Part shown: one piece after another, positions 1 through 64,000 of the stretch
How positions within the stretch are numbered: position 1 is the stretch's first letter
Layout of the letters: every line of letters starts with the position of its first letter
NCBI RefSeq assembly: GCF_019402665.1
Contig: NZ_VSST01000024.1
Coordinates: forward strand, 1-64,000
Source of the DNA: Bradyrhizobium canariense
Lineage (GTDB): Bacteria; Pseudomonadota; Alphaproteobacteria; Rhizobiales; Xanthobacteraceae
DNA length: 64,000 nucleotides
Direction: 5' to 3'
Program-made: the position numbers and the translations under genes
The notes under the pieces: model-generated
Told to the model about the DNA's origin: nothing
Seen by the model: only the letters and a program-made list of their open reading frames with translations
The model's database searches: none

Positions 1-122
1 GTCTCGATCTCGGCGATGACGTCGCCGGATTTGACCTTGTCGCCTTCCTTCTTCAGCCACTTGGCGAGGTTGCCCTTCTCCATCGTCGGCGAAAGAGCGG
101 GCATCAGGATGTTGATGGGCAT
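1..122 (-). CDS. pdhC: Pyruvate dehydrogenase E2 (dihydrolipoamide acetyltransferase), N-terminal part, cut by window edge
   Basis: Only the first 40 codons are present; the gene continues beyond base 1. The visible protein starts [12 protein letters not shown] and continues into the lipoyl-domain sequence around the [14 protein letters not shown] segment, almost the same as the N-terminus of the E1-beta gene at 945-2327. In the family this domain carries the swinging lipoyl arm that takes acetyl groups from E1 to coenzyme A. It is the last visible gene of the minus-strand pdh operon, 61 bp after the deaminase stop. The identity rests on the domain and the operon position, because the catalytic domain is outside the window. 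Confidence 0.85.
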
Positions 123-183
123 GCTGACCTCAAGAAGAACTTTGCAAAAATCCGTCTCCGGACCGGAGACGAACAGACCAGGT

Positions 184-636
184 TTAATTGCCGATGTCGC
201 CCTGCCACAGGCGCTCATTGGCCGGGATGGAACGCCAGTTCTTCATCATTGTGATGGAGCGGTCGTCCGCAAGGTCGATCCACGGGATGCCGAACTTGTC
301 GAGAATGTCCTTGGAGCCCTCGAAGGTGACGGACTCTCCGATCACCACGAGCTTGACCTTGAACAGCGCGAGCGCACCGGCACACATCGCGCATGGCGAC
401 AGCGTGGTGTACATGACGGTATCGTGGAACGAAATCGCACCCGCCTCGCGCAGGCAACTCATCTCGCCGTGCAGGATCGGATTGTTCTCCTGCACGCGGT
501 TGTTGTGGCCGCGGGCAATGACCTTGTTGTCGCGGGTCAGCACGGCGCCGATCGGCAGGCCGCCTTGCGCGATCGAGGCTTCCGCCTCGCGGATCGCCTC
601 CAGCATGAAATCGAAATGATAGGATTCGATCGCCAC
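184..636 (-). CDS. Nucleoside/cytosine deaminase, Fcy1-like
   Basis: A 150-residue zinc-dependent deaminase of the cytidine/deoxycytidylate family. The zinc ligands are visible as HGE (His56, Glu58 as proton shuttle) and PCAMC (Cys82, Cys85). The stretch [11 protein letters not shown] followed by [14 protein letters not shown] resembles yeast-type cytosine deaminase more than tRNA-adenosine deaminase TadA. A GTG start at 636 is chosen because it follows the DUF5076 stop by 2 bp and has AAGGGG upstream; an open extension to 807 lies inside the DUF5076 gene and looks non-coding. It is translationally linked inside the pdh operon, which is unexpected for a pyrimidine or purine salvage enzyme. 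The substrate cannot be read from sequence; cytosine, guanine or another amino-heterocycle is possible. Confidence 0.8.
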
Positions 637-638
637 GG

Positions 639-941
639 TCAGTGCCCCTTCCCGCGCGGCGTCGTGGTGCCGGTGTCGGTGGGACGCTCGATCTCGGCCT
701 GGAACATCTCGATGATCCGGTTCAGCGCGTCCTCCTCGGTGTATTCGCTCTCGCGCGCATAGGCGCGCGCGGCGTGACGGGCGAGATCGACGAGCAGCAG
801 GCCCCACATGTCGGGTTCGTCGAAGGCCCGCTGGAACGCCATCGACAGCCCGCCGTCCAGCACGAACACGCGCAGGATCTCGACCGCATCATCGCGGACG
901 AGGACGTCGGGTGGTAATGGCTGCTCCTTCGGACCCGCCAT
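639..941 (-). CDS. DUF5076 domain protein
   Basis: A 100-residue soluble protein without signal peptide or membrane segment, matching the small DUF5076 family of alphaproteobacteria as I recall it. The sequence is acidic with a central helical-looking stretch (MAFQRAFDEPDMWGLLLVDLARHAARAY split over residues 34-61). It starts 3 bp after the pdhB stop and ends 2 bp before the deaminase start, so it is almost certainly co-transcribed and translationally coupled. No catalytic motif is evident. Its location suggests a role connected with pyruvate dehydrogenase or with the deaminase, but that is inference only. Confidence 0.8.
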   Translation of the reverse strand: MAGPKEQPLPPDVLVRDDAVEILRVFVLDGGLSMAFQRAFDEPDMWGLLLVDLARHAARAYARESEYTEEDALNRIIEMFQAEIERPTDTGTTTPRGKGH

Positions 942-944
942 GGT

Positions 945-2327
<1,383 letters not shown>

Positions 2328-2356
2328 ATCGACTCCAAAAGAAAGCTTGCGCGCGT

Positions 2357-3379
2357 TCAGCGGTAAATATCGGTCCAGAGCTCGGCGGCATCCGGCTCGG
2401 GATCATGCTGGGCGAAATCGGCGGACGCATTGACGATGTCGCGCACCTCGGCGTCGATCGCCTTCAGATCCTGCTCGCTGACCTTGGCGGCCAACAGGCG
2501 GTTGCGCACCTGCTCGATCGGATCCTGGTCGTGGCGGACTTTCTCGACCTCCTCGCGCGTTCTGTACTTTGCGGGATCGGACATCGAGTGGCCGCGATAA
2601 CGGTAGGTCTGCATCTCCAGGATGAAGGGTCCCTTGCCGGCGCGGCACCAGGCCGCAGCTTCGTCGCCGGCGGCCTTGACGGCACGGACGTCCATGCCGT
2701 CGACCTGCTGGCCGGGAATGTTGAAGGAGGCGCCGCGCTTGGAGAAATCCTGCTGCGCCGAGGCGCGCGAGACCGAAGTGCCCATGGCGTAGCGGTTGTT
2801 CTCGATGACGTAGATCACCGGCAGCTTCCAGAGCTCCGCCATGTTGAAGCTCTCATAGACCTGGCCCTGGTTGGCCGCACCGTCGCCGAAATAGGTGACG
2901 CTGACATTGTCGTTGTCGCGATAGTGATTGGCGAAAGCGAGCCCGGTGCCGAGCGAGACCTGGGCGCCGACGATGCCGTGGCCGCCGTAAAAGTGCTTCT
3001 CCTTGCTGAACATGTGCATGGAGCCGCCCTTGCCCTTGGAATAGCCGCCGCGACGGCCCGTGAGCTCGGCCATGACGCCGTTGGCCTCCATGCCGGTGGC
3101 GAGCATATGGCCGTGATCGCGATAGCCGGTGATGACCTGATCGCCCGGCTTCAGGGCCATCTGCATCCCGACCACCACGGCCTCCTGGCCGATATAAAGG
3201 TGGCAGAAGCCGCCGATCGCGCCCATGCCGTAGAGCTGGCCGGCCTTTTCCTCGAACCGCCGGATCAGGAGCATGTCGCGGAGCGCCTTGAGCTCCTGCT
3301 CTCTGGTGAATTCCGGGGGCGAACCGCCGTCGGTCTTGTCCTGTGCAGTGCTTGCGGCGGCTTTCTTGGGTGCGGCCAT
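2357..3379 (-). CDS. pdhA: Pyruvate dehydrogenase E1 component subunit alpha
   Basis: A 340-residue E1-alpha. The thiamine-diphosphate motif is visible ([17 protein letters not shown], ending in the ENNRYAMGT region), and the phosphorylation-loop-like [15 protein letters not shown] follows. An Ala/Lys-rich N-terminus of about 20 residues precedes the domain. It is the first gene of the minus-strand operon pdhA-pdhB-DUF5076-deaminase-pdhC. The 267 bp upstream (3380-3646) must hold the promoter, but I could not pick out a convincing -35/-10 pair. No strong Shine-Dalgarno precedes the ATG at 3379. Confidence 0.96.
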
Positions 3380-3607
3380 GGGAATTCCGGGTCAGAGAAA
3401 ACTTCAGCCCTCTCTAACCCAAGTCAAACGCCCTTGGAAAGCACCGCGGCGGCATGGCACGACTTTCATTATGCCGCACTGCAACGTGATCGTAATATTG
3501 CAAAATCTTTGACGCGGATCGGGCAACAAATCGACACGGTCGCCGCACGCGCAGATTCGTGGCCGCGTCAAGCAACGTTGAGCCAACGCGGTCCCGACAT
3601 TTGGAAC

Positions 3608-3631
3608 GGGCGGCGCAGAACGGCGCCGCCC
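3608..3631 (-). terminator. GC-rich hairpin after the aldehyde dehydrogenase gene
   Basis: Perfect 9-bp arms (GGGCGGCGC and its complement) with a 6-nt loop lie 16 bp past the stop of the aldehyde dehydrogenase gene. There is no T-run after the stem on the minus strand, so it may only stabilise the transcript end or act as a weak terminator before pdhA. Confidence 0.35.
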
Positions 3632-3646
3632 TCTCCGCCCGCCCGA

Positions 3647-5164
3647 TCAGAAGAAGCCGAGCTTCTTGGGGCTGTAGCTGACCAGCAGGTTCTTGGTCTG
3701 CTGGTAGTGATCGAGCATCATCTTGTGGGTCTCGCGCCCGACGCCCGACTGCTTGTAGCCGCCGAAGGCCGCATGCGCGGGATAGGCATGGTAGCAGTTG
3801 GTCCAGACCCGGCCGGCCTGGATCGCCCGGCCGAAGCGATAGCAGCGGTTGGCGTCGCGGCTCCAGACGCCGGCCCCCAGGCCATAGGGCGTGTCGTTGG
3901 CGATCTCGAGCGCCTCTTCGTCGCTCTTGAAGGTCGTGACCGAAACGACGGGGCCGAAGATCTCCTCCTGGAAGACGCGCATCTTGTTGTGGCCCTCGAA
4001 CACGGTCGGCTGGACGTAGAAGCCGCCGGCGAGATCGCCGCCAAGCTCGGCGCGTCCGCCGCCGGCCAGCACCTTTGCCCCCTCTTGCTTGCCGATGTCG
4101 ATGTAGGAGAGAATTTTTGCGAGCTGCTCGCCCGACGCCTGCGCGCCGATCATGGTGTCGGCCGCGCGCGGGTCGCCCTGCTTGATCGCGGCGACGCGCT
4201 TCAGCGCCCGCTCCATGAAGCGGTCATAGATATCGGCATGGACCAGCGCCCGGCTCGGACAGGTGCAGACCTCGCCCTGGTTCAGCGCGAACATGACGAA
4301 ACCTTCGATCGCCTTGTCGAAGAAGTCGTCGTCTTCGACGGTGACGTCGCTGAAGAAGATGTTGGGCGACTTGCCGCCTAGCTCGAGCGTGACGGGAATG
4401 AGGTTCTGGCTGGCATATTGCATAATCAGCCGGCCCGTCGTGGTCTCGCCGGTGAAGGCGATCTTGGCGATGCGCGGGCTGGACGCGAGCGGCTTGCCGG
4501 CTTCCAACCCAAAGCCGTTGACGATGTTGAGGACGCCGGCCGGCAGAATGTCGCCGATGATCTCGGCCCAGACCATGATCGAGGCCGGGGTCTGCTCGGC
4601 CGGTTTGAGCACAACGCAATTGTCGGCGGCGAGCGCGGGCGCGAGCTTCCAGCAGGCCATCAGCAGCGGGAAGTTCCAAGGAATGATCTGGCCGACCACG
4701 CCGAGCGGTTCGTGGAAATGATAGGCGACGGTGTCGTGATCGATCTCGGAGAGACTGCCTTCCTGGGCGCGGATGGCGCCGGCGAAATAACGGAAGTGGT
4801 CGATCGCCAGCGGCAGGTCGGCGGCGCGGGTCTCGCGGATCGGCTTGCCGTTGTCCCAGGTCTCGGCGATGGCGAGACGCTCGAGATTGTCTTCCATGCG
4901 GTCGGCGATCCGGTTCAGCATCGCGGCGCGCTCGGCGACGCTGGTGCGGCCCCAGGCGGCCTTCGCGGCATGCGCTGCATCGAGGGCTGCTTCGACGTCC
5001 TGCGCGTCGGAGCGCGCGATCTTGCAGACGATCTGGCCCGTCACCGGCGAGGCATTGTCGAAATACTTGCCGGCGATCGGCGCGACGAATTTGCCGCCGA
5101 TGAAATTGTCGTAGCGTTCGGCGAAGGGAATTTTGGTGACGCTGAGGAATTCTACCTTGTTCAT
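3647..5164 (-). CDS. NAD-dependent aldehyde dehydrogenase, AcoD/ExaC type
   Basis: A 505-residue aldehyde dehydrogenase. Visible are the oxyanion Asn in [17 protein letters not shown], the general-base Glu in [10 protein letters not shown] and the catalytic Cys in [15 protein letters not shown] near residue 300. The length and the [18 protein letters not shown]-terminal segment fit the AcoD/acetaldehyde dehydrogenase II group, which oxidises acetaldehyde and other short aldehydes. The ATG at 5164 has a CGGGAGCG ribosome site; an in-frame extension to 5329 would cover the upstream dyads and is rejected. The gene follows a GAF/Fis-type regulator on the same strand, the usual partner of this enzyme, and two dyads in between are likely operator sites. 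Confidence 0.93.
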
Positions 5165-5198
5165 TGATCGCTCCCGATGTTTGCTGTTTGCGCAATTC

Positions 5199-5214
5199 GT
5201 CGCGTGGTCGCGAC
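5199..5214. promoter_or_regulatory. Proximal dyad upstream of aldehyde dehydrogenase
   Basis: Perfect 6-bp arms GTCGCG and CGCGAC are separated by 4 nt, 35-50 bp upstream of the aldehyde dehydrogenase start. The GTCGC half-site is shared with the larger dyad at 5279-5300, so both may bind the same regulator. Short GC-rich palindromes are common in this genome, so support is modest. Confidence 0.35.
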
Positions 5215-5278
5215 TTGCGCCAACGATGTCGCGGGAGGCGTGTTCTGTCAGCCCTGATGGGAGCGATGACGGAGCCGA

Positions 5279-5300
5279 CCTGTCGCAGTTCTGCGACAGG
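5279..5300. promoter_or_regulatory. Distal perfect dyad, candidate activator site for aldehyde dehydrogenase
   Basis: The arm CCTGTCGCAG is followed after TT by its exact reverse complement, giving a 22-bp element with 10-bp arms, 115 bp upstream of the aldehyde dehydrogenase start. That distance is typical of an upstream activator site. It sits between the gene and the Fis-type regulator encoded just upstream, which is the obvious candidate to bind it. Confidence 0.6.
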
Positions 5301-5337
5301 TGTCGAGGCTGCACGTCATGCCGCCGCACATACTGAC

Positions 5338-5443
5338 CTCATCCTGAGGAGCGCGCTCGTGCGCGCGTCTCGAAGGATGGCTGGTGGTGACAGCAGGGCC
5401 TCTTGTGGTTCGCGACGACCGCTTCGCGGTCTCCTCACCATGA
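5338..5443. repeat. REP-like palindromic element pair
   Basis: Two imperfect palindromes are separated by a short spacer. The first runs from TCATCCTGAGGAG through a GC stem to CTCGAAGGATGG. The second runs from GGTTCGCGACG through ACCGCTTCGCGGT to CTCCTCACCATGA. The same two consensus forms occur in the opposite order at 6984-7112. Such elements are dispersed intergenic repeats in Bradyrhizobium-type genomes (recalled knowledge). Together with the dyads it accounts for most of the 294-bp gap between the regulator and aldehyde dehydrogenase genes. Confidence 0.7.
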
Positions 5444-5458
5444 ATATCTACCAGCAGC

Positions 5459-6421
5459 TCAATGCGCGTTCAGCTCGAACCGCTTGAGTTTTCTGTGCAG
5501 CGTGGCGCGGCTGACGCCGAGGGCCTTGGCGGCCGCCGACACGTTGCCACCGGCGCGCAGCAGTGCCCGCTGCAACACCGCGCGCTGACCGCCAGCAAGA
5601 TGATCGCGCGCGGTGTCGCCGCCGAGGAGATCGGCCGCGGGCACTGGTCGCAACGCCCGGCCCGGCGCGAGCCCCAGTCCTGCCCGGGCAGTCCTGGTCG
5701 CGCCGATCACGAGATCGTCCGCATCGACCGCAACGAGGCCGCCGCACTGGCCGTCCGCAGCTTGCGTCAGCACGATGCGGGCGTGGGCGAAGGCCCTGCG
5801 AAACAGATCGGCTTCGATACGCTTGGCCGCCTCACCGGCCGCGAGCGCGATCAGACTGGAAAACACGTCAGTGCGGTCGGCGCGGCAGGAGGAGACGTCG
5901 AGCACGCCCGCGAACGCAGCCTCATGGTCGAAGATCGGAACGGCGGTGCAGCTCAGAAGCGTGTTACGGGTAAAGAAATGCTGGTCGCGGTCGATCGTCA
6001 GCGGTCGTTGCTCGACGAGGCAGGTACCGATGCCGTTGGTGCCCTCATGCTCCTCGCTCCAGACCGCGCCGGTCCAGAGGCCCCAGGACTGAAATGTCGC
6101 ATCGTCCGCCGGGGTGCCGCGGCGATCGACCGGCACGCCGTCGCCGTCGGCGAGCAGCACGCAGCAGCCGCTGGCGCCGACCGCCTGGTAGAGCCGGTCC
6201 ATTGCACCTCGCGCAGCGGCGAGCAGCGGCGCGATGCGCTCGCGCGCGTGGTGCAACTCGGCTTCGCTCAGCCGGTTCGGTGAGCTGCGGCCTGCGGGAT
6301 CGAGACGATGCAATCTGGACGAACGGCGCCACGAGGCCACAAGCGACGAGCGTGCCGCCTGGCCTGACGTAATGGCGGCCTCGACACGGGCCGCGTGATG
6401 CCGGGGGGATTGCCCATTCAT
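5459..6421 (-). CDS. AcoR-like GAF/Fis transcriptional regulator lacking the AAA+ domain
   Basis: A 320-residue regulator. Residues about 25-210 resemble the N-terminal sensory part of AcoR-type activators (SWRRSSRLHRLDP, then a GAF-like segment with EEHEGTNGIGTCLVEQRPLTI and FTRNTLLSCTAVPIFD). The C-terminus is a Fis-type helix-turn-helix (AAAKALGVSRATLHRKLKRFEL). The central sigma-54-interacting AAA+ module (GAFTGA, Walker motifs) is absent; about 60 residues link the two parts. It probably senses an aldehyde or alcohol signal and controls the downstream aldehyde dehydrogenase without sigma-54. The start has a GGAGGA site; GTG at 6424 is an alternative one codon upstream. Confidence 0.85.
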   Translation of the reverse strand: MNGQSPRHHAARVEAAITSGQAARSSLVASWRRSSRLHRLDPAGRSSPNRLSEAELHHARERIAPLLAAARGAMDRLYQAVGASGCCVLLADGDGVPVDRRGTPADDATFQSWGLWTGAVWSEEHEGTNGIGTCLVEQRPLTIDRDQHFFTRNTLLSCTAVPIFDHEAAFAGVLDVSSCRADRTDVFSSLIALAAGEAAKRIEADLFRRAFAHARIVLTQAADGQCGGLVAVDADDLVIGATRTARAGLGLAPGRALRPVPAADLLGGDTARDHLAGGQRAVLQRALLRAGGNVSAAAKALGVSRATLHRKLKRFELNAH

Positions 6422-6588
6422 CACTGTTTCCTCCAGGTGGCAATCTAAACGGTGCCGGCACGGCCCGGTTGATCTGCGTCAACCCTGGCCATGGCGCTGG
6501 CAGCCATGAGCCCTTTGCGGCGCTGCCGTCAAGGCGGCAGTCCGGTTCCAGGCTTCAACTTGGAAGTCTTCAACTTTAGGAAGAGTGG

Positions 6589-6906
6589 TTAGTTCGCCGG
6601 GATCGTCCGGACGAGATCGCGCGGATTGACGTAGTCGAGCTGGAAGCGCGCCCGCTCGTCCAGCATGTCGGGGTCGATCTTCGCGGAGCGCAGCAGCGAA
6701 ACGCGCTGCTCGCTCCTGGCACGCTCGCGCTTGAGCTGAGCCAGCTCGCTGGTCAGCGCCACGATCTCCTGGTCGAGCTCCTGGCGGGCGTTGAGGCCGT
6801 ATTTGCCGGTATAGGCGTTGACACCGAAATAACCGACGATGGCAGCCGCCATCGCATAGAGGGCAAGACCGGTCAGGATCGATTTCAGGCGCGCGCGGGA
6901 GACCAT
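6589..6906 (-). CDS. FtsB/DivIC-like septum formation initiator
   Basis: A 105-residue bitopic membrane protein. One membrane segment spans about residues 10-31 (ILTGLALYAMAAAIVGYFGV), followed by a coiled coil at about 40-75 rich in Glu, Leu and Arg, and a short C-terminal globular tail (DERARFQLDYVNPRDLVRTIP). This is the layout of FtsB/DivIC, which links early and late cell-division proteins in the periplasm. In many alphaproteobacteria this gene sits between eno and pdhA. Here enolase (10158-11441) and pdhA lie on either side with other genes inserted, which supports the assignment. Confidence 0.85.
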   Translation of the reverse strand: MVSRARLKSILTGLALYAMAAAIVGYFGVNAYTGKYGLNARQELDQEIVALTSELAQLKRERARSEQRVSLLRSAKIDPDMLDERARFQLDYVNPRDLVRTIPAN

Positions 6907-6983
6907 CTTGGGAAGATGGGACAGGTTGGTTAAGGGCGTGCTAATTTCCGGCCGCTGGCCCGGCGCGCGACGCTAGCGGACCC

Positions 6984-7112
6984 TCATGGCGAGGAGGCGC
7001 AAAGCGCCGTCTCGCGGACGATGCTTCGCATCGCCGCGAGAACCATGAAGGCACGGCAGTTTCCCGGAGCCATCCTTCGAGACGAACGCTTCGCGTTCTC
7101 CTCAGGATGAGG
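6984..7112. repeat. REP-like palindromic element pair, inverted relative to 5338-5443
   Basis: The first part runs from TCATGGCGAGGAG through two small stem-loops to CGCGAGAACCATGA. The second runs from CCATCCTTCGAGACG through AACGCTTCGCGTT to CTCCTCAGGATGAGG. It fills the gap between ftsB and the flavin reductase gene. With the copy at 5338-5443 it brackets the AcoR-like regulator and ftsB-like genes in inverted orientation. Confidence 0.7.
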
Positions 7113-7142
7113 GCCTATGCTGTGGCTGCGGGCGATTTGGCC

Positions 7143-7694
7143 TCAGCCGTGATGCTTCGCGACGTGCACCGCAAACGCGTCGATATAGGCCTGGAGCACG
7201 GGCTTCAGGGACTCCTTAGTCAGGTTGCCCTCAGCGTCGAACGCGTCGCCCACCCCGTTCAGATAGGCCTCCGGCTGCTGCATGATCGGGCCGGAAATGC
7301 CCGGCAGGATGTTCTGCAGCGTCTTGGCGGCGCTGACGCCGCCGAGCGGGCCCGGCGAGTTCGCGATGATGCCGACCGGCTTGCCGTTGAACGAGCTCTT
7401 GCCATAGGGCCGCGAGGCGACGTCGATGGCGTTCTTCAGCACGCCCGGGATCGCCCGATTGTATTCCGGCGTGACGAAGATGACGCCGTCCGACTTCTGG
7501 ATCTTTTCGCGAAAAGACAGCCAGTCGGCCGGCGGCGCGCCCTCGAGGTCCTGATTGAAGAACGAGATGCCGGCCGGCGTGATGACCTCGAGCTTGAGCG
7601 AGGCCGGCGCGAGCTTGGCGAGCGCATTGGCGATCTTCAGCGAAAAGCTGTCCTTGCGCAGGCTGCCGGCGATCGTGACGATATTGTAGGCCAT
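7143..7694 (-). CDS. NADPH-dependent FMN reductase family protein (ChrR-like)
   Basis: A 183-residue flavodoxin-fold reductase. The FMN-phosphate loop is AGSLRKDSFSLKIA (residues 9-22), and the family segment TPEYNRAIPGVLKNAIDVASRP is at about 75-96. Enzymes of this group reduce FMN, quinones, chromate or azo compounds with NAD(P)H and usually act as antioxidant quinone reductases. It is transcribed alone on the minus strand. The ATG at 7694 is followed closely by the family N-terminus MAYNIVTIAGS. The physiological acceptor cannot be predicted. Confidence 0.88.
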   Translation of the reverse strand: MAYNIVTIAGSLRKDSFSLKIANALAKLAPASLKLEVITPAGISFFNQDLEGAPPADWLSFREKIQKSDGVIFVTPEYNRAIPGVLKNAIDVASRPYGKSSFNGKPVGIIANSPGPLGGVSAAKTLQNILPGISGPIMQQPEAYLNGVGDAFDAEGNLTKESLKPVLQAYIDAFAVHVAKHHG

Positions 7695-7869
7695 GGAGTG
7701 TCCTCGAAGTCTTCAGCGGGAGTGCCGGGGCGGCACTTAAGCGATCCCGAGTGATGGATGCAAGTGCATGGACCGGTCGGATTTGGAAACGCTGGGTTTC
7801 TGAACGGTTGCCCAAACCATCAGGCCGCCAAGTGGCGGCCTGAGTCGTTGGTGCAATCCGCAAATCGGT

Positions 7870-8868
7870 TCAGATCGTCGGATTCCACGCCGACGGGATC
7901 AGGCGATATTTGGCGCCGTCCTTCTCGACATGGCCGACCGAGGGAAACGTGAAGTGGAAGCCGATCACGGTCGCCTTCTCGGCCGCCGCAATGTCGTAGA
8001 ACTTGTGACGCGTCTCCTGCGCCAGCGCAGCATCGGTATCGAACACCACATGCCAGTCCGGATTGCGCAGGAAGAACTCCGGGATGTTGGTGACGTCGGA
8101 CTGGATCAGCACCTTGGCATCGCCGGAGGCGACCGCGAACGAGGTGTGCCCCGGGGTGTGACCGGGCGTCGCGATCGAGGTGATGCCCGGCGCGACCTCC
8201 TTGCCCCAGGCGTACTTCGTCACCTTGGATTCGAGGCCGGCAAAGGTCTTCTTCACGTTGGCGAAGTAGTTCTTCATCATCGCGTTGGACTCGGCCTTGG
8301 CGGCGTTGTCCTCGCTGGTCCAGAACTCCCAGTCCTTGCCCGGCACCATGATCTCCGCATTGGGGAAGGCAAGCGCGCCGTCGGCGAGACGAATGCCGTT
8401 GGTGTGGTCGGGATGCAGATGCGAGAGCAGCACGACATCGATGCTCTTCGGGTCGACGCCGGCGGCCTGGAGGTTCTGCAGCGTGCGGCCGACCTCGCCC
8501 TTGCTGGGCTCGAGATTGGCGACACCGTTGCCGGTATCGATCAGCACGAGCTTGGAGCCGGTGTTGATGAGCTGCGGGTTGAACGGCACCGTGACCATGC
8601 CCTTCGGCATGTAGGCCGCCTCGCCCGCGGCCAGCGCTTCCTCCTTCGACGCGTTGACGACGAACTTGTCCGGCATCGGGAAAGTGCGCGCACCGTCATT
8701 GATCGAGGTGCACTCGTAGCTGCCGACCTTGTAGCGGTAGAAGCCCGGCGCCTGCGTGCCGGCTTGCGGCACCGCGGCATTGGCGGTGGTCAATCCAAGC
8801 TTGGTCATCGCAGCCGCACCGAGGACGGCGGCGCCTGCGAGCAGATGGCGGCGATTGAGATCGGTCAT
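7870..8868 (-). CDS. MBL-fold metallo-hydrolase, Tat-exported
   Basis: A 332-residue protein with a twin-arginine signal (NRRHLLAGAAVLGAAAMTKLG, residues 4-24, cut probably after TANA). The metallo-beta-lactamase metal-binding motif is SHLHPDHTNG; further ligands lie in TPGHTPGHTS and IGFHFTFP. These features predict a periplasmic binuclear-metal hydrolase. Homologues include lactonase-like and methyl-parathion-hydrolase-like enzymes, so the substrate stays open. The start at 8868 has AAGGGGAC upstream; the longer open frame to 9039 overlaps the next gene and is rejected. Confidence 0.88.
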   Translation of the reverse strand: MTDLNRRHLLAGAAVLGAAAMTKLGLTTANAAVPQAGTQAPGFYRYKVGSYECTSINDGARTFPMPDKFVVNASKEEALAAGEAAYMPKGMVTVPFNPQLINTGSKLVLIDTGNGVANLEPSKGEVGRTLQNLQAAGVDPKSIDVVLLSHLHPDHTNGIRLADGALAFPNAEIMVPGKDWEFWTSEDNAAKAESNAMMKNYFANVKKTFAGLESKVTKYAWGKEVAPGITSIATPGHTPGHTSFAVASGDAKVLIQSDVTNIPEFFLRNPDWHVVFDTDAALAQETRHKFYDIAAAEKATVIGFHFTFPSVGHVEKDGAKYRLIPSAWNPTI

Positions 8869-8989
8869 GGAGAAGTCCCCTTCTGAGCGCGCCTTGCGGA
8901 TTTGTCCGCTTTCGATGGCGGCGGAATAATCTCCCGCTTCGCTCAGAAGGCAAGACCTTCTTTGGGTGACGTGCCGTCGCACGTGCCGA

Positions 8990-10123
8990 TTATTTATTTG
9001 GGTTGATGAGGAATTTTTCGCCGGTGGCGCGTTTGGCATAGACCGCGATATTGGCGGGATCGAGCGCCTCGGAAAGCGATACCACCTTGGTGTAGTGGCT
9101 GGCGAACGTGGTCTTCAGTTCGTCGACGACGCGCTGGCGCAGCCTGGCCCCGTCCGCCTGCCCGATCTTCATCAGGAACGGAAACAGCAGCCAGCCGCCG
9201 ACGCCCCAGGCCATGCCGAAGCCGCGCGGCAGCTCGATCGGGCGGACATCGAGCGCGCCATAGACGTAGACCTGCTTGTGCACGTTGGAGCCGTAGCGGC
9301 TGTATTCCTTCGCGGTCTTGTTGATCGCGACTTCCATGCAGTTGAGGATGTCGCCGGCGAGCTTGCCGCCGCCGATGGCGTCGAAGGCGATGGTGGCGCC
9401 GGTCTCGACCAGCGCATTGGTGAGATCGCCGAGGAAGCTCGGCGCGGTGGAATCGACGACATATTTGGCGCCGATCTTGTGCAGGATGTCGGCCTGCTCC
9501 TTGCTGCGCACGATGTTGACCAGCGGGATCCCGTCCTTGATGCAGATCTTGTTCAGCATCTGGCCGAGATTGGATGCGGCCGCAGTGTGCACCAGCGCCT
9601 TGTGACCCTCGCGCCGCATGGTCTCGGTCATGCCGAGCGCGGTCAGCGGATTGACGAAGCAGGAGGCACCTTCGGCCGGCGTGGTGCCCTCCGGCAGCGG
9701 CAGGCACTCGCGCACTTTCAGCGTGCGATACTGCGTGTACATCGCGCCGCCGATCATGGCGACGGTCTTGCCCATCAGCGCCTTCGCGGCATCGGACGAG
9801 CCGGTCCTGATCACGACGCCCGCGCCTTCGTTACCGACCGGCATGGATTCGTCGAGCCGGCCTGCCATCGCCCGCATCGCGGCTTCCGGCACCTTGGCGG
9901 TGATGACGGGAGCGCTCTTGTCGCCGGAAGCCTTTGCCGTGCTCATGTCGGCCGCGCCGATCAGGAGCCCGAGGTCGGACGGATTGATCGGCGCCGCCTC
10001 GACGCGGACGACGACCTCGTCCGCGGCGGGTTCGGGGGTCGGCACGTCGAGCAGCGAGATTTCGAGCTCACCGCTCTTCTTGATCAGCGAACGCAGTTGC
10101 AGGCCGTTCTTGCCGTCGCTCAT
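8990..10123 (-). CDS. Zinc-binding-dehydrogenase/quinone oxidoreductase-like MDR protein
   Basis: A 377-residue medium-chain dehydrogenase/reductase. The N-terminal GroES-like domain has EVVVRVEAAPINPSDLGLL (about 36-54) and GNEGAGVV. The Rossmann part has VHTAAASNLGQMLNKI and FDAIGGG. The structural-zinc cysteines of alcohol dehydrogenases are absent, which places it with the NADPH:quinone reductase or enoyl-reductase branch. The start at 10123 has a strong AGGGGAGG site. It lies 34 bp downstream of eno on the same strand and may be co-transcribed with it. Confidence 0.85.
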   Translation of the reverse strand: MSDGKNGLQLRSLIKKSGELEISLLDVPTPEPAADEVVVRVEAAPINPSDLGLLIGAADMSTAKASGDKSAPVITAKVPEAAMRAMAGRLDESMPVGNEGAGVVIRTGSSDAAKALMGKTVAMIGGAMYTQYRTLKVRECLPLPEGTTPAEGASCFVNPLTALGMTETMRREGHKALVHTAAASNLGQMLNKICIKDGIPLVNIVRSKEQADILHKIGAKYVVDSTAPSFLGDLTNALVETGATIAFDAIGGGKLAGDILNCMEVAINKTAKEYSRYGSNVHKQVYVYGALDVRPIELPRGFGMAWGVGGWLLFPFLMKIGQADGARLRQRVVDELKTTFASHYTKVVSLSEALDPANIAVYAKRATGEKFLINPNK

Positions 10124-10157
10124 GTCGATCCTCCCCTGTCCTTGTCCGAGCGCTGGC

Positions 10158-11468
<1,311 letters not shown>

Positions 11469-11564
11469 TCAGTTGGGGTGCTTCTACCGCAATGCATCGA
11501 AACGGAAAAGGCCGGGTGACGGCCGCACGATGATTGGCTAAGAGGGCGCCACGGAGGCGGCCTG

Positions 11565-12041
11565 ATGTCGAAAAAACCCAGCAAATCGAACAACTCCCCT
11601 GCTTTGCAGCTTGGCCGCGCCGTGGAATGGCCGGATGCGCCCGAGAAGGCAAAACTCGACCGCGTGCCCAATCCGCAAGGAGGCACCGATTATCTGGTCC
11701 GTTTCACCGTGCCCGAGTTCACCTCGCTCTGCCCGGTCACCGGACAGCCGGATTTCGCACATCTGATGATCGACTACGCCCCCGGCCAATGGTTGCTGGA
11801 GTCGAAATCGCTCAAGCTCTACATCGCGAGCTTCCGCAATCACGGCGCCTTCCACGAGGATTGCACGGTGATGATCGGCAAGCGCATCGCAAGCGAGATC
11901 AAGCCGAAGTTCTTGCGCATCGGCGGCTATTGGTATCCGCGCGGCGGCATCCCGATCGACGTGTTCTGGCAGACCGGCCGCGCGCCCAAGGGATTGTGGG
12001 TGCCCGAGCAGGGCGTCGCGCCCTATCGCGGAAGGGGTTAG
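11565..12041 (+). CDS. queF: NADPH-dependent 7-cyano-7-deazaguanine reductase
   Basis: A 158-residue QueF of the short type. The catalytic Cys lies in [13 protein letters not shown], and the QueF NADPH motif [22 protein letters not shown] carries the conserved Glu, Lys, His and Glu. The enzyme reduces the nitrile preQ0 to the amine preQ1 for queuosine in tRNA. It begins 123 bp from the divergent eno gene. Other queuosine genes are not in this window. The ATG at 11565 follows GGAGGCGGCCTG. Confidence 0.96.
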
Positions 12042-12057
12042 TGGGAGAGGAACAACA

Positions 12058-12843
12058 ATGAAATCGACCTCAGCAACATTCCGAAACCTTGGATTGGGCC
12101 TTCTGGGCATCCTGTGGCTGACCGGCGCGGCCGAGGCTGTCGAAGTCCGGGTGATGATCTCGGGCGGCCTGACGGCCGCCTACAAGGTGCTTGTGCCGGA
12201 GTTCGAGAAGGCCACCGGCAACAAGGTGCTGACGGAGTATGGGCCCTCGATGGGGACCACGACCAATGCCATCCCGGTCCGGCTGGAGCGCGGAGAGGCG
12301 GCCGATGTCCTGATCATGGTGGGCTACGCCCTCACCGATCTCGCCAGCAAGGGCAAGGTCGTTGCCGGCAGCCAGGTCGACCTGACGAGATCGCCGATCG
12401 GCATCGCCGTGAAATCTGGCGCGCCGAAGCCGGACATCAGCTCGGTGGAAGCGGTCAAGCGCGCGTTGCTCGCAGCGAAGACGATCGCCTATTCCGACAG
12501 CGCCAGCGGCGTCTATGTTTCGACCGAAATGTTTGAAAAGCTCGGCATTGCCGATGTCATGAAGGACAAGGCGCGCAAGATTCCGGCAACGCCGGTCGGC
12601 GAGATCGTCGCCCACGGCGATGCCGAGCTCGGCTTTCAGCAGATCAGCGAGCTGAAGCCCGTGAAGGGGATCGATATCGTCGGGCCGCTGCCGAACGAAT
12701 TGCAGCAGATCACGATCTTCTCAGCCGGCATCGCAAGCGTTTCTAAAGAGCCCGAGGCTGGCCGGGCCTTGATCAAGTTCCTAGCTTCCCCGGCCGCCCG
12801 CGACGCGATCATAGAGAGCGGCATGGAGCCGATCGGGAACTAG
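12058..12843 (+). CDS. ModA-like extracellular solute-binding protein, orphan
   Basis: A 261-residue periplasmic protein with an N-terminal signal peptide (about residues 1-27, ending ..GAAEA). The body is a type-2 binding-protein fold as in ModA: SGGLTAAYKVLVPEFEKATGN, then GEAADVLIMV, and a C-terminal LIKFLASPAARDAIIESGMEP. ModA relatives bind molybdate or other oxyanions, but no permease or ATPase gene follows, so the role is uncertain. The gene starts 16 bp after queF with GGGAGAGGAAC upstream and may share its transcript. A hairpin lies 8 bp past the stop. Confidence 0.82.
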   Translation: MKSTSATFRNLGLGLLGILWLTGAAEAVEVRVMISGGLTAAYKVLVPEFEKATGNKVLTEYGPSMGTTTNAIPVRLERGEAADVLIMVGYALTDLASKGKVVAGSQVDLTRSPIGIAVKSGAPKPDISSVEAVKRALLAAKTIAYSDSASGVYVSTEMFEKLGIADVMKDKARKIPATPVGEIVAHGDAELGFQQISELKPVKGIDIVGPLPNELQQITIFSAGIASVSKEPEAGRALIKFLASPAARDAIIESGMEPIGN

Positions 12844-12850
12844 CGGGCTC

Positions 12851-12870
12851 GCGGGCAAAACAATGCCCGC
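12851..12870 (+). terminator. Hairpin after the ModA-like gene
   Basis: Arms GCGGGCA and TGCCCGC with a 6-nt A-rich loop begin 8 bp after the stop codon at 12843. No T-tract follows, so termination would be Rho-assisted or weak. Confidence 0.4.
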
Positions 12871-13093
12871 TCAGCACCAGCGTCTTGACCGGCAGCAGCA
12901 GAGCCTGAATCCGCAAATGCGTGGCGTGGACACGTCCAGTCGCATCGACGACATGCAATCCGAAGCTCTTGAACACGCCGAGCTTTCCCGACGAGATCAG
13001 TTCGTGATTGCTGGTGTAAGCGTTGGCGATACAACTGCCGCTTGGCGTCACGCTCTGGAGACCGCCTTTGTAGATTGGGGCAAGATTGCGCAC
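12863..13093 (-). pseudogene. Decayed C-terminal fragment of an HlyD-type membrane fusion protein
   Basis: On the minus strand about 77 codons read NLAPIYKGGLQSVTPSGSCI, then a NAYTSNH segment and RIQALLLPVKTLVLSGH. That pattern matches, from memory, the C-terminus of HlyD/EmrA-like secretion adaptors (glycine-rich loop, SSCIANAY-like step, closing LRIQ.LLLPV). An in-frame TGA stands two codons before the first residue, no signal anchor or coiled-coil region exists, and the frame runs on into unrelated sequence after SGH. It therefore looks like a relic of a larger deleted gene and fills most of the 312-bp gap 12844-13155. Confidence 0.5.
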
Positions 13094-13155
13094 CGATCAG
13101 TCTTGGAGCAAGGCGTCGCACCGCATCGCGGACGAGGCCAGCCCCGCCATGAGGG

Positions 13156-14910
13156 TCACTGAGGCAGACCGGCCAGCTTCAAACCCTCATAGAAGCGGTT
13201 GCGCTCCAGCCAGAAGGTCGGGTCACGCGAGTACTCGGATGCTTTCAGGCTGCCAACGGTGTGGCCCGGAAGACGTTTTTGATACTCGATCAGGTTAACT
13301 TTGGCCTGCTCACTGCGCCCGTGCAGGGCATCGATCGCGGCAAGCCATTGCCAGGCAAATCCGTTTTGCGGGCTACTGATCGTCACCTGGCGCATATGCG
13401 CGTAGGCAAGGTCGTCGTGATGCAGGTGAAATTCGGCCATTCCCAGTGTAAAGTAGCCCAGCCCCACCTGCTCGGAATTCAGCGGATCGAGGCGGAGCGA
13501 GAGCATCACCGGACCGGCGACCTCTTCCGGATGGCCTTGCTGCAACTTCAGAAAACCAAGTCGCTGCAGCGCCCGCGGCTGGTTCGGGTAGAGCGCGAGC
13601 GCGCGCTGAAGGGCGTGTTCGGCATCATCGATCCGGCTTTGAACCGACAATACGAGGCTGCGGACATAGTTTGCGCGAGCATCGTTGGGCTGGAGCGCCA
13701 ATGATCGTTCGATCGCTTGCGCTGCGAGCGCGGTCTGGCGGTCGGGTGCGGTGCTCCATCTGTTCAGCACCTCCGTGACATGACTGAGCGCCAGACCTGC
13801 TAATGCAGAGGCTGAATCGGGATCGATTTGCAGTGACTGTTCGAACAGAGCGCGCGCCCGCTGCGGCCCGTCGCGCGTATGGATCCGTTTGAGCAAACGC
13901 CAGCCCTGGAGCGTCGGATCGATCGCTGCGAAGCTGCGGCCGGCATAAGGCCTGTCGAGCGGTGTTTCGGCCTCATCGATGCGGACCTTCAGCTCATTGG
14001 CGATGCGCGCGGTGACGTCCCGTCGCCAATTCCATCCAGCCTGTTCAGCGTAATCGAATCGGCCCGACCACAAGAGTGCGTCGTTGGCATTCGCCTGCAG
14101 CTTCAAGACGATCGAGACCGCTTCGCCTTGTCGCTGCACGCTGCCGCTCAAGACGTAGGCAACGTCCAATCGGCGGCCGACCTGCGACGCATCACCAGCG
14201 AAGCCGGGCGGTGAATGCCTGCTAGAATCCCCGATCACGAGCGTGTCGGGCAGGCGCGAGATTTCGATCGAGAGATCTTCACCAATGGCCTCGGCGAGTT
14301 CGCCGGCGTTTTCGCTGCCGGTACCATTAAGAGGCAAAATGGTGATCGTGTTCTTGCTCATGAGGCCGGGGCTCTGTGCCCTGTCTGGTATTCCGAGCCA
14401 GAGCGCGGCGGCAATCGCGACGGCGCAGACGGTCCCGAGCGCAACCAGCCATGGCGACGACCGGCTAGTCAGGGACGCCAGCAAGCCAGGCCGGCTGGCA
14501 TCCTCCCGGACGCCTGCCGCTTCAGAGACGGGCGAGGCATCGATGCACCGAGCGTCCAGCAAATAGCCGCGGCGAGGCACGGTCTTGATCACCTGTTGAC
14601 TGCTATCCCCAAACGCGGCTCGGAGTTCGCTGATGCACTGAACGAGGGAATCGTCGGTGACCACCACGTCAGGCCATACCGCTTCGATCAGCTCATCCTT
14701 GCTCAACAGTCGGCTGGGACGACGGGCGAGATAGATCAGCAGGGCAAAGCTCTTCGGACGCAATGCGACCACGGAGCCGCGGACGAGCAATTCGCCGCGC
14801 TCCACGTTGATGTCAAAATGCGCGAAATGAAGCACACCGGGCGAAGCTGCGCCCGCCGCACCGCCAGCAGCGACACCCGGTTTGGTTTTCGTGCCAATTT
14901 CGGCGTTCAT
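13156..14910 (-). CDS. Membrane-bound winged-helix (OmpR/CadC-type) regulator with TPR domain
   Basis: A 584-residue protein. The DNA-binding winged helix lies at about residues 30-125 (LRPKSFALLIYLARRP, LLSKDELIEAVWPDVVV, TVPRRGYLLDA). A single membrane span is at about 155-175 (WLVALGTVCAVAIAAALWLG). An FlgO-like adenylate-cyclase-associated segment follows (TITILPLNGTGSE to SGSVQRQGEAV), then TPR repeats at about 370-520. The layout is that of ToxR/CadC-like one-component regulators with a periplasmic sensory tail. Start 14910 has an AAAGAG site; an extension to 14982 is less likely. It is divergent from the Tat-amidase, 150 bp away, and may control it. Confidence 0.85.
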   Translation of the reverse strand: MNAEIGTKTKPGVAAGGAAGAASPGVLHFAHFDINVERGELLVRGSVVALRPKSFALLIYLARRPSRLLSKDELIEAVWPDVVVTDDSLVQCISELRAAFGDSSQQVIKTVPRRGYLLDARCIDASPVSEAAGVREDASRPGLLASLTSRSSPWLVALGTVCAVAIAAALWLGIPDRAQSPGLMSKNTITILPLNGTGSENAGELAEAIGEDLSIEISRLPDTLVIGDSSRHSPPGFAGDASQVGRRLDVAYVLSGSVQRQGEAVSIVLKLQANANDALLWSGRFDYAEQAGWNWRRDVTARIANELKVRIDEAETPLDRPYAGRSFAAIDPTLQGWRLLKRIHTRDGPQRARALFEQSLQIDPDSASALAGLALSHVTEVLNRWSTAPDRQTALAAQAIERSLALQPNDARANYVRSLVLSVQSRIDDAEHALQRALALYPNQPRALQRLGFLKLQQGHPEEVAGPVMLSLRLDPLNSEQVGLGYFTLGMAEFHLHHDDLAYAHMRQVTISSPQNGFAWQWLAAIDALHGRSEQAKVNLIEYQKRLPGHTVGSLKASEYSRDPTFWLERNRFYEGLKLAGLPQ

Positions 14911-15060
14911 TCGGCACTCTTTCGGGTGTCCCGGCGGCGACGCGCCTAGCGTGTCCGAGATGGGCCGTAGCGGTACGGTCACAGCCCGATCCGGAATGCT
15001 AATCCAAATCTATCGTCACGGGAATGGCAGTCGGGATCACAGTGGCCGCAGGAGGTCCTC

Positions 15061-15240
15061 ATGGCTTTGAACCGACGTCTGTTTCTGGGTGCGGCCGCCG
15101 GGGCCATCGTGCCCGCGGCAGAGACATCGCTCAAGCCGGCTTTTGCCCAGGGAGCCGCAGTCTCGTCCCGTTCGGAACAGGATCTGGCCTACGCCAATGT
15201 AAGCCAGTTGCGCGCATTGCTCGATGCACGCAAAGGTCTC
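15061..15240 (+). pseudogene. Detached Tat-signal start of the downstream amidase (frameshifted N-terminus)
   Basis: This frame opens at an ATG with a strong GGAGGTCCTC site and encodes a twin-arginine-like leader (MALNRRLFLGAAAGAIVPAA) and about 35 mature residues typical of secreted amidases, ending LRALLDARK. The frame then diverges from the amidase body: removing one A from the AAA run at 15232-15234 restores ALLDARKVSATELVEHAIGR. As given it ends at 15300 with unrelated residues. The frameshift is either a true mutation or an assembly/sequencing error. Confidence 0.75.
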
Positions 15241-16645
15241 GGCAACCGAGTTGGTCGAGCACGCGATCGGCCGAATCGAGGCCCTCGATTCCCGCATTAA
15301 CGCCGTGGTCGTGCGTGATTTCGAGCGGGCCCGGACCGCAGCGCGCGAAGCGGACGCGGCGCTTGCGCGCGGCGAGCGCCGGCAGTTGCTTGGGATACCC
15401 ATGACGGTCAAGGAATCCTTCAACGTCGGCGGCCTGCCGACCACGTGGGGTTTGCCGGCTGGCCGCGACTGGCGGGCCGCCGAGGATGCCGTTGCGGTCG
15501 CCCGGCTGAAGGCGGCAGGGGCCGTGATCCTGGGCAAGACCAACATCGCCTTCTCCATTGCCGACTGGCAAAGTTCCAACCCCATCTATGGGACGACGAA
15601 CAATCCTTGGGATCTCAAGCGCTCGCCGGGCGGTTCATCCGGCGGATCGGCCGCAGCGCTGGCGGCCGGATATGTCCCGCTGGAGCTTGGGTCCGATCTC
15701 AGCGCATCGCTGCGCGTGCCCGCACATTTGTGCGGCGTGTTCACCCATAAGCCGACATCCAATCTGGTCCCTCAGCGCGGCCACGCACCGCCACGCTCGC
15801 CTGCTTTCGCAACAGATTTGACCAATGGAATGGGCGTCTGCGGGCCGATGGCCCGCAGTGCCGCCGATCTTTCCTTGGCGTTGGATGTCATCGCCGGGCC
15901 CGATGACAATGAGGCTGCGGCCTATCGCCTCCAGCTTCCTGCCGCACGGCACACGGTGCTGAAAAACTTTCGCGTTCTGGTTCTCGATGGTCATCCTCTG
16001 TTGCCGGTGGAACAGGAGATACGGAGTGCGATCGATCAACTCGCGAACCGACTGGTGGCGACCGGCGTGACAGTCGCGCGATCCAGCTCGCTGCTGCCCG
16101 ATCTCGCCGAGTCCGCGCGTTTGCACACGCGCCTGGTGCGCAATTTTGCCGCGTTCGGTCGTGATCCCGAATTCTTCAAGGACATTCAGGAAAAGGTCGC
16201 AGCGTTGAAGCCGGATGACGACAGTCTGAAGGCCTGGCGGACGCGCGCGCCGCTGCTGAGCCACCACGAGGTAATGGCGGCGGAAATCGCCCGCGCCCGT
16301 CTGCGTCTGCAATGGGCCCGTCTGTTCGGGGAATTCGACGTGGTCCTCTGTCCCGCCTTTGCCGTGACCGCATTCCCGCACGGCCACAAGCCGGATCAAG
16401 AGCAGCGCACGATCGACATCGATGGCGAGATCCATCCCTATCTGTCCCTGGTCGTATGGGCGACGCTCGCGACACCGCCCGGCCTGCCCGCAACGGTGAT
16501 ACCAGCAGGGCAATCGAAGAGCGGCCTTCCGATCGGCGTCCAGATCATGGGCCCACGGTACGAGGACCGCACTACGCTTGCCTTCGCGCAATTGCTCGAA
16601 AGAGAGTATGGTGGATTTACCAAGCCGCCCGAAATGGCTCGATAA
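15224..16645 (+). CDS. Amidase signature family hydrolase (main open frame, lacks its Tat leader through a +1 shift)
   Basis: The body of an amidase-signature enzyme, 473 residues from the in-frame ATG at 15224. The Ser-cisSer-Lys triad region is visible: Lys in GIPMTVKESFNV, the Gly/Ser loop RSPGGSSGGSAAALAAG, and GSDLSASLRVPAHLCGV. Note DLSAS instead of the usual DxGGS. The ATG at 15224 has no ribosome site and lies inside the expected coding region, so it is probably not the native start. The natural product should be a Tat-exported protein of about 528 residues starting at 15061. The substrate is unknown. It is divergent from the winged-helix/TPR regulator. Confidence 0.8.
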   Translation: MHAKVSATELVEHAIGRIEALDSRINAVVVRDFERARTAAREADAALARGERRQLLGIPMTVKESFNVGGLPTTWGLPAGRDWRAAEDAVAVARLKAAGAVILGKTNIAFSIADWQSSNPIYGTTNNPWDLKRSPGGSSGGSAAALAAGYVPLELGSDLSASLRVPAHLCGVFTHKPTSNLVPQRGHAPPRSPAFATDLTNGMGVCGPMARSAADLSLALDVIAGPDDNEAAAYRLQLPAARHTVLKNFRVLVLDGHPLLPVEQEIRSAIDQLANRLVATGVTVARSSSLLPDLAESARLHTRLVRNFAAFGRDPEFFKDIQEKVAALKPDDDSLKAWRTRAPLLSHHEVMAAEIARARLRLQWARLFGEFDVVLCPAFAVTAFPHGHKPDQEQRTIDIDGEIHPYLSLVVWATLATPPGLPATVIPAGQSKSGLPIGVQIMGPRYEDRTTLAFAQLLEREYGGFTKPPEMAR

Positions 16646-16769
16646 TCAGGCAGGCATCGCGATGCGAGCAGCGGAGGTCGCCCGGCGCCTGCTCGTCTTG
16701 AAGCGCACCGCCTGACATCGGCGTGTCAAAAGACACTCACGAGCAGAAGAGTGCTCCTCAGCCGCAGGT

Positions 16770-18644
16770 CTAATAGGCGCTGAGCAAATCGACCTTCGCA
16801 TTTGCGAGCACCAGACGCCGCGCCAAAATCGCAGCGAGATTGCGCATGATTTTGAGCGAGGTCTCGGGATGCACGCGACGATAATCGGCAAAGCTGTCGA
16901 GCGGCAATTCGAGGCAGGTCACCGGCGTGTCGGCGAACACGTCGGCGCTGCGGCTTCCCTCCAGGATCGCCATCTCGCCGAATGCCATGCCGGAACCGAG
17001 CGAGGCCAGCCGCACGCCGCTCCGCAGCTTCACGCTGACCATGCCGCTCTGGAGGAAGAACAGCGAATTGGCGGGCTCGCCGGCGGCGATGATGCGCTGG
17101 CCGGCCGCGTAGTGCCGCGTGGTCGACAGCTTGACGATGGCGGCGATCTCGTCGGCATCGAGCTCGGCCAGCAGTGCCTGCTCGCCGAGATGCGCGCTCT
17201 CCTTCACGTCGGTGAAGCCGCCGAAGCGGTAGATCACCTGATCCTCGGCCCATTCGATCGCATCGTCCAGCAGTGCAAAACGCCGTAACCGGCGCGGCTC
17301 GGCCGTGCGCGCCGAGATCGCCGTCCACACAGCCGAGGTCTCCTCGAAGCCCGACAGGATCGTGATGATGCCGGCATTGCCGAGCGCCGCCAGCGTCTCG
17401 CCCAGAAGCTCAGCACCTGCCGCGGTGATGTCGGGGACGCGACGGAAATCGATGATCAGCAGCGGCGCATTCGGCGGCTCGCTGGTGAGCCGTCGCGTGA
17501 CATAGTCGATGGTGCCGAAATTCATCGCGCCGACCAGTTCGAGCACGCGGATGTCGCTGTGGCGCTCGTCGAGAATCTGCTGCTCGCGCGGCGGGCGGCT
17601 TCGGCGCGAGGAAATTCCGTAGACGTCGTAGTCCGCCATGATGCTGGTGCGGACATCGGCATTACGGTTGAGCATGTGCAGGTCGAACCGCGCTGACAGC
17701 GCCTCGCACACTTTCAGGCCGCGCGCGCTGTTGAAGTGGTTGTCCAGCAGCGGCGAGAAGGTGCCGAGCCCGAGTTGCGAGGGCAGCGCCGCGACGATAC
17801 CGCCGCCGACACCGCTCTTGGCGGGGATGCCGACGCGGTAGGTCCACTCGCCGGCATAGTCGTACATGCCCGAGCTCGTCATCACCGAGAGCGTGCGGGC
17901 GACGATGTGTGGCGTGATCACCTGCGCGCCCGTCACCGGATTGATGCCGCGATTGGCGAGCGTTGCCGCCATCACCGCCAGATCGCGCGCGGTGACCAGG
18001 ATCGCGCATTGGCGGAAATAGACGTCGAGCACGGCGTCGACGTCATCAGGCAGCACCGCGTAATTCCGCAACAGCCAGGCAATGGCCCGGTTGCGGTTGC
18101 CGGTCGCCATCTCCGAGGCGTGCACGGCCTCGTCGACTCCGAGCTCGCGGCCGGCAAACTGGCTGAGCTTCGAGCGGACGCGCTCGAAGGCGCCCTTCCC
18201 GTCCACCTCGTAGATCAGGCCCGAGCAGGCAATCGCACCGGCATTGACCATGGGATTGAAGGGGCGATTGTCGTTGGTGAGCCGGATCGAATTGAAGGCC
18301 TCGCCGCTCGGCTCGACCCCAATGGTCGCCGAGACGCGTTCCTCGCCGACCATCTCCAGCGCCAGTGCGAACACGAAGGCTTTTGAGACCGACTGGATCG
18401 TGAACGGCACCGCGCTGTCGCCGACCTCGTAGACATGGCCGTCGATGGTGACAAGCGCGATGCCAAAATGGTCGGGGTTGGCGCGCTTCAGCTCGGGGAT
18501 GTAGTCGGCAAGCTCGCCAGAATTGTCGGCTCGGAATTCTTCGTAGCAAGCGGTCAGGAAGCGCCGGAGCGGGGGCTTGGTGGGATACCCGGTCGATCGG
18601 ATCACGCTGGTCGCGCTGGGCGAACGGCTGGTCTGGGCGTCCAC
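16770..18644 (-). CDS. glsA: Glutaminase fused to STAS and cyclic-nucleotide-binding domains
   Basis: A 624-residue three-part protein. Residues about 15-320 are a serine-dependent beta-lactamase-fold glutaminase (IQSVSKAFVFALALE with the SxxK motif, NPMVNAGAIACSG, AGEWTYRVGIPAKSGVGGG), which hydrolyses glutamine to glutamate and ammonia. About 350-450 is a STAS domain (LVGAMNFGTIDYVTRRL, LLIIDFRRVPDITAAGAELL). About 485-610 is a cNMP-binding domain (LSTTRHYAAGQRIIAAGEPA, AFGEMAILEGSRSADV). Plain GlsA is about 310 residues, so the tail doubles the length and suggests allosteric control. GTG 18644 with GAGGTGTGAG is preferred over an upstream TTG. Confidence 0.88.
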   Translation of the reverse strand: MDAQTSRSPSATSVIRSTGYPTKPPLRRFLTACYEEFRADNSGELADYIPELKRANPDHFGIALVTIDGHVYEVGDSAVPFTIQSVSKAFVFALALEMVGEERVSATIGVEPSGEAFNSIRLTNDNRPFNPMVNAGAIACSGLIYEVDGKGAFERVRSKLSQFAGRELGVDEAVHASEMATGNRNRAIAWLLRNYAVLPDDVDAVLDVYFRQCAILVTARDLAVMAATLANRGINPVTGAQVITPHIVARTLSVMTSSGMYDYAGEWTYRVGIPAKSGVGGGIVAALPSQLGLGTFSPLLDNHFNSARGLKVCEALSARFDLHMLNRNADVRTSIMADYDVYGISSRRSRPPREQQILDERHSDIRVLELVGAMNFGTIDYVTRRLTSEPPNAPLLIIDFRRVPDITAAGAELLGETLAALGNAGIITILSGFEETSAVWTAISARTAEPRRLRRFALLDDAIEWAEDQVIYRFGGFTDVKESAHLGEQALLAELDADEIAAIVKLSTTRHYAAGQRIIAAGEPANSLFFLQSGMVSVKLRSGVRLASLGSGMAFGEMAILEGSRSADVFADTPVTCLELPLDSFADYRRVHPETSLKIMRNLAAILARRLVLANAKVDLLSAY

Positions 18645-18696
18645 GATCTCACACCTCGCTTTGCCCAAAATCAAAGCAATTCATGTGCCATGCATG

Positions 18697-18710
18697 CACG
18701 GGCTCCCGTG
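18697..18710. other. Inverted repeat between MFS and glutaminase genes
   Basis: CACGGG and its complement CCCGTG are separated by 2 nt, 53 bp upstream of the glutaminase start and 79 bp past the MFS stop. It could be an operator of the glutaminase gene or a weak terminator for kdsA-MFS. No T-run accompanies it. Confidence 0.3.
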
Positions 18711-18788
18711 GCACGGTGACGCGAGTTGCGCATTGTGCCAGCGAACAGAAGCGCGACCGTTGATCTGGCCGGTAGTTCGATACTTCCG

Positions 18789-19997
18789 TCAGGTCCGCGC
18801 GTCGGATGGCGCCCGCTGCTTCAACAGCCGCGCGCACACGAAACCGAGCGCCACCATGATCGCGGCGCTCGCGAACAGGGTCGGCATCTTGCCGCCATGC
18901 TGCAGGCCAAGGCCATAGGCGAGCGGCCCGACCGTCTGCCCCATGAAGAAGAAGAACGAATGCAGCGACAGCGCGGTGGCGCGTGCTTCGACCGAGAGCT
19001 CGCTGGCAAACATCTGAAGGCAACCATGGGCGATGTAGAAGCCCCAGCCCATCACGACAAGATTGAGCGCCTGCACTTCCCAGCGCGGGCCGAAGGCGAC
19101 GACAACGAGCTGCGAAGCGACCAGCGTCATGCCCGCGATCATCATGCCCTTCATGCCCAGCCATGGCAGCAGGCGCGACACCGTCAGTGTGTAGAACAAG
19201 CCGCCGACCGCAAATCCCGCGATGACGATGCCCGCGATCGAGAGCGAGGTCTGACCGAGCTCGAACAGGAACGAGGCGATGTAGGGAAACAGGCCGAGCA
19301 CGCAGCAGCCTTCGATGAACACCGCCGAATAACAGACATAGGCGTTCGGGTTGGTGAAGATGGTGCGATAGCCCGCCTTCAGCGCCGACAGGCTCGTCTT
19401 CGGCGGATGCTTGACCTTGGCGCCACGAAAACCGGCGGCGACCGCGACCGACGCAACAATCACGAGCACCCCGAGCACCGCCAGCACGCCGCGCCAGCCG
19501 AGGAAATCGCCGATCAAGCCGGAAGCGGAGGCGCCGAGCAGATTGCCCGTCATCGCGCCGGCGAGCGTGCGGCTGATCGCGACCTGGCGTTTCTCCGGAC
19601 CGACGAGATCGCTGGTCAGGCTGAGCGCCACCGGAAACACGCCGCCGGAGCCGATGCCGGCGAGGATACGGGTTGCGAACAGAACAGAGAACGAGCTCGA
19701 GAGCGCCCCCAGGATATTGGCAAGGCCGAGCAGCGCGAGGCAGCCGATCATCAGCCGCGTCTTGCCGAACAGATCGGCGGCGGCACCGACGATCGGCTGG
19801 ATGATCGAGAAGGTGAAGGCGAACATCGCGGCAAAGCCCGCAGCCGTCGCGATACTGACGCCAAAGTCCTCGGCGACGTGCGGCAGCACCGGATCGAGCG
19901 CGCGCGCGGAGAGCGCCGCGGCAAAGCTTGCACCGGAGATGACGTAGAGCGCGGCCGGCAGGCCGTGATCGTGCGCCCGCGCCTCGCCTTGCTGCAT
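18789..19997 (-). CDS. MFS transporter
   Basis: A 402-residue major facilitator with about 12 hydrophobic segments. The loop 2-3 motif appears as GAAADLFGKTRLMI, and the helix-4 region is RILAGIGSGGVFPVALSL, as in Bcr/CflA or AraJ-type drug and sugar efflux carriers. The start ATG at 19997 overlaps the kdsA stop (TGATG), so the two are translationally coupled. The long open frame to 20771 is an extension through kdsA in another phase and is rejected. The substrate is not predictable; the kdsA partnership is suggestive but unexplained. Confidence 0.88.
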   Translation of the reverse strand: MQQGEARAHDHGLPAALYVISGASFAAALSARALDPVLPHVAEDFGVSIATAAGFAAMFAFTFSIIQPIVGAAADLFGKTRLMIGCLALLGLANILGALSSSFSVLFATRILAGIGSGGVFPVALSLTSDLVGPEKRQVAISRTLAGAMTGNLLGASASGLIGDFLGWRGVLAVLGVLVIVASVAVAAGFRGAKVKHPPKTSLSALKAGYRTIFTNPNAYVCYSAVFIEGCCVLGLFPYIASFLFELGQTSLSIAGIVIAGFAVGGLFYTLTVSRLLPWLGMKGMMIAGMTLVASQLVVVAFGPRWEVQALNLVVMGWGFYIAHGCLQMFASELSVEARATALSLHSFFFFMGQTVGPLAYGLGLQHGGKMPTLFASAAIMVALGFVCARLLKQRAPSDART

Positions 19998-20860
19998 CAG
20001 CGCGGGTCGGCTTTGGTCGAATCCTTGGCGAGCGTGTCGAACGCCATCAGCCTTCGGATCAGCCCTTCGAACTCGCGCAGCGGCACCATGTTGAGTCCGT
20101 CGGACGGCGCGCTGTCGGGGTCGGGATGAGTCTCGATGAAGACACCGGCAACACCAACAGCGACGGCTGCGCGCGCGAGCACCGGCACGAATTCGCGCTC
20201 GCCTCCGGAAGACGTCCCCTTCCCGCCCGGCTGTTGCACCGAATGAGTCGCGTCGAAGATCACGGGTGCGCCGGTGGAGCGCGCCAGGATCGGCAATGCG
20301 CGCATGTCCGAGACCAGGGTGTTGTAGCCGAAGGAGGCACCGCGTTCGGTCACGAGCACGTTGGGATTGTTCGCGCTCGTGATTTTGGAGACGACGTTGG
20401 CCATGTCCCAGGGCGCGAGAAACTGACCCTTCTTGACGTTGACGACCTTGCCGGTTGCGGCGGCCGCCAGCAGCAGATCGGTCTGGCGACACAGAAAGGC
20501 GGGGATCTGCAGGATGTCCACCGCCTGCGCCACCTCGGCGCACTGCGCGGAGTCGTGCACGTCGGTCAGGACCGGCAGGCCGAGCGACGATCGGATTTCG
20601 GCAAAGATCGGCAGCGACTGGGCAAGCCCGAGGCCACGCGCAGCCGACGCGCTGGTGCGATTGGCCTTGTCGAATGAGGTCTTGTAGACGAGGCCGATCT
20701 GCAGTCGCGCGGCGATCTCCTTCAGCGCGGAGGCCACCTCCAGCGCATGCTGGCGGCTTTCGAGCTGACACGGCCCGGCAATGATCGAGATCGGCAGATC
20801 ATTGCCGAATTTGACCTTGCCAATGGTGACGACCGGCGCCGCTGACGTCGAAGAGCTCAA
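19997..20860 (-). CDS. kdsA: 3-deoxy-8-phosphooctulonate synthase (KDO-8-phosphate synthase)
   Basis: A 287-residue enzyme joining phosphoenolpyruvate and arabinose-5-phosphate to give KDO-8-phosphate for lipopolysaccharide. Visible are [45 protein letters not shown] and [14 protein letters not shown], all family hallmarks. A TTG start at 20860 with GAGGGA upstream gives the normal length; the ATG at 20917 adds 19 unusual residues. It is coupled to the MFS gene downstream. Confidence 0.94.
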
Positions 20861-20985
20861 GGCAAATCCCTCGTTTCGGCGCGACCATAGCCGCGATGAA
20901 GGGCGGATCAACCCCATTCGGCCTCGCCTCCCAGAATATCAGGGTTGCACCCAGGCCCTCAGCTATGGCCTCGCGCCGGCGGCCT

Positions 20986-21312
20986 CTACTTCACCGCCGA
21001 GAAGGCGGTCGGCGCCAGGATCTGGCTGACGATGTTGCCGACAATCTGGCCGTCCGCCTCGCTCTCGGCGCGCCCTTTCATCCAGTCCGGATCGGTCATG
21101 AAGGCGGCCCACTTCTTCTCGCGCTCGGCGAGCGACTCCCAGGCCAGGAAATAGGTCAGCTCCTGGTTGGATTCACCGATGAGCGTCGTGAAAAACCCGG
21201 CCTGCCTGATGCCGTGCTTTTCCCACACCTTCAGCGTGACGGTCTCGAACCGCTTGAGAAGTGCCGGCAGGCGGCCGGGCACGCAGCGATAGATGCGCAT
21301 TTCGTAGATCAT
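20986..21312 (-). CDS. NIPSNAP family protein
   Basis: A 108-residue ferredoxin-like dimeric alpha-beta barrel protein of the NIPSNAP family: MIYEMRIYRCVPGRLPALL at the N-terminus, a central FLAWESLAEREKKWAAF and a C-terminal ILAPTAFS. Members are small cytoplasmic proteins of unclear function, sometimes acting in aromatic or redox metabolism. It stands alone on the minus strand between kdsA and the two-component genes, with GAGGAAC before the ATG at 21312. Confidence 0.85.
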   Translation of the reverse strand: MIYEMRIYRCVPGRLPALLKRFETVTLKVWEKHGIRQAGFFTTLIGESNQELTYFLAWESLAEREKKWAAFMTDPDWMKGRAESEADGQIVGNIVSQILAPTAFSAVK

Positions 21313-21449
21313 TCTTGTTCCTCCCTGATCAGGTCCGGCGGTTATAACGGCTGGCCCTGACGGTGTCTTGAGGCCCGCTCGGCCGCCCCCGGTGGCGTTC
21401 CGCGCATGGCTAGGGCCCGCTCAAAGCCACTTCCTCGTGAGGCGGTTCC

Positions 21450-21467
21450 CGCAATGCTGCCGCAATG
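21450..21467 (+). promoter_or_regulatory. Direct repeat CGCAATG-N4-CGCAATG upstream of the response regulator
   Basis: Two exact CGCAATG copies with an 11-bp period end 43 bp before the response-regulator start. An 11-bp tandem repeat is the usual binding geometry of OmpR/PhoB-family dimers. The same element with one spacer difference recurs at 23577-23594, so this is a likely autoregulatory box. Confidence 0.65.
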
Positions 21468-21510
21468 ATACGGCCGCTAGATTGGCGTGATTGAGGTTGA
21501 GGTGCGGATC

Positions 21511-22185
21511 ATGCGGATTTTGCTCGTCGAGGACGAGGCCGAAATGGCCGACGCGCTGGCGTCGGCGCTGAAGCGCTACGATATGGTGGTCGACCACGCC
21601 CCAACGCTCGCCGAGGCGGAAGAGGCCATTTCTGCCGACGTCCACGCCGCCGTCCTGCTCGATCGCCAGCTTCCCGATGGCGACGGTCTCACCCTGATCC
21701 CGAAACTGCGGGCGCGCGCCGACGGCGTGCCGATCATCGTGTTGACGGCGCGCGGCGAACTCGCCGATCGGGTCGCCGGACTGGACTGCGGGGCGGATGA
21801 TTATCTGTCAAAGCCGTTCGCGGTGGAGGAATTATTGGCGCGGCTGCGCGCCGTGCTGCGCCGGCCCGCCGGGATGCAGCCCGACATCATGCACGCCGGC
21901 CGCCTCGCTTTCGATTTCGGCCATCGCGAGGCAAGCATCGACGGGGCTCCGCTCGAGCTGCCACGGCGCGAGCTCCTCGTGCTGGAAGCCCTGGTCCGCC
22001 GCATGGGCCGGACCGTGCTGCGCTCCGCGCTGGAAGAAGCCGTCTACAGTTTCGACGACGAGATCCAGTCGAACGCGCTCGATACGCACGTGTCGCGCCT
22101 GCGCCGCAAACTCTCGGAAGCCGATGCGCGCGTGGAGATCCACGGCATCCGCGGCGTCGGCTATCTCTTGAAAAAGCTGCCATGA
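21511..22185 (+). CDS. OmpR-family response regulator
   Basis: A 224-residue regulator. The receiver domain covers about 1-115, with phosphoacceptor Asp in AAVLLDRQLPDGDG and Lys in ADDYLSKPFAVEELLARLRAVL. The winged-helix output domain covers about 125-220 (LELPRRELLVLEALVRRMGRT, SNALDTHVSRLRRKLSEA, IRGVGYLLKK). The ATG at 21511 with GAGGTG upstream is preferred over 21487. Its stop overlaps the start of the histidine kinase by 4 bp. It probably binds the CGCAATG repeats before itself and before the methyltransferase gene. Confidence 0.94.
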   Translation: MRILLVEDEAEMADALASALKRYDMVVDHAPTLAEAEEAISADVHAAVLLDRQLPDGDGLTLIPKLRARADGVPIIVLTARGELADRVAGLDCGADDYLSKPFAVEELLARLRAVLRRPAGMQPDIMHAGRLAFDFGHREASIDGAPLELPRRELLVLEALVRRMGRTVLRSALEEAVYSFDDEIQSNALDTHVSRLRRKLSEADARVEIHGIRGVGYLLKKLP

Positions 22186-23558
22186 GCAAGCACCACGATC
22201 CCTATTGCCTGCGCTCGCGACTGAGCTGGCGCCTGCTGTCGCTCCAGGCGGTGCTGCTCACGGCGCTCGTTGCCGTCGTCGTCGGGGCATTGAGCGCGTC
22301 CGGGTTCGTGATCGCCGGGCGCGACGAAGATCGCGTGATCGACATCGTCCAGCGCGCGCTCGCGCGCGATGCGCAAGGCAACCTGGCCCTGCGATCGACG
22401 ACCGAGCTGAAACAATTGCGCAGCGAGACCCCCGATCTCTGGTTCCTGGTCCGCGACAGGCAGGGACATTCGCTCAGCGAAGGCGCCGTGCCGGCCGAGT
22501 TCGCCGCGATCGGCAGCGGCCTCGACCAGATCAGCCAGGCGCGGCTCGGCTGGCAGCTGCTCGAGGACGATCCGCGCAAGCCCCCGGCGCGGCTGAAGCG
22601 GGTCGATACCGACGCCGGCAATGTGCAAATCATCACGGCGACGCAAGGCAGGCTCACCGGCGCCAAGGCGTTGTTCATGACGTCGCTTGCATTGCTCGGC
22701 ATGGCCCTGCCCGGACTGCTCCTCATGGGTACGGCGACCTTCATTGCCACACCGATGATCGTGCGGCGCGCCTTTAGGGGGATCGATGCGACGGCGGACC
22801 AGGCGCGGCGCATCGACATCCATCAACGCGGCGCGCGGCTGTCGCTGGACCGGATTCCGCTGGAGGTCATGCCGCTCGTGACCGCGGTCAACGACGCGCT
22901 GGCGCGGCTAGACCAGGGCTATGCCCGCCACAAGCGCTTCGTCGCCGATGCCGCACACGAGTTGCGCACGCCAATTGCAATCCTGAACACGCGGCTGGAG
23001 TCGCTTCCGGCGGGGCCGGAGAAGACCCGGTTGCTGGAGGATTCCGCGCGGCTGGCTACGCTTGCCGAGCAACTGCTCGACATTCAGCGCCTCGACCGCT
23101 GCGGTCATCCCTTCACGCGCGTCGACCTCGTCGCAATCGCGCAAAGTGCGGCCGCAGATCTCGCGCCGCTGGCCATTGCCGCCGGCTACGAGCTGGCGCT
23201 CGATGCCCCCTCCACGCCGGTCGAAACGATCGGCGATGCGGCGGCGCTGGAGCGCGCGCTGACCAACCTCGTGCAGAATGCGATCCAGCACGGCCCTCGC
23301 CGCGGCACCATCGGCATTCGTGTCACGAGGCCCGCGAGCATCGAGGTCACGGACGAAGGCGCCGGCATTCCGGCCGATCAGCGCGAACAGATATTCGAGC
23401 CATTCTATCGGCTGACACCGCTCGATCGCGGTGCCGGCCTCGGCCTCAACATGGTGCGCGAGATCGTGCTCCTGCATGGCGGCCACATCTCGGTCGCGGA
23501 CGGAGCGATCGGCGGCGCGTGCTTCAGGATTTCACTGCCGCCAGTCCGGGAGAATTGA
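22182..23558 (+). CDS. Two-component sensor histidine kinase
   Basis: A 458-residue membrane kinase. Membrane segments lie at about 19-42 and 166-190 with a periplasmic loop of about 120 residues between them. The phosphorylated His is in the H-box FVADAAHELRTPIAILNTRL (about 250-270). The ATP-binding motifs are NLVQNAIQHGP, VTDEGAGIP and GAGLGLNMVREI. The periplasmic region is of the 2CSK/TctE-like type and no ligand can be named. It forms an operon with the response regulator (ATGA overlap). Confidence 0.94.
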   Translation: MSKHHDPYCLRSRLSWRLLSLQAVLLTALVAVVVGALSASGFVIAGRDEDRVIDIVQRALARDAQGNLALRSTTELKQLRSETPDLWFLVRDRQGHSLSEGAVPAEFAAIGSGLDQISQARLGWQLLEDDPRKPPARLKRVDTDAGNVQIITATQGRLTGAKALFMTSLALLGMALPGLLLMGTATFIATPMIVRRAFRGIDATADQARRIDIHQRGARLSLDRIPLEVMPLVTAVNDALARLDQGYARHKRFVADAAHELRTPIAILNTRLESLPAGPEKTRLLEDSARLATLAEQLLDIQRLDRCGHPFTRVDLVAIAQSAAADLAPLAIAAGYELALDAPSTPVETIGDAAALERALTNLVQNAIQHGPRRGTIGIRVTRPASIEVTDEGAGIPADQREQIFEPFYRLTPLDRGAGLGLNMVREIVLLHGGHISVADGAIGGACFRISLPPVREN

Positions 23559-23576
23559 CGCAATCGGCAGGCGGCA

Positions 23577-23594
23577 CGCAATGCTGTCGCAATG
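23577..23594 (+). promoter_or_regulatory. Second CGCAATG-N4-CGCAATG direct repeat, upstream of the methyltransferase
   Basis: It is identical in both 7-bp repeats and differs only in the spacer (CTGT against CTGC at 21457-21460). It starts 18 bp after the kinase stop and ends 67 bp before the methyltransferase start, in the same orientation. This marks the methyltransferase gene as a likely direct target of the adjacent response regulator. Confidence 0.65.
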
Positions 23595-23661
23595 CACGCA
23601 AGCGATTGTTCGGCCGCCTCACCTCTGACCTGCGAGGCGCAACCAAGATGCCGGAGTGCGC

Positions 23662-24324
23662 ATGCCCAACGATTTCCTCTCGTTCTTCCTGTCATGGATG
23701 TCAGCCCCGCGTCGCGTCGGCGCGATCGCGCCGTCAGGCGCGGCGCTGGCCGATCTCATCACCCGCGAGATCACCGCATCGACCGGCCCTGTTCTCGAGC
23801 TCGGCCCCGGCACCGGCGCGTTCACCTACAAGCTGCTCAAACGCGGCGTGCGCCAGCAGGACCTCACGCTGGTCGAATACGGCTCCGACTTCATGAAGCT
23901 GCTACAGATGCGTTTCCCCAACGCGCGCGTCTTGTGGATGGATGCGGGGCGGCTGGCAGCGGAACGCCTCTATGACGGCGCACCCGTCGGCGCGGTCGTG
24001 AGCGGCCTGCCGCTGCTCAACATGTCGACGCGCAAGGTCGTCTCGATCGTCGGTGGCGCGTTCAGTCATGTCCGCCCCGGCGGCGCGTTCTACCAGTTCA
24101 CCTATGGCATGAGTTGCCCGATCCCGCGGCCCGTGCTCGACCGGCTAGGCTTGCGCGCAAAGCTGGTGGATCGTGCCCTGCTGAACGTGCCGCCGGCCGC
24201 CGTCTACAAGCTGACGCGACGACCGCAGATGAAGCTCGTCACGGGATCGCTTGCGCCTGATACGTCAATGCCGGCTGCGCCGGAGCCGATGCTTCTCGCA
24301 CGTGACTGCACCGCCACGCCCTGA
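23662..24324 (+). CDS. SAM-dependent methyltransferase, phospholipid N-methyltransferase-like
   Basis: A 220-residue class I methyltransferase. An amphipathic N-terminus (FLSFFLSWMSAPRRVGAIAPSG) precedes the SAM-binding motif VLELGPGTGAFTYKLL (about 46-61). VVSGLPLLNMSTRKV and FYQFTYGMSCPIPRPVLD follow, both typical of the rhizobial PmtA-like group that methylates phosphatidylethanolamine at the membrane. The ATG at 23662 has CCGGAG five bases upstream. The regulatory repeat before it ties it to the two-component system. True PmtA activity would need testing. Confidence 0.82.
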   Translation: MPNDFLSFFLSWMSAPRRVGAIAPSGAALADLITREITASTGPVLELGPGTGAFTYKLLKRGVRQQDLTLVEYGSDFMKLLQMRFPNARVLWMDAGRLAAERLYDGAPVGAVVSGLPLLNMSTRKVVSIVGGAFSHVRPGGAFYQFTYGMSCPIPRPVLDRLGLRAKLVDRALLNVPPAAVYKLTRRPQMKLVTGSLAPDTSMPAAPEPMLLARDCTATP

Positions 24325-24329
24325 GCCGC

Positions 24330-25973
<1,644 letters not shown>

Positions 25974-26127
25974 CTAATCCCTCGAATTCGATTCGCCAAA
26001 GCGATTCGTATTCCGCCCCAAACATTTTGCGGGGCTGTGGGTGAGCCAGAACTAAGAGTGGTGACAGAGCCTTGATGGGGATTGTTGATCCAGGACGGTA
26101 GAAGCCGCCCTGCATGGCCCCCCTGCT

Positions 26128-26514
26128 TTATTGCGAACGCGGTACTTGCGGGCCGCTCGGTGCCGGAGCCTGCTGCTGCTCGTCGGCCTTCTTCAGCGAA
26201 TCCAGGATGCCGCCCGAGGTCGGCGGAGCGATCGGTCGGCCACCGGCCGGCTGGGTCTGCGACGCCGGCGCGCCGATGATCGACGACGGCTTGCGGTCGT
26301 AGCCGGCATACCAGGACAGGAACAGGCTGGTGAGGAAGAAGCCAACGGCCAAAATTGCGGTGGTCCGCGTCAAAAGGTTCGCGGTGCCGCGGCTCGACAT
26401 GAAGCCTGCGCCACCTCCCATGCCGAGGCCCCCGCCTTCCGACTTCTGGAGCAGGACGGCGCCGATCATGACGGTGACGATCATGAGGTGAATGACGATG
26501 ACAACAGTCTGCAT
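26128..26514 (-). CDS. secG: Preprotein translocase subunit SecG
   Basis: A 128-residue inner-membrane protein with two hydrophobic segments (about 2-20 and 48-70). Between them is the conserved loop LLQKSEGGGLGMGGGAGFMSSRGTANLLTRTTA, given here only as positions 21-53 for its Gly-rich core. A long Pro/Gln-rich cytoplasmic tail follows, as is usual in alphaproteobacteria. SecG supports SecYE/SecA protein export. It sits between tpiA and pyrG on the minus strand, a gene order common in this group. Confidence 0.94.
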   Translation of the reverse strand: MQTVVIVIHLMIVTVMIGAVLLQKSEGGGLGMGGGAGFMSSRGTANLLTRTTAILAVGFFLTSLFLSWYAGYDRKPSSIIGAPASQTQPAGGRPIAPPTSGGILDSLKKADEQQQAPAPSGPQVPRSQ

Positions 26515-26599
26515 AGTGTCCTTCCGTCACAAGCCGACAGCGCCGAGACGGCGGCCAATCGTGCTTCGCGGGTTTTCCTGAAGTTGCGCGGTGTTACAC

Positions 26600-26628
26600 G
26601 ATCGGAGGGGGCATTGCCACCCCCGATC
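26600..26628 (-). terminator. Imperfect GC-rich hairpin between tpiA and secG
   Basis: GATCGG followed by a G-run pairs imperfectly with a C-run followed by CCGATC. The structure lies 27 bp after the tpiA stop on the minus strand and before secG. There is no T-tract, so it is only a possible terminator or processing signal. Confidence 0.3.
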
Positions 26629-26654
26629 CGCCGGGTCCTAAGGTTTGGAGTTAG

Positions 26655-27410
26655 CTAGGGACAGCCCTGCGCAATCGCAAGGAAATCGGCCGCCTTCAGG
26701 CTGGCTCCGCCGACCAGCGCGCCATTGACGTTCTTCACGGCCATCAGCTCCGCCGCGTTCGACGGCTTGACCGAGCCGCCATAGAGGATGCGCATCCCGG
26801 CGCCGTCGGCCTTGAACCGGGAGGTCAGGAATTCTCGGATAAACCCATGAATCTGCTCGACATCCCGGGACGTCGGGGTCAGGCCGGTGCCGATTGCCCA
26901 GACCGGCTCATAGGCCACGACAAGATTGGCGGCGGTCGAGCCATCCGGCAGCGAGCCGGTGAGCTGGCCGCGCAGGATGTCCAGGGTCTGGCCAGCATCG
27001 CGCTGGCCCTGCGTCTCGCCGATGCAGACGATAGCCGTCGCCCCGGCGCGCCAGGCGGCCTCAGCCTTCTGCCGGATCAAGGCATCGCCCTCGCCGTGGT
27101 CGGCGCGGCGCTCGGAATGGCCGACGATGATCGCGGTCGCACCCGAATCCGCCAGCATTTCGGCGGCGATATCGCCGGTATGGGCGCCGGAGGACTTGGG
27201 GTGGCAATCCTGGGCCCCCACCGCGATCTTCGTGCCGCGCGCCTTCTCGGCAAAGGCAGCGATCAGGGTCGCCGGCGGGCAAACCAGCAGGTCGGCTTTG
27301 CCGGCCACCTCTGCCGCGCCATTGAGCATGGCGTCGAATTCGGCAGTCGAGGCCTTCAGGCCGTTCATTTTCCAGTTGCCGGCGATCAGGGGGCGGATGG
27401 CATCGGTCAT
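26655..27410 (-). CDS. tpiA: Triosephosphate isomerase
   Basis: A 251-residue TIM-barrel enzyme interconverting dihydroxyacetone phosphate and glyceraldehyde-3-phosphate. The substrate Lys is in [10 protein letters not shown], the electrophile His in [14 protein letters not shown], and the catalytic Glu in [16 protein letters not shown]. The phosphate loop is [15 protein letters not shown], with [15 protein letters not shown] at the end. It is divergent from ppiD across about 223 bp. Confidence 0.98.
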
Positions 27411-27633
27411 GTCAAATTCCAGCGAAATTCGGTTTGTTCATGCGCTAGCAGAGGTCCCGTGGCAGTTCCAGAGTCCAGGGGCTTTTAACCGCAGGGATCG
27501 AAAGCCTGCTAGACCCGAGGTTGCGGGGGGAAAGCCACCACTTTATGATGATTGATCAATTTGGTGACGCGCTTTTGCGGAATCTGCATTAAGACGCGCT
27601 CCCGTTCCCCTCCTGCCAAACAAGTTGGACCAA

Positions 27634-29532
27634 ATGCTTCGAGGAATGCGCAAGGCCTCATCAAACTGGCTCGGCAAGACCATTATGGCCGTTGTGATGG
27701 GCGTGCTGATCATCAGTTTCGGCGTTTGGGGCATTGCCGACATCTTCAAGGGCTTTGGGCAATCCACCGTGGCCAAGGTCGGCGGCACCGAGATTTCGTT
27801 GAACGAGTTCCGCCAGATTTACACCGATCGCCTCCAGCAGATCAGCCGCCAGTTCGGCCGGCCGCTGTCGCCTGAACAGGCGCGCGCCTTCGGCCTCGAC
27901 CGTCAGGTGCTCCAGCAGACGATCGCGGAAGCCGCCCTCGACGAAGAGGCGCGCCGGCTCGGGCTCGGCCAGTCGGACGACCAGATCCGCCAGCTCATCA
28001 TGAACGACCCGAACTTCAAGGGCGTCGGCGGCAACTTCGATCCGAACCGCTTCCAGTCCGTGATCCGCAATTTCGGCTACACCGAGCAGCGCTACGTCTC
28101 CGAGCAGCGCAAGGTCTCGCTGCGTCGGCAGATCACCGGCACAATCGGTGCCGGTATCGAGCCGCCGAAGGCGATGCTCGACGTGCTGACGCGCTTCCAG
28201 AACGAGCAGCGCGCCATTGAATTCGTCAGGCTCGACGCAGCCCAGGCAGGCACCATCGACGCGCCATCGCCCGAGGCGCTCGCCGCCTATTTCGAGGATC
28301 ACAAGGTCCAGTTCCGCGCGCCCGAATATCGCAAGATCGCGTTCGTCGTGGTCTCGCCGGAGGAGATCGGCAAGTGGAGCGAGGTGTCGGACGAGGACGC
28401 CAAGAAAGCGTTCGAGCAGCGCAAGGATCGGCTCGGCACGCCGGAGAAGCGCCAGATCCAGCAGATCGTATTTCCCAATGCCGCCGAGGCGCAGGCCGCA
28501 CGTGAGCGGCTCACCAGCGGGACGTCGTTCGAGGACCTCGGCAAGGAGCGCGGACTGAGCGCGTCCGACGTCGATCTCGGGCTCGTGACCAAATCTTCGC
28601 TCGATCCCGCAGTTGGAGACGCTGTCTTCGCGCTTCCCGCCGGTGAAATCAGCCAGCCCATCCAGGGCCGTCTCGGCACGTCGATCGTCAAGGTCGAAAA
28701 GATCGAGCCGGGCGTGGAGGCGAACTACGCGAGCGTTGCCGCCGACATCAAGCGCGAGATCGCCACCGAGCGCGCGCGCGTCAAGGTCGCCGATCTCCGC
28801 GACAAGATGGAAGACGAGCGCGGCGGCGGTGCCAGCGTGATCGACGCGGCGCAGAAGCTAGGCCTCACCGCCGTGACCATCGACGCCGTCGACCGTTCCG
28901 GCCGCGCCCCGAGCGGCCAGCCGGTCTCCGGCATTCCGCAGGGCCTCGACGTGGTGTCGCAGGCCTTCAACACCGATGTCGGCGTCGACAACGACTCGAT
29001 CTCGTTCAAGGGCGGCTATGTCTGGTACGACGTGCTTGCCATCACGCCGTCGCGCGACCGCAATCTCGACGAGGTCCGCGACCAGGTCGAGGCGCGCTGG
29101 CGCCAGGACCAGATCGCGACCAAGCTGAAGGCCAAGGCGACCGAGATCGTGCAGAAGCTTGAATCTGGCGGCAAGCTCGCTGACGAAGCAGCCGCGATCG
29201 GCGCCAAGGTCGAGACCGCCAGCGGCTTCAAGCGCGACGACTCGCCCGCCAGCGTGCCCGCAACCGTCGTGTCGGCCGCCTTCCGCGTCGGCAAGGACGG
29301 CGTCGGGCAGACGGCAGTGACCGGCGGCACCGAGGTGATCGTGTTCCGCGTCACTGAGATCATCGATCCCACGGTCGATGCCGGGTCGGAGGCGATCAAG
29401 AAGCTGAAGGACACTCTCGACCGCGCGCAGACCGAGGAGCAGGTCGCTTCCTACGTCAACAAGCTTGAAACCGACATTGGGACCACCATTAATCAGGCCG
29501 CCTTCGCGCAGGTGACCGGCGCGAACCAGTGA
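27634..29532 (+). CDS. ppiD: PpiD-like periplasmic peptidyl-prolyl cis-trans isomerase
   Basis: A 632-residue membrane-anchored folding factor. There is one N-terminal transmembrane segment (about 14-36, TIMAVVMGVLIISFGVWGIA), a SurA-N/trigger-factor-like chaperone region to about 230, and a parvulin (PpiC) domain at about 255-360 (KRQIQQIVFPNAAEAQAARE to VGDAVFALPAGEISQPI). A second chaperone-like C-terminal part follows. It assists proteins leaving the Sec translocon. ATG 27634 is chosen; TTG 27625 and ATG 27646 are alternatives because no strong ribosome site is visible. trpD follows after 14 bp. Confidence 0.92.
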   Translation: MLRGMRKASSNWLGKTIMAVVMGVLIISFGVWGIADIFKGFGQSTVAKVGGTEISLNEFRQIYTDRLQQISRQFGRPLSPEQARAFGLDRQVLQQTIAEAALDEEARRLGLGQSDDQIRQLIMNDPNFKGVGGNFDPNRFQSVIRNFGYTEQRYVSEQRKVSLRRQITGTIGAGIEPPKAMLDVLTRFQNEQRAIEFVRLDAAQAGTIDAPSPEALAAYFEDHKVQFRAPEYRKIAFVVVSPEEIGKWSEVSDEDAKKAFEQRKDRLGTPEKRQIQQIVFPNAAEAQAARERLTSGTSFEDLGKERGLSASDVDLGLVTKSSLDPAVGDAVFALPAGEISQPIQGRLGTSIVKVEKIEPGVEANYASVAADIKREIATERARVKVADLRDKMEDERGGGASVIDAAQKLGLTAVTIDAVDRSGRAPSGQPVSGIPQGLDVVSQAFNTDVGVDNDSISFKGGYVWYDVLAITPSRDRNLDEVRDQVEARWRQDQIATKLKAKATEIVQKLESGGKLADEAAAIGAKVETASGFKRDDSPASVPATVVSAAFRVGKDGVGQTAVTGGTEVIVFRVTEIIDPTVDAGSEAIKKLKDTLDRAQTEEQVASYVNKLETDIGTTINQAAFAQVTGANQ

Positions 29533-29546
29533 GTTGAAAGCACGCG

Positions 29547-30560
29547 ATGGACGACCTGAAATCGATCATTGGAAAAGTGGCGACCGGCGCCAGCCTGTCG
29601 CGTGACGAAGCGGCGTCCGCCTTCGACGCCCTGATGTCCGGCGAAGCCACGCCTTCGCAGATGGGCGGCCTCTTGATGGCGCTGCGGGTGCGCGGCGAGA
29701 CCGTCGACGAGATCACCGGCGCGGTCATGGCAATGCGCTCCAAGATGCTGACCGTGGCGGCACCGCCCGAGGCCGTCGACATCGTCGGCACCGGCGGCGA
29801 CGGCTCCGGCTCGGTCAACGTCTCGACCTGTGCCTCCTTCATCGTCTCGGGCACAGGCCTGCCGGTCGCCAAGCACGGCAACCGCGCGCTGTCGTCGCGC
29901 TCGGGCACCGCCGACGTGCTGGCCTCGCTCGGGGTGAAGATCGATCTGAGGCCCGAGCAGGTCGGTCGCTGCGTGCGCGAATGCGGCATCGGTTTCATGT
30001 TCGCCCCCGCCCATCATCCCGCCATGAAGAACGTCGGCCCGACCCGGGTGGAGCTTGCCACGCGCACGATTTTCAATCTGCTCGGGCCGCTGACCAACCC
30101 AGCCGGCGTGAAGCGGCAGATGGTCGGCGTGTTCTCCCGGCAATGGGTGCAGCCGCTGGCGCAAGTGCTCAAGAACCTCGGCTCCGAATCCGCCTGGGTC
30201 GTACACGGTTCCGATGGCCTCGACGAGATCACCCTCACCGGCCCGACCTTCGTCTCCGCGCTCCACAATGGCGAGATCCGGAATTTCGAGGTGACACCGG
30301 AGGACGCGGGCCTGCCGCGCTGCGAGGCCGGTGCACTCAAAGGCGGCGACGCCGACGCCAACGCTATCGCCTTGCAGGGCGTGCTCGACGGCAAGCCGAG
30401 CCCCTACCGTGACGTCGCGCTGATCAACGCCGCTGCCGCATTGGTCGTGGCCGGGCGTGCCAGGGATCTCAAGGAAGGTGTCGTGATCGGCGCAAAATCA
30501 CTCGACAGCGGAGCGGCGCGCGCGCGGCTGAAACATCTGATCGCGGTCTCTAACGACTGA
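29547..30560 (+). CDS. trpD: Anthranilate phosphoribosyltransferase
   Basis: A 337-residue enzyme of tryptophan synthesis that transfers phosphoribose from PRPP to anthranilate. The PRPP loop is [20 protein letters not shown]. Other family stretches are [35 protein letters not shown] and the metal-binding Asp-Glu of [16 protein letters not shown]. It lies 14 bp after ppiD and 7 bp before trpC, as part of one plus-strand operon. Confidence 0.98.
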
Positions 30561-30567
30561 GCCTGAC

Positions 30568-31386
30568 ATGTCGGACATCTTGACCAAGATCGAAGCCTAC
30601 AAGCGCGAGGAAATCGCTGCGGCCAAGCGCGCGCAGCCGCCGTCGGCGGTGGAGGCGAAGGCCAGGGCGCAAGCAGCACCGCGCGGCTTCCTGCGCGCGA
30701 TCAAGGCCAAGCACGCCGATGGCGACTATGCGCTGATCGCGGAGGTCAAGAAGGCCTCGCCCTCAAAGGGCCTGATCCGCGCCGATTTCGATCCGCCGCT
30801 GCTGGCCAGGGCCTATGAGGCCGGGGGCGCTGCCTGCCTGTCGGTGCTGACGGACACGCCCTCGTTCCAGGGCCATCTCGACTTCATGGTGGCGGCCCGC
30901 GCGGCAACGTCACTGCCGGTGCTGCGCAAGGATTTCATGTTCGACACTTATCAGGTGGCGGAGGCCCGCGCGCACGGCGCCGACTGCATCCTGATCATCA
31001 TGGCGGCGCTCGATGATGCCACGGCCAAAGAGCTCGAGGACGCCGCGATCGCCTATGGCATGGACGTACTGATCGAGATCCACGACCGCGCCGAGCTTGA
31101 CCGCGCGCTGAAGCTGCGTTCGCCGATGATCGGCGTCAACAATCGCAATTTGCGCACCTTCGAAACCACGCTTGCGACCAGCGAAACATTGGCTCCGCTG
31201 ATCCCCGGCGACCGGCTGATGGTCGGCGAGAGCGGCATCTTCACGCCCGCCGATCTCGCCCGGCTCGAGCGCGTCGGCATGTCGACCTTCCTGGTCGGCG
31301 AGAGCCTGATGCGGCAAGCCGACGTTACCGCTGCGACGCGCACACTGCTGGCGCGCGAGACCGCGCGCGCCACAGGCACGAACTGA
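30568..31386 (+). CDS. trpC: Indole-3-glycerol-phosphate synthase
   Basis: A 272-residue single-function TrpC without the TrpF fusion seen in enterobacteria. The catalytic residues lie in [38 protein letters not shown] and [15 protein letters not shown], with the phosphate site [17 protein letters not shown]. It closes the indole ring of tryptophan. Its stop overlaps the moaC start (TGATG). Confidence 0.98.
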
Positions 31387-31898
31387 TGGCGCGTCAGCCC
31401 GCAAAGGCCAAACCGACCAAGACCGGCCCTGCCCTCACCCATATCGGCGCTTCCGGCGAGGCGCGGATGGTTGACGTGTCGGACAAGCCCGCGAGCGAGC
31501 GGCTCGCGGTCGCGGAAGGACGCGTCGTCATGACCAGGGCGACGCTTGACCTGATCGTGTCCGGCAACGCCAAGAAGGGCGACGTGCTCGGCACCGCCCG
31601 CATCGCCGGCATCATGGCCGCCAAGCGCACCGCGGAGCTGATCCCGCTCTGCCATCCGCTCGCGCTGTCGAAGGTGACGGTCGAAATCGAGCCCGACGCA
31701 AAGCTGCCGGGCTGCCTCGTCCGCGCCAGCGTGAAGGTCACGGGACCGACCGGCGTCGAGATGGAAGCGCTCACCGCCGTCTCGGTCGCCTGCCTCACCA
31801 TCTACGACATGATCAAGGCGGTGGAACGCGGCGTGCGCATCGAAGGCATCCATCTGGTCGAGAAGCTCGGCGGCAAGTCCGGCCATTACCGCGTCTGA
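31386..31898 (+). CDS. moaC: Cyclic pyranopterin monophosphate synthase
   Basis: A 170-residue MoaC that converts the MoaA product to cPMP in molybdenum cofactor synthesis. The active-site region is [20 protein letters not shown] followed by HPLALSKV, with [20 protein letters not shown] and the closing KSGHYRV. It is translationally coupled to trpC. moeA, its usual next neighbour, is 12.4 kb away at 44278, so the genes between may be an insertion. Confidence 0.97.
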
Positions 31899-31909
31899 TT
31901 GCGGCTAAT

Positions 31910-32497
31910 CTATTTCGCCTCGCGCTGCCGCTCGCGATAGGCACGCGTCTTCATCCGATTGCCGCACAGCGTCGACATGCACCACCGTCGCGTCGATGGC
32001 TTCGACCGATCGAAGAACACCCGCCGGCATTCCTCAGAGGCGCACATCTTCAACCGGTCCAACGTTCCCACAAGCGTTGCGTTGTGCAACTCAATGGCGA
32101 TAGCCGACAGGCCGGCGAGCGCATCGTCGCGCATCGCCGATAATACTGCGCCGCAGCCAACCCGCGCCTCCACCCGCAACGGAAACGCCGCGAGCGCGTC
32201 ACCGAGCGCGCCGAGAACCTCCTTGTTCCGGCGCCGCTCGGCCGGCTCGCATTGCAGATAGGCGCGTAGCGCTTCGCGCAGCCGCAGCGCGGTCGCGAAC
32301 ATTGCGGGCGTGATGCGCCCGCCGCCGAGGCCGCGCTCCTGCATCCAGTCCGCGAGCTGCTTCATCCCGGCAAGTTCGTCGCTCTGCGGGTGCTCCACCC
32401 CGAAATGCGAGAAGTGGCGAACATCGAGCGTGTTGGCGAAATCGTAGATGTTCGCCAACGCGTCAGGAACCTGGAACTTGCGTGACTCTTTCGACAT
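31910..32497 (-). CDS. CGNR zinc-finger / ABATE-domain regulator
   Basis: A 195-residue protein. The N-terminal ABATE domain spans about 10-130 (DVRHFSHFGVEHPQSDELAG, MFATALRLREALRAYLQ). The C-terminal CGNR zinc finger is CASEECRRVFFDRSKP, then STRRWCMSTLCGNR, with four cysteines. Pfam describes the pair as putative stress-linked transcription regulators; few are tested. The ATG at 32497 is the family start; the open frame to 32635 would run through the divergent promoter and is rejected. It is divergent from the amidase-MFS genes, and two matching dyads lie between. Confidence 0.85.
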   Translation of the reverse strand: MSKESRKFQVPDALANIYDFANTLDVRHFSHFGVEHPQSDELAGMKQLADWMQERGLGGGRITPAMFATALRLREALRAYLQCEPAERRRNKEVLGALGDALAAFPLRVEARVGCGAVLSAMRDDALAGLSAIAIELHNATLVGTLDRLKMCASEECRRVFFDRSKPSTRRWCMSTLCGNRMKTRAYRERQREAK

Positions 32498-32520
32498 CGG
32501 AATACCCGGAGAATTGGAAC

Positions 32521-32543
32521 ACCAGTAAAACATATTTACCGGT
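32521..32543. promoter_or_regulatory. Operator 1 in the CGNR/amidase divergent promoter
   Basis: The arms ACCAGTAAA and TTTACCGGT (8 of 9 complementary) are separated by 5 nt. The element ends at the first base of the -35-like TTGACA (32543-32548) for the amidase and lies 24 bp before the CGNR start. It has the same layout as operator 2, whose start is 37 bp further on. Confidence 0.6.
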
Positions 32544-32548
32544 TGACA
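32543..32548 (+). promoter_or_regulatory. Perfect -35 hexamer for the amidase-MFS operon
   Basis: TTGACA lies 86 bp before the amidase start, with an A/T-rich stretch (TATTTA at 32565-32570, 16-bp spacing) as possible -10. It sits between the two operators, and the -10 region lies inside operator 2. This arrangement fits repression by occlusion. Confidence 0.5.
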
Positions 32549-32553
32549 GCAAC

Positions 32554-32584
32554 AGACACCGGTATATTTATTATACAGGTGTCT
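32554..32584. promoter_or_regulatory. Operator 2 in the CGNR/amidase divergent promoter
   Basis: The arm AGACACCGGTATA and its 12-of-13 complement TATACAGGTGTCT flank a 5-nt A/T spacer. The inner 23 bp (32558-32580) follow the operator 1 pattern ACC-R-GTAWA, 5 nt, mirrored. It overlaps the presumed -10 of the amidase promoter. Confidence 0.65.
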
Positions 32585-32633
32585 GCATCTCATCGAAATC
32601 GAGCGAGGTTGCGATGACAAAATGGAGAACGCC

Positions 32634-34049
32634 ATGGCCGAAGCCCCGCACTATCTCGAACTCATCGAGCTTGCTGCACGCCTCGAGGCGCGCGAAATCT
32701 CCGCGTTGGAGGTGACGCGCGCGCAACTCGACCGTATCGACGCCCTGGACCATGAACTCGGCAGCTACGTTCACGTGATGCCGGAAACGGCTATCGCCGA
32801 GGCGAAGGCCGCGGACGCTGAGATCGCAAATGGCCAGTATCGGGGCCCCCTGCATGGCGTGCCGATTGCGCTGAAGGATCTGTTTTGGACCAAGGGCATT
32901 CCGACGGCGGCCGGCACCACGCTTCATCGCGATTTCCGTCCTGGTGAAGATGCGACCGTCACGCGCAGGATCAGGGATGCAGGCGGTGTGGTGCTCGGCA
33001 AGTTGCAGCTCACCGAGGGCGCCTATTCCGATCACCACCCGCTAGTGACGCCACCGAGAAATCCATGGAATCGGAATTACTGGCCGGGTATCTCGTCCAG
33101 CGGCTCGGCGGTCGCGACGGCCGCCGGACTTTGCTTCGGCTCGCTTGGCTCCGACACCGGTGGCTCGATCCGCTGGCCCTGCGCCGCCAACGGCCTGACT
33201 GGGCTGAAGCCGAGCTGGGGCCGCGTCAGCCGCCACGGCACGTTCGAGCTGGCCGCGACGCTCGACCATATCGGACCGATCGGCCGCAGCGCGGTCGATG
33301 CCGGCGTACTGCTTGGGGTCATCGCCGGACACGACCCCAATGACCCGACGTCGCTGCTCAATCCGGTGCCTGACTATCTTGCCGCGGCCGCACGGGACGT
33401 GCGGGGCCTGCGGATCGGTGTCGACGCTGCCTGGAACGGCGAGGACGTGGACGTTGCGACACGGCACGTGTTGGCGGATGCCATCGATGCTTTCCGTGCG
33501 CTTGGCGCCCACACCGTCAACGTCAGATTTCCCGACGTAGAACCGGCGATCGCCGACTGGACCCCTAACTGTGCGGTGGAAGCTGCGGTCGCGCACGAGG
33601 CGACCTATCCTGTCCGCAAGAATGAGTATGGCCCAATCCTCGGCTCGCTGCTCGAGGCTGGTCGCGCGCTCTCCGGTCTCGATTATCAGAAGATCCTGCT
33701 GCGGCGGCTGGCACTGCGCGGCCAGGTGACCGCACTGTTCGAGACCATCGACCTGCTGCTGATCCCGGTCCACCCTTTCGCGCCGTTGACGCTGGCCATG
33801 ATCCGGACCCTCGGCGAGCAGCCGGATCTGATCGCGAAGCTGCAACGCTACACCTGCCCGTTCGATATGACCGGTCATCCCACGATCACGCTACCAGGTG
33901 GTGCATCGGCGGACGGACTGCCGATCGCGTTCCAGCTTGTCGCCGCCCATCTCGACGAGGCCACGCTGGTTCGCGCTGGCGCTGCGTTCCAGCGTGTCAC
34001 GTCCTGGCATCGTCGCCATCCTTCCCTCACCTCGCGGAGGCAGCATTGA
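32634..34049 (+). CDS. Amidase signature family hydrolase
   Basis: A 471-residue amidase. The triad region is visible: Lys in VPIALKDLFWTKG, the Ser-rich loop PGISSSGSAVATAAG and the nucleophile in GSDTGGSIRWPCAANG. It is cytoplasmic, with no signal peptide. The ATG at 32634 has GGAGAA upstream; 32622 is an alternative. The stop overlaps the MFS start, so substrate uptake and hydrolysis appear coupled. Related enzymes act on amides, allophanate or carbamates; sequence does not decide. It is divergent from the CGNR regulator. Confidence 0.9.
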   Translation: MAEAPHYLELIELAARLEAREISALEVTRAQLDRIDALDHELGSYVHVMPETAIAEAKAADAEIANGQYRGPLHGVPIALKDLFWTKGIPTAAGTTLHRDFRPGEDATVTRRIRDAGGVVLGKLQLTEGAYSDHHPLVTPPRNPWNRNYWPGISSSGSAVATAAGLCFGSLGSDTGGSIRWPCAANGLTGLKPSWGRVSRHGTFELAATLDHIGPIGRSAVDAGVLLGVIAGHDPNDPTSLLNPVPDYLAAAARDVRGLRIGVDAAWNGEDVDVATRHVLADAIDAFRALGAHTVNVRFPDVEPAIADWTPNCAVEAAVAHEATYPVRKNEYGPILGSLLEAGRALSGLDYQKILLRRLALRGQVTALFETIDLLLIPVHPFAPLTLAMIRTLGEQPDLIAKLQRYTCPFDMTGHPTITLPGGASADGLPIAFQLVAAHLDEATLVRAGAAFQRVTSWHRRHPSLTSRRQH

Positions 34050-35302
34050 CCATTCCATTCAATCCCGTAGGTCGAAGCATTTTCCACGGCTGGTTCGTCG
34101 TCGCGGCGGCATTTGCCGTGATGTTCGTCGGCTTTGGTTCTGTCTACACCTTCAGCGCATTTCTGGAGCCGCTCCAGCGCGATTTCGGCGCCTCCCGTGG
34201 TTCAATCTCGCTGGTGTTCTCGATTGCGGGCTTTCTGTACTTCGCTCTCGGACTCGTCAGCGGTCCCCTCGCCGACCGGCTCGGTTCGCGTCCACTGGCC
34301 GTAGCGGGCATGGTCCTGATGGCGGTTGGACTTGCGGCCGCGAGCGCTGCACGTTCCCTCGTGGAGGTCTATCTCGCCTACGGGCTCGGTGTCGGCCTCG
34401 GCGTCGGCTGCGCCTATGTTCCGGCAATCGGCGCGGTGCAACGCTGGTTCGTCAAGCGCCGCGGCTTTGCCTCTGGGCTCGCGGTGAGCGGCATCGGGCT
34501 CGGCACGCTGGCAATGCCGCCGCTCGCCTCCTTGCTGATCGCATCGATGGGCTGGCGCGGCGCCTATCTGGCGCTGGGCGCGATTGCGCTGGTGCTGGGC
34601 GGCGGGATGTCGATGCTCATCGAGAACGATCCGAAGGACCGCGGCCTCCGGCCCGACGGCGATCCGCCTTGCGACGCGGCGGACACGGTCAACGCCGGCG
34701 GCGCCTCGGTGCGCGAGGCCGTCCGGTCGACGCGTTTTGTCGCCCTTTACGCATCGTGTCTGGTCTGCTCGTTCGGCGCCTTCGTTCCATTCGTTCATCT
34801 CGTGCCTTACGCGCGCGACCACGGTGTCGCGGCGTCCTCTGCCGTGCTGCTGCTGGGCGTGATCGGGGCCGGCAGCACCGCTGGTCGCTTCTTTCTCGGC
34901 GCGATCGCCGACCGGATGGGCCGCGATCGCTCTCTGATCATGGTCATGATCGGAATGGCGTTCGCGATGGCGATCTGGGCCATTGCCGCTGATGTCCGGA
35001 CCCTCGCCGCTTTTGCCTTCATTTACGGTGTGTTCTACGGCGGCTGGGTCGCGGTGCTGCCCGCCGTGGTCATGGACTATTTTGGCGGACGCAACGTCAG
35101 CGGAATCATCGGCATTCTCTACACCAGCGTGGCGTTCGGGACATTGGTTGGTCCGAGTGCGGCCGGCTTCGCCTACGACCTCAATCACAGCTATACTTTG
35201 CCGATCCTGATCAGCGCCGCCGCGAACATCGTCGCGGCACTGATCGTGTTGGCGATACTGGCGCGCAGCGAAACCCGGCCGATCAGCGCAACGACGCGCT
35301 GA
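34046..35302 (+). CDS. MFS transporter, monocarboxylate/oxalate-formate type
   Basis: A 418-residue carrier with 12 predicted membrane spans. The N-terminus has the FHGWFVVAAAFAVMFVGFGS segment, a later GLVSGPLADRLGSRPL and the central AIADRMGRDRSL, as in monocarboxylate or oxalate/formate antiporter-like MFS proteins. The TTG start at 34046 overlaps the amidase stop by 4 bp and has GGAGG six bases upstream. It most likely imports the substrate of the amidase or exports a product. Its 3-prime end overlaps an antisense pilin-like remnant. Confidence 0.9.
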   Translation: MTIPFNPVGRSIFHGWFVVAAAFAVMFVGFGSVYTFSAFLEPLQRDFGASRGSISLVFSIAGFLYFALGLVSGPLADRLGSRPLAVAGMVLMAVGLAAASAARSLVEVYLAYGLGVGLGVGCAYVPAIGAVQRWFVKRRGFASGLAVSGIGLGTLAMPPLASLLIASMGWRGAYLALGAIALVLGGGMSMLIENDPKDRGLRPDGDPPCDAADTVNAGGASVREAVRSTRFVALYASCLVCSFGAFVPFVHLVPYARDHGVAASSAVLLLGVIGAGSTAGRFFLGAIADRMGRDRSLIMVMIGMAFAMAIWAIAADVRTLAAFAFIYGVFYGGWVAVLPAVVMDYFGGRNVSGIIGILYTSVAFGTLVGPSAAGFAYDLNHSYTLPILISAAANIVAALIVLAILARSETRPISATTR

Positions 35303-35480
35303 TCGCCCCGAATCTTGAATCGAGCTTGCTGCCCAGGCCGTTCACCACGGCGATGATCGCAAGCGCGATGCCGGCGGCGATCAGCGCGATGGTCGGCAGA
35401 AATTGTCCGGCCGCGCGGAAGCTTCCGACAATGCTGCACGTCTCGCGTCCCGCATATTGATTGCTTTTGCGAGCGTCCGT
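35283..35480 (-). pseudogene. Flp/Fap-type pilin remnant
   Basis: On the minus strand, 65 codons without a start codon end in ALIAAGIALAIIAVVNGLGS followed by KLDSRFGAISASLR and a stop. This matches the hydrophobic helix and tail of Flp-family type IVb pilins (typically YGLIAAGIALAIIAVV). The usual leader, processing site and Glu5 (ATAIEYGL) are missing; instead QFLPTIALIAAG stands there, with a TGA at 35481-35483. It overlaps the last 20 bp of the convergent MFS gene. No other tad pilus genes are near. It accounts for the larger part of the gap 35303-35592. Confidence 0.55.
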
Positions 35481-35592
35481 TCACGGCGCATTAACCCAGC
35501 TTGCTAACTTCGCCTCCACTCCGTTCCCGTAAACCGACGGATGTTCCCGGTGCCAAGAATTGACCCTGACGTGTGCACCACAACGATCGATC

Positions 35593-38325
35593 ATGATGAC
35601 GGGATTCGGCAGTCGCCTTTTTGACCAGGCCTTCGTGCGCAGCGGACCGATCCGCTGGCTGGTGGTGGGCGGCACGCTGCTGATCGCTGCGATCGCGGTC
35701 GGCGCGACCCTGATGGCGCAGAATTTCCGCGAACGTGCGCTGCGCAGCTCCGGCCGCGAGCTGGAAAACACCGTGCTGATGCTGGCCCATCATTTCGACC
35801 AGCAATTGCAGGATTTCGCAGTCATCCAGAAGGATTTCGTCGACTACGTCCGCGCGAGCGGCATCACCAGTGCGGCGGACTATCGCAAGCGCCTCGCCGG
35901 CCAGGACCTCCACCGGATGCTGCGCTCGAAGATCGATGCACTACCCCACATAGGCGGCCTCAATATCATCGATGCCGAAGGCAATTTGATCAATTCGTCG
36001 ACGGCATGGCCGGCCCCGAACGTGAACGTTGCCGATCGCGCCTATTTTCGCACCTTCCGGTACGATCCCGATGCTCCCGACGTCCTGATCGAGCCACTCT
36101 ACAGTCGCATCTCCGGCGCCTGGACCATCCTGATCGTGCGCAAGGTCGTCGGACCGAACGGCGAATTCTTGGGTGCGGTCGGACGCGGCATCGAGCCGGC
36201 AAATTTCGAAAAGTTCTTCGAGTCCGCCGTGCTCGGCGAAAGCACGACGATCTCGATGCTGCACCGGGACGGCACGATGCTCGCCCGTTATCCCCATTCC
36301 AGCGAATTGATGGGGCGGAATTTCAAGAACGGTCCGTTCGCGCATCAAAGGGTTTTCGGGCTCGACCATTTTGCCGGCCGCTTCATGAGCCCCGTCGACG
36401 GCGAGGACCGGCTGATTTCCTCACACGGCCTGCCTCACTTCCCGATCCTGATGATGGCCACCACGACGCGCGCGACGGCCCTGACGGACTGGCGCGAGCA
36501 GATCGGCATCCTGATCTCGGTCGCCGCCTCTTCCGCGCTCGCCATCGCGGGCGTGCTGATCGCGATCATACGCAAGCTCCTGGAGCAGCATCGTCTTTCG
36601 CGGGAACGGCTGACGCTGGAAAAGCAGCGTCTCGACCGCGCCGTCAACAACATGACCCAGGGCCTGCTGCTGTTCGACGCATCGCAGCAGCTCGTGATCT
36701 GCAATCAGCGCTACGTCGAGATGTACGGGCTGTCGTCCGAAATCGTGAGACCCGGCTGCAGCTTCCACGATATCATTGCGCACCGCAGAGCCACCGGCTC
36801 GTTCACCGGCGATGTGGACCAGTATGTCGCACGGGTCCTGCGCGACGTCCACGTGCGCAATTCCATGGTAGTCGAGACCTCCGACGGTCGCTCGATCCAG
36901 ATCGTCAACGAACCGCTCACGGACGGCGGCTGGGTCGCGACGCATGAGGACATCACGGAGCGCCGGCGTATCGAGGAGCGCATCACCCATCTCGCTCACT
37001 ACGACGCGCTGACCGACCTGCCCAACCGCACCATGTTCCACGAGCATCTACGTCAGGAACTCGATCTCGTCGCCGGGGGCGAACAACTCGCGGTGCACTA
37101 CATCGATATCGACGAGTTCAAGGGCGTCAACGACGCGCTCGGGCATCTCATCGGCGACGAGCTCCTGAAGTCAGTCGCGCAGAGCCTCCACCGGTGTGCG
37201 GGTCCGACAGACTTCGTGGCGCGCCTCGGCGGCGACGAATTTGCCATCATCCAGAGCGCGGTGACATCGCTGGATCAGGTCAACGAGCTCGTCGCGCGGG
37301 TGTTTGAGGCCATCCGCGCGCCGTTCGACTGCATGGGACATCATCTTGCCACCGACGCCAGCATCGGCATCGCGCTGGCGCCGCAACATGGAACGGCGCT
37401 GGACCAGATCCTGAAGAACGCGGATATGGCGATGTACGCCGCTAAAGCCGCCGGGCGCCGCACTTATCGCTTTTTCGAGCCTGAGATGGACGCCAAGATC
37501 CACGAGCGGCGGCAGCTCGAGATCGACCTGCGCCACGCCATCGCTCAAGGCGGGCTCGAAGGCGGCCTCGAGGTGTATTACCAGCCTTGCCTCAGCCTGA
37601 AGGACGACCGCATCACCGGCTGCGAGGCGCTGGTGCGCTGGCGCCATCCCGAACGCGGCATGGTCTCGCCGGCCGAGTTCATCCCGATCGCCGAGGACAC
37701 CGGCCTGATCAACGAGATCGGCGAATGGGTGCTGGCGACCGCCTGCCGGGACGCAGCGAACTGGCCCGACGACGTCCGCCTCGCCGTCAACGTCTCGCCG
37801 GTGCAGTTCAAGAGCGGCACGCTGGCGCTGAAGATCATGGCAGCGCTTGCCGCCTCCAATTTGCCGGCAAGCCGGCTCGAGCTTGAGATCACCGAGGCGG
37901 TGCTGATCCGCGACGACGACACCGCGCTTGCGATCCTGCATCAACTCCGCGCCATCGGCGTCCGCATCGCGCTCGACGATTTCGGCACCGGCTACTCCTC
38001 GCTGAGCTATCTGCACCGCTTCCCGTTCGACAAGATCAAGATCGACCGCTGCTTCGTCAACGACATCGCCGGCCCCGACGGCTCCTCCAGCATCGTGCAG
38101 GCGGTCGTCAATCTCGCGGCTGCCCGCCGCATGACCACCACGGCCGAGGGTGTCGAGACCGAGGAGCAGCAGCGGTTGCTGCGCGCGCTCGGCTGCTCCG
38201 AGATGCAGGGCTATCTGTTCAGCGCCGCCAAACCCGCCGACAAAGTGCTGGAGCTGTTCGCAGCTCATCGCGGCCGTCTCGCCCAGCGCGGCGGCAACGA
38301 AGGCCGCCGCCGGGAGGCAAGCTAG
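35593..38325 (+). CDS. Cache-PAS-GGDEF-EAL protein, diguanylate cyclase/phosphodiesterase
   Basis: A 910-residue inner-membrane signalling protein. Transmembrane segments lie at about 22-42 and 303-326 and flank a periplasmic Cache-like sensor (LPHIGGLNIIDAEGNLINSS, VGRGIEPANFEKFF). A PAS domain (about 355-455), GGDEF (about 475-630) and EAL (about 650-890) follow. The cyclase site RLGGDEFAI is intact, but the inhibitory I-site position reads GPTD instead of RxxD. EAL catalysis looks possible (EALVRW, DDFGTGYSSLSYL, EGVETEEQ). It makes or degrades cyclic di-GMP. ATG 35596 is an equal start. Confidence 0.93.
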   Translation: MMTGFGSRLFDQAFVRSGPIRWLVVGGTLLIAAIAVGATLMAQNFRERALRSSGRELENTVLMLAHHFDQQLQDFAVIQKDFVDYVRASGITSAADYRKRLAGQDLHRMLRSKIDALPHIGGLNIIDAEGNLINSSTAWPAPNVNVADRAYFRTFRYDPDAPDVLIEPLYSRISGAWTILIVRKVVGPNGEFLGAVGRGIEPANFEKFFESAVLGESTTISMLHRDGTMLARYPHSSELMGRNFKNGPFAHQRVFGLDHFAGRFMSPVDGEDRLISSHGLPHFPILMMATTTRATALTDWREQIGILISVAASSALAIAGVLIAIIRKLLEQHRLSRERLTLEKQRLDRAVNNMTQGLLLFDASQQLVICNQRYVEMYGLSSEIVRPGCSFHDIIAHRRATGSFTGDVDQYVARVLRDVHVRNSMVVETSDGRSIQIVNEPLTDGGWVATHEDITERRRIEERITHLAHYDALTDLPNRTMFHEHLRQELDLVAGGEQLAVHYIDIDEFKGVNDALGHLIGDELLKSVAQSLHRCAGPTDFVARLGGDEFAIIQSAVTSLDQVNELVARVFEAIRAPFDCMGHHLATDASIGIALAPQHGTALDQILKNADMAMYAAKAAGRRTYRFFEPEMDAKIHERRQLEIDLRHAIAQGGLEGGLEVYYQPCLSLKDDRITGCEALVRWRHPERGMVSPAEFIPIAEDTGLINEIGEWVLATACRDAANWPDDVRLAVNVSPVQFKSGTLALKIMAALAASNLPASRLELEITEAVLIRDDDTALAILHQLRAIGVRIALDDFGTGYSSLSYLHRFPFDKIKIDRCFVNDIAGPDGSSSIVQAVVNLAAARRMTTTAEGVETEEQQRLLRALGCSEMQGYLFSAAKPADKVLELFAAHRGRLAQRGGNEGRRREAS

Positions 38326-38418
38326 GGCCTGGACTCACACAGGCGCAATTGTCGGCTCGGGAGGCCAAGCAGAAACATCGGCGGACGGCCAAACGGCGGT
38401 GGCGCCCCTAGAAATTAA

Positions 38419-38432
38419 AGACCATTCGGTCT
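38419..38432. promoter_or_regulatory. TetR operator before the tetR gene
   Basis: The arms AGACC and GGTCT with a 4-nt spacer end 11 bp before the TetR start. The same arms recur at 39098-39111 in front of the EamA transporter. An operator this near the start fits autorepression. Confidence 0.7.
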
Positions 38433-38443
38433 ATATATCGGCA

Positions 38444-39058
38444 ATGCCCCGCCAAACCCCTGTGCAGTTGCCCCGTGGCCGTCCCCGAAGTTTCGACATG
38501 GAATCCGCCGTCGAACGCGCGATGGATGTGTTCTGGTCCCGCGGCTATCACGCCACGGCGCTACCGGACCTTCTTCGTGCGACGAAGCTCTCGCGGGGCA
38601 GCCTCTACGCCGCTTTCGGCGACAAGCACTCGCTGTTCCTGCTTGCGCTTGATCGCTACATTGCCATTGCCTTGACACGGATGGATATCGAACTCGACCC
38701 CCGCCGGGAGCCGATCGACGGCCTAAGGGCCTACCTTGCCGGCTATGTTGACCGCAACAGCGGTGCCAATGGTCGGCGCGGATGCCTGTTGGTAGCCACA
38801 GCCATGGAACTGGCTGGCCGTGATGCCGAAATTGATCGTCGCATCGGGAGCTTTTTCAAAGCTATGGAGGCTCGGGTGGCTGGTGCACTTTCCCGTGCGG
38901 AGGCAGCGGGCAAGTTGGCCGATGGTGTCGAGCCTTCGAGTGCCGCCCGAATTCTCGTCTGTTTCGTCGAGGGCCTGCGGGTGGTCGGTAAAACGGCACC
39001 GACACGGATCATTTCGCAAGCCACCGTTGACGCTTTTCTCGACCGCTTCATCGGGTAG
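38444..39058 (+). CDS. TetR/AcrR family transcriptional regulator
   Basis: A 204-residue repressor. The N-terminal helix-turn-helix is AMDVFWSRGYHATALPDLLR followed by ATKLSRGSLYAAFGDKHSLF (about 22-65). The C-terminal ligand-binding domain has GCLLVATAMELAGRDAEIDRR, typical of the YcnC/AcrR-C group. The ATG at 38444 is chosen because the operator 38419-38432 lies just upstream; the open frame to 38150 runs back into the GGDEF/EAL gene. It probably represses itself and the EamA transporter 69 bp downstream. Confidence 0.93.
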   Translation: MPRQTPVQLPRGRPRSFDMESAVERAMDVFWSRGYHATALPDLLRATKLSRGSLYAAFGDKHSLFLLALDRYIAIALTRMDIELDPRREPIDGLRAYLAGYVDRNSGANGRRGCLLVATAMELAGRDAEIDRRIGSFFKAMEARVAGALSRAEAAGKLADGVEPSSAARILVCFVEGLRVVGKTAPTRIISQATVDAFLDRFIG

Positions 39059-39097
39059 ACAACCATGGACGTTTCCGCTGCTCGCACGCCTATATCT

Positions 39098-39111
39098 AGA
39101 CCGAACGGTCT
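39098..39111. promoter_or_regulatory. TetR operator before the EamA transporter gene
   Basis: A perfect palindrome with arms AGACCG and CGGTCT around AA ends 16 bp before the transporter start. It shares AGACC/GGTCT and a nearby TATAT stretch with the operator at 38419-38432. Confidence 0.7.
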
Positions 39112-39127
39112 TGAAAAGAACGATACC

Positions 39128-39988
39128 ATGTCCGGCTTTCAGATCGTCTGCGCGGTGGTCGTCCCCTTGCTCTGGGGTTATCAATTCGTGGCCATCAAAG
39201 TGGGCGTTATGGAGTTTCCACCCCTCTTCTTCCTCGCGCTGCGCTTCCTGGCCATCGCGCTGCTGCTTGTTCCCTTTGTCAAAAGGCCCGCACGTCAACA
39301 GTTTGGCCCGATCGCAGCGATTTCGTTTTTCCTTGGCGGACTGAACTTCGGGCTCTTCTATGTTGGCCTCGGCCTCGGCTCGGGAAGCATGTCGGCCGTC
39401 GCAATTCAACTCGCCACGCCCTTCACCGTCCTGCTGGCCTGGCCGCTGCTCGCGGAGCGGCCGTCTCTCACCACGTCCGCTGGAGTGGTGCTTGCATTTG
39501 TCGGCGTGGTCGTGCTGGCAGCGGGGCCCGGCCCGTCCGCAAACGCGCTTCCACTGCTGCTCGTGGTCGGGGCAGCCTTCGCATTCGCGGTGTCCAATGT
39601 CCTGACGAAACGCTACGGCCCTTTTGATCCCCTGATGTTGATGGGATGGTCCTCGCTGTTCACGGTGCCGCAGGTCATGTTGATGTCGCTGCTCCTTGAA
39701 CATGGACAACTCGCGAGCCTCGTCACTGCAGATGGACGTGGTTGGCTGGCACTCGCCTATACGATTTTCATCGGGGGAATTGTCGGATTTGGCCTGTGGT
39801 TCTGGCTGATCGGGCGTTGCTCCATGGGTCGCGTCGCGCCCTTCGGTTTGCTGCTTCCGGTGTTCGCCTTGATGTCGAGCATGTTGTTTCTTGGCGAACG
39901 CATGACCCCAATGTTGATGATCGGCGGGCTGCTCGCGATCTCCGGCGTCGCTGTCACTCAGCTAAGACCGAGCGCTCGACCAATTTGA
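39128..39988 (+). CDS. EamA/DMT family transporter
   Basis: A 286-residue drug/metabolite exporter of the RhaT/EamA type with 10 hydrophobic segments in two EamA repeats (VVVPLLWGYQFVAIKVGVME to about 135, and VGAAFAFAVSNVLTKRYGPF to about 275). Start 39128 is preferred over 39065 because the operator lies in between. Such carriers export amino acids, metabolites or drugs. Its control by the neighbouring TetR protein is strongly suggested by shared operators. Confidence 0.9.
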   Translation: MSGFQIVCAVVVPLLWGYQFVAIKVGVMEFPPLFFLALRFLAIALLLVPFVKRPARQQFGPIAAISFFLGGLNFGLFYVGLGLGSGSMSAVAIQLATPFTVLLAWPLLAERPSLTTSAGVVLAFVGVVVLAAGPGPSANALPLLLVVGAAFAFAVSNVLTKRYGPFDPLMLMGWSSLFTVPQVMLMSLLLEHGQLASLVTADGRGWLALAYTIFIGGIVGFGLWFWLIGRCSMGRVAPFGLLLPVFALMSSMLFLGERMTPMLMIGGLLAISGVAVTQLRPSARPI

Positions 39989-40165
39989 ACTTGGAAGTCG
40001 CGTCGTTGGCAGATTCTCAGCACGCCGCTGACCTTGTTAACGCAGTCGCTGGAGCTGCGGGTCCATCCCCGCGACGAAGTGCTGGTCGAGCGCGACCGCG
40101 CCCTGCGCTGGGCCGAGCGCGATGGCTGCTACGAGGCCACCCTTGCGGCCATGAATCCCAGCTGA
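39989..40165 (+). pseudogene. Unidentified coding-like remnant after the EamA gene
   Basis: Immediately after the EamA stop the same frame stays open for 58 codons with coding-like composition (LTQSLELRVHPRDEVLVERD, then RALRWAERDGCYEATLAAMN) and ends at a TGA. There is no start codon with a ribosome site. It looks like the C-terminal end of a lost gene, but I do not recognise the family. The rest of the gap to 40240 shows nothing. Confidence 0.3.
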
Positions 40166-40240
40166 GACGGCGTCCAAAACGAAATCGCCCGGGAGCGGTC
40201 AACCACGCCCGGGCGATCGATCTCTGGAACTGGCGAGGGC

Positions 40241-41578
40241 CTAGTTCGGCACCGCAGCCCTCGACGCCGGCTTGGCGGCCACCGCATTCGCGGTTTGGCC
40301 GTGCAGGAAGTCGTAGGCCGTATGCAGGGCCTTGTCGTCTTTCGCTTCCGGCGGGACATAGGACTGCGACCCGGTCTGCTCGGTGCCGTCGGCTGCCTGG
40401 AGATGGCCGCGCATCTGGGACTCCGCCATGGTGTCCATCCGGCCCTTCAGCTCAGCCGGCACGTCCTGGAGGATCTCGATGTCGGGCGCGATGCCCTGGG
40501 CCTGGATCGAGCGGCCCGAGGGCGTGTAGTAGCGCGCCGTGGTCAGCGCCAGCGCGCCGTTGCCGGTGCCGAGCGGAATGATGGTCTGCACCGAGCCCTT
40601 GCCGAACGAGCGCGTGCCGATCAGCGTCGCGCGCTTGTGGTCATGTAGCGCGCCGGCCACGATCTCCGAGGCCGAGGCCGAGCCGCCATTGACGAGAACC
40701 ACCAGCGGCTTGCCCTTGGTGAGGTCGCCTCCATGCGCCGTGAAGCGCTGGGTCTCTTCCGGATTGCGGCCGCGGGTCGAGACGACCTCGCCACGCTGCA
40801 GGAACGCACTCGACACCGATACGGCCTGGTCGAGCAATCCGCCCGGATTGTTGCGCAGGTCCATCACATAGCCGACCAGCTTCTCCGGCGGAACGTCCTT
40901 GGAGATCGATGCGATCGCCTTCTTCAGGCCATCGGTCGTCTGCTCGTTGAACGAGGTGACGCGGATATAGCCGATGTCGCCGTTCTCGACGTGGAAGCGC
41001 ACCGGGCGCACATGGATGATCTCGCGCTTGATCGCGACGTCGAGCGGGGCGTCGGCGCCCTTGCGCACGATCGTGAGCTTGGTCTGGGTCTCGACCGGCC
41101 CCTTCATCTTGTTGACGGCCTGCTCGAGCGTCATGCCCTGCACCGCATCGCCGTCGATCTTGCTGATGAGGTCGCCCGACATGATGCCGGCTTTAGACGC
41201 CGGCGTGTCGTCGATCGGCGAGACGACCTTGACGAGACCGTCCTCCATCGTGACCTCGATGCCGAGCCCGCCGAACTCGCCGGAGGTGGTCTCCTGCATC
41301 TCGGTCCAGGCCTTGTCGTTCATGTAGCGCGAGTGCGGATCGAGCGAGGTCACCATGCCGGTGATCGCGCCTTCGATCAGCTTGGCATTGTCAGGCTTCT
41401 CGACGTAGCTCGCCTTCACCCGCTCGAACACTTCGCCGAACAAATTGAGCTTGGAATAGGCGTCATCCGCGCTCGCTGCCGCCCGTGCCGCCCATACGCC
41501 GCCGTGCGGACTGGCTACCAGAAGGGTCAGACACGCTCCGGTGAGCGCGCCCAGTGGAAACAGCAGGGTTTTCCGCAT
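40241..41578 (-). CDS. ctpA: C-terminal processing peptidase, S41 family
   Basis: A 445-residue periplasmic protease. A signal peptide or anchor covers residues 1-30 (LLFPLGALTGACLTLLVASP). The PDZ domain spans about 90-170 (GGLGIEVTMEDGLVKVVSPI, GDLISKIDGDAVQGMTLEQAV). The catalytic S41 domain has the nucleophile in GGSASASEIVAGALHDHKRA and the Lys in GTRSFGKGSVQTIIPL. CtpA trims envelope proteins and murein hydrolases. The ATG at 41578 opens the signal peptide; the longer frame to 41680 is rejected. It is divergent from the hydroxy-acid oxidase gene. Confidence 0.93.
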   Translation of the reverse strand: MRKTLLFPLGALTGACLTLLVASPHGGVWAARAAASADDAYSKLNLFGEVFERVKASYVEKPDNAKLIEGAITGMVTSLDPHSRYMNDKAWTEMQETTSGEFGGLGIEVTMEDGLVKVVSPIDDTPASKAGIMSGDLISKIDGDAVQGMTLEQAVNKMKGPVETQTKLTIVRKGADAPLDVAIKREIIHVRPVRFHVENGDIGYIRVTSFNEQTTDGLKKAIASISKDVPPEKLVGYVMDLRNNPGGLLDQAVSVSSAFLQRGEVVSTRGRNPEETQRFTAHGGDLTKGKPLVVLVNGGSASASEIVAGALHDHKRATLIGTRSFGKGSVQTIIPLGTGNGALALTTARYYTPSGRSIQAQGIAPDIEILQDVPAELKGRMDTMAESQMRGHLQAADGTEQTGSQSYVPPEAKDDKALHTAYDFLHGQTANAVAAKPASRAAVPN

Positions 41579-41884
41579 GGATAGGCTGGCCTTTTTGCTT
41601 CGCGGTTCGGTGGGGCTGGGGAGCCGCCATGCAAATGGCGATCCAGCCTGCTTCTCACAATACCATTCTGGTTTCTTCAAGGCCGGGATGCCACGCCGGC
41701 GGGTACACCGTAAAAATCCCTTCGTCCGGACCTAAACTTTCGGCAACGTTGCAGGACCCGGTTGGTGCGCAGCGGGGGTCGGCCGGCCGGCCCACGCCTC
41801 GCTGCCATGCCATTTTAGGATGGTTTTGGCGCCCCGGACGGGTTAGGCGATGAGGGAAGGCTTCAAATTCTCGGGAGGATAACA
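41579..41884. other. Intergenic region between ctpA and the hydroxy-acid oxidase gene
   Basis: This 306-bp divergent gap must hold both promoters. I see only a 10-bp palindrome GCAACGTTGC at 41743-41752, a C/G-rich stretch around 41780-41800, and a ribosome site GGGAGGAT before 41885. No clear -35/-10 pair, no gene and no RNA signature were recognised. Confidence 0.4.
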
Positions 41885-43018
41885 ATGAACGAAGCACCCC
41901 GCATCCAACCGGAAAGGAACGTCGAGCTCGGCGCCAGCACCGAGCCGTTCCAGAATCTGCATGAATTCATCCGGAAAGCCCGCGCCAACCTCAACCAGAA
42001 TGCCTGGGATTATATCGTCGGCGCGGCCGAGACCGAGACCACCATGCGTCGCAACCGCATGGCACTGGACGAGATCGCCTTCCGCCCACGCGTGCTGCGC
42101 GATGTCCGCAAGGTCACCGGCTCGGTCGAGCAGTTCGGCCGCAAGATGCGCCTGCCGGTGGTACTCGCCCCCGTCGGCGCGCTTGAGATCTTCGATCCGG
42201 ATGGTGCGGCGAGCGTGGCACGCGCCTGCGGTCCTTTCGGTGCGGCGCACATGCTCAGTTCCGTGTCCGAGCCCGGCCTCGAGAAGACCGCCGAAGCTGC
42301 GCCCGACGCGCTGCGCCTCTACCAGCTCTATGTGCGCGGCGACGACGCCTTCGTTGCCGACGTCGTCAGCCGGGCCGAGAAGAACGCCTACGCCGCCTTC
42401 TGCCTGACCGTCGACACCGCTCATTACAGCCGTCGCGAACGTGACATCGCCAAGCGCTACGTTCGCGAGAGCCGCCTGCGCGCCACCGGCGGCGATTACC
42501 AGAAGGGTCTGGAGTGGCGGACGGTGAAGATGATCAAGGACAAGTTCAAGATCCCGCTGATCCTCAAGGGCATCGCGACGCCAGAGGACGCGCTGATCGC
42601 GATCGATCACGGCGTCGAATGGATCTACGTCTCCAACCATGGCGGCCGTCAGCTCGATCACGGTCGCGGCGCCATGCATGTGCTGCCCGAGATCGTCGAT
42701 GCCGTGAACGGCCGCGCCAAGATCATGGTCGATGGCGGTGTCTGTCGCGGCACCGACATCGTCAAGGCGATCGCGGCGGGCGCCGACCTCGTCGGCATCG
42801 GCCGGCTGCAATGCTGGGCGCTGGCGGCGGCCGGCGAAGCCGGCGTGGCGCGCATGCTGGAGCTGCTCGAGGACGAAGTGCTGCGCTGCCTCGGCCTCTT
42901 GGGTGCGACGTCGTTCGCCGAGCTCGACAAATCCTGCCTGCACCAGGCGACCGCAACCAACGCGCCGAGTGTGTTCAGCGCGTTTCCGCTGTTCGACCAC
43001 GAGCCATATCGATACTGA
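41885..43018 (+). CDS. FMN-dependent alpha-hydroxy-acid oxidase/dehydrogenase (LldD family)
   Basis: A 377-residue TIM-barrel flavoenzyme. Visible are the N-terminal NAWDYIVGAAETETTMRRNR, the FMN-site LPVVLAPVGALEI, the active-site Lys region PLILKGIATPEDA and the catalytic His/Arg in VSNHGGRQLDH, followed by KIMVDGGVCRGTDIVKA. Relatives oxidise L-lactate, glycolate or mandelate. ISNHGGRQ is standard, but substrate specificity is not decidable. It is followed 9 bp later by a HAD phosphatase gene, which suggests a shared operon, possibly for glycolate-type metabolites. Confidence 0.92.
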   Translation: MNEAPRIQPERNVELGASTEPFQNLHEFIRKARANLNQNAWDYIVGAAETETTMRRNRMALDEIAFRPRVLRDVRKVTGSVEQFGRKMRLPVVLAPVGALEIFDPDGAASVARACGPFGAAHMLSSVSEPGLEKTAEAAPDALRLYQLYVRGDDAFVADVVSRAEKNAYAAFCLTVDTAHYSRRERDIAKRYVRESRLRATGGDYQKGLEWRTVKMIKDKFKIPLILKGIATPEDALIAIDHGVEWIYVSNHGGRQLDHGRGAMHVLPEIVDAVNGRAKIMVDGGVCRGTDIVKAIAAGADLVGIGRLQCWALAAAGEAGVARMLELLEDEVLRCLGLLGATSFAELDKSCLHQATATNAPSVFSAFPLFDHEPYRY

Positions 43019-43026
43019 GTGAAAGG

Positions 43027-43659
43027 ATGCAGGTGACATCGCTCTCTCCCGGCAGCGCGGATGCGCTCCTGTTCGATCTCGGCCGCGTAGTGCTCGATAT
43101 CGATTTCTCCAAGGCAATCGCCTGCTGGGCGGGACATGCCGGCTGCAAGCCCGAAGCCATCGTCGCGCGCTATGTGCGGGACAGCGAAGCCTATCGGTTG
43201 CACGAGATGGGGAAGATCAGCGATGAGGATTATTTCGCCTCATTGCGAGCCTCGCTCGGAATCGGCATTTCGGACGCGCAGTTCCTGGAAGGCTGGAACG
43301 CGATCTTCGCCGGCGAAATGCCTGACATCGCCGAGCTGCTGCCGCGGGCAGCGAAGCAGATGCCGCTCTACGCTTTCTCCAACACCAACCGGCCGCACGT
43401 GGACCATTTCTCGAGGGAATATGCCGACCTCCTCGGCCATTTCCGCGAGCTGTATTTGTCGTCCAGCATCGGCTTGCGCAAACCGGATGCGGAGGCCTTC
43501 GACCACGTCGTTGCGGCGATCGGCGTGCCCGCCGGGCGCATCGTGTTCTTCGATGATCTTGCCGAAAACATCGAGGGAGCGCGGGCGCGCGGCTTGACGG
43601 CGGTGCATGTGACCTCGCCGCGTGACGTCGGGAACGCATTGAAGGCATTGGGCATTTGA
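43027..43659 (+). CDS. HAD superfamily phosphatase, YihX-like
   Basis: A 210-residue haloacid-dehalogenase-type hydrolase. Motif I is ALLFDLGRVVLDIDFSKA, where the second Asp of DxD is replaced by Gly as in the YihX/GPP group. Motif II is YAFSNTNRPHVDHF, the Lys motif LRKPDAEAFDHVV, and motif IV IVFFDDLAENIEGARARG. It acts on small phosphorylated metabolites. The start is uncertain: ATG 43027 abuts the GAAAGG site, while GTG 43033 has better spacing. It is co-oriented with the hydroxy-acid oxidase gene. Confidence 0.87.
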   Translation: MQVTSLSPGSADALLFDLGRVVLDIDFSKAIACWAGHAGCKPEAIVARYVRDSEAYRLHEMGKISDEDYFASLRASLGIGISDAQFLEGWNAIFAGEMPDIAELLPRAAKQMPLYAFSNTNRPHVDHFSREYADLLGHFRELYLSSSIGLRKPDAEAFDHVVAAIGVPAGRIVFFDDLAENIEGARARGLTAVHVTSPRDVGNALKALGI

Positions 43660-43827
43660 CGAGGAGTCGGTGTCGCGAAACCCACGGCGGCACCGCCCGC
43701 CGGGACCAATTTTGAGAAATTGAGGAACCCGATCACTTTGTGCATTTTTGTACAGAGTTCCGGGAACGGAATACCGCCTTCCGGACTCTTAGAGTCCGTT
43801 GGGACTTCTACGGACGGATGCATCATC

Positions 43828-44019
43828 GTGCTGGGCAAAACCTACCTCACCAAGCAGGCCTCTCTTCTTCTTGAATTCGCCAGGACAACTTCAGATTCGG
43901 ACCTTTCCGCCAAGCTTGTGAGCAAGGCCGCCGACCTGAAATCCCAGGCCGATCCGCTGCCCGACAAAGACCAGGGAGCCAAGGCGCCCGACGTAACTCC
44001 CGGGCAGGCAGGGAGCTGA
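43828..44019 (+). CDS. Small hypothetical protein
   Basis: A 63-residue product from a GTG start at 43828: a short N-terminal helix (LGKTYLTKQASLLLEFARTT), then SDLSAKLVSKAADLKSQ, and a Pro/Asp-rich tail. The N-terminal half resembles small rhizobial proteins of unknown role that I recall as reading KTYL.KQA..LL.FA. An open extension to 43720 starts MRNPITLC and has different composition. There is no membrane segment. The gaps on both sides (43660-43827 and 44020-44277) show no other gene. Confidence 0.55.
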   Translation: MLGKTYLTKQASLLLEFARTTSDSDLSAKLVSKAADLKSQADPLPDKDQGAKAPDVTPGQAGS

Positions 44020-44277
44020 TCGATGCAGCCCGGGGCGCTCGTCGTTCTCGCCTTGCCGTGATTTTCCTTGCCGTGATTTTCGTCGCTTCCATGGCCGCTC
44101 TCCTGCCGATTTGTCAGGTTCTTCGCATCATGCCGCGACGCGCTTGATCCTGCCTTCCGGAACAATGTGAAGCGGCGGGATGACTGTGCCCGCTCAGCGG
44201 TTTTTGCCTCTGCGCCCGCGCTCGGCTAGAAGACGTGCGGAACATTCGCCCGAACGTGCCGAGCAGGAGTTTTCGCC

Positions 44278-45489
44278 GTGGCCTTGATGCCGGTTTCCGA
44301 CGCGCTTGCCGCGGTGCTGGCGGGTGCAGAGCCGCTGCCGGAAGAAATGATTTCCCTCGACGAGGCCCATCATCGCGTGCTCGCGCGTGACCTCGCGGCG
44401 CGGCGCACGCAGCCGCCGCAGGCGATGTCGGCGATGGACGGCTACGCGGTGCGCGCGGCCGATGCCGCGACGATCGATTCGGAGCTCACCGTGGTCGGCG
44501 AAGTCGCGGCGGGCCGACCGTTCGCCGGGACGATCGGCGCCGGCGAGGCCGTACGGATCTTCACCGGCGGCGTCGTTCCCGGTGGCGCGGACGCCGTCGT
44601 GATCCAGGAGGACACGGTCGCCGCCGGCAAGCGGATCATGATCAAGGAAGCCGCGATCGCCGGTCGGCACATCCGCCCCGCCGGCGTCGATTTCCGCGAG
44701 GGTGACGTGCTCCTGCGCAAGGGAAGCCGTGTCACCGAGCGCGACCTCGCGCTCGCTGCCGGGATGAATCATCCGCACCTTGTCGTTTTCAGGCGTCCAA
44801 AGGTCGCGATTCTCGCCACCGGCGACGAGCTAGTGATGCCAGGCACCACGCCAGGCCACGGCCAGATCGTCTATTCCAACGGCTACGCCCTGCACGCGCT
44901 CGCCCGCAGCGAAGGCGCCGAGACGATCGACCTCGGTATTGCCGCCGACACGCTGGAGGCGACCACCGCCGGCATCCGCCGCGCCCGCGAGAGCGGCGCC
45001 GACATCCTGATCACGACCGGCGGCGCATCGGTCGGCGACCACGATCTGGTCCAGCAGGCACTGCGGGACGAAGGCATCGCGATGGCGTTCTGGAAGATCG
45101 CGATGCGGCCAGGCAAGCCGATGATGCACGGGCGACTCGGCGCAATGGGTGTGATCGGCCTGCCGGGCAATCCCGTGTCGTCCTACGTGTGCGCTTTCCT
45201 GTTCATGGTGCCGCTGATTCGCGCCCTGTCGGGCCGTTCAGTGATTCACCATCGCCGCGAACGCGCCGTGCTCGGCCGCGGCGTCGGCGCCAACGACCAG
45301 CGCGAGGACTATCTGCGCGCGCATCTGGAGGAGCGTGACGATGGCACACGCGTCGTTCTTCCCGTCAATCATCAGGACTCTTCGCTGCTTGCGAATCTCG
45401 CTGCAGCACAGGTACTTCTCGTGCGCGCACCATTCGCGCCGAAGGCCGAAGCCGGCACGGCTTGCGAAGTGTTGCGGCTCCCCGTCTGA
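44278..45489 (+). CDS. moeA: Molybdopterin molybdenumtransferase
   Basis: A 403-residue MoeA that inserts molybdate into adenylated molybdopterin. Visible are AMSAMDGYAVRAADAATIDS, PGGADAVVIQEDT, VAILATGDELVMPGTTPGHG, the nucleotide/metal region ITTGGASVGDHDLVQQAL and VIGLPGNPVSSYVCAFLF. GTG start at 44278 with AGCAGGAG upstream. It works downstream of MoaC (31386-31898); lexA follows. Confidence 0.96.
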   Translation: MALMPVSDALAAVLAGAEPLPEEMISLDEAHHRVLARDLAARRTQPPQAMSAMDGYAVRAADAATIDSELTVVGEVAAGRPFAGTIGAGEAVRIFTGGVVPGGADAVVIQEDTVAAGKRIMIKEAAIAGRHIRPAGVDFREGDVLLRKGSRVTERDLALAAGMNHPHLVVFRRPKVAILATGDELVMPGTTPGHGQIVYSNGYALHALARSEGAETIDLGIAADTLEATTAGIRRARESGADILITTGGASVGDHDLVQQALRDEGIAMAFWKIAMRPGKPMMHGRLGAMGVIGLPGNPVSSYVCAFLFMVPLIRALSGRSVIHHRRERAVLGRGVGANDQREDYLRAHLEERDDGTRVVLPVNHQDSSLLANLAAAQVLLVRAPFAPKAEAGTACEVLRLPV

Positions 45490-45550
45490 GCACCCCCGCA
45501 ACGCGCGTTCCGCGAACTTTGCTCTGTTCACGGTAAATTAAGCAGTTGCG

Positions 45551-45591
45551 GAACATGTATCGAACATATAGTGTCCGTTCATGATTTGTTT
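45551..45591. promoter_or_regulatory. lexA: LexA operator (SOS box) of lexA
   Basis: GAAC-N7-GAAC at 45551-45565 is the exact alphaproteobacterial SOS-box direct repeat. A second, weaker copy in the opposite sense is GTTC-N7-GTTT at 45577-45591. They lie 75-115 bp before the lexA start, as expected for autorepression. Confidence 0.85.
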
Positions 45592-45665
45592 CGAGCATGT
45601 AGCGGCTTATTGCCGAATTCTGCGTCTCGGAATCGGACGACATCAACCGGGGGACTTTGGTCGAG

Positions 45666-46367
45666 ATGTTAACGCGCAAACAATACGAGCTTCTGCGGTT
45701 CATCAGTGAACGTCTGAAGGAAAGCGGCGTGCCGCCCTCCTTCGACGAGATGAAGGATGCGCTCGATCTGCGCTCGAAGTCGGGCATCCATCGCCTGATC
45801 ACGGCGCTCGAGGAGCGTGGCTTCATCCGACGCCTGCCCAACCGCGCCCGTGCGATTGAAGTCATCAAGCTGCCGGAGCTCCAGGCAGCCGCCGGCAGCC
45901 GCCGCGGCTTCACCCCCAGCGTCATCGAGGGCAATCTCGGCAAGGTGCGTGCGGGCTCCAGCCTGCCCGCGGACGAGGGCGAACGCCCCGTGGCGGTACC
46001 GGTGATGGGCCGCATCGCGGCCGGCACGCCGATCGAGGCGTTGCAGACACGCAGCCACACCATCAGCGTACCGCCCGACATGCTCGGCTCGGGCGAACAT
46101 TACGCGCTGGAAGTGCGCGGTGATTCCATGGTTGATGCCGGCATCCTTGACGGCGACATGGCGCTGATTCAGCGCAACGAGAGCGCCGATACCGGCGACA
46201 TCGTGGTGGCGCTGATCGACGACGAGGAAGCGACGCTGAAGCGCTTCCGCCGTCGCGGCGCCTCGATCGCGCTCGAGCCCGCCAACGCTGCCTATGAGGT
46301 CCGCATCCTGCCGCCCAATCGGGTGAAGATTCAGGGCAAGCTGATCGGGCTTTACCGGAAGTACTGA
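45666..46367 (+). CDS. lexA: SOS repressor LexA
   Basis: A 233-residue repressor. The N-terminal winged helix begins [20 protein letters not shown] and contains the recognition region [20 protein letters not shown]. The self-cleavage site lies in [16 protein letters not shown]. The C-terminal peptidase has Ser in [17 protein letters not shown] and Lys in [12 protein letters not shown]. RecA filaments trigger cleavage after DNA damage. ATG 45666 matches the family start; TTG 45657 is upstream. SOS boxes precede the gene. Confidence 0.97.
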
Positions 46368-46819
46368 TACCGGACGTACTTGATACCTGGAGAAGTTGGC
46401 GCCTCGCGCGCTTCCGATCGGCATCGCCGGTCAGAGATTGGAGCGGATCATCGTCCGCTCCGGCTGGATAGTCTTTCTGGTTCTGCACAGACTATCCGGC
46501 CCCTCCTCCGGCGCTGGCTACTCGCGACGCCCAAGAAGCAGCACCGAAACAGCACCGCTTCGCGGCTCGAGTGTGCGAGGAAACAGCGACCAGCGATCGA
46601 GGTCGTTGCACCAGCCGGCAATATTCGCGCATGCGCCTCCCGAATGCATCGCAACTCTCTTTGTTCCTATTGAATTCGGGAAAGATAATGTGATCGCGGC
46701 TTGCGGAAACCAGCCGCAGATTTGCCCACAACCGAGCAGAGCTTTCGTGCTTCAACTCTGATAGAGGCCTGCGCCTCGATAAGAGACGCGGGTTGCTATC
46801 CCAGCATGAGGAGCACCCG
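46368..46819. other. 452-bp gap after lexA with two strong hairpins
   Basis: No open frame here has convincing coding character. Two adjacent hairpins occur: 46440-46461 with perfect 8-bp arms GGAGCGGA, and 46462-46501 with 13-bp arms (GGCTGGATAGTCT paired to AGACTATCCGGCC, one G-T pair) and a 14-nt loop. Neither has a T-run. They may end the lexA transcript or belong to an untranslated RNA. The remainder (46502-46819) shows nothing beyond the GAGGAG site of the next gene. Confidence 0.45.
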
Positions 46820-47254
46820 ATGTGTGACTACAGCCTGCATGCCGTCGCGTCGCGCCCCGCCGAAGTCGGCGAGACGATCGTCACGACAAATTTCCGCGGC
46901 ACCTCGACGCGCGGCTTCGCCTCCGCAGCCGATCCGTCTGTTGCCGTCTGCCTGCTGCCGGGAACGGAGCTCGCCTTCGCAGACGACGTCCGCTACGACA
47001 ATCGCTGGATCTGGACGCGGACCATCAATTCCCGCGTGGGCAAGTTCGGCAAGATCGATCCGCACGTTCCCGACCGCCATCATGACGCGATCGAATTCCC
47101 CGACGGCAAATTTGTGCTGGTGACGCAGCTCGTCGAAGGCCAGCGCGCGACCGTGCTGCAACTGCCTGTGACCCAGTCGGTCATCGAGCGCGAGCACAAG
47201 GCGCAGATCATCGCCGAGAGGCAGCCGACCGTCACGCACCTGCCGATCGGCTGA
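46820..47254 (+). CDS. Conserved hypothetical protein
   Basis: A 144-residue soluble protein starting MCDYSLHAVASRPAEVGETI, with Cys at position 2. The middle part is CLLPGTELAFADDVRYDNRW, and the C-terminal half is VPDRHHDAIEFPDGKFVLVT, giving a beta-rich appearance. The ATG at 46820 has GAGGAG six bases upstream. I recall similar MCDYSLH proteins in rhizobia, without known function. An N-terminal Cys could act as nucleophile after Met removal, but that is speculation. It stands alone between lexA and comEC. Confidence 0.7.
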   Translation: MCDYSLHAVASRPAEVGETIVTTNFRGTSTRGFASAADPSVAVCLLPGTELAFADDVRYDNRWIWTRTINSRVGKFGKIDPHVPDRHHDAIEFPDGKFVLVTQLVEGQRATVLQLPVTQSVIEREHKAQIIAERQPTVTHLPIG

Positions 47255-47554
47255 AACAGCCGCCCTCCGGCTACGAGGTCGGAGGTCAGGATTGAATTGC
47301 CATCGCCGGCCGTGGCCGGCGAGATGGTGTGGTTTGCGCCAGCGAATCCGAGCGGACGCACCGACCCGCTGCGTTGCTCCGCACCATCAGATCAATCGTC
47401 GGCCTGCAAGTCGGTCTCCGCCGGCGTTGCGTCCTTGATGCGGGGCGCGGTCGCCTTCGGCGCAAGGCTGCCGTCGAAATCACCCTCGCCGGCGCCGGCC
47501 GGCAACCAGGGGCGGCTCGTGCCTCTCGCCCTCACCGCCTGAACCACAAATCCG
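47255..47554. other. 300-bp gap between the hypothetical gene and comEC
   Basis: The region is convergent. A minus-strand frame from GTG 47535 to a stop at 47392 (47 residues, ending KDATPAETDLQADD) has mildly coding-like use but no ribosome site or known family. Several C/G palindromes such as GCCGGCGCCGGC lie near 47485-47505. No terminator with a T-run is visible. Confidence 0.35.
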
Positions 47555-49675
47555 TCACTGCGTCAGCGCCAGTGCGCTCTGGCTGGCGAGCCGCTGCCGA
47601 TCGACCACCATCGCCGCGCAATCGGGCGGCGCGGGACGCGTCGTCACCACCAGCGCGGCCCGACTGCAATCGTCGGCGAGAGCGTCGACCCGCAGTGCCA
47701 GCGCGACCAGCCTCCCGTCGATCAGTGGCGTCACGCAGCCGGATTCGTCACAGGACACGCCATCAGCCAGCGAGGCTCTGCCGGCATCGCGCGGATCGGC
47801 GTCGGCAGCGAGCCATTCCTTGAGCAGAAAGCTGTCCTTGCTGGTCCTGATCAGGTGCAGATATCCGTCCTTGCCCCGCACCGCGACGCTCGCGCCATCC
47901 CCGGCGATCAGGATGTCGGGCTGCCGCGCCGACAGTCCCCAGAGGATCGCTGCCAGCAGCACCAAGGCGCCGGACCAGCGCAGCGGCGTCCGCAACAAGC
48001 CCAGCACGATGATTCCCAGGCTCGCCGCGATCAGCGGCCCGATCCCGAACGCCGCGATGCGGCCGACGGCACCCGGCAATGCTGCGACCCAGCGCGAGAC
48101 CGCGACCATCCAGTCGATGCCGATCCCCATCAGCCACCAGAACACGCTGTCCAGCCCGAACGGTGCAGCAAGCAGCCCCAACAGCCCCGCCGGCATCACC
48201 AGCGCCGAGACCACCGGCATCGCGCCGAGATTGGCGAGCACGCCGAACGGCGTGACACGGTGGAAGTGGAAAGCGGCGTAGGGTGTGGTCGCAAGTCCCG
48301 CAATCAGCGAAGCCATGAACAGCATCGCGATCTCGCGGCCGCCCCACATCGCAATGCGTGCAGTCGCCGAATGGTCCGGCGAGGCAAACAAATTCGGCAT
48401 GCCGATCTGCACCAGCGCCACCAGCCCGAGCGTTGCTGCAAACGACATCTGGAAGCTCGGATGCACCAGCGCTTCCGGCGCGACCGCGAGCACGATCAGC
48501 GCGGCGACAGCAAGCGTGCGGAAGGTGATGGCGCGGCGATCGACCATCACCGCGATCAGCACTACCGCGGTCATGAAGAACGACCTTTGCGTCGCGACCT
48601 CCGCGCCTGACAGCAGCAGGTAGAACGCAGCGGCGACCAGCGCGGCGGCGGCCGACCATTTCTTGATGGCGAAGCCGGCCGCCAGTCTGGGGATCAGAGC
48701 GAGCAGCGCGCGCACCGCGAAGAACACGACACCGGCAACGACCGCCATGTGATAACCGGAGATCGAGAGCACGTGGCCGAGGCCGGAGATGAACATCGCG
48801 TCGTTGACGGGCGTGGTGATCGCATCGCGCCGCCCGGTGAGCAGCGCGGTCGCGATCGCCCGGTTGTCGCCGTCGAGCGTCGCCCGGATGCGGGCATCGA
48901 TCGCATCGCGCAGGCCTTGCATGAAGGCCGCGTAACGCAGCCGCAAGCCGGCGGTCTCAGGCGGCGCCGCCACCGTGATTGCGCCCATCGCGAAGCCGGA
49001 GGCGCCGATGCCCTGGAAGAACATGTCACGCGAAAAGTCGTAGCTGCCGGGCCGCACCGGCGCGAGTGGCGGCATCAGCCGCGCCTTCAGCTGAACGAAG
49101 CTGCCGACCTCCGGCGCGGTGCCCTTGCGGACCGACAGGCGCACGCGCTCGAGCCTGACGTCGCTGCGTTGCGCCTCCATCGCCGTGACGCGCAGCACGA
49201 AACGATCGGTACGCTCGCGGATATCGCGGGCCTCGACGAAGCCCGACAACGACACTGAATAGAGCGCCTTGGCCAGCACCGGGTGGGCGATGCGCGCCGT
49301 CTTCCAGGTCGCCACGGCAAAACCGGCCGCGACCGCCGCGATCATGATGGCCGGGGCGAACAGCCGGCTCCGCCGCAACAGAGCCGCGCCAAGCAGGAGC
49401 GCGATGGCGGTCGTGGCGACGATCCACAGCACCGGCTCGTGATCGGCGGAAAAATAAAGCGCGATGCCGCAGCCAAACGCTACGGGCACCCACGGCAACA
49501 GCCGCCCGGCGCCAGCCTCGGCGCGTAGCCAGGCGCGGACGGTCTCGGCCAGCGATGTCCAGAGGTCGAGGCCTGCAGGCGCGAGGCCGCCAGCGGACGC
49601 GGCGCGGCCCGCGGGCCACGTCCCCGCGATCCCCTGCGACCGTACTGGCCGGCCCGGCTCCGCCATTCCCTGCAC
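47555..49675 (-). CDS. comEC: ComEC/Rec2-type competence membrane protein
   Basis: A 706-residue multi-spanning protein. The N-terminal DUF4131 part (about 45-220) contains RESGSYDF-like ARLMPPLAPVRPGSYDFSRD. The central Competence domain (about 250-520) has ISGLGHVLSISGYHMAVVAG and VATQRSFFMTAVVLIAVMVD, the family hallmarks. The C-terminal beta-lactamase-like part is short and lacks an HxHxDH motif, as in many alphaproteobacteria. In competent species it forms the DNA uptake channel; no other com genes are nearby. GTG 49675 or ATG 49666 are possible starts. Confidence 0.93.
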   Translation of the reverse strand: MQGMAEPGRPVRSQGIAGTWPAGRAASAGGLAPAGLDLWTSLAETVRAWLRAEAGAGRLLPWVPVAFGCGIALYFSADHEPVLWIVATTAIALLLGAALLRRSRLFAPAIMIAAVAAGFAVATWKTARIAHPVLAKALYSVSLSGFVEARDIRERTDRFVLRVTAMEAQRSDVRLERVRLSVRKGTAPEVGSFVQLKARLMPPLAPVRPGSYDFSRDMFFQGIGASGFAMGAITVAAPPETAGLRLRYAAFMQGLRDAIDARIRATLDGDNRAIATALLTGRRDAITTPVNDAMFISGLGHVLSISGYHMAVVAGVVFFAVRALLALIPRLAAGFAIKKWSAAAALVAAAFYLLLSGAEVATQRSFFMTAVVLIAVMVDRRAITFRTLAVAALIVLAVAPEALVHPSFQMSFAATLGLVALVQIGMPNLFASPDHSATARIAMWGGREIAMLFMASLIAGLATTPYAAFHFHRVTPFGVLANLGAMPVVSALVMPAGLLGLLAAPFGLDSVFWWLMGIGIDWMVAVSRWVAALPGAVGRIAAFGIGPLIAASLGIIVLGLLRTPLRWSGALVLLAAILWGLSARQPDILIAGDGASVAVRGKDGYLHLIRTSKDSFLLKEWLAADADPRDAGRASLADGVSCDESGCVTPLIDGRLVALALRVDALADDCSRAALVVTTRPAPPDCAAMVVDRQRLASQSALALTQ

Positions 49676-49761
49676 TCGGTGATACGCAACGAAGGCCGAA
49701 GCTACCGGAACGTGCAGGCGGGCGGATAGCGGTACGGATCAGGAACGAAAGGGCGCGCCCC

Positions 49762-49995
49762 CTACTTTTCCTCTTCCATCGTCACCGCGACATCCGCCTT
49801 GGCCGACAGCCGGACCTTGTTGCCCTCGATGTCCGCGACGAGGCCCTTGTCGATGAAGTGATGATGCCCCTTGTGGCTGCCCTCGCCGCTGTCCTTCTTG
49901 GTCAGCTTGATGCGATTGCCTTCGACCTTGTCAACGGTGCCGATATGGACGCCGTCGGCGCCGATGACTTCCATGTGTTCTGCGATGTTCTGCAT
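49762..49995 (-). CDS. DUF2171 family protein
   Basis: A 77-residue protein: IAEHMEVIGADGVHIGTVDK, then VEGNRIKLTKKDSGEGSHKG, HHHFIDKGLVADIEGNKVRL and a short acidic end. This is the DUF2171 pattern, a small PRC-barrel-like beta fold. The function is unknown; members are often stress-associated. ATG 49995 has AAGGAAC upstream; an extension to 50037 adds 14 residues before it. Confidence 0.85.
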   Translation of the reverse strand: MQNIAEHMEVIGADGVHIGTVDKVEGNRIKLTKKDSGEGSHKGHHHFIDKGLVADIEGNKVRLSAKADVAVTMEEEK

Positions 49996-50080
49996 GGTGG
50001 GTTCCTTGTTGGGCCCACCCCAACGCGCGAGGTGCACATTCGTTCTCTCACGAGAATGACGAAGCCGTGTGCCCCGCTGG

Positions 50081-50467
50081 TCAGATCAGCGGCGTCTGCG
50101 ACGAAGCATGGTGATTGACGATCTTCCAGTCGCCGTCCTCGCGCATGATGACCCAGCTCATCTTGACCGAGAAATCGGGGCGTTCGCCGGCGAGATTGAA
50201 CGAGATGGTTGCGGCCATATTGATGAGATCAGGAGCTGCCTGCGCCGCATACACCTCGGAGAAGACCGCGCTCGGCTTGCGCCAGCGCGGCAGGCCGTTG
50301 AAATAGTCTGCGACGCCATCCCTGCCCCGATAGAGCTTTGGGTTGGAGCCGAAGAAGAAGGCGTTCTTCGAATACAGAGACGAGAGTGCCGCGGCGTCGA
50401 GCGTTGCGAAGCCGGCGCGCCATTTGGCGATGATGGCGGAAACGATCGCGTCGGCTTCGTCGCTCAT
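50081..50467 (-). CDS. SnoaL-like/SgcJ-type NTF2-fold protein
   Basis: A 128-residue NTF2-like protein. N-terminal helix DAIVSAIIAKWRAGFATLDA, then LYSKNAFFFGSNPKLYRGRD, with a C-terminal VKMSWVIMREDGDWKIVNHH segment. The SgcJ/EcaC family has no common catalytic function; members bind small ligands or calmodulin-kinase-like partners. It starts 20 bp after the glnS stop and is likely co-transcribed with it. ATG 50467 is chosen; the open frame to 50653 lies inside glnS. Confidence 0.85.
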   Translation of the reverse strand: MSDEADAIVSAIIAKWRAGFATLDAAALSSLYSKNAFFFGSNPKLYRGRDGVADYFNGLPRWRKPSAVFSEVYAAQAAPDLINMAATISFNLAGERPDFSVKMSWVIMREDGDWKIVNHHASSQTPLI

Positions 50468-50486
50468 TGTGGTCTCGCAGCCCTTT

Positions 50487-52163
<1,677 letters not shown>

Positions 52164-52242
52164 TACGAAAATCCTGTAGGGAAATCAGCGGCCCTTCTGC
52201 CAAATTCGAGCCCCTAGGCCAAGCCCCATGCCCACCGTCCGG

Positions 52243-52830
52243 TCAAACTTCGGCGATTCTGGCACGCACGCGCTCGATGAAGGCAGCCCGGGATGCCAAG
52301 GTGGAGCGATCCATATCGTAGTGCGCCAAATAGAACGACCGAACGCCGGATCCACACATCGGTTTCAGTGCCCTAAGCAACACCTTGCGGCCGGGGTCTT
52401 GCATGACGATCCGGCTCAACCACCACGGTGAGCCGTAGCTCGTCACAACGCCGAACAGGCGGATGTTGGTCAGCAGCGGCTTGATGCGCCCACCCTTCAG
52501 ATCGTGGGCGAACGCCGTACCCGGCGCCCAGACCCGGTCGAAATAGCCCTTGAGCATGGCAGGCATCGAAAACCACCAATGCGGAAAGCAGAAGATAATG
52601 CCGTCGACGCGCCGTACGTGCTCGATGAGGCTCGCCACCGCGTCCTCTGCATAGGGGCCGTGATAGTAGCTGCGCCGCTCCGCCTCGGTCATCTCCGGGG
52701 AAAACCCCTCGCGGTAAAGGTCAGTCGCGATCACTTCGTGTCGAGTTTTCAGCGTCTCGACGATGGTATGGAACAGTGCATGGTTGTAACTGTCCGCGAG
52801 CGGATGGCTATGAACGACCTGGATTAGCAT
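52243..52830 (-). CDS. NAD(P)H-dependent flavodoxin-fold oxidoreductase (KefF/NQO-like)
   Basis: A 195-residue quinone-reductase-fold protein. The flavin phosphate loop is [20 protein letters not shown], and the isoalloxazine-contact segment is [20 protein letters not shown] followed by [10 protein letters not shown]. Members reduce quinones or, like KefF, activate potassium efflux; no Kef channel gene is adjacent. ATG 52830 with GGGAGA eight bases upstream is preferred over GTG 52836. It is divergent from gltX (67 bp). Confidence 0.88.
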
Positions 52831-52897
52831 TGGCACAATCTCCCGCGCCTATGATACACGGTCGCCAATCAGCCACCTCCCTTATCCCGCGCGGTCA

Positions 52898-54328
52898 ATG
52901 AACACCTCTCCCGTCGTCACCCGCTTTGCTCCCTCGCCGACCGGCTTCCTCCATATCGGGGGCGCGCGCACGGCCCTGTTCAACTGGCTCTATGCGAAGA
53001 AGCACGGCGGCAAGATGCTGCTCCGGATCGAGGATACCGACCGGGAGCGCTCCACCGAGGCGGCGATCGGCGCCATCCTCGACGGCCTGAAATGGCTGGA
53101 GCTCGGCTGGGATGGCGATGTCATCTACCAGTTCAGCCGCGCCGCCCGCCACCGCGAAGTCGCCGAGCAGCTGCTCGCCGAGGGCAAGGCCTATCGCTGC
53201 TACGCCACCGCCGAGGAGCTCACCGCGATGCGCGAGAAGGCGCGCGCAGAGGGGCGCACCCGCCTCTATGACGGCCTGTGGCGCGACCGCGATCCGGCGA
53301 CGGCCCCAACCGACGTGAAGCCCACCATCCGGCTCCGCGCGCCCCAGACCGGCGAAACCGTGATCGAAGACCAGGTCCAGGGTCGCGTGGTCTGGCAGAA
53401 CGAAAACCTCGACGATCTCGTCCTGCTGCGCGGCGATGGCAACCCGACCTACATGCTCGCAGTGGTGGTCGACGACCACGATATGGGCGTCACCCATGTC
53501 ATCCGCGGCGACGACCATTTGATCAACGCGGCCCGCCAAAAGCAGATCTACGACGCGATGGGCTGGACGCTGCCGAGCATGTCTCACATCCCTCTGATCC
53601 ATGGCCCGGACGGTTCGAAGCTCTCCAAGAGGCACGGCGCGCTCGGCGTCGATGCCTACCGCGCCATGGGATACCTCCCGGCCGCGCTCCGCAACTATCT
53701 CGTCCGGCTCGGCTGGAGCCATGGCGACCAGGAAATCTTCTCGACGGAGGAGATGATCGCAGCCTTCGACCTCACCAGCGTCGGCCGCGCAGCAGCGCGC
53801 TTCGATTTCGCCAAGCTGGAAAACCTCAACGGCCACTACATCCGCAATGCCGACGATCAATCACTCGTGAAGATGTTCGAGGACGTGCTCGACCACGTCG
53901 TGCCGAGCCGCGACGAGATTAAGGCCAAGTTAAACGACGCCACGCGCGCGCAGCTCCTGAAGGCCATGCCGGCCCTGAAGGAGCGCGCCAAGACGCTGAT
54001 CGAGCTGATCGACAGCGCCTATTTCATCTTCGCCGACCGGCCGCTGGAGCTTGATCCAAAGGCGGCAGCGCTGCTGACCCCTGAGAACCGCAAGCTGATC
54101 GGCCAGCTTCATTCCGCGCTGGAGAAAGTCGAGACGTGGAGCGCGGCCAATGCGGAAGCCGCCCTGCGCGCCTATGCCGAGGAAAATAGTCTCAAGCTCG
54201 GCGCGGTCGCCCAGCCGCTGCGGGCGGCGCTGACCGGACGGACGACGTCGCCCGGCATATTCGAGGTCTTGGACGTCCTGGGACGCCAGGAAAGCCTGGG
54301 CCGGCTTAAAGATCAGGCCAGGGACTAG
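52898..54328 (+). CDS. gltX: Glutamate--tRNA ligase
   Basis: A 476-residue synthetase. The HIGH motif is [20 protein letters not shown], the KMSKS motif [13 protein letters not shown], and [16 protein letters not shown] lies between. The C-terminal helical anticodon domain ends at a stop lying inside a 12-bp tandem repeat. It charges tRNA-Glu and supplies Glu-tRNA for haem synthesis. gltA follows after 182 bp. Confidence 0.96.
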
Positions 54329-54351
54329 GCCAAGGACCGGCCCAAGGACTA
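54316..54351. repeat. Three-copy 12-bp tandem repeat across the gltX stop codon
   Basis: Units GGCCAGGGACTA, GGCCAAGGACCG and GCCCAAGGACTA follow each other directly. The gltX TAG stop spans the junction of the first two units. Loss of that stop would add only eight residues before the same TAG in unit three. Confidence 0.7.
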
Positions 54352-54510
54352 GGCTACGACGTAAGTCGACCATGCGTGGCGCCATCTTGCAGCGCACACA
54401 GCAATAATATACCCATCTCAGCCGTACCTTCTGGAACATCCGGCCTGCCCCGCGATATCTCGTCGGGGCCTCCGGGTCCGGCCCGTTTCACCATACATCG
54501 GGGACCTCTG

Positions 54511-55815
<1,305 letters not shown>

Positions 55816-55841
55816 GGTCGAGCCCATCACGGCTTTCGAAG

Positions 55842-55875
55842 CGGCGCCATCTCCGGATGGCGCCGTTTTTGTTTT
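55842..55875 (+). terminator. Rho-independent terminator of gltA
   Basis: Perfect 10-bp arms (CGGCGCCATC and its complement) with a 4-nt loop are followed by a T-rich run (TTTTTGTTTT), 26 bp after the gltA stop. This is the clearest intrinsic terminator in the window. Confidence 0.92.
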
Positions 55876-55961
55876 GCGCCGACACAATCTTGCTGCCGCG
55901 CACAACAACAAGTCGGCGCAATGCGTCGGCGACCGCTTGACAGCCGAAATGCTCCGCGCGC

Positions 55962-55982
55962 ATTCTTACACTAAGTAAGAAT
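55962..55982. promoter_or_regulatory. Palindromic operator overlapping the ROK start codon
   Basis: The perfect arms ATTCTTAC and GTAAGAAT around 5 nt reach into the ATG at 55981. A TTGACA hexamer at 55937-55942 is a likely -35, placing the operator over or just after the -10. This suggests autorepression of the ROK gene and possibly the downstream transport operon. Confidence 0.65.
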
Positions 55983-57171
55983 GACGACAGGGATGGAAAT
56001 GCCGGAGCAGCCGAGAAGTCGGCGGCAGACGCGTGCTGCCATTTTGACTCATCTGCTTCAGTCAGGCGGGTCGTTTCGCCCGCCGCTGGCCAAGGCCGTG
56101 CGCCTGTCGGAAGCGAGCCTGTCGCGCATCCTGTTCGACCTGAAGGCCGAAGGCCTGATCGAAGAAGTCCGGCGCCCTGCCCCTTATGTCGGTGGCCCGA
56201 CCGGCCTCGTGTCGCTCGATGGGGCGGTGACGCTCGCGGCTTTCGAGCTGACCACCCAGCGGCTCAGCGTCGGCATCGGGGGCCTGTCGGGCGAACTGCA
56301 CGACATCGGGCATGTGCCGCTGCTGAAGACGCCGACCGCAGCGACGGTCGGCTGGGCGTTTCGCGAGGCCATGACATTGCTGCGCGACTGGACGCAGCGC
56401 CGGCGCATCTCCCTCGCGCAGATCGGCGTCTCCATTCCGGGCCTCGGCCGCTCGGGCACATCAAGCAATCCGATCATTCCCTGCGACATCGGGCGTATCA
56501 GCGAGATGTTCGGCGGGACGTTTGCCGGCGCGCCGGTCGAGTTCACCAATTCGGTGGTCGCGCACGCCATCTTTCACCGCTGCCGCACGGAGAATTATCC
56601 CTTCAGCGGCGCACATCTCTTCGTCTTCGTCGGCCAGGGCGTTGCGGGCACCTGGATGGATGATCCGGTCGAGGACGATGCCCTCCAGCCGGTCGAGCTC
56701 GGCCACATGGTGTTCGAAGCCGACGGACCAATTTGCCGCTGTGGTCATCATGGCTGCGTCGAGGCCTATACGTCGCTTCCGGCCCTGGCCGAGCTTCTGG
56801 GCGTCGCGGAAGCCGAGTTGCTTCAACTCGGTAGCGAATGGGTGACTGAGATACCGCTCTCGTCGCGCGTGCGGCAGGAATTGCGCCAGCGGCTGTTCCG
56901 GCTTGGACTTGCGATCGGCAACACGCTGAACGTGAAGCCATGCAAGGGCGTCGCGATCAGCGGCTGGCCGTCGCTTCTCGCCGACGACGATCGCAACGCG
57001 CTCGTCGCAGGAATCGACGCCTGCCTGTTGGGCGGCCGCAAGCACGCGCAAGTGTCGCTCGCTTTCGTACCGCCGTCGAATGGCAACGATCCGCGAGCGG
57101 CGCTGGCATTCGCGGCTTTCTGTCTCGCTTGCCGCGGCGGCATGCCGGCCGCATCGATCGAGGCCGCCTGA
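55981..57171 (+). CDS. ROK family transcriptional regulator
   Basis: A 396-residue repressor. An N-terminal winged helix (AAILTHLLQSGGSFRPPLAK, then RLSEASLSRILFDLKAEGLI) precedes a ROK domain at about 85-380. The ROK zinc motif reads CRCGHHGCVEAYTS. The kinase phosphate loop DxGxT is replaced by FELTTQR, so it is expected to sense rather than phosphorylate sugar. It heads the operon of binding protein, two permeases, ATPase and dehydrogenase, and probably represses it until the sugar arrives. An operator overlaps the start. Confidence 0.9.
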   Translation: MTTGMEMPEQPRSRRQTRAAILTHLLQSGGSFRPPLAKAVRLSEASLSRILFDLKAEGLIEEVRRPAPYVGGPTGLVSLDGAVTLAAFELTTQRLSVGIGGLSGELHDIGHVPLLKTPTAATVGWAFREAMTLLRDWTQRRRISLAQIGVSIPGLGRSGTSSNPIIPCDIGRISEMFGGTFAGAPVEFTNSVVAHAIFHRCRTENYPFSGAHLFVFVGQGVAGTWMDDPVEDDALQPVELGHMVFEADGPICRCGHHGCVEAYTSLPALAELLGVAEAELLQLGSEWVTEIPLSSRVRQELRQRLFRLGLAIGNTLNVKPCKGVAISGWPSLLADDDRNALVAGIDACLLGGRKHAQVSLAFVPPSNGNDPRAALAFAAFCLACRGGMPAASIEAA

Positions 57172-57228
57172 GATATCTGATGCCGCGCGGCTCTCGCGCG
57201 AAAGAGTTCACACCGGGAGGAACTTGCC

Positions 57229-58515
57229 ATGCCGATCACGACAACAAGGCGCCAACTGCTCGCCGGATCTGCCGCCGCGCTCGCGCTGCCGGCCTTTGCC
57301 CGCGCGCAAGGCGCGATCAAGCCGCGTCTGACTGCGATCTCGCAATGGTCCGCAGGCAGCGATGGGGCCGCCATCACGGCGCTCGGCAAGAAGTTCGAAG
57401 AGAAAGGCGGGGTTTGGCAGCACTCGCCCGTCCCCGGCTTCACCACCGAGATGATGAACAAGCTGCGTGCCCAGATCATGGCCGGCGACCCACCGGCCTG
57501 CTCGCAGCTCAAGGGCCCCGAGATCGCGGCCTGGTCGAAGATTGCCCCAACCGTCGATCTCGATGCCGTCGTCGCTGCCGCCGGCTACGAAAAGGTTGTC
57601 GCGCCTGACCTTGCAAAATTGCACAAACCGGGAGGCAAGTGGATTGCACTGCCGTTGCAGATCTACAGCACCAACATGCTGTTTCTTTCCAAACGCGCGA
57701 TGGACAAGGCCAAGGCTGACAAGGTCCCCGTCACATGGGCTGAGTTCAACGACCTCGCTGAGAAGATGAAAGCAGGCGGAGTCCCCTATCCCATCGCCAA
57801 CGGTGGCACCCGCCCGGACGACGGCCAGAAATTCGAGGCCGCTTTGGCAGGCATCAGTCCCGCCGCATACCGCGCAGCCATCATGAATCTCGACAAGAAG
57901 GCCCTGGAGGGCCCCGAGATAAAGGATGCCTTCGTACAGGTGCGCAAGATTGCCGACTGGATGGACCCCAACGTCGGCGCCCAGCACTTTTCGACCAACC
58001 TGAAGCGCTTTGTCGAGGGCGACATGGGCATGATGATCATGGGCGGGTGGGCGCAGGGCGTCTTGCGCAACGCCGGCTTCAAGTTCGAGGACTTCATGAT
58101 CGCTCCGGGCCCGAGCGACAACAGCAAGCCGGTCTTCCTGTTGAATGCCGACGCCTTCATATTCTGGCAGCGCAAGGAGGCCGATCTGCAGGCCGGCCAG
58201 ACGCTGATGGCCCAGCTCGTGATGGACCCAGCGATCCAGACCATGTATTCGCAGATCACGGGATCGATCCCCGTGCGCACCGATGTCGATCTGTCGGGCG
58301 AAGGCTGGTCGGACGGTCAACGGCGGACCGCGGCAGCCCTGAAAGACGCGATCGCCAGCAATCAGGCCGTCCTCAGTCTTGCGCACAACATGGCGCAGGA
58401 AAACGGGATGACCGCAGCGATGATCGACGTGATCACGGAGTACGTGAAGAACAAGACGATCAAGCCTGAGCAAGCGGCCATACGCCTCGCCGAGGCCGTC
58501 GAGAGCTCACGTTGA
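57229..58515 (+). CDS. ABC transporter sugar-binding protein
   Basis: A 428-residue periplasmic protein. The N-terminal Tat-like signal is TTTRRQLLAGSAAALALPAF (cleavage near ARA-Q). The type-1/UgpB-like binding fold includes MNKLRAQIMAGDPPACSQLK, GGKWIALPLQIYSTNMLFLS and GDMGMMIMGGWAQGVLRNAG. Relatives bind disaccharides, glucose/mannose or polyols. GGGAGGAAC precedes the ATG. The stop overlaps the first permease start. Confidence 0.92.
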   Translation: MPITTTRRQLLAGSAAALALPAFARAQGAIKPRLTAISQWSAGSDGAAITALGKKFEEKGGVWQHSPVPGFTTEMMNKLRAQIMAGDPPACSQLKGPEIAAWSKIAPTVDLDAVVAAAGYEKVVAPDLAKLHKPGGKWIALPLQIYSTNMLFLSKRAMDKAKADKVPVTWAEFNDLAEKMKAGGVPYPIANGGTRPDDGQKFEAALAGISPAAYRAAIMNLDKKALEGPEIKDAFVQVRKIADWMDPNVGAQHFSTNLKRFVEGDMGMMIMGGWAQGVLRNAGFKFEDFMIAPGPSDNSKPVFLLNADAFIFWQRKEADLQAGQTLMAQLVMDPAIQTMYSQITGSIPVRTDVDLSGEGWSDGQRRTAAALKDAIASNQAVLSLAHNMAQENGMTAAMIDVITEYVKNKTIKPEQAAIRLAEAVESSR

Positions 58516-59435
58516 CGATCGCCGTCTCGACAACACCGGGCCGGCCGGCGGCCTCTGACTGGGTACGCCGGCTGCCCGAATATTTGACGATCTGGGTGCC
58601 GCTGCTGATGTCCGCCGCGCACCTCATTGCGTTTACGCTGTGGACGATCTGGATATCGTTCACACCGTCCACTCTGGTCCCGGTCTCGGGCTGGGTCGGT
58701 TTGCGCAACTATTCTGCGGTTGCAGCATCGCGGAACTGGCAGATTGCCTTGGACAATCTGCTGCTGTTTGGCAGCGCCTTCGTGTTGCTGAGCCTGGCGT
58801 CCGGCCTCATCCTTGCGATCCTGCTCGACCAGCGTATTCGCGGCGAGAACCTGCTGCGGTCGATCTTCCTCTATCCTCTGGCGGTGTCATTCGTGGTCAC
58901 CGGCACGGTCTGGAGTTGGTTGCTCAATCCCGGCCTCGGGATCCAGAAGCTGGTTCGCGACCTAGGCTGGATCTCGTTCCGGTTCGACTGGCTGATCGAC
59001 CGCGACATGGCCATCTGGACCATTGTCATCGCCGCGATCTGGCAATCTTCCGGTTTTGCCATGGCGCTGTTCCTGGCCGGCCTCCGCTCCGTCGACGCCG
59101 ACCTGATCAAGGCCGCGCAAATCGACGGCGCCGGACCGATCCGAATGTACCGGCGCGTCATCCTGCCGACCCTTTGGCCGATCACCATCACCGTCATCGT
59201 CATCCAGCTGCAGTTCGCGATTTCGACCTTCGACCTCGTCCGCGCACTCACCAACGGCGGTCCCGGGATCGCCACCCAGCTGCCGGCCCTCGTCGTCTAC
59301 GACCTCATGTTCCAGCGCAGCCTGCTCGGACGGGGAGCGGCGGCGGCAGTGCTCATGTTGCTCATTCTTCTTGCGGTCTTGCTGCCCTATGCAGCGTGGC
59401 GTTACGTCCAGCGGCGGCGGGCGATCCATGCGTGA
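58512..59435 (+). CDS. Sugar ABC transporter permease 1 (MalF-like)
   Basis: A 307-residue inner-membrane permease with six hydrophobic segments. The EAA loop contacting the ATPase is LIKAAQIDGAGPIRMYRRVI at about 197-216. The TTG start at 58512 overlaps the binding-protein stop by 4 bp and has GAGAG upstream. The stop overlaps the second permease by 8 bp, so expression is tightly coupled. Confidence 0.92.
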   Translation: MTIAVSTTPGRPAASDWVRRLPEYLTIWVPLLMSAAHLIAFTLWTIWISFTPSTLVPVSGWVGLRNYSAVAASRNWQIALDNLLLFGSAFVLLSLASGLILAILLDQRIRGENLLRSIFLYPLAVSFVVTGTVWSWLLNPGLGIQKLVRDLGWISFRFDWLIDRDMAIWTIVIAAIWQSSGFAMALFLAGLRSVDADLIKAAQIDGAGPIRMYRRVILPTLWPITITVIVIQLQFAISTFDLVRALTNGGPGIATQLPALVVYDLMFQRSLLGRGAAAAVLMLLILLAVLLPYAAWRYVQRRRAIHA

Positions 59436-60285
59436 GCGAACCTTCGCGCCAGGCCGGATCCTGATCTATCTCGTCGTCTCGCTGGTCGCTGCGGCGTGGC
59501 TCGCGCCATTGGCCGTCGTCGTGCTGAACTCGCTCCGTAGCAACGAGGAGATCGCGCAGGCCTCGATGATCGGCTGGCCGAAACAATGGGCATGGAGCAA
59601 TTACGCCACCGCCTGGAGCGGTTTCTGCGTCGCCGAGACCTGCGCCGGCATCCGGCCGTACATGCTGAACTCCGCGCTGGTCACGATTCCCGCGACGATT
59701 TTCTCGACCCTGCTCGGTGCTGTCGCCGGTTACGCCATTTCGCTCTGGCGCTTTCGCGGCGATAGCTGGATCTACGGCATCGTGACTCTCGGCCTCTTCC
59801 TTCCCCAGCAGATGCGCCTGCTTCCCTGGACCATCGTGTTGCGCGATACGGGCCTGATGAACACACTCACGGGCCTGGTCGTGATCCACACGATCCAGGG
59901 ACTCTCCTTTACCGTCTTGTTCTGCCGAAACTACTACACTGCGATCCCGCCGGATTTGATAAGAGCTGCGCGCATCGATGGCGCAGGGTTCTTTCGTATT
60001 TTCTGGCGCATCATCCTGCCGCTCTCGCCGCCTATTCTGGTCGTCACCGTGATCTGGCAGTTCACGCATATCTGGAACGAGTTTCTCTACGGCGTGACAT
60101 TCACGACCGGTCAGCAGCAGCCGGTCACCGCCGCGCTGATCGCGCTATCCGCCGCGGTCGCCGACATTCCGCAGCATGGCGTGCAAAGCGCGGCGGTGAT
60201 GATCGCCGCCCTGCCGACCCTGCTGATCTATCTGATCGGCGGCAAGTATTTCGTGCGCGGCCTCACCGCCGGCGCCGTGAAATGA
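59428..60285 (+). CDS. Sugar ABC transporter permease 2 (MalG-like)
   Basis: A 285-residue permease with six membrane spans. The EAA motif is LIRAARIDGAGFFRIFWRII, and the C-terminus ends GGKYFVRGLTAGAVK, the standard MalG-type end. ATG 59428 overlaps the permease 1 gene; the extension to 59371 is rejected. It forms the channel with permease 1. Confidence 0.92.
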   Translation: MRERTFAPGRILIYLVVSLVAAAWLAPLAVVVLNSLRSNEEIAQASMIGWPKQWAWSNYATAWSGFCVAETCAGIRPYMLNSALVTIPATIFSTLLGAVAGYAISLWRFRGDSWIYGIVTLGLFLPQQMRLLPWTIVLRDTGLMNTLTGLVVIHTIQGLSFTVLFCRNYYTAIPPDLIRAARIDGAGFFRIFWRIILPLSPPILVVTVIWQFTHIWNEFLYGVTFTTGQQQPVTAALIALSAAVADIPQHGVQSAAVMIAALPTLLIYLIGGKYFVRGLTAGAVK

Positions 60286-60295
60286 TCGGATCGTC

Positions 60296-61405
60296 ATGGC
60301 AGCCCTAAGCATTCGCGCCCTGTCCAAGCGTTACGCCAATCTGGAGGTGCTGAAGGGCATCGATCTCGACATCGAGAGCGGTGAATTCACCGTGCTCGTC
60401 GGCCCATCCGGCTGCGGCAAGTCTACGCTGCTCAACATCATCGCCGGGCTCGACCTCCCGAGCTCAGGCACCGTGGAAATCGGCGGACGTGTCGTCAACG
60501 ACATTCCGCCGAAGGACCGCGACATCGCCATGGTGTTCCAGTCCTACGCGCTCTATCCGTCGATGACGGTGCGCCAGAACATCACCTTCGGCATGGAATG
60601 CCGCCACGTAGCGAAGGCGGAGCAGGAAAAGGCGCTGGCGAATGTGGCAAGGCTGCTCCAGATCGAGCCGCTACTCGGCCGCAAGCCGTCGCAGCTCTCC
60701 GGCGGCCAGCGCCAGCGTGTGGCGATGGGCCGGGCGCTGGTGCGCGATCCCCTGCTCTTCCTGTTCGACGAGCCGCTCTCCAACCTCGACGCCAAGCTGC
60801 GTGTCGAGATGCGAATGGAAATCAAGCGTCTGCACCAGCGCATCGGCGCCACCATCGTCTATGTCACCCACGACCAGATCGAGGCGATGACGATGGCGAC
60901 GCGCATCGCCGTGATGCATCGAGGCGTGGTGCAGCAGTTTGCCGATCCGGACACCGTGTATCGCTATCCCGCCAATCTGTTCGTGGCCCGTTTCATGGGT
61001 TCGCCGCCGATGAACACGATGCCGGCACGGCTGGAGGCTGACGCCAGCGGGCCGGTGGTCGTGATCGGCGCGGGACGGCCGGACGAGGTCCGCCTCCGCC
61101 TTGGCCAATATGATGCGGCGGCCCCCTTTGTCGGCCGAGACGTGGTGGTCGGGATCAGGCCGGAATGCATCGCCGAGGGCAGCCGCGTATTTTCCGCCGA
61201 TCCGCCCGTCGTCGTCAACGCGCCGGTGGAGATGGTCGAGCCGACGGGAGCCGAAACGATCGTGCTGCTGCGGCTTGGCGGCGAGCCTGCGCTGGCGCGC
61301 ATCACGCCGGATATCCGCCCCACACCGGGCGCCGCCGCCCCGTTCGCGCTCGACACCCGCCGCATCTGCCTGTTCGACCCCGAGACGGAGCGACTGATCG
61401 CATGA
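60296..61405 (+). CDS. Sugar ABC transporter ATP-binding protein (MalK/UgpC type)
   Basis: A 369-residue ATPase. Walker A is GPSGCGKSTLLNI, Q-loop VFQSYALYPSM, signature LSGGQRQRVAMGRAL, Walker B LLFLFDEPLSNLD, H-loop YVTHDQIEAMT. The C-terminal TOBE/OB domain (about 240-365) is present. It powers the two permeases. Its stop overlaps the SDR start (ATGA). Confidence 0.95.
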   Translation: MAALSIRALSKRYANLEVLKGIDLDIESGEFTVLVGPSGCGKSTLLNIIAGLDLPSSGTVEIGGRVVNDIPPKDRDIAMVFQSYALYPSMTVRQNITFGMECRHVAKAEQEKALANVARLLQIEPLLGRKPSQLSGGQRQRVAMGRALVRDPLLFLFDEPLSNLDAKLRVEMRMEIKRLHQRIGATIVYVTHDQIEAMTMATRIAVMHRGVVQQFADPDTVYRYPANLFVARFMGSPPMNTMPARLEADASGPVVVIGAGRPDEVRLRLGQYDAAAPFVGRDVVVGIRPECIAEGSRVFSADPPVVVNAPVEMVEPTGAETIVLLRLGGEPALARITPDIRPTPGAAAPFALDTRRICLFDPETERLIA

Positions 61406-62169
61406 CAAGAACGAGCTATGCCGGTCTTAGGGATCGCGTGGTGTTGATCACCGGTGGCGCCAGCGGCATCGGTGCCGCCTTCGTGCGGTCGTTCGCGGCG
61501 CAAGGGGCTCGTGTCGCGTTCCTGGATCTCGATGAGGCAGCCGGCCGGGCGCTGGTCGCGGATGTAAAGGCCGCGGCTGGGACCGCGCCCTTGTTCGTGC
61601 CGTGCGATCTGCTCGACATCGACGCCTTGCGCGACGCTATGGCGCAGGTTCAGGGATCGCTTGGCGATGCCGCGGTTCTCGTCAACAACGCCGCTAACGA
61701 TCAACGCCAGGTACTGGCCGAGGTAACCTCGGCCGAGTTCGACTGGATGATCGGCGTCAACCTCAAGCACGTCTTCTTTGCAGCGCAAGCGGTGGTGCCG
61801 CAGATGCAGGCGCGCGGCGGCGGTTCGATCATCAACATGTCGTCGATTGCCTGGATGCGCGGCGCGCCGGGGCTGCCGGTCTACGCCGCGGCGAAGGCCG
61901 CGATTGTCGGCTTCACCAACTCCCTGGCCCGGTCGCTCGGGCCCGACCGCATCCGCGTTAATGCGATAGCGCCGGGGATGGTGATCACGGAGCGTCAGCG
62001 CCGGCTGTGGTACCCGGACGACCAGGCGATCGCCGAGCTGCGCACGCGTCAGGCCATTCCCGACGCGGTGACGCCTGAGGACATCGCCAACATGGCGCTG
62101 TTCCTCGCCTCCGACGACAGCCAGCGCATCACGCGCCAATGTTTTCAGGTCGACGCTGGTCTCGGCTAG
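61402..62169 (+). CDS. Short-chain dehydrogenase/reductase (SDR)
   Basis: A 255-residue classical SDR. The cofactor loop is ITGGASGIGAAFVRSFAAQG, Asp of NAD preference in FLDLDEAAGR, NNAAN for the Asn, and the Ser-Tyr-Lys active site in SIINMSSIAW and VYAAAKAAIVGF. Acid at the end of the second strand favours NAD. It is coupled to the ATPase gene and likely oxidises the imported sugar or polyol (sorbitol, galactose or aldose type). Confidence 0.9.
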   Translation: MTRTSYAGLRDRVVLITGGASGIGAAFVRSFAAQGARVAFLDLDEAAGRALVADVKAAAGTAPLFVPCDLLDIDALRDAMAQVQGSLGDAAVLVNNAANDQRQVLAEVTSAEFDWMIGVNLKHVFFAAQAVVPQMQARGGGSIINMSSIAWMRGAPGLPVYAAAKAAIVGFTNSLARSLGPDRIRVNAIAPGMVITERQRRLWYPDDQAIAELRTRQAIPDAVTPEDIANMALFLASDDSQRITRQCFQVDAGLG

Positions 62170-62382
62170 AGCGTGTACTGACACACCCGAGCTCCCTCAT
62201 AGAGGTCCGCTCCGTATCCGATAGCAGTCGGGTTGGCGTATCTCACCTTGGGTCCGAGTTGGGCCACAGGAAGACTAATGCAAGACAACATGATGGCTTG
62301 AGCGGAAATCTGGCCTATACTCGCTAGAGCCGCCGAGTTGGCGACGTCGCGGCGGCCCCGGAAGGCTTTGCGCGTCAGGGAT

Positions 62383-64000
62383 ATGGGCCCAGACGAGTGG
62401 TGGAAGGCATTGGGGATTACCGCAAAACAGATGGTGGCTCGCCGCCCGCTCGCAAGCGGCGCAGACGTTCTTTTGACATTCGCAGTGGCACTCGCCTATT
62501 TTCTCACCGCGCGGCTGAGCCTTGCATTGCTGGACCCGGCCGATGGTGTTGCCCTATTCTGGCCAGCGGGGGGGGTGGCTTCGGGGATTTTGATCGCGCT
62601 TGGTCCTGCGGCACAGCTGCCTGTCGTGCTCGGAGTGGTCGCTGCAACGATTGCGGCTAACCTGCTAGGCGATCGCAACATCTGGAGTTCGTTGTTCTTT
62701 GCTGTCACGAACTCCGGTGAAGTCGTCATCATCGCGGGCCTGATCCACCGCTTTTGTGGATCTCCATTCGAGTTGAATGAACTGCGCAGCGTACTTGCGC
62801 TATTTGCCGCGACCGGTATTGCAGCGAGCCTTTCCGGCCTTGGTGGTACGGCAGTATTTGCGCTGTTTCACGGGTCGGCTGCGTCCCCGGCGGTGATCTG
62901 GCTTCACTGGGTTTCATCTGCCGCAACAGGGACGATTGCGGTGACGCCGCTCGCAATTGGCCTGGCGTCGCTAGCGCGCGCTCCCCCGCCGCGGGGGGAA
63001 GTTGCGGAGGGCGTTCTTGCGCTCGGCGTGGTGTCTCTCATATGCGCGCTGCTGGCTTTCTTGCGCAATGAGCCCTGGACTGCGGTGCTGGCGGTCAGCG
63101 CACTTTGTCCACTTCTGCTCTGGATCGCGGCTCGCCTTCGTTCAGCGTTCACGGCGATTGCCACGTTCTTATGCTCGACTACGGTCGTCTGGACGACAAT
63201 CTTCACCATCGGCATTTTCGGGGACGCACGTCTGTCGATCGAAGATCGTGTGCTGACTGCTCAAGCTACCATTCTGGCGATCACATTAGGTGCTCTTGTT
63301 CTTGCTGCCCTGTTTAGCGAGCGGAGGCTTCACCATCACGCCATTCTGGAAAGGGAGTCCCGATTGCAGGGCGCTTTAGAAGCGGCAGAATTAGCCGATC
63401 GCGCCAAATCGAGCTTTCTTGCTGCGGCAAGCCATGACATGCGCCAGCCATTGCAGACCCTGAAGCTTCTGCAGGCAGCGCTTGAATCGCTCCATTCAAG
63501 CGGTGAAGCGCACGATCTTGTCGCTGACATTCGGAAATCGCTGGATACCATGACCAGCATCCTCTCCAGCCTGCTCGATGTGAACAAGCTGGAATCCGGA
63601 AAACTGCGTCCATCCGTGAGTGAGTTTTCTCTAGTTGAAATTTTCGAGCCGCTCGCTAGAGACTTCGCCGCGTCTGTGCAGGAAAGAGGACTCCGACTGC
63701 GCGTTGCACGTTCCGGGCTCATCGTCCGCAGCGACAGCCGAATGCTTGCGGAGATGATCCGCAACCTCTTATCAAATGCAGTCCGATACACTGACCGGGG
63801 ACAAATTTTGCTTGGATGCCGACGAGTCGGTGACAAGGTTCGCATCGAAGTGTGGGACAGCGGAATCGGTATCACCGAAGATCAACTTCCGCACATATTC
63901 GATGAGTACTACCAGGGGACTGATGGCGCGGAACGGGGCGGATTTGGGCTGGGCCTCGCGATCGTAAGGCGGCTTGGAGAAATGCTGGATCACAAGGTCG
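62383..64000 (+). CDS. MASE1-domain sensor histidine kinase, C-terminus beyond window
   Basis: 539 codons are visible and the gene runs off the right edge. The N-terminal MASE1 membrane sensor has about 8 spans (ALFWPAGGVASGILIALG to the YFLTARLSLALLDPADG part, continuing to about 310). The kinase follows: H-box FLAAASHDMRQPLQTLKLLQ, N-box MIRNLLSNAVRYTD, G1 VWDSGIGI and G2 GFGLGLAIVRRL. In this HATPase group a receiver domain often follows. ATG 62383 has AGGGAT close by; TTG 62368 is an alternative. The 213 bp before it hold no gene. Confidence 0.88.
   Translation, partial: MGPDEWWKALGITAKQMVARRPLASGADVLLTFAVALAYFLTARLSLALLDPADGVALFWPAGGVASGILIALGPAAQLPVVLGVVAATIAANLLGDRNIWSSLFFAVTNSGEVVIIAGLIHRFCGSPFELNELRSVLALFAATGIAASLSGLGGTAVFALFHGSAASPAVIWLHWVSSAATGTIAVTPLAIGLASLARAPPPRGEVAEGVLALGVVSLICALLAFLRNEPWTAVLAVSALCPLLLWIAARLRSAFTAIATFLCSTTVVWTTIFTIGIFGDARLSIEDRVLTAQATILAITLGALVLAALFSERRLHHHAILERESRLQGALEAAELADRAKSSFLAAASHDMRQPLQTLKLLQAALESLHSSGEAHDLVADIRKSLDTMTSILSSLLDVNKLESGKLRPSVSEFSLVEIFEPLARDFAASVQERGLRLRVARSGLIVRSDSRMLAEMIRNLLSNAVRYTDRGQILLGCRRVGDKVRIEVWDSGIGITEDQLPHIFDEYYQGTDGAERGGFGLGLAIVRRLGEMLDHKV

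Follow-up and report, generated by a model that had tools for sequence, protein, structure and literature searches.

Does the two-component system encoded in this DNA of Bradyrhizobium canariense control its own synthesis and, directly, that of a membrane lipid methyltransferase? The question is raised by a direct repeat that occurs twice in the window, the whole stretch of 64,000 nucleotides that was analyzed, once before the gene of a response regulator (RR) and again before that of a phospholipid N-methyltransferase (MT), with the gene of a histidine kinase (HK) between them (Table 1). The order in the window is a kdsA-like and a NIPSNAP-family gene on the minus strand, box 1, the RR and HK genes, box 2, the MT gene, and a pyrG-like gene on the minus strand; kdsA and pyrG are presumptive names, assigned from the translations. 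Of the 60 orthologous stretches that were fetched, 58 also contain the NIPSNAP-family gene (20986-21312), which is divergent from the RR gene.

Table 1. Positions of the genes, boxes, and promoter elements in the window
Feature	Positions	Strand	Description
Box 1, CGCAATG-CTGC-CGCAATG	21450..21467	+	Before RR; exact match; direct repeat with 11-bp period
-10-like element TAGATT	21478..21483	+	10 nt after box 1; putative
Response regulator (RR), OmpR/PhoB family, 224 aa	21511..22185	+	Response_reg and Trans_reg_C domains
Histidine kinase (HK), membrane sensor, 458 aa	22182..23558	+	TM ~19-46, periplasmic ~46-162, TM ~163-190, HisKA, HATPase_c
Box 2, CGCAATG-CTGT-CGCAATG	23577..23594	+	Before MT; exact match; 11-bp period
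Weak -10-like element GATTGT	23604..23609	+	9 nt after box 2; putative
S-type phospholipid N-methyltransferase (MT), 220 aa	23662..24324	+	PmtA model, AtPmtA structure match

The RR combines a receiver domain and a winged-helix Trans_reg_C domain with the phospho-acceptor aspartate and the lysine of the OmpR/PhoB family. Its most likely start is the ATG at 21511, preceded by an SD-like GAGGTG (21499-21504), rather than the GTG at 21487 that opens the longest reading frame. The best-scoring NCBIfam models were PmrA, TctD, RppA, and QseB, and the score of 189 bits against the PmrA equivalog model NF007928 lies below its cut-off of 330, which leaves the RR outside that equivalog. Its second-ranked match in the PDB (E 1.1e-38) was BasR/PmrA of Escherichia coli, a chain of entry 8jo2; a limited open-access search found no paper on the PmrA activation complex. 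Residues D8, D51, T79, and K101 and ten residues of N188-R199 were conserved at 99% or more among 91 RRs, as was H259 among 88 HKs.

The sequence-only reading had called the third gene phospholipid-methyltransferase-like, and this was borne out. With the ATG at 23662 kept as its start, the MT matched the PmtA model and the crystal structure of AtPmtA (9ko3, E 8e-20), and it has the features of S-type phospholipid N-methyltransferases, namely the SAM motif E/DXGXGXG, present as ELGPGTG at 46-52, and the groove tyrosine, Y148. Its score of 98 bits against the PmtA equivalog model NF045881 is below the cut-off of 250 and places it outside that equivalog. Residues E46, G48, G50, G52, and Y148 were each conserved in at least 99% of 98 MTs. 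The groove tyrosine of AtPmtA is given as Y161 in the available text of PMC12139422, which also reports that BdPmtA, with a Phe at the position of AtPmtA Ile159, makes mainly MMPE; read from the alignment to 9ko3, the MT has F146 at this position.

By position, size, and synteny, the MT is indirectly identified as the orthologue of Bradyrhizobium diazoefficiens PmtX4 (BAC50069). Genome G418, taken as that of USDA110, encodes S-type Pmts at three places, 0.728, 5.323, and 8.967 Mb, and the accessible part of PMC11409717 lists the accessions BAC45946 for PmtA, BAC50069 for PmtX4, and BAC53431 for PmtX3. The position ratio of the middle Pmt is 0.558 on the chromosome versus 0.551 in the accession numbers; the assignment is based on chromosome order, size, and neighboring genes. 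The candidates in G418 for PmtX4 and PmtX3 have 220 and 192 aa, in agreement with the ~25 and ~21 kDa published in the sections at hand of PMC8590670. The middle Pmt matched the MT of the window at 89%, with RR and HK at 89 and 88%, respectively, both boxes exact, and the same neighbors. When expressed in E. coli, pmtX4 brought MMPE to 65% and DMPE to 15% of phospholipids, as stated in the same portion of PMC8590670. According to the part of PMC11409717 cited above, the extra B. diazoefficiens Pmts, PmtX4 included, are active in E. coli and silent under standard laboratory conditions, one of them being raised in a pmtA mutant, and phosphatidylcholine is required for effective symbiosis. What is accessible of this literature on PmtX4, PmtX3, and PmtA deals with activity and non-expression and names no dedicated regulator.

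We then assessed the repeat itself. Both copies are exact matches to CGCAATG-N4-CGCAATG in the same orientation with an 11-bp period, and their coordinates and strand agreed with those first described. Between box and start codon lie 43 nt for the RR (box 1) and 67 nt for the MT (box 2); since the HK frame ends at 23558, box 2 sits in the 103-bp gap between the HK and MT genes. By chance, 0.01 exact copies are expected per window, and two copies occurred in none of 100 dinucleotide shuffles. The own genome (8.56 Mb in 154 contigs) contains exactly two exact copies, precisely boxes 1 and 2, against a genome-wide expectation between 0.06, from base composition, and 0.45, from a first-order Markov model, both calculated from the composition of the window. 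At one mismatch there were 4 further sites in the genome versus 1 for a reversed-pattern control, and all 4 fell inside frames that run 316-626 codons from stop to stop. When two mismatches were allowed, the window held 3 sites versus 1.6 expected, which is chance level; the significance of the box therefore lies in its exactness, placement, and conservation.

To follow the module through the genus, we searched 146 genomes with the MT. A match at 1e-20 was found in 144 of them, many merely distant relatives with ~40-44% identity; 80 loci were fetched, of which 60 were orthologous modules, making a 61-locus set with the window. This set includes L048 (RR and HK frames broken), L085 (RR without a full open frame), and L041 (MT without a full open frame); the breaks in L048 (genome G078) are perhaps sequencing errors, because the pyrG frame is broken there too. 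The RR, HK, and MT genes lay on one strand in the same order in all 60 fetched modules, and pyrG was present in 57 of these stretches. When the best box within 200 nt upstream was taken, it had no more than one mismatch before both RR and MT in 61 of 61 loci: 41 exact and 20 with one mismatch on the RR side, 55 exact and 6 with one mismatch on the MT side. The controls gave 3-7 mismatches for one shuffle per upstream region and 3-6 for the reversed pattern. Information per base on the RR and MT sides was 1.91 and 1.96 bits in the half-sites, 1.61 and 1.57 bits in the spacer, and 0.42 and 0.31 bits in the upstream flank. Box and start were 42-46 nt apart for 57 of the 61 RRs and 60-71 nt apart for every one of the 61 MTs. 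In L087, L090, L091, and L094 the box lay 104-155 nt from the RR start with one mismatch each, which resembles insertions between box and gene.

Most of the 58 named loci are from Bradyrhizobium. The module and its boxes also occur in Afipia (exact in L195 and L196; 2 and 1 mismatches in L193) and, in another family, in Nitratireductor soli (L198, one mismatch in each box). The module of L189 is cut by the contig end, and RR, HK, and box were all absent from the stretch of L200.

A scan of the 146 genomes for the exact pattern matched 75 genomes at 121 sites, compared with 7 for the reversed control. By manual count, 101 of the 121 sites were at the module (two of them, in G057, assigned through their spacing to a partial MT alone), 1 was beside a truncated Pmt (G016), and 19 were elsewhere. 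Ten off-module sites, exact or with one mismatch (L003-L006, L118, L125, L132, L135, L141, and L142), fell within stop-to-stop frames of 132-626 codons, which are not proven coding because such frames are frequent by chance in DNA of 64% GC, those of L118, L141, and L142 being short (132, 153, and 181 codons). Nine fetched one-mismatch sites (L286-L294) were also within open frames, and the off-module exact and one-mismatch sites that were inspected included no convincing third promoter of a wider regulon in the genus. One exact repeat with a GTCT spacer, which recurs in several genomes (L131:1501-1518 and relatives), was rejected; it lies inside a gene that we take from its sequence to be AraC-type and resembles a coding coincidence. 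The CTCG-spacer site of L132 is in a frame that is presumably sugar-kinase-like, again judged from its sequence.

The surroundings of the boxes suggest how they could act. Downstream of the RR-side box, T, A, A, and A stood at offsets 28, 29, 31, and 32 from the box start in 93, 97, 87, and 85% of 60 rows, the promoter of the window itself deviating from this consensus at offset 32. On the MT side, where the -10-like element is weak, offset 28 was A in 100% and offset 32 was T in 75% of the 61 loci. Because the box ends 9-10 nt upstream of a conserved -10-like element, it takes the -35 position; no separate -35 stands out, since the upstream flanks outside the box are poorly conserved. A box over the -35 region, as here, is the placement found at PhoB- and PmrA-activated promoters, and the PmrA box is likewise a direct repeat with an 11-bp period at -35, with the half-site CTTAAT in place of the GCAATG seen here. 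The spacing between box and -10-like element thus suggests direct activation.

If the box is the operator of this RR, it should accompany the regulator beyond the main set. RR orthologues were found in 31 of 248 genomes of the family at 1e-75 and in 23 of 347 genomes of the order at 1e-80, and part of these were fetched: 20 regions out of 40 RR places in the family, and 20 of 25 RR places, in 18 regions, in the order outside the family. In all, 49 distinct RRs outside the 61 were examined, with L193, L194, and L195 left out of the count as lying on the same contigs as L238, L235, and L236. Within 110 nt upstream, 9, 15, 14, and 9 of the 49 had a box with 0, 1, 2, and 3 mismatches, and 2 (L316 and L325), with five mismatches, had none. 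A box with at most three mismatches hence preceded 47 of 49 further RRs, versus 0.32 expected from shuffles and 0 for the reversed pattern. Two doubts voiced with the sequence-only reading, that the repeat might be common at random or not conserved upstream of orthologues, therefore do not hold, the former by the genome-wide and shuffle counts and the latter by the 61 loci and the 49 further RRs.

The MT side was more variable. Beyond the main set, 19 tandem loci were scored, counting L099, whose contig stops before the RR, and leaving out L097, which has no RR in its stretch and five mismatches. Twelve of the 19 had an MT-side box with 0-1 mismatch, three had one with 2-3, and four had one with 4. 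Members of the B1 tandem lineage have a degraded MT-side box, with 3 mismatches (L241 and L243) or 4 (L245, L248, L249, and L252), and the tandem loci L314 and L326 have it at 3 mismatches. Where RR and MT are divergent, the box in the shared gap faced the RR in 7 of 7 loci with 1-3 mismatches, and five more divergent loci (L312, L319, L320, L323, and L327) had a box with 2-3 mismatches. An alignment of nine divergent gaps also showed a weaker MT-side repeat. Eight MT paralogues of a lineage with no RR in the fetched 4.9 kb lacked the box (at least five mismatches). The MT-side values of L103, one of these eight, and of L234 came from separate scans. Boxes thus accompany the RR in most loci, even where the methyltransferase is divergent or missing.

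In a tree of 39 of 101 MT sequences, thinned for redundancy and with order-level MTs left out, the regulator-linked Pmts formed one clade (31 of 39 rows, support 95/99). Within this clade, no RR stood beside L097, L099, L112, and L285; the RR-side box has been kept in L112 and L285 and is missing, along with the RR, from L097. In L285, from genome G418, a PmtX3-like gene (2581-3159, 3408-3490) has the RR-side box in its divergent gap with one mismatch and an apparent RR remnant of a start and about seven codons, and neither RR nor HK adjoins it; RR and HK are intact at the corresponding place in its relatives L105, L107, and L113.

Taken together, the rarity and conservation of the box and its linkage to the RR make it very probable that the RR autoregulates and directly controls pmtX4, so that RR and HK would form a two-component system that activates its own synthesis and is dedicated to the methylation of membrane lipids; the original prediction of autoregulation and direct control through an OmpR/PhoB-type box is strengthened accordingly. 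In the mechanism that we infer, including its binding, activation, and signal, the membrane HK would sense an envelope signal and phosphorylate the RR, two subunits of which would bind head-to-tail to YGCAATG-N4-YGCAATG at the -35 position and bring RNA polymerase to the promoters of the RR-HK operon and of pmtX4. PmtX4 would then convert phosphatidylethanolamine (PE) to its mono- and dimethyl forms. Transcription of the MT gene may also come from the upstream operon. With a conserved, probably dedicated regulator and a mapped candidate operator, the timing of PmtX4 use becomes directly testable.

The RR could also bind both boxes as a repressor, with kinase signaling then freeing pmtX4 and the operon from repression. 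A protein that covers a -35 region can obstruct polymerase, and a gene held in check would suit the silence of pmtX4 in laboratory culture, as described in the text at hand of PMC11409717. We nevertheless regard this as unlikely, and activation as the more likely mode, because no -35 element apart from the box stands out in the poorly conserved flanks and the box ends 9-10 nt before the -10-like element, just as in promoters of the PhoB/PmrA type that are activated.

Conservation of a sequence does not by itself reveal which protein binds it, and the RR-side box persists in L112 and L285 with no RR next to it, so that an unlinked regulator might bind the boxes and control both the two-component system and pmtX4. 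We find this very improbable, given that the box accompanies the RR in 47 of 49 further cases, including loci in which the Pmt is absent or divergent, that the eight Pmt paralogues without an RR are also without a box, and that its geometry is of the OmpR-family type. A coincidence of coding or repeat-derived sequence, or a recent duplication of one promoter region, could be suspected from the two 18-mers, which differ at a single spacer base (CTGC versus CTGT), and is scarcely credible: both boxes lie in non-coding gaps, their flanks appear unrelated, most of the species listed with exact matches share the CTGC/CTGT difference, and in the 61 loci the boxes do not vary as freely as the flanks do.

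The dedicated, positively autoregulated circuit that we favor has relatives among known systems. The sequence-only reading knew of no such circuit, and this needs qualification: the type is not wholly new, because Streptomyces is known to have a PE methyltransferase with its own dedicated two-component system, whereas for rhizobia the portion of the open-access literature available yielded neither a two-component system for a Pmt nor the box, and earlier mention in subscription papers is possible. As far as the accessible text of PMC5408092 goes, CinKR of Streptomyces cinnamoneus controls the PE methyltransferase gene of its own cluster, cinorf10, whose activity depends on cinKR and on induction by duramycin and whose product is monomethyl-PE. 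There, as here, a two-component system is clustered with a PE methyltransferase gene; unlike the present module, CinKR-Cinorf10 belongs to an actinobacterial lantibiotic cluster, no CinR box is named in that text, and the two were compared by description rather than by protein sequence. ExoS/ChvI of Sinorhizobium meliloti, likewise a two-component system, is linked to the state of phosphatidylcholine and activated by phosphatidylcholine loss; it controls exopolysaccharide and motility, with no Pmt control reported in the part of PMC8343143 at hand. PmrAB (BasRS) and PhoPQ of enterobacteria resemble the module in that the best NCBIfam score of the RR is to PmrA and the output alters membrane lipids, with lipid A genes as targets rather than a phospholipid methyltransferase. 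The locus tags blr4802-blr4804, bll4800, bll4801, and bll4805 appeared in no open-access paper that we found.

Pmt is not the sole output of this RR across the order, because some RR loci (L242, L251, L310, L311, L315-L317, L321, and L322) have no Pmt beside them. In some other genera, the gene after RR and HK encodes a patatin-like phospholipase (L310, 5751-7342; L311, 1637-3215) or an outer-membrane beta-barrel (L313, 6884-7673; L315, 6727-7512). Each of these genes has a box to itself, with 2 mismatches in L310, 1 in L311, 1 in L313, and 2 in L315. Beside the RR-HK pair of L316 (2927-3551), an exact box overlaps the start of a frame of 206 codons without a known family, and the RR box is absent; L321 has a two-mismatch box before a 293-codon frame of no known family. 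No box with two mismatches or fewer was found with the GH10 hydrolase gene that follows the HK in L242, the short-chain dehydrogenase gene in the same place in L317, or the beta-barrel gene of L251. The box is thus a handle for finding outputs of the RR family across the order. One possible, if doubtful, broader reading is that this RR family is an inducible envelope-defense switch with an exchangeable output (Pmt, patatin-like phospholipase, or beta-barrel), usually with a regulator box and a target box; in Bradyrhizobium, methylation would mask PE against PE-binding or cationic peptides, once these reach the membrane, as a counterpart of CinKR-Cinorf10 immunity. If true, this would account for the silence of pmtX4 in laboratory culture.

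Finally, we turned to the sensor of the HK. Pfam had no family for this region of the window's HK, and a Foldseek search with the sensor model found nothing that reached E 0.001, the best match, at E 0.06, not being PhoQ. The N-terminus was modeled (195 aa, 47 sequences) with a pLDDT of 71 and a pTM of 0.53. Among the top Foldseek chains, the periplasmic model aligned best to the PhoQ sensor 3bq8 (Z 9.4; 105 residues at rmsd 3.5); PhoQ accounted for all of the top six rows, at Z 9.4-7.8, and the next were at 7.6 or less, Z of 7-8 being common for models without a clear match. The model thus tentatively suggests a periplasmic domain resembling that of PhoQ, which would be a further likeness to PhoPQ and is at most a hint of an envelope signal.
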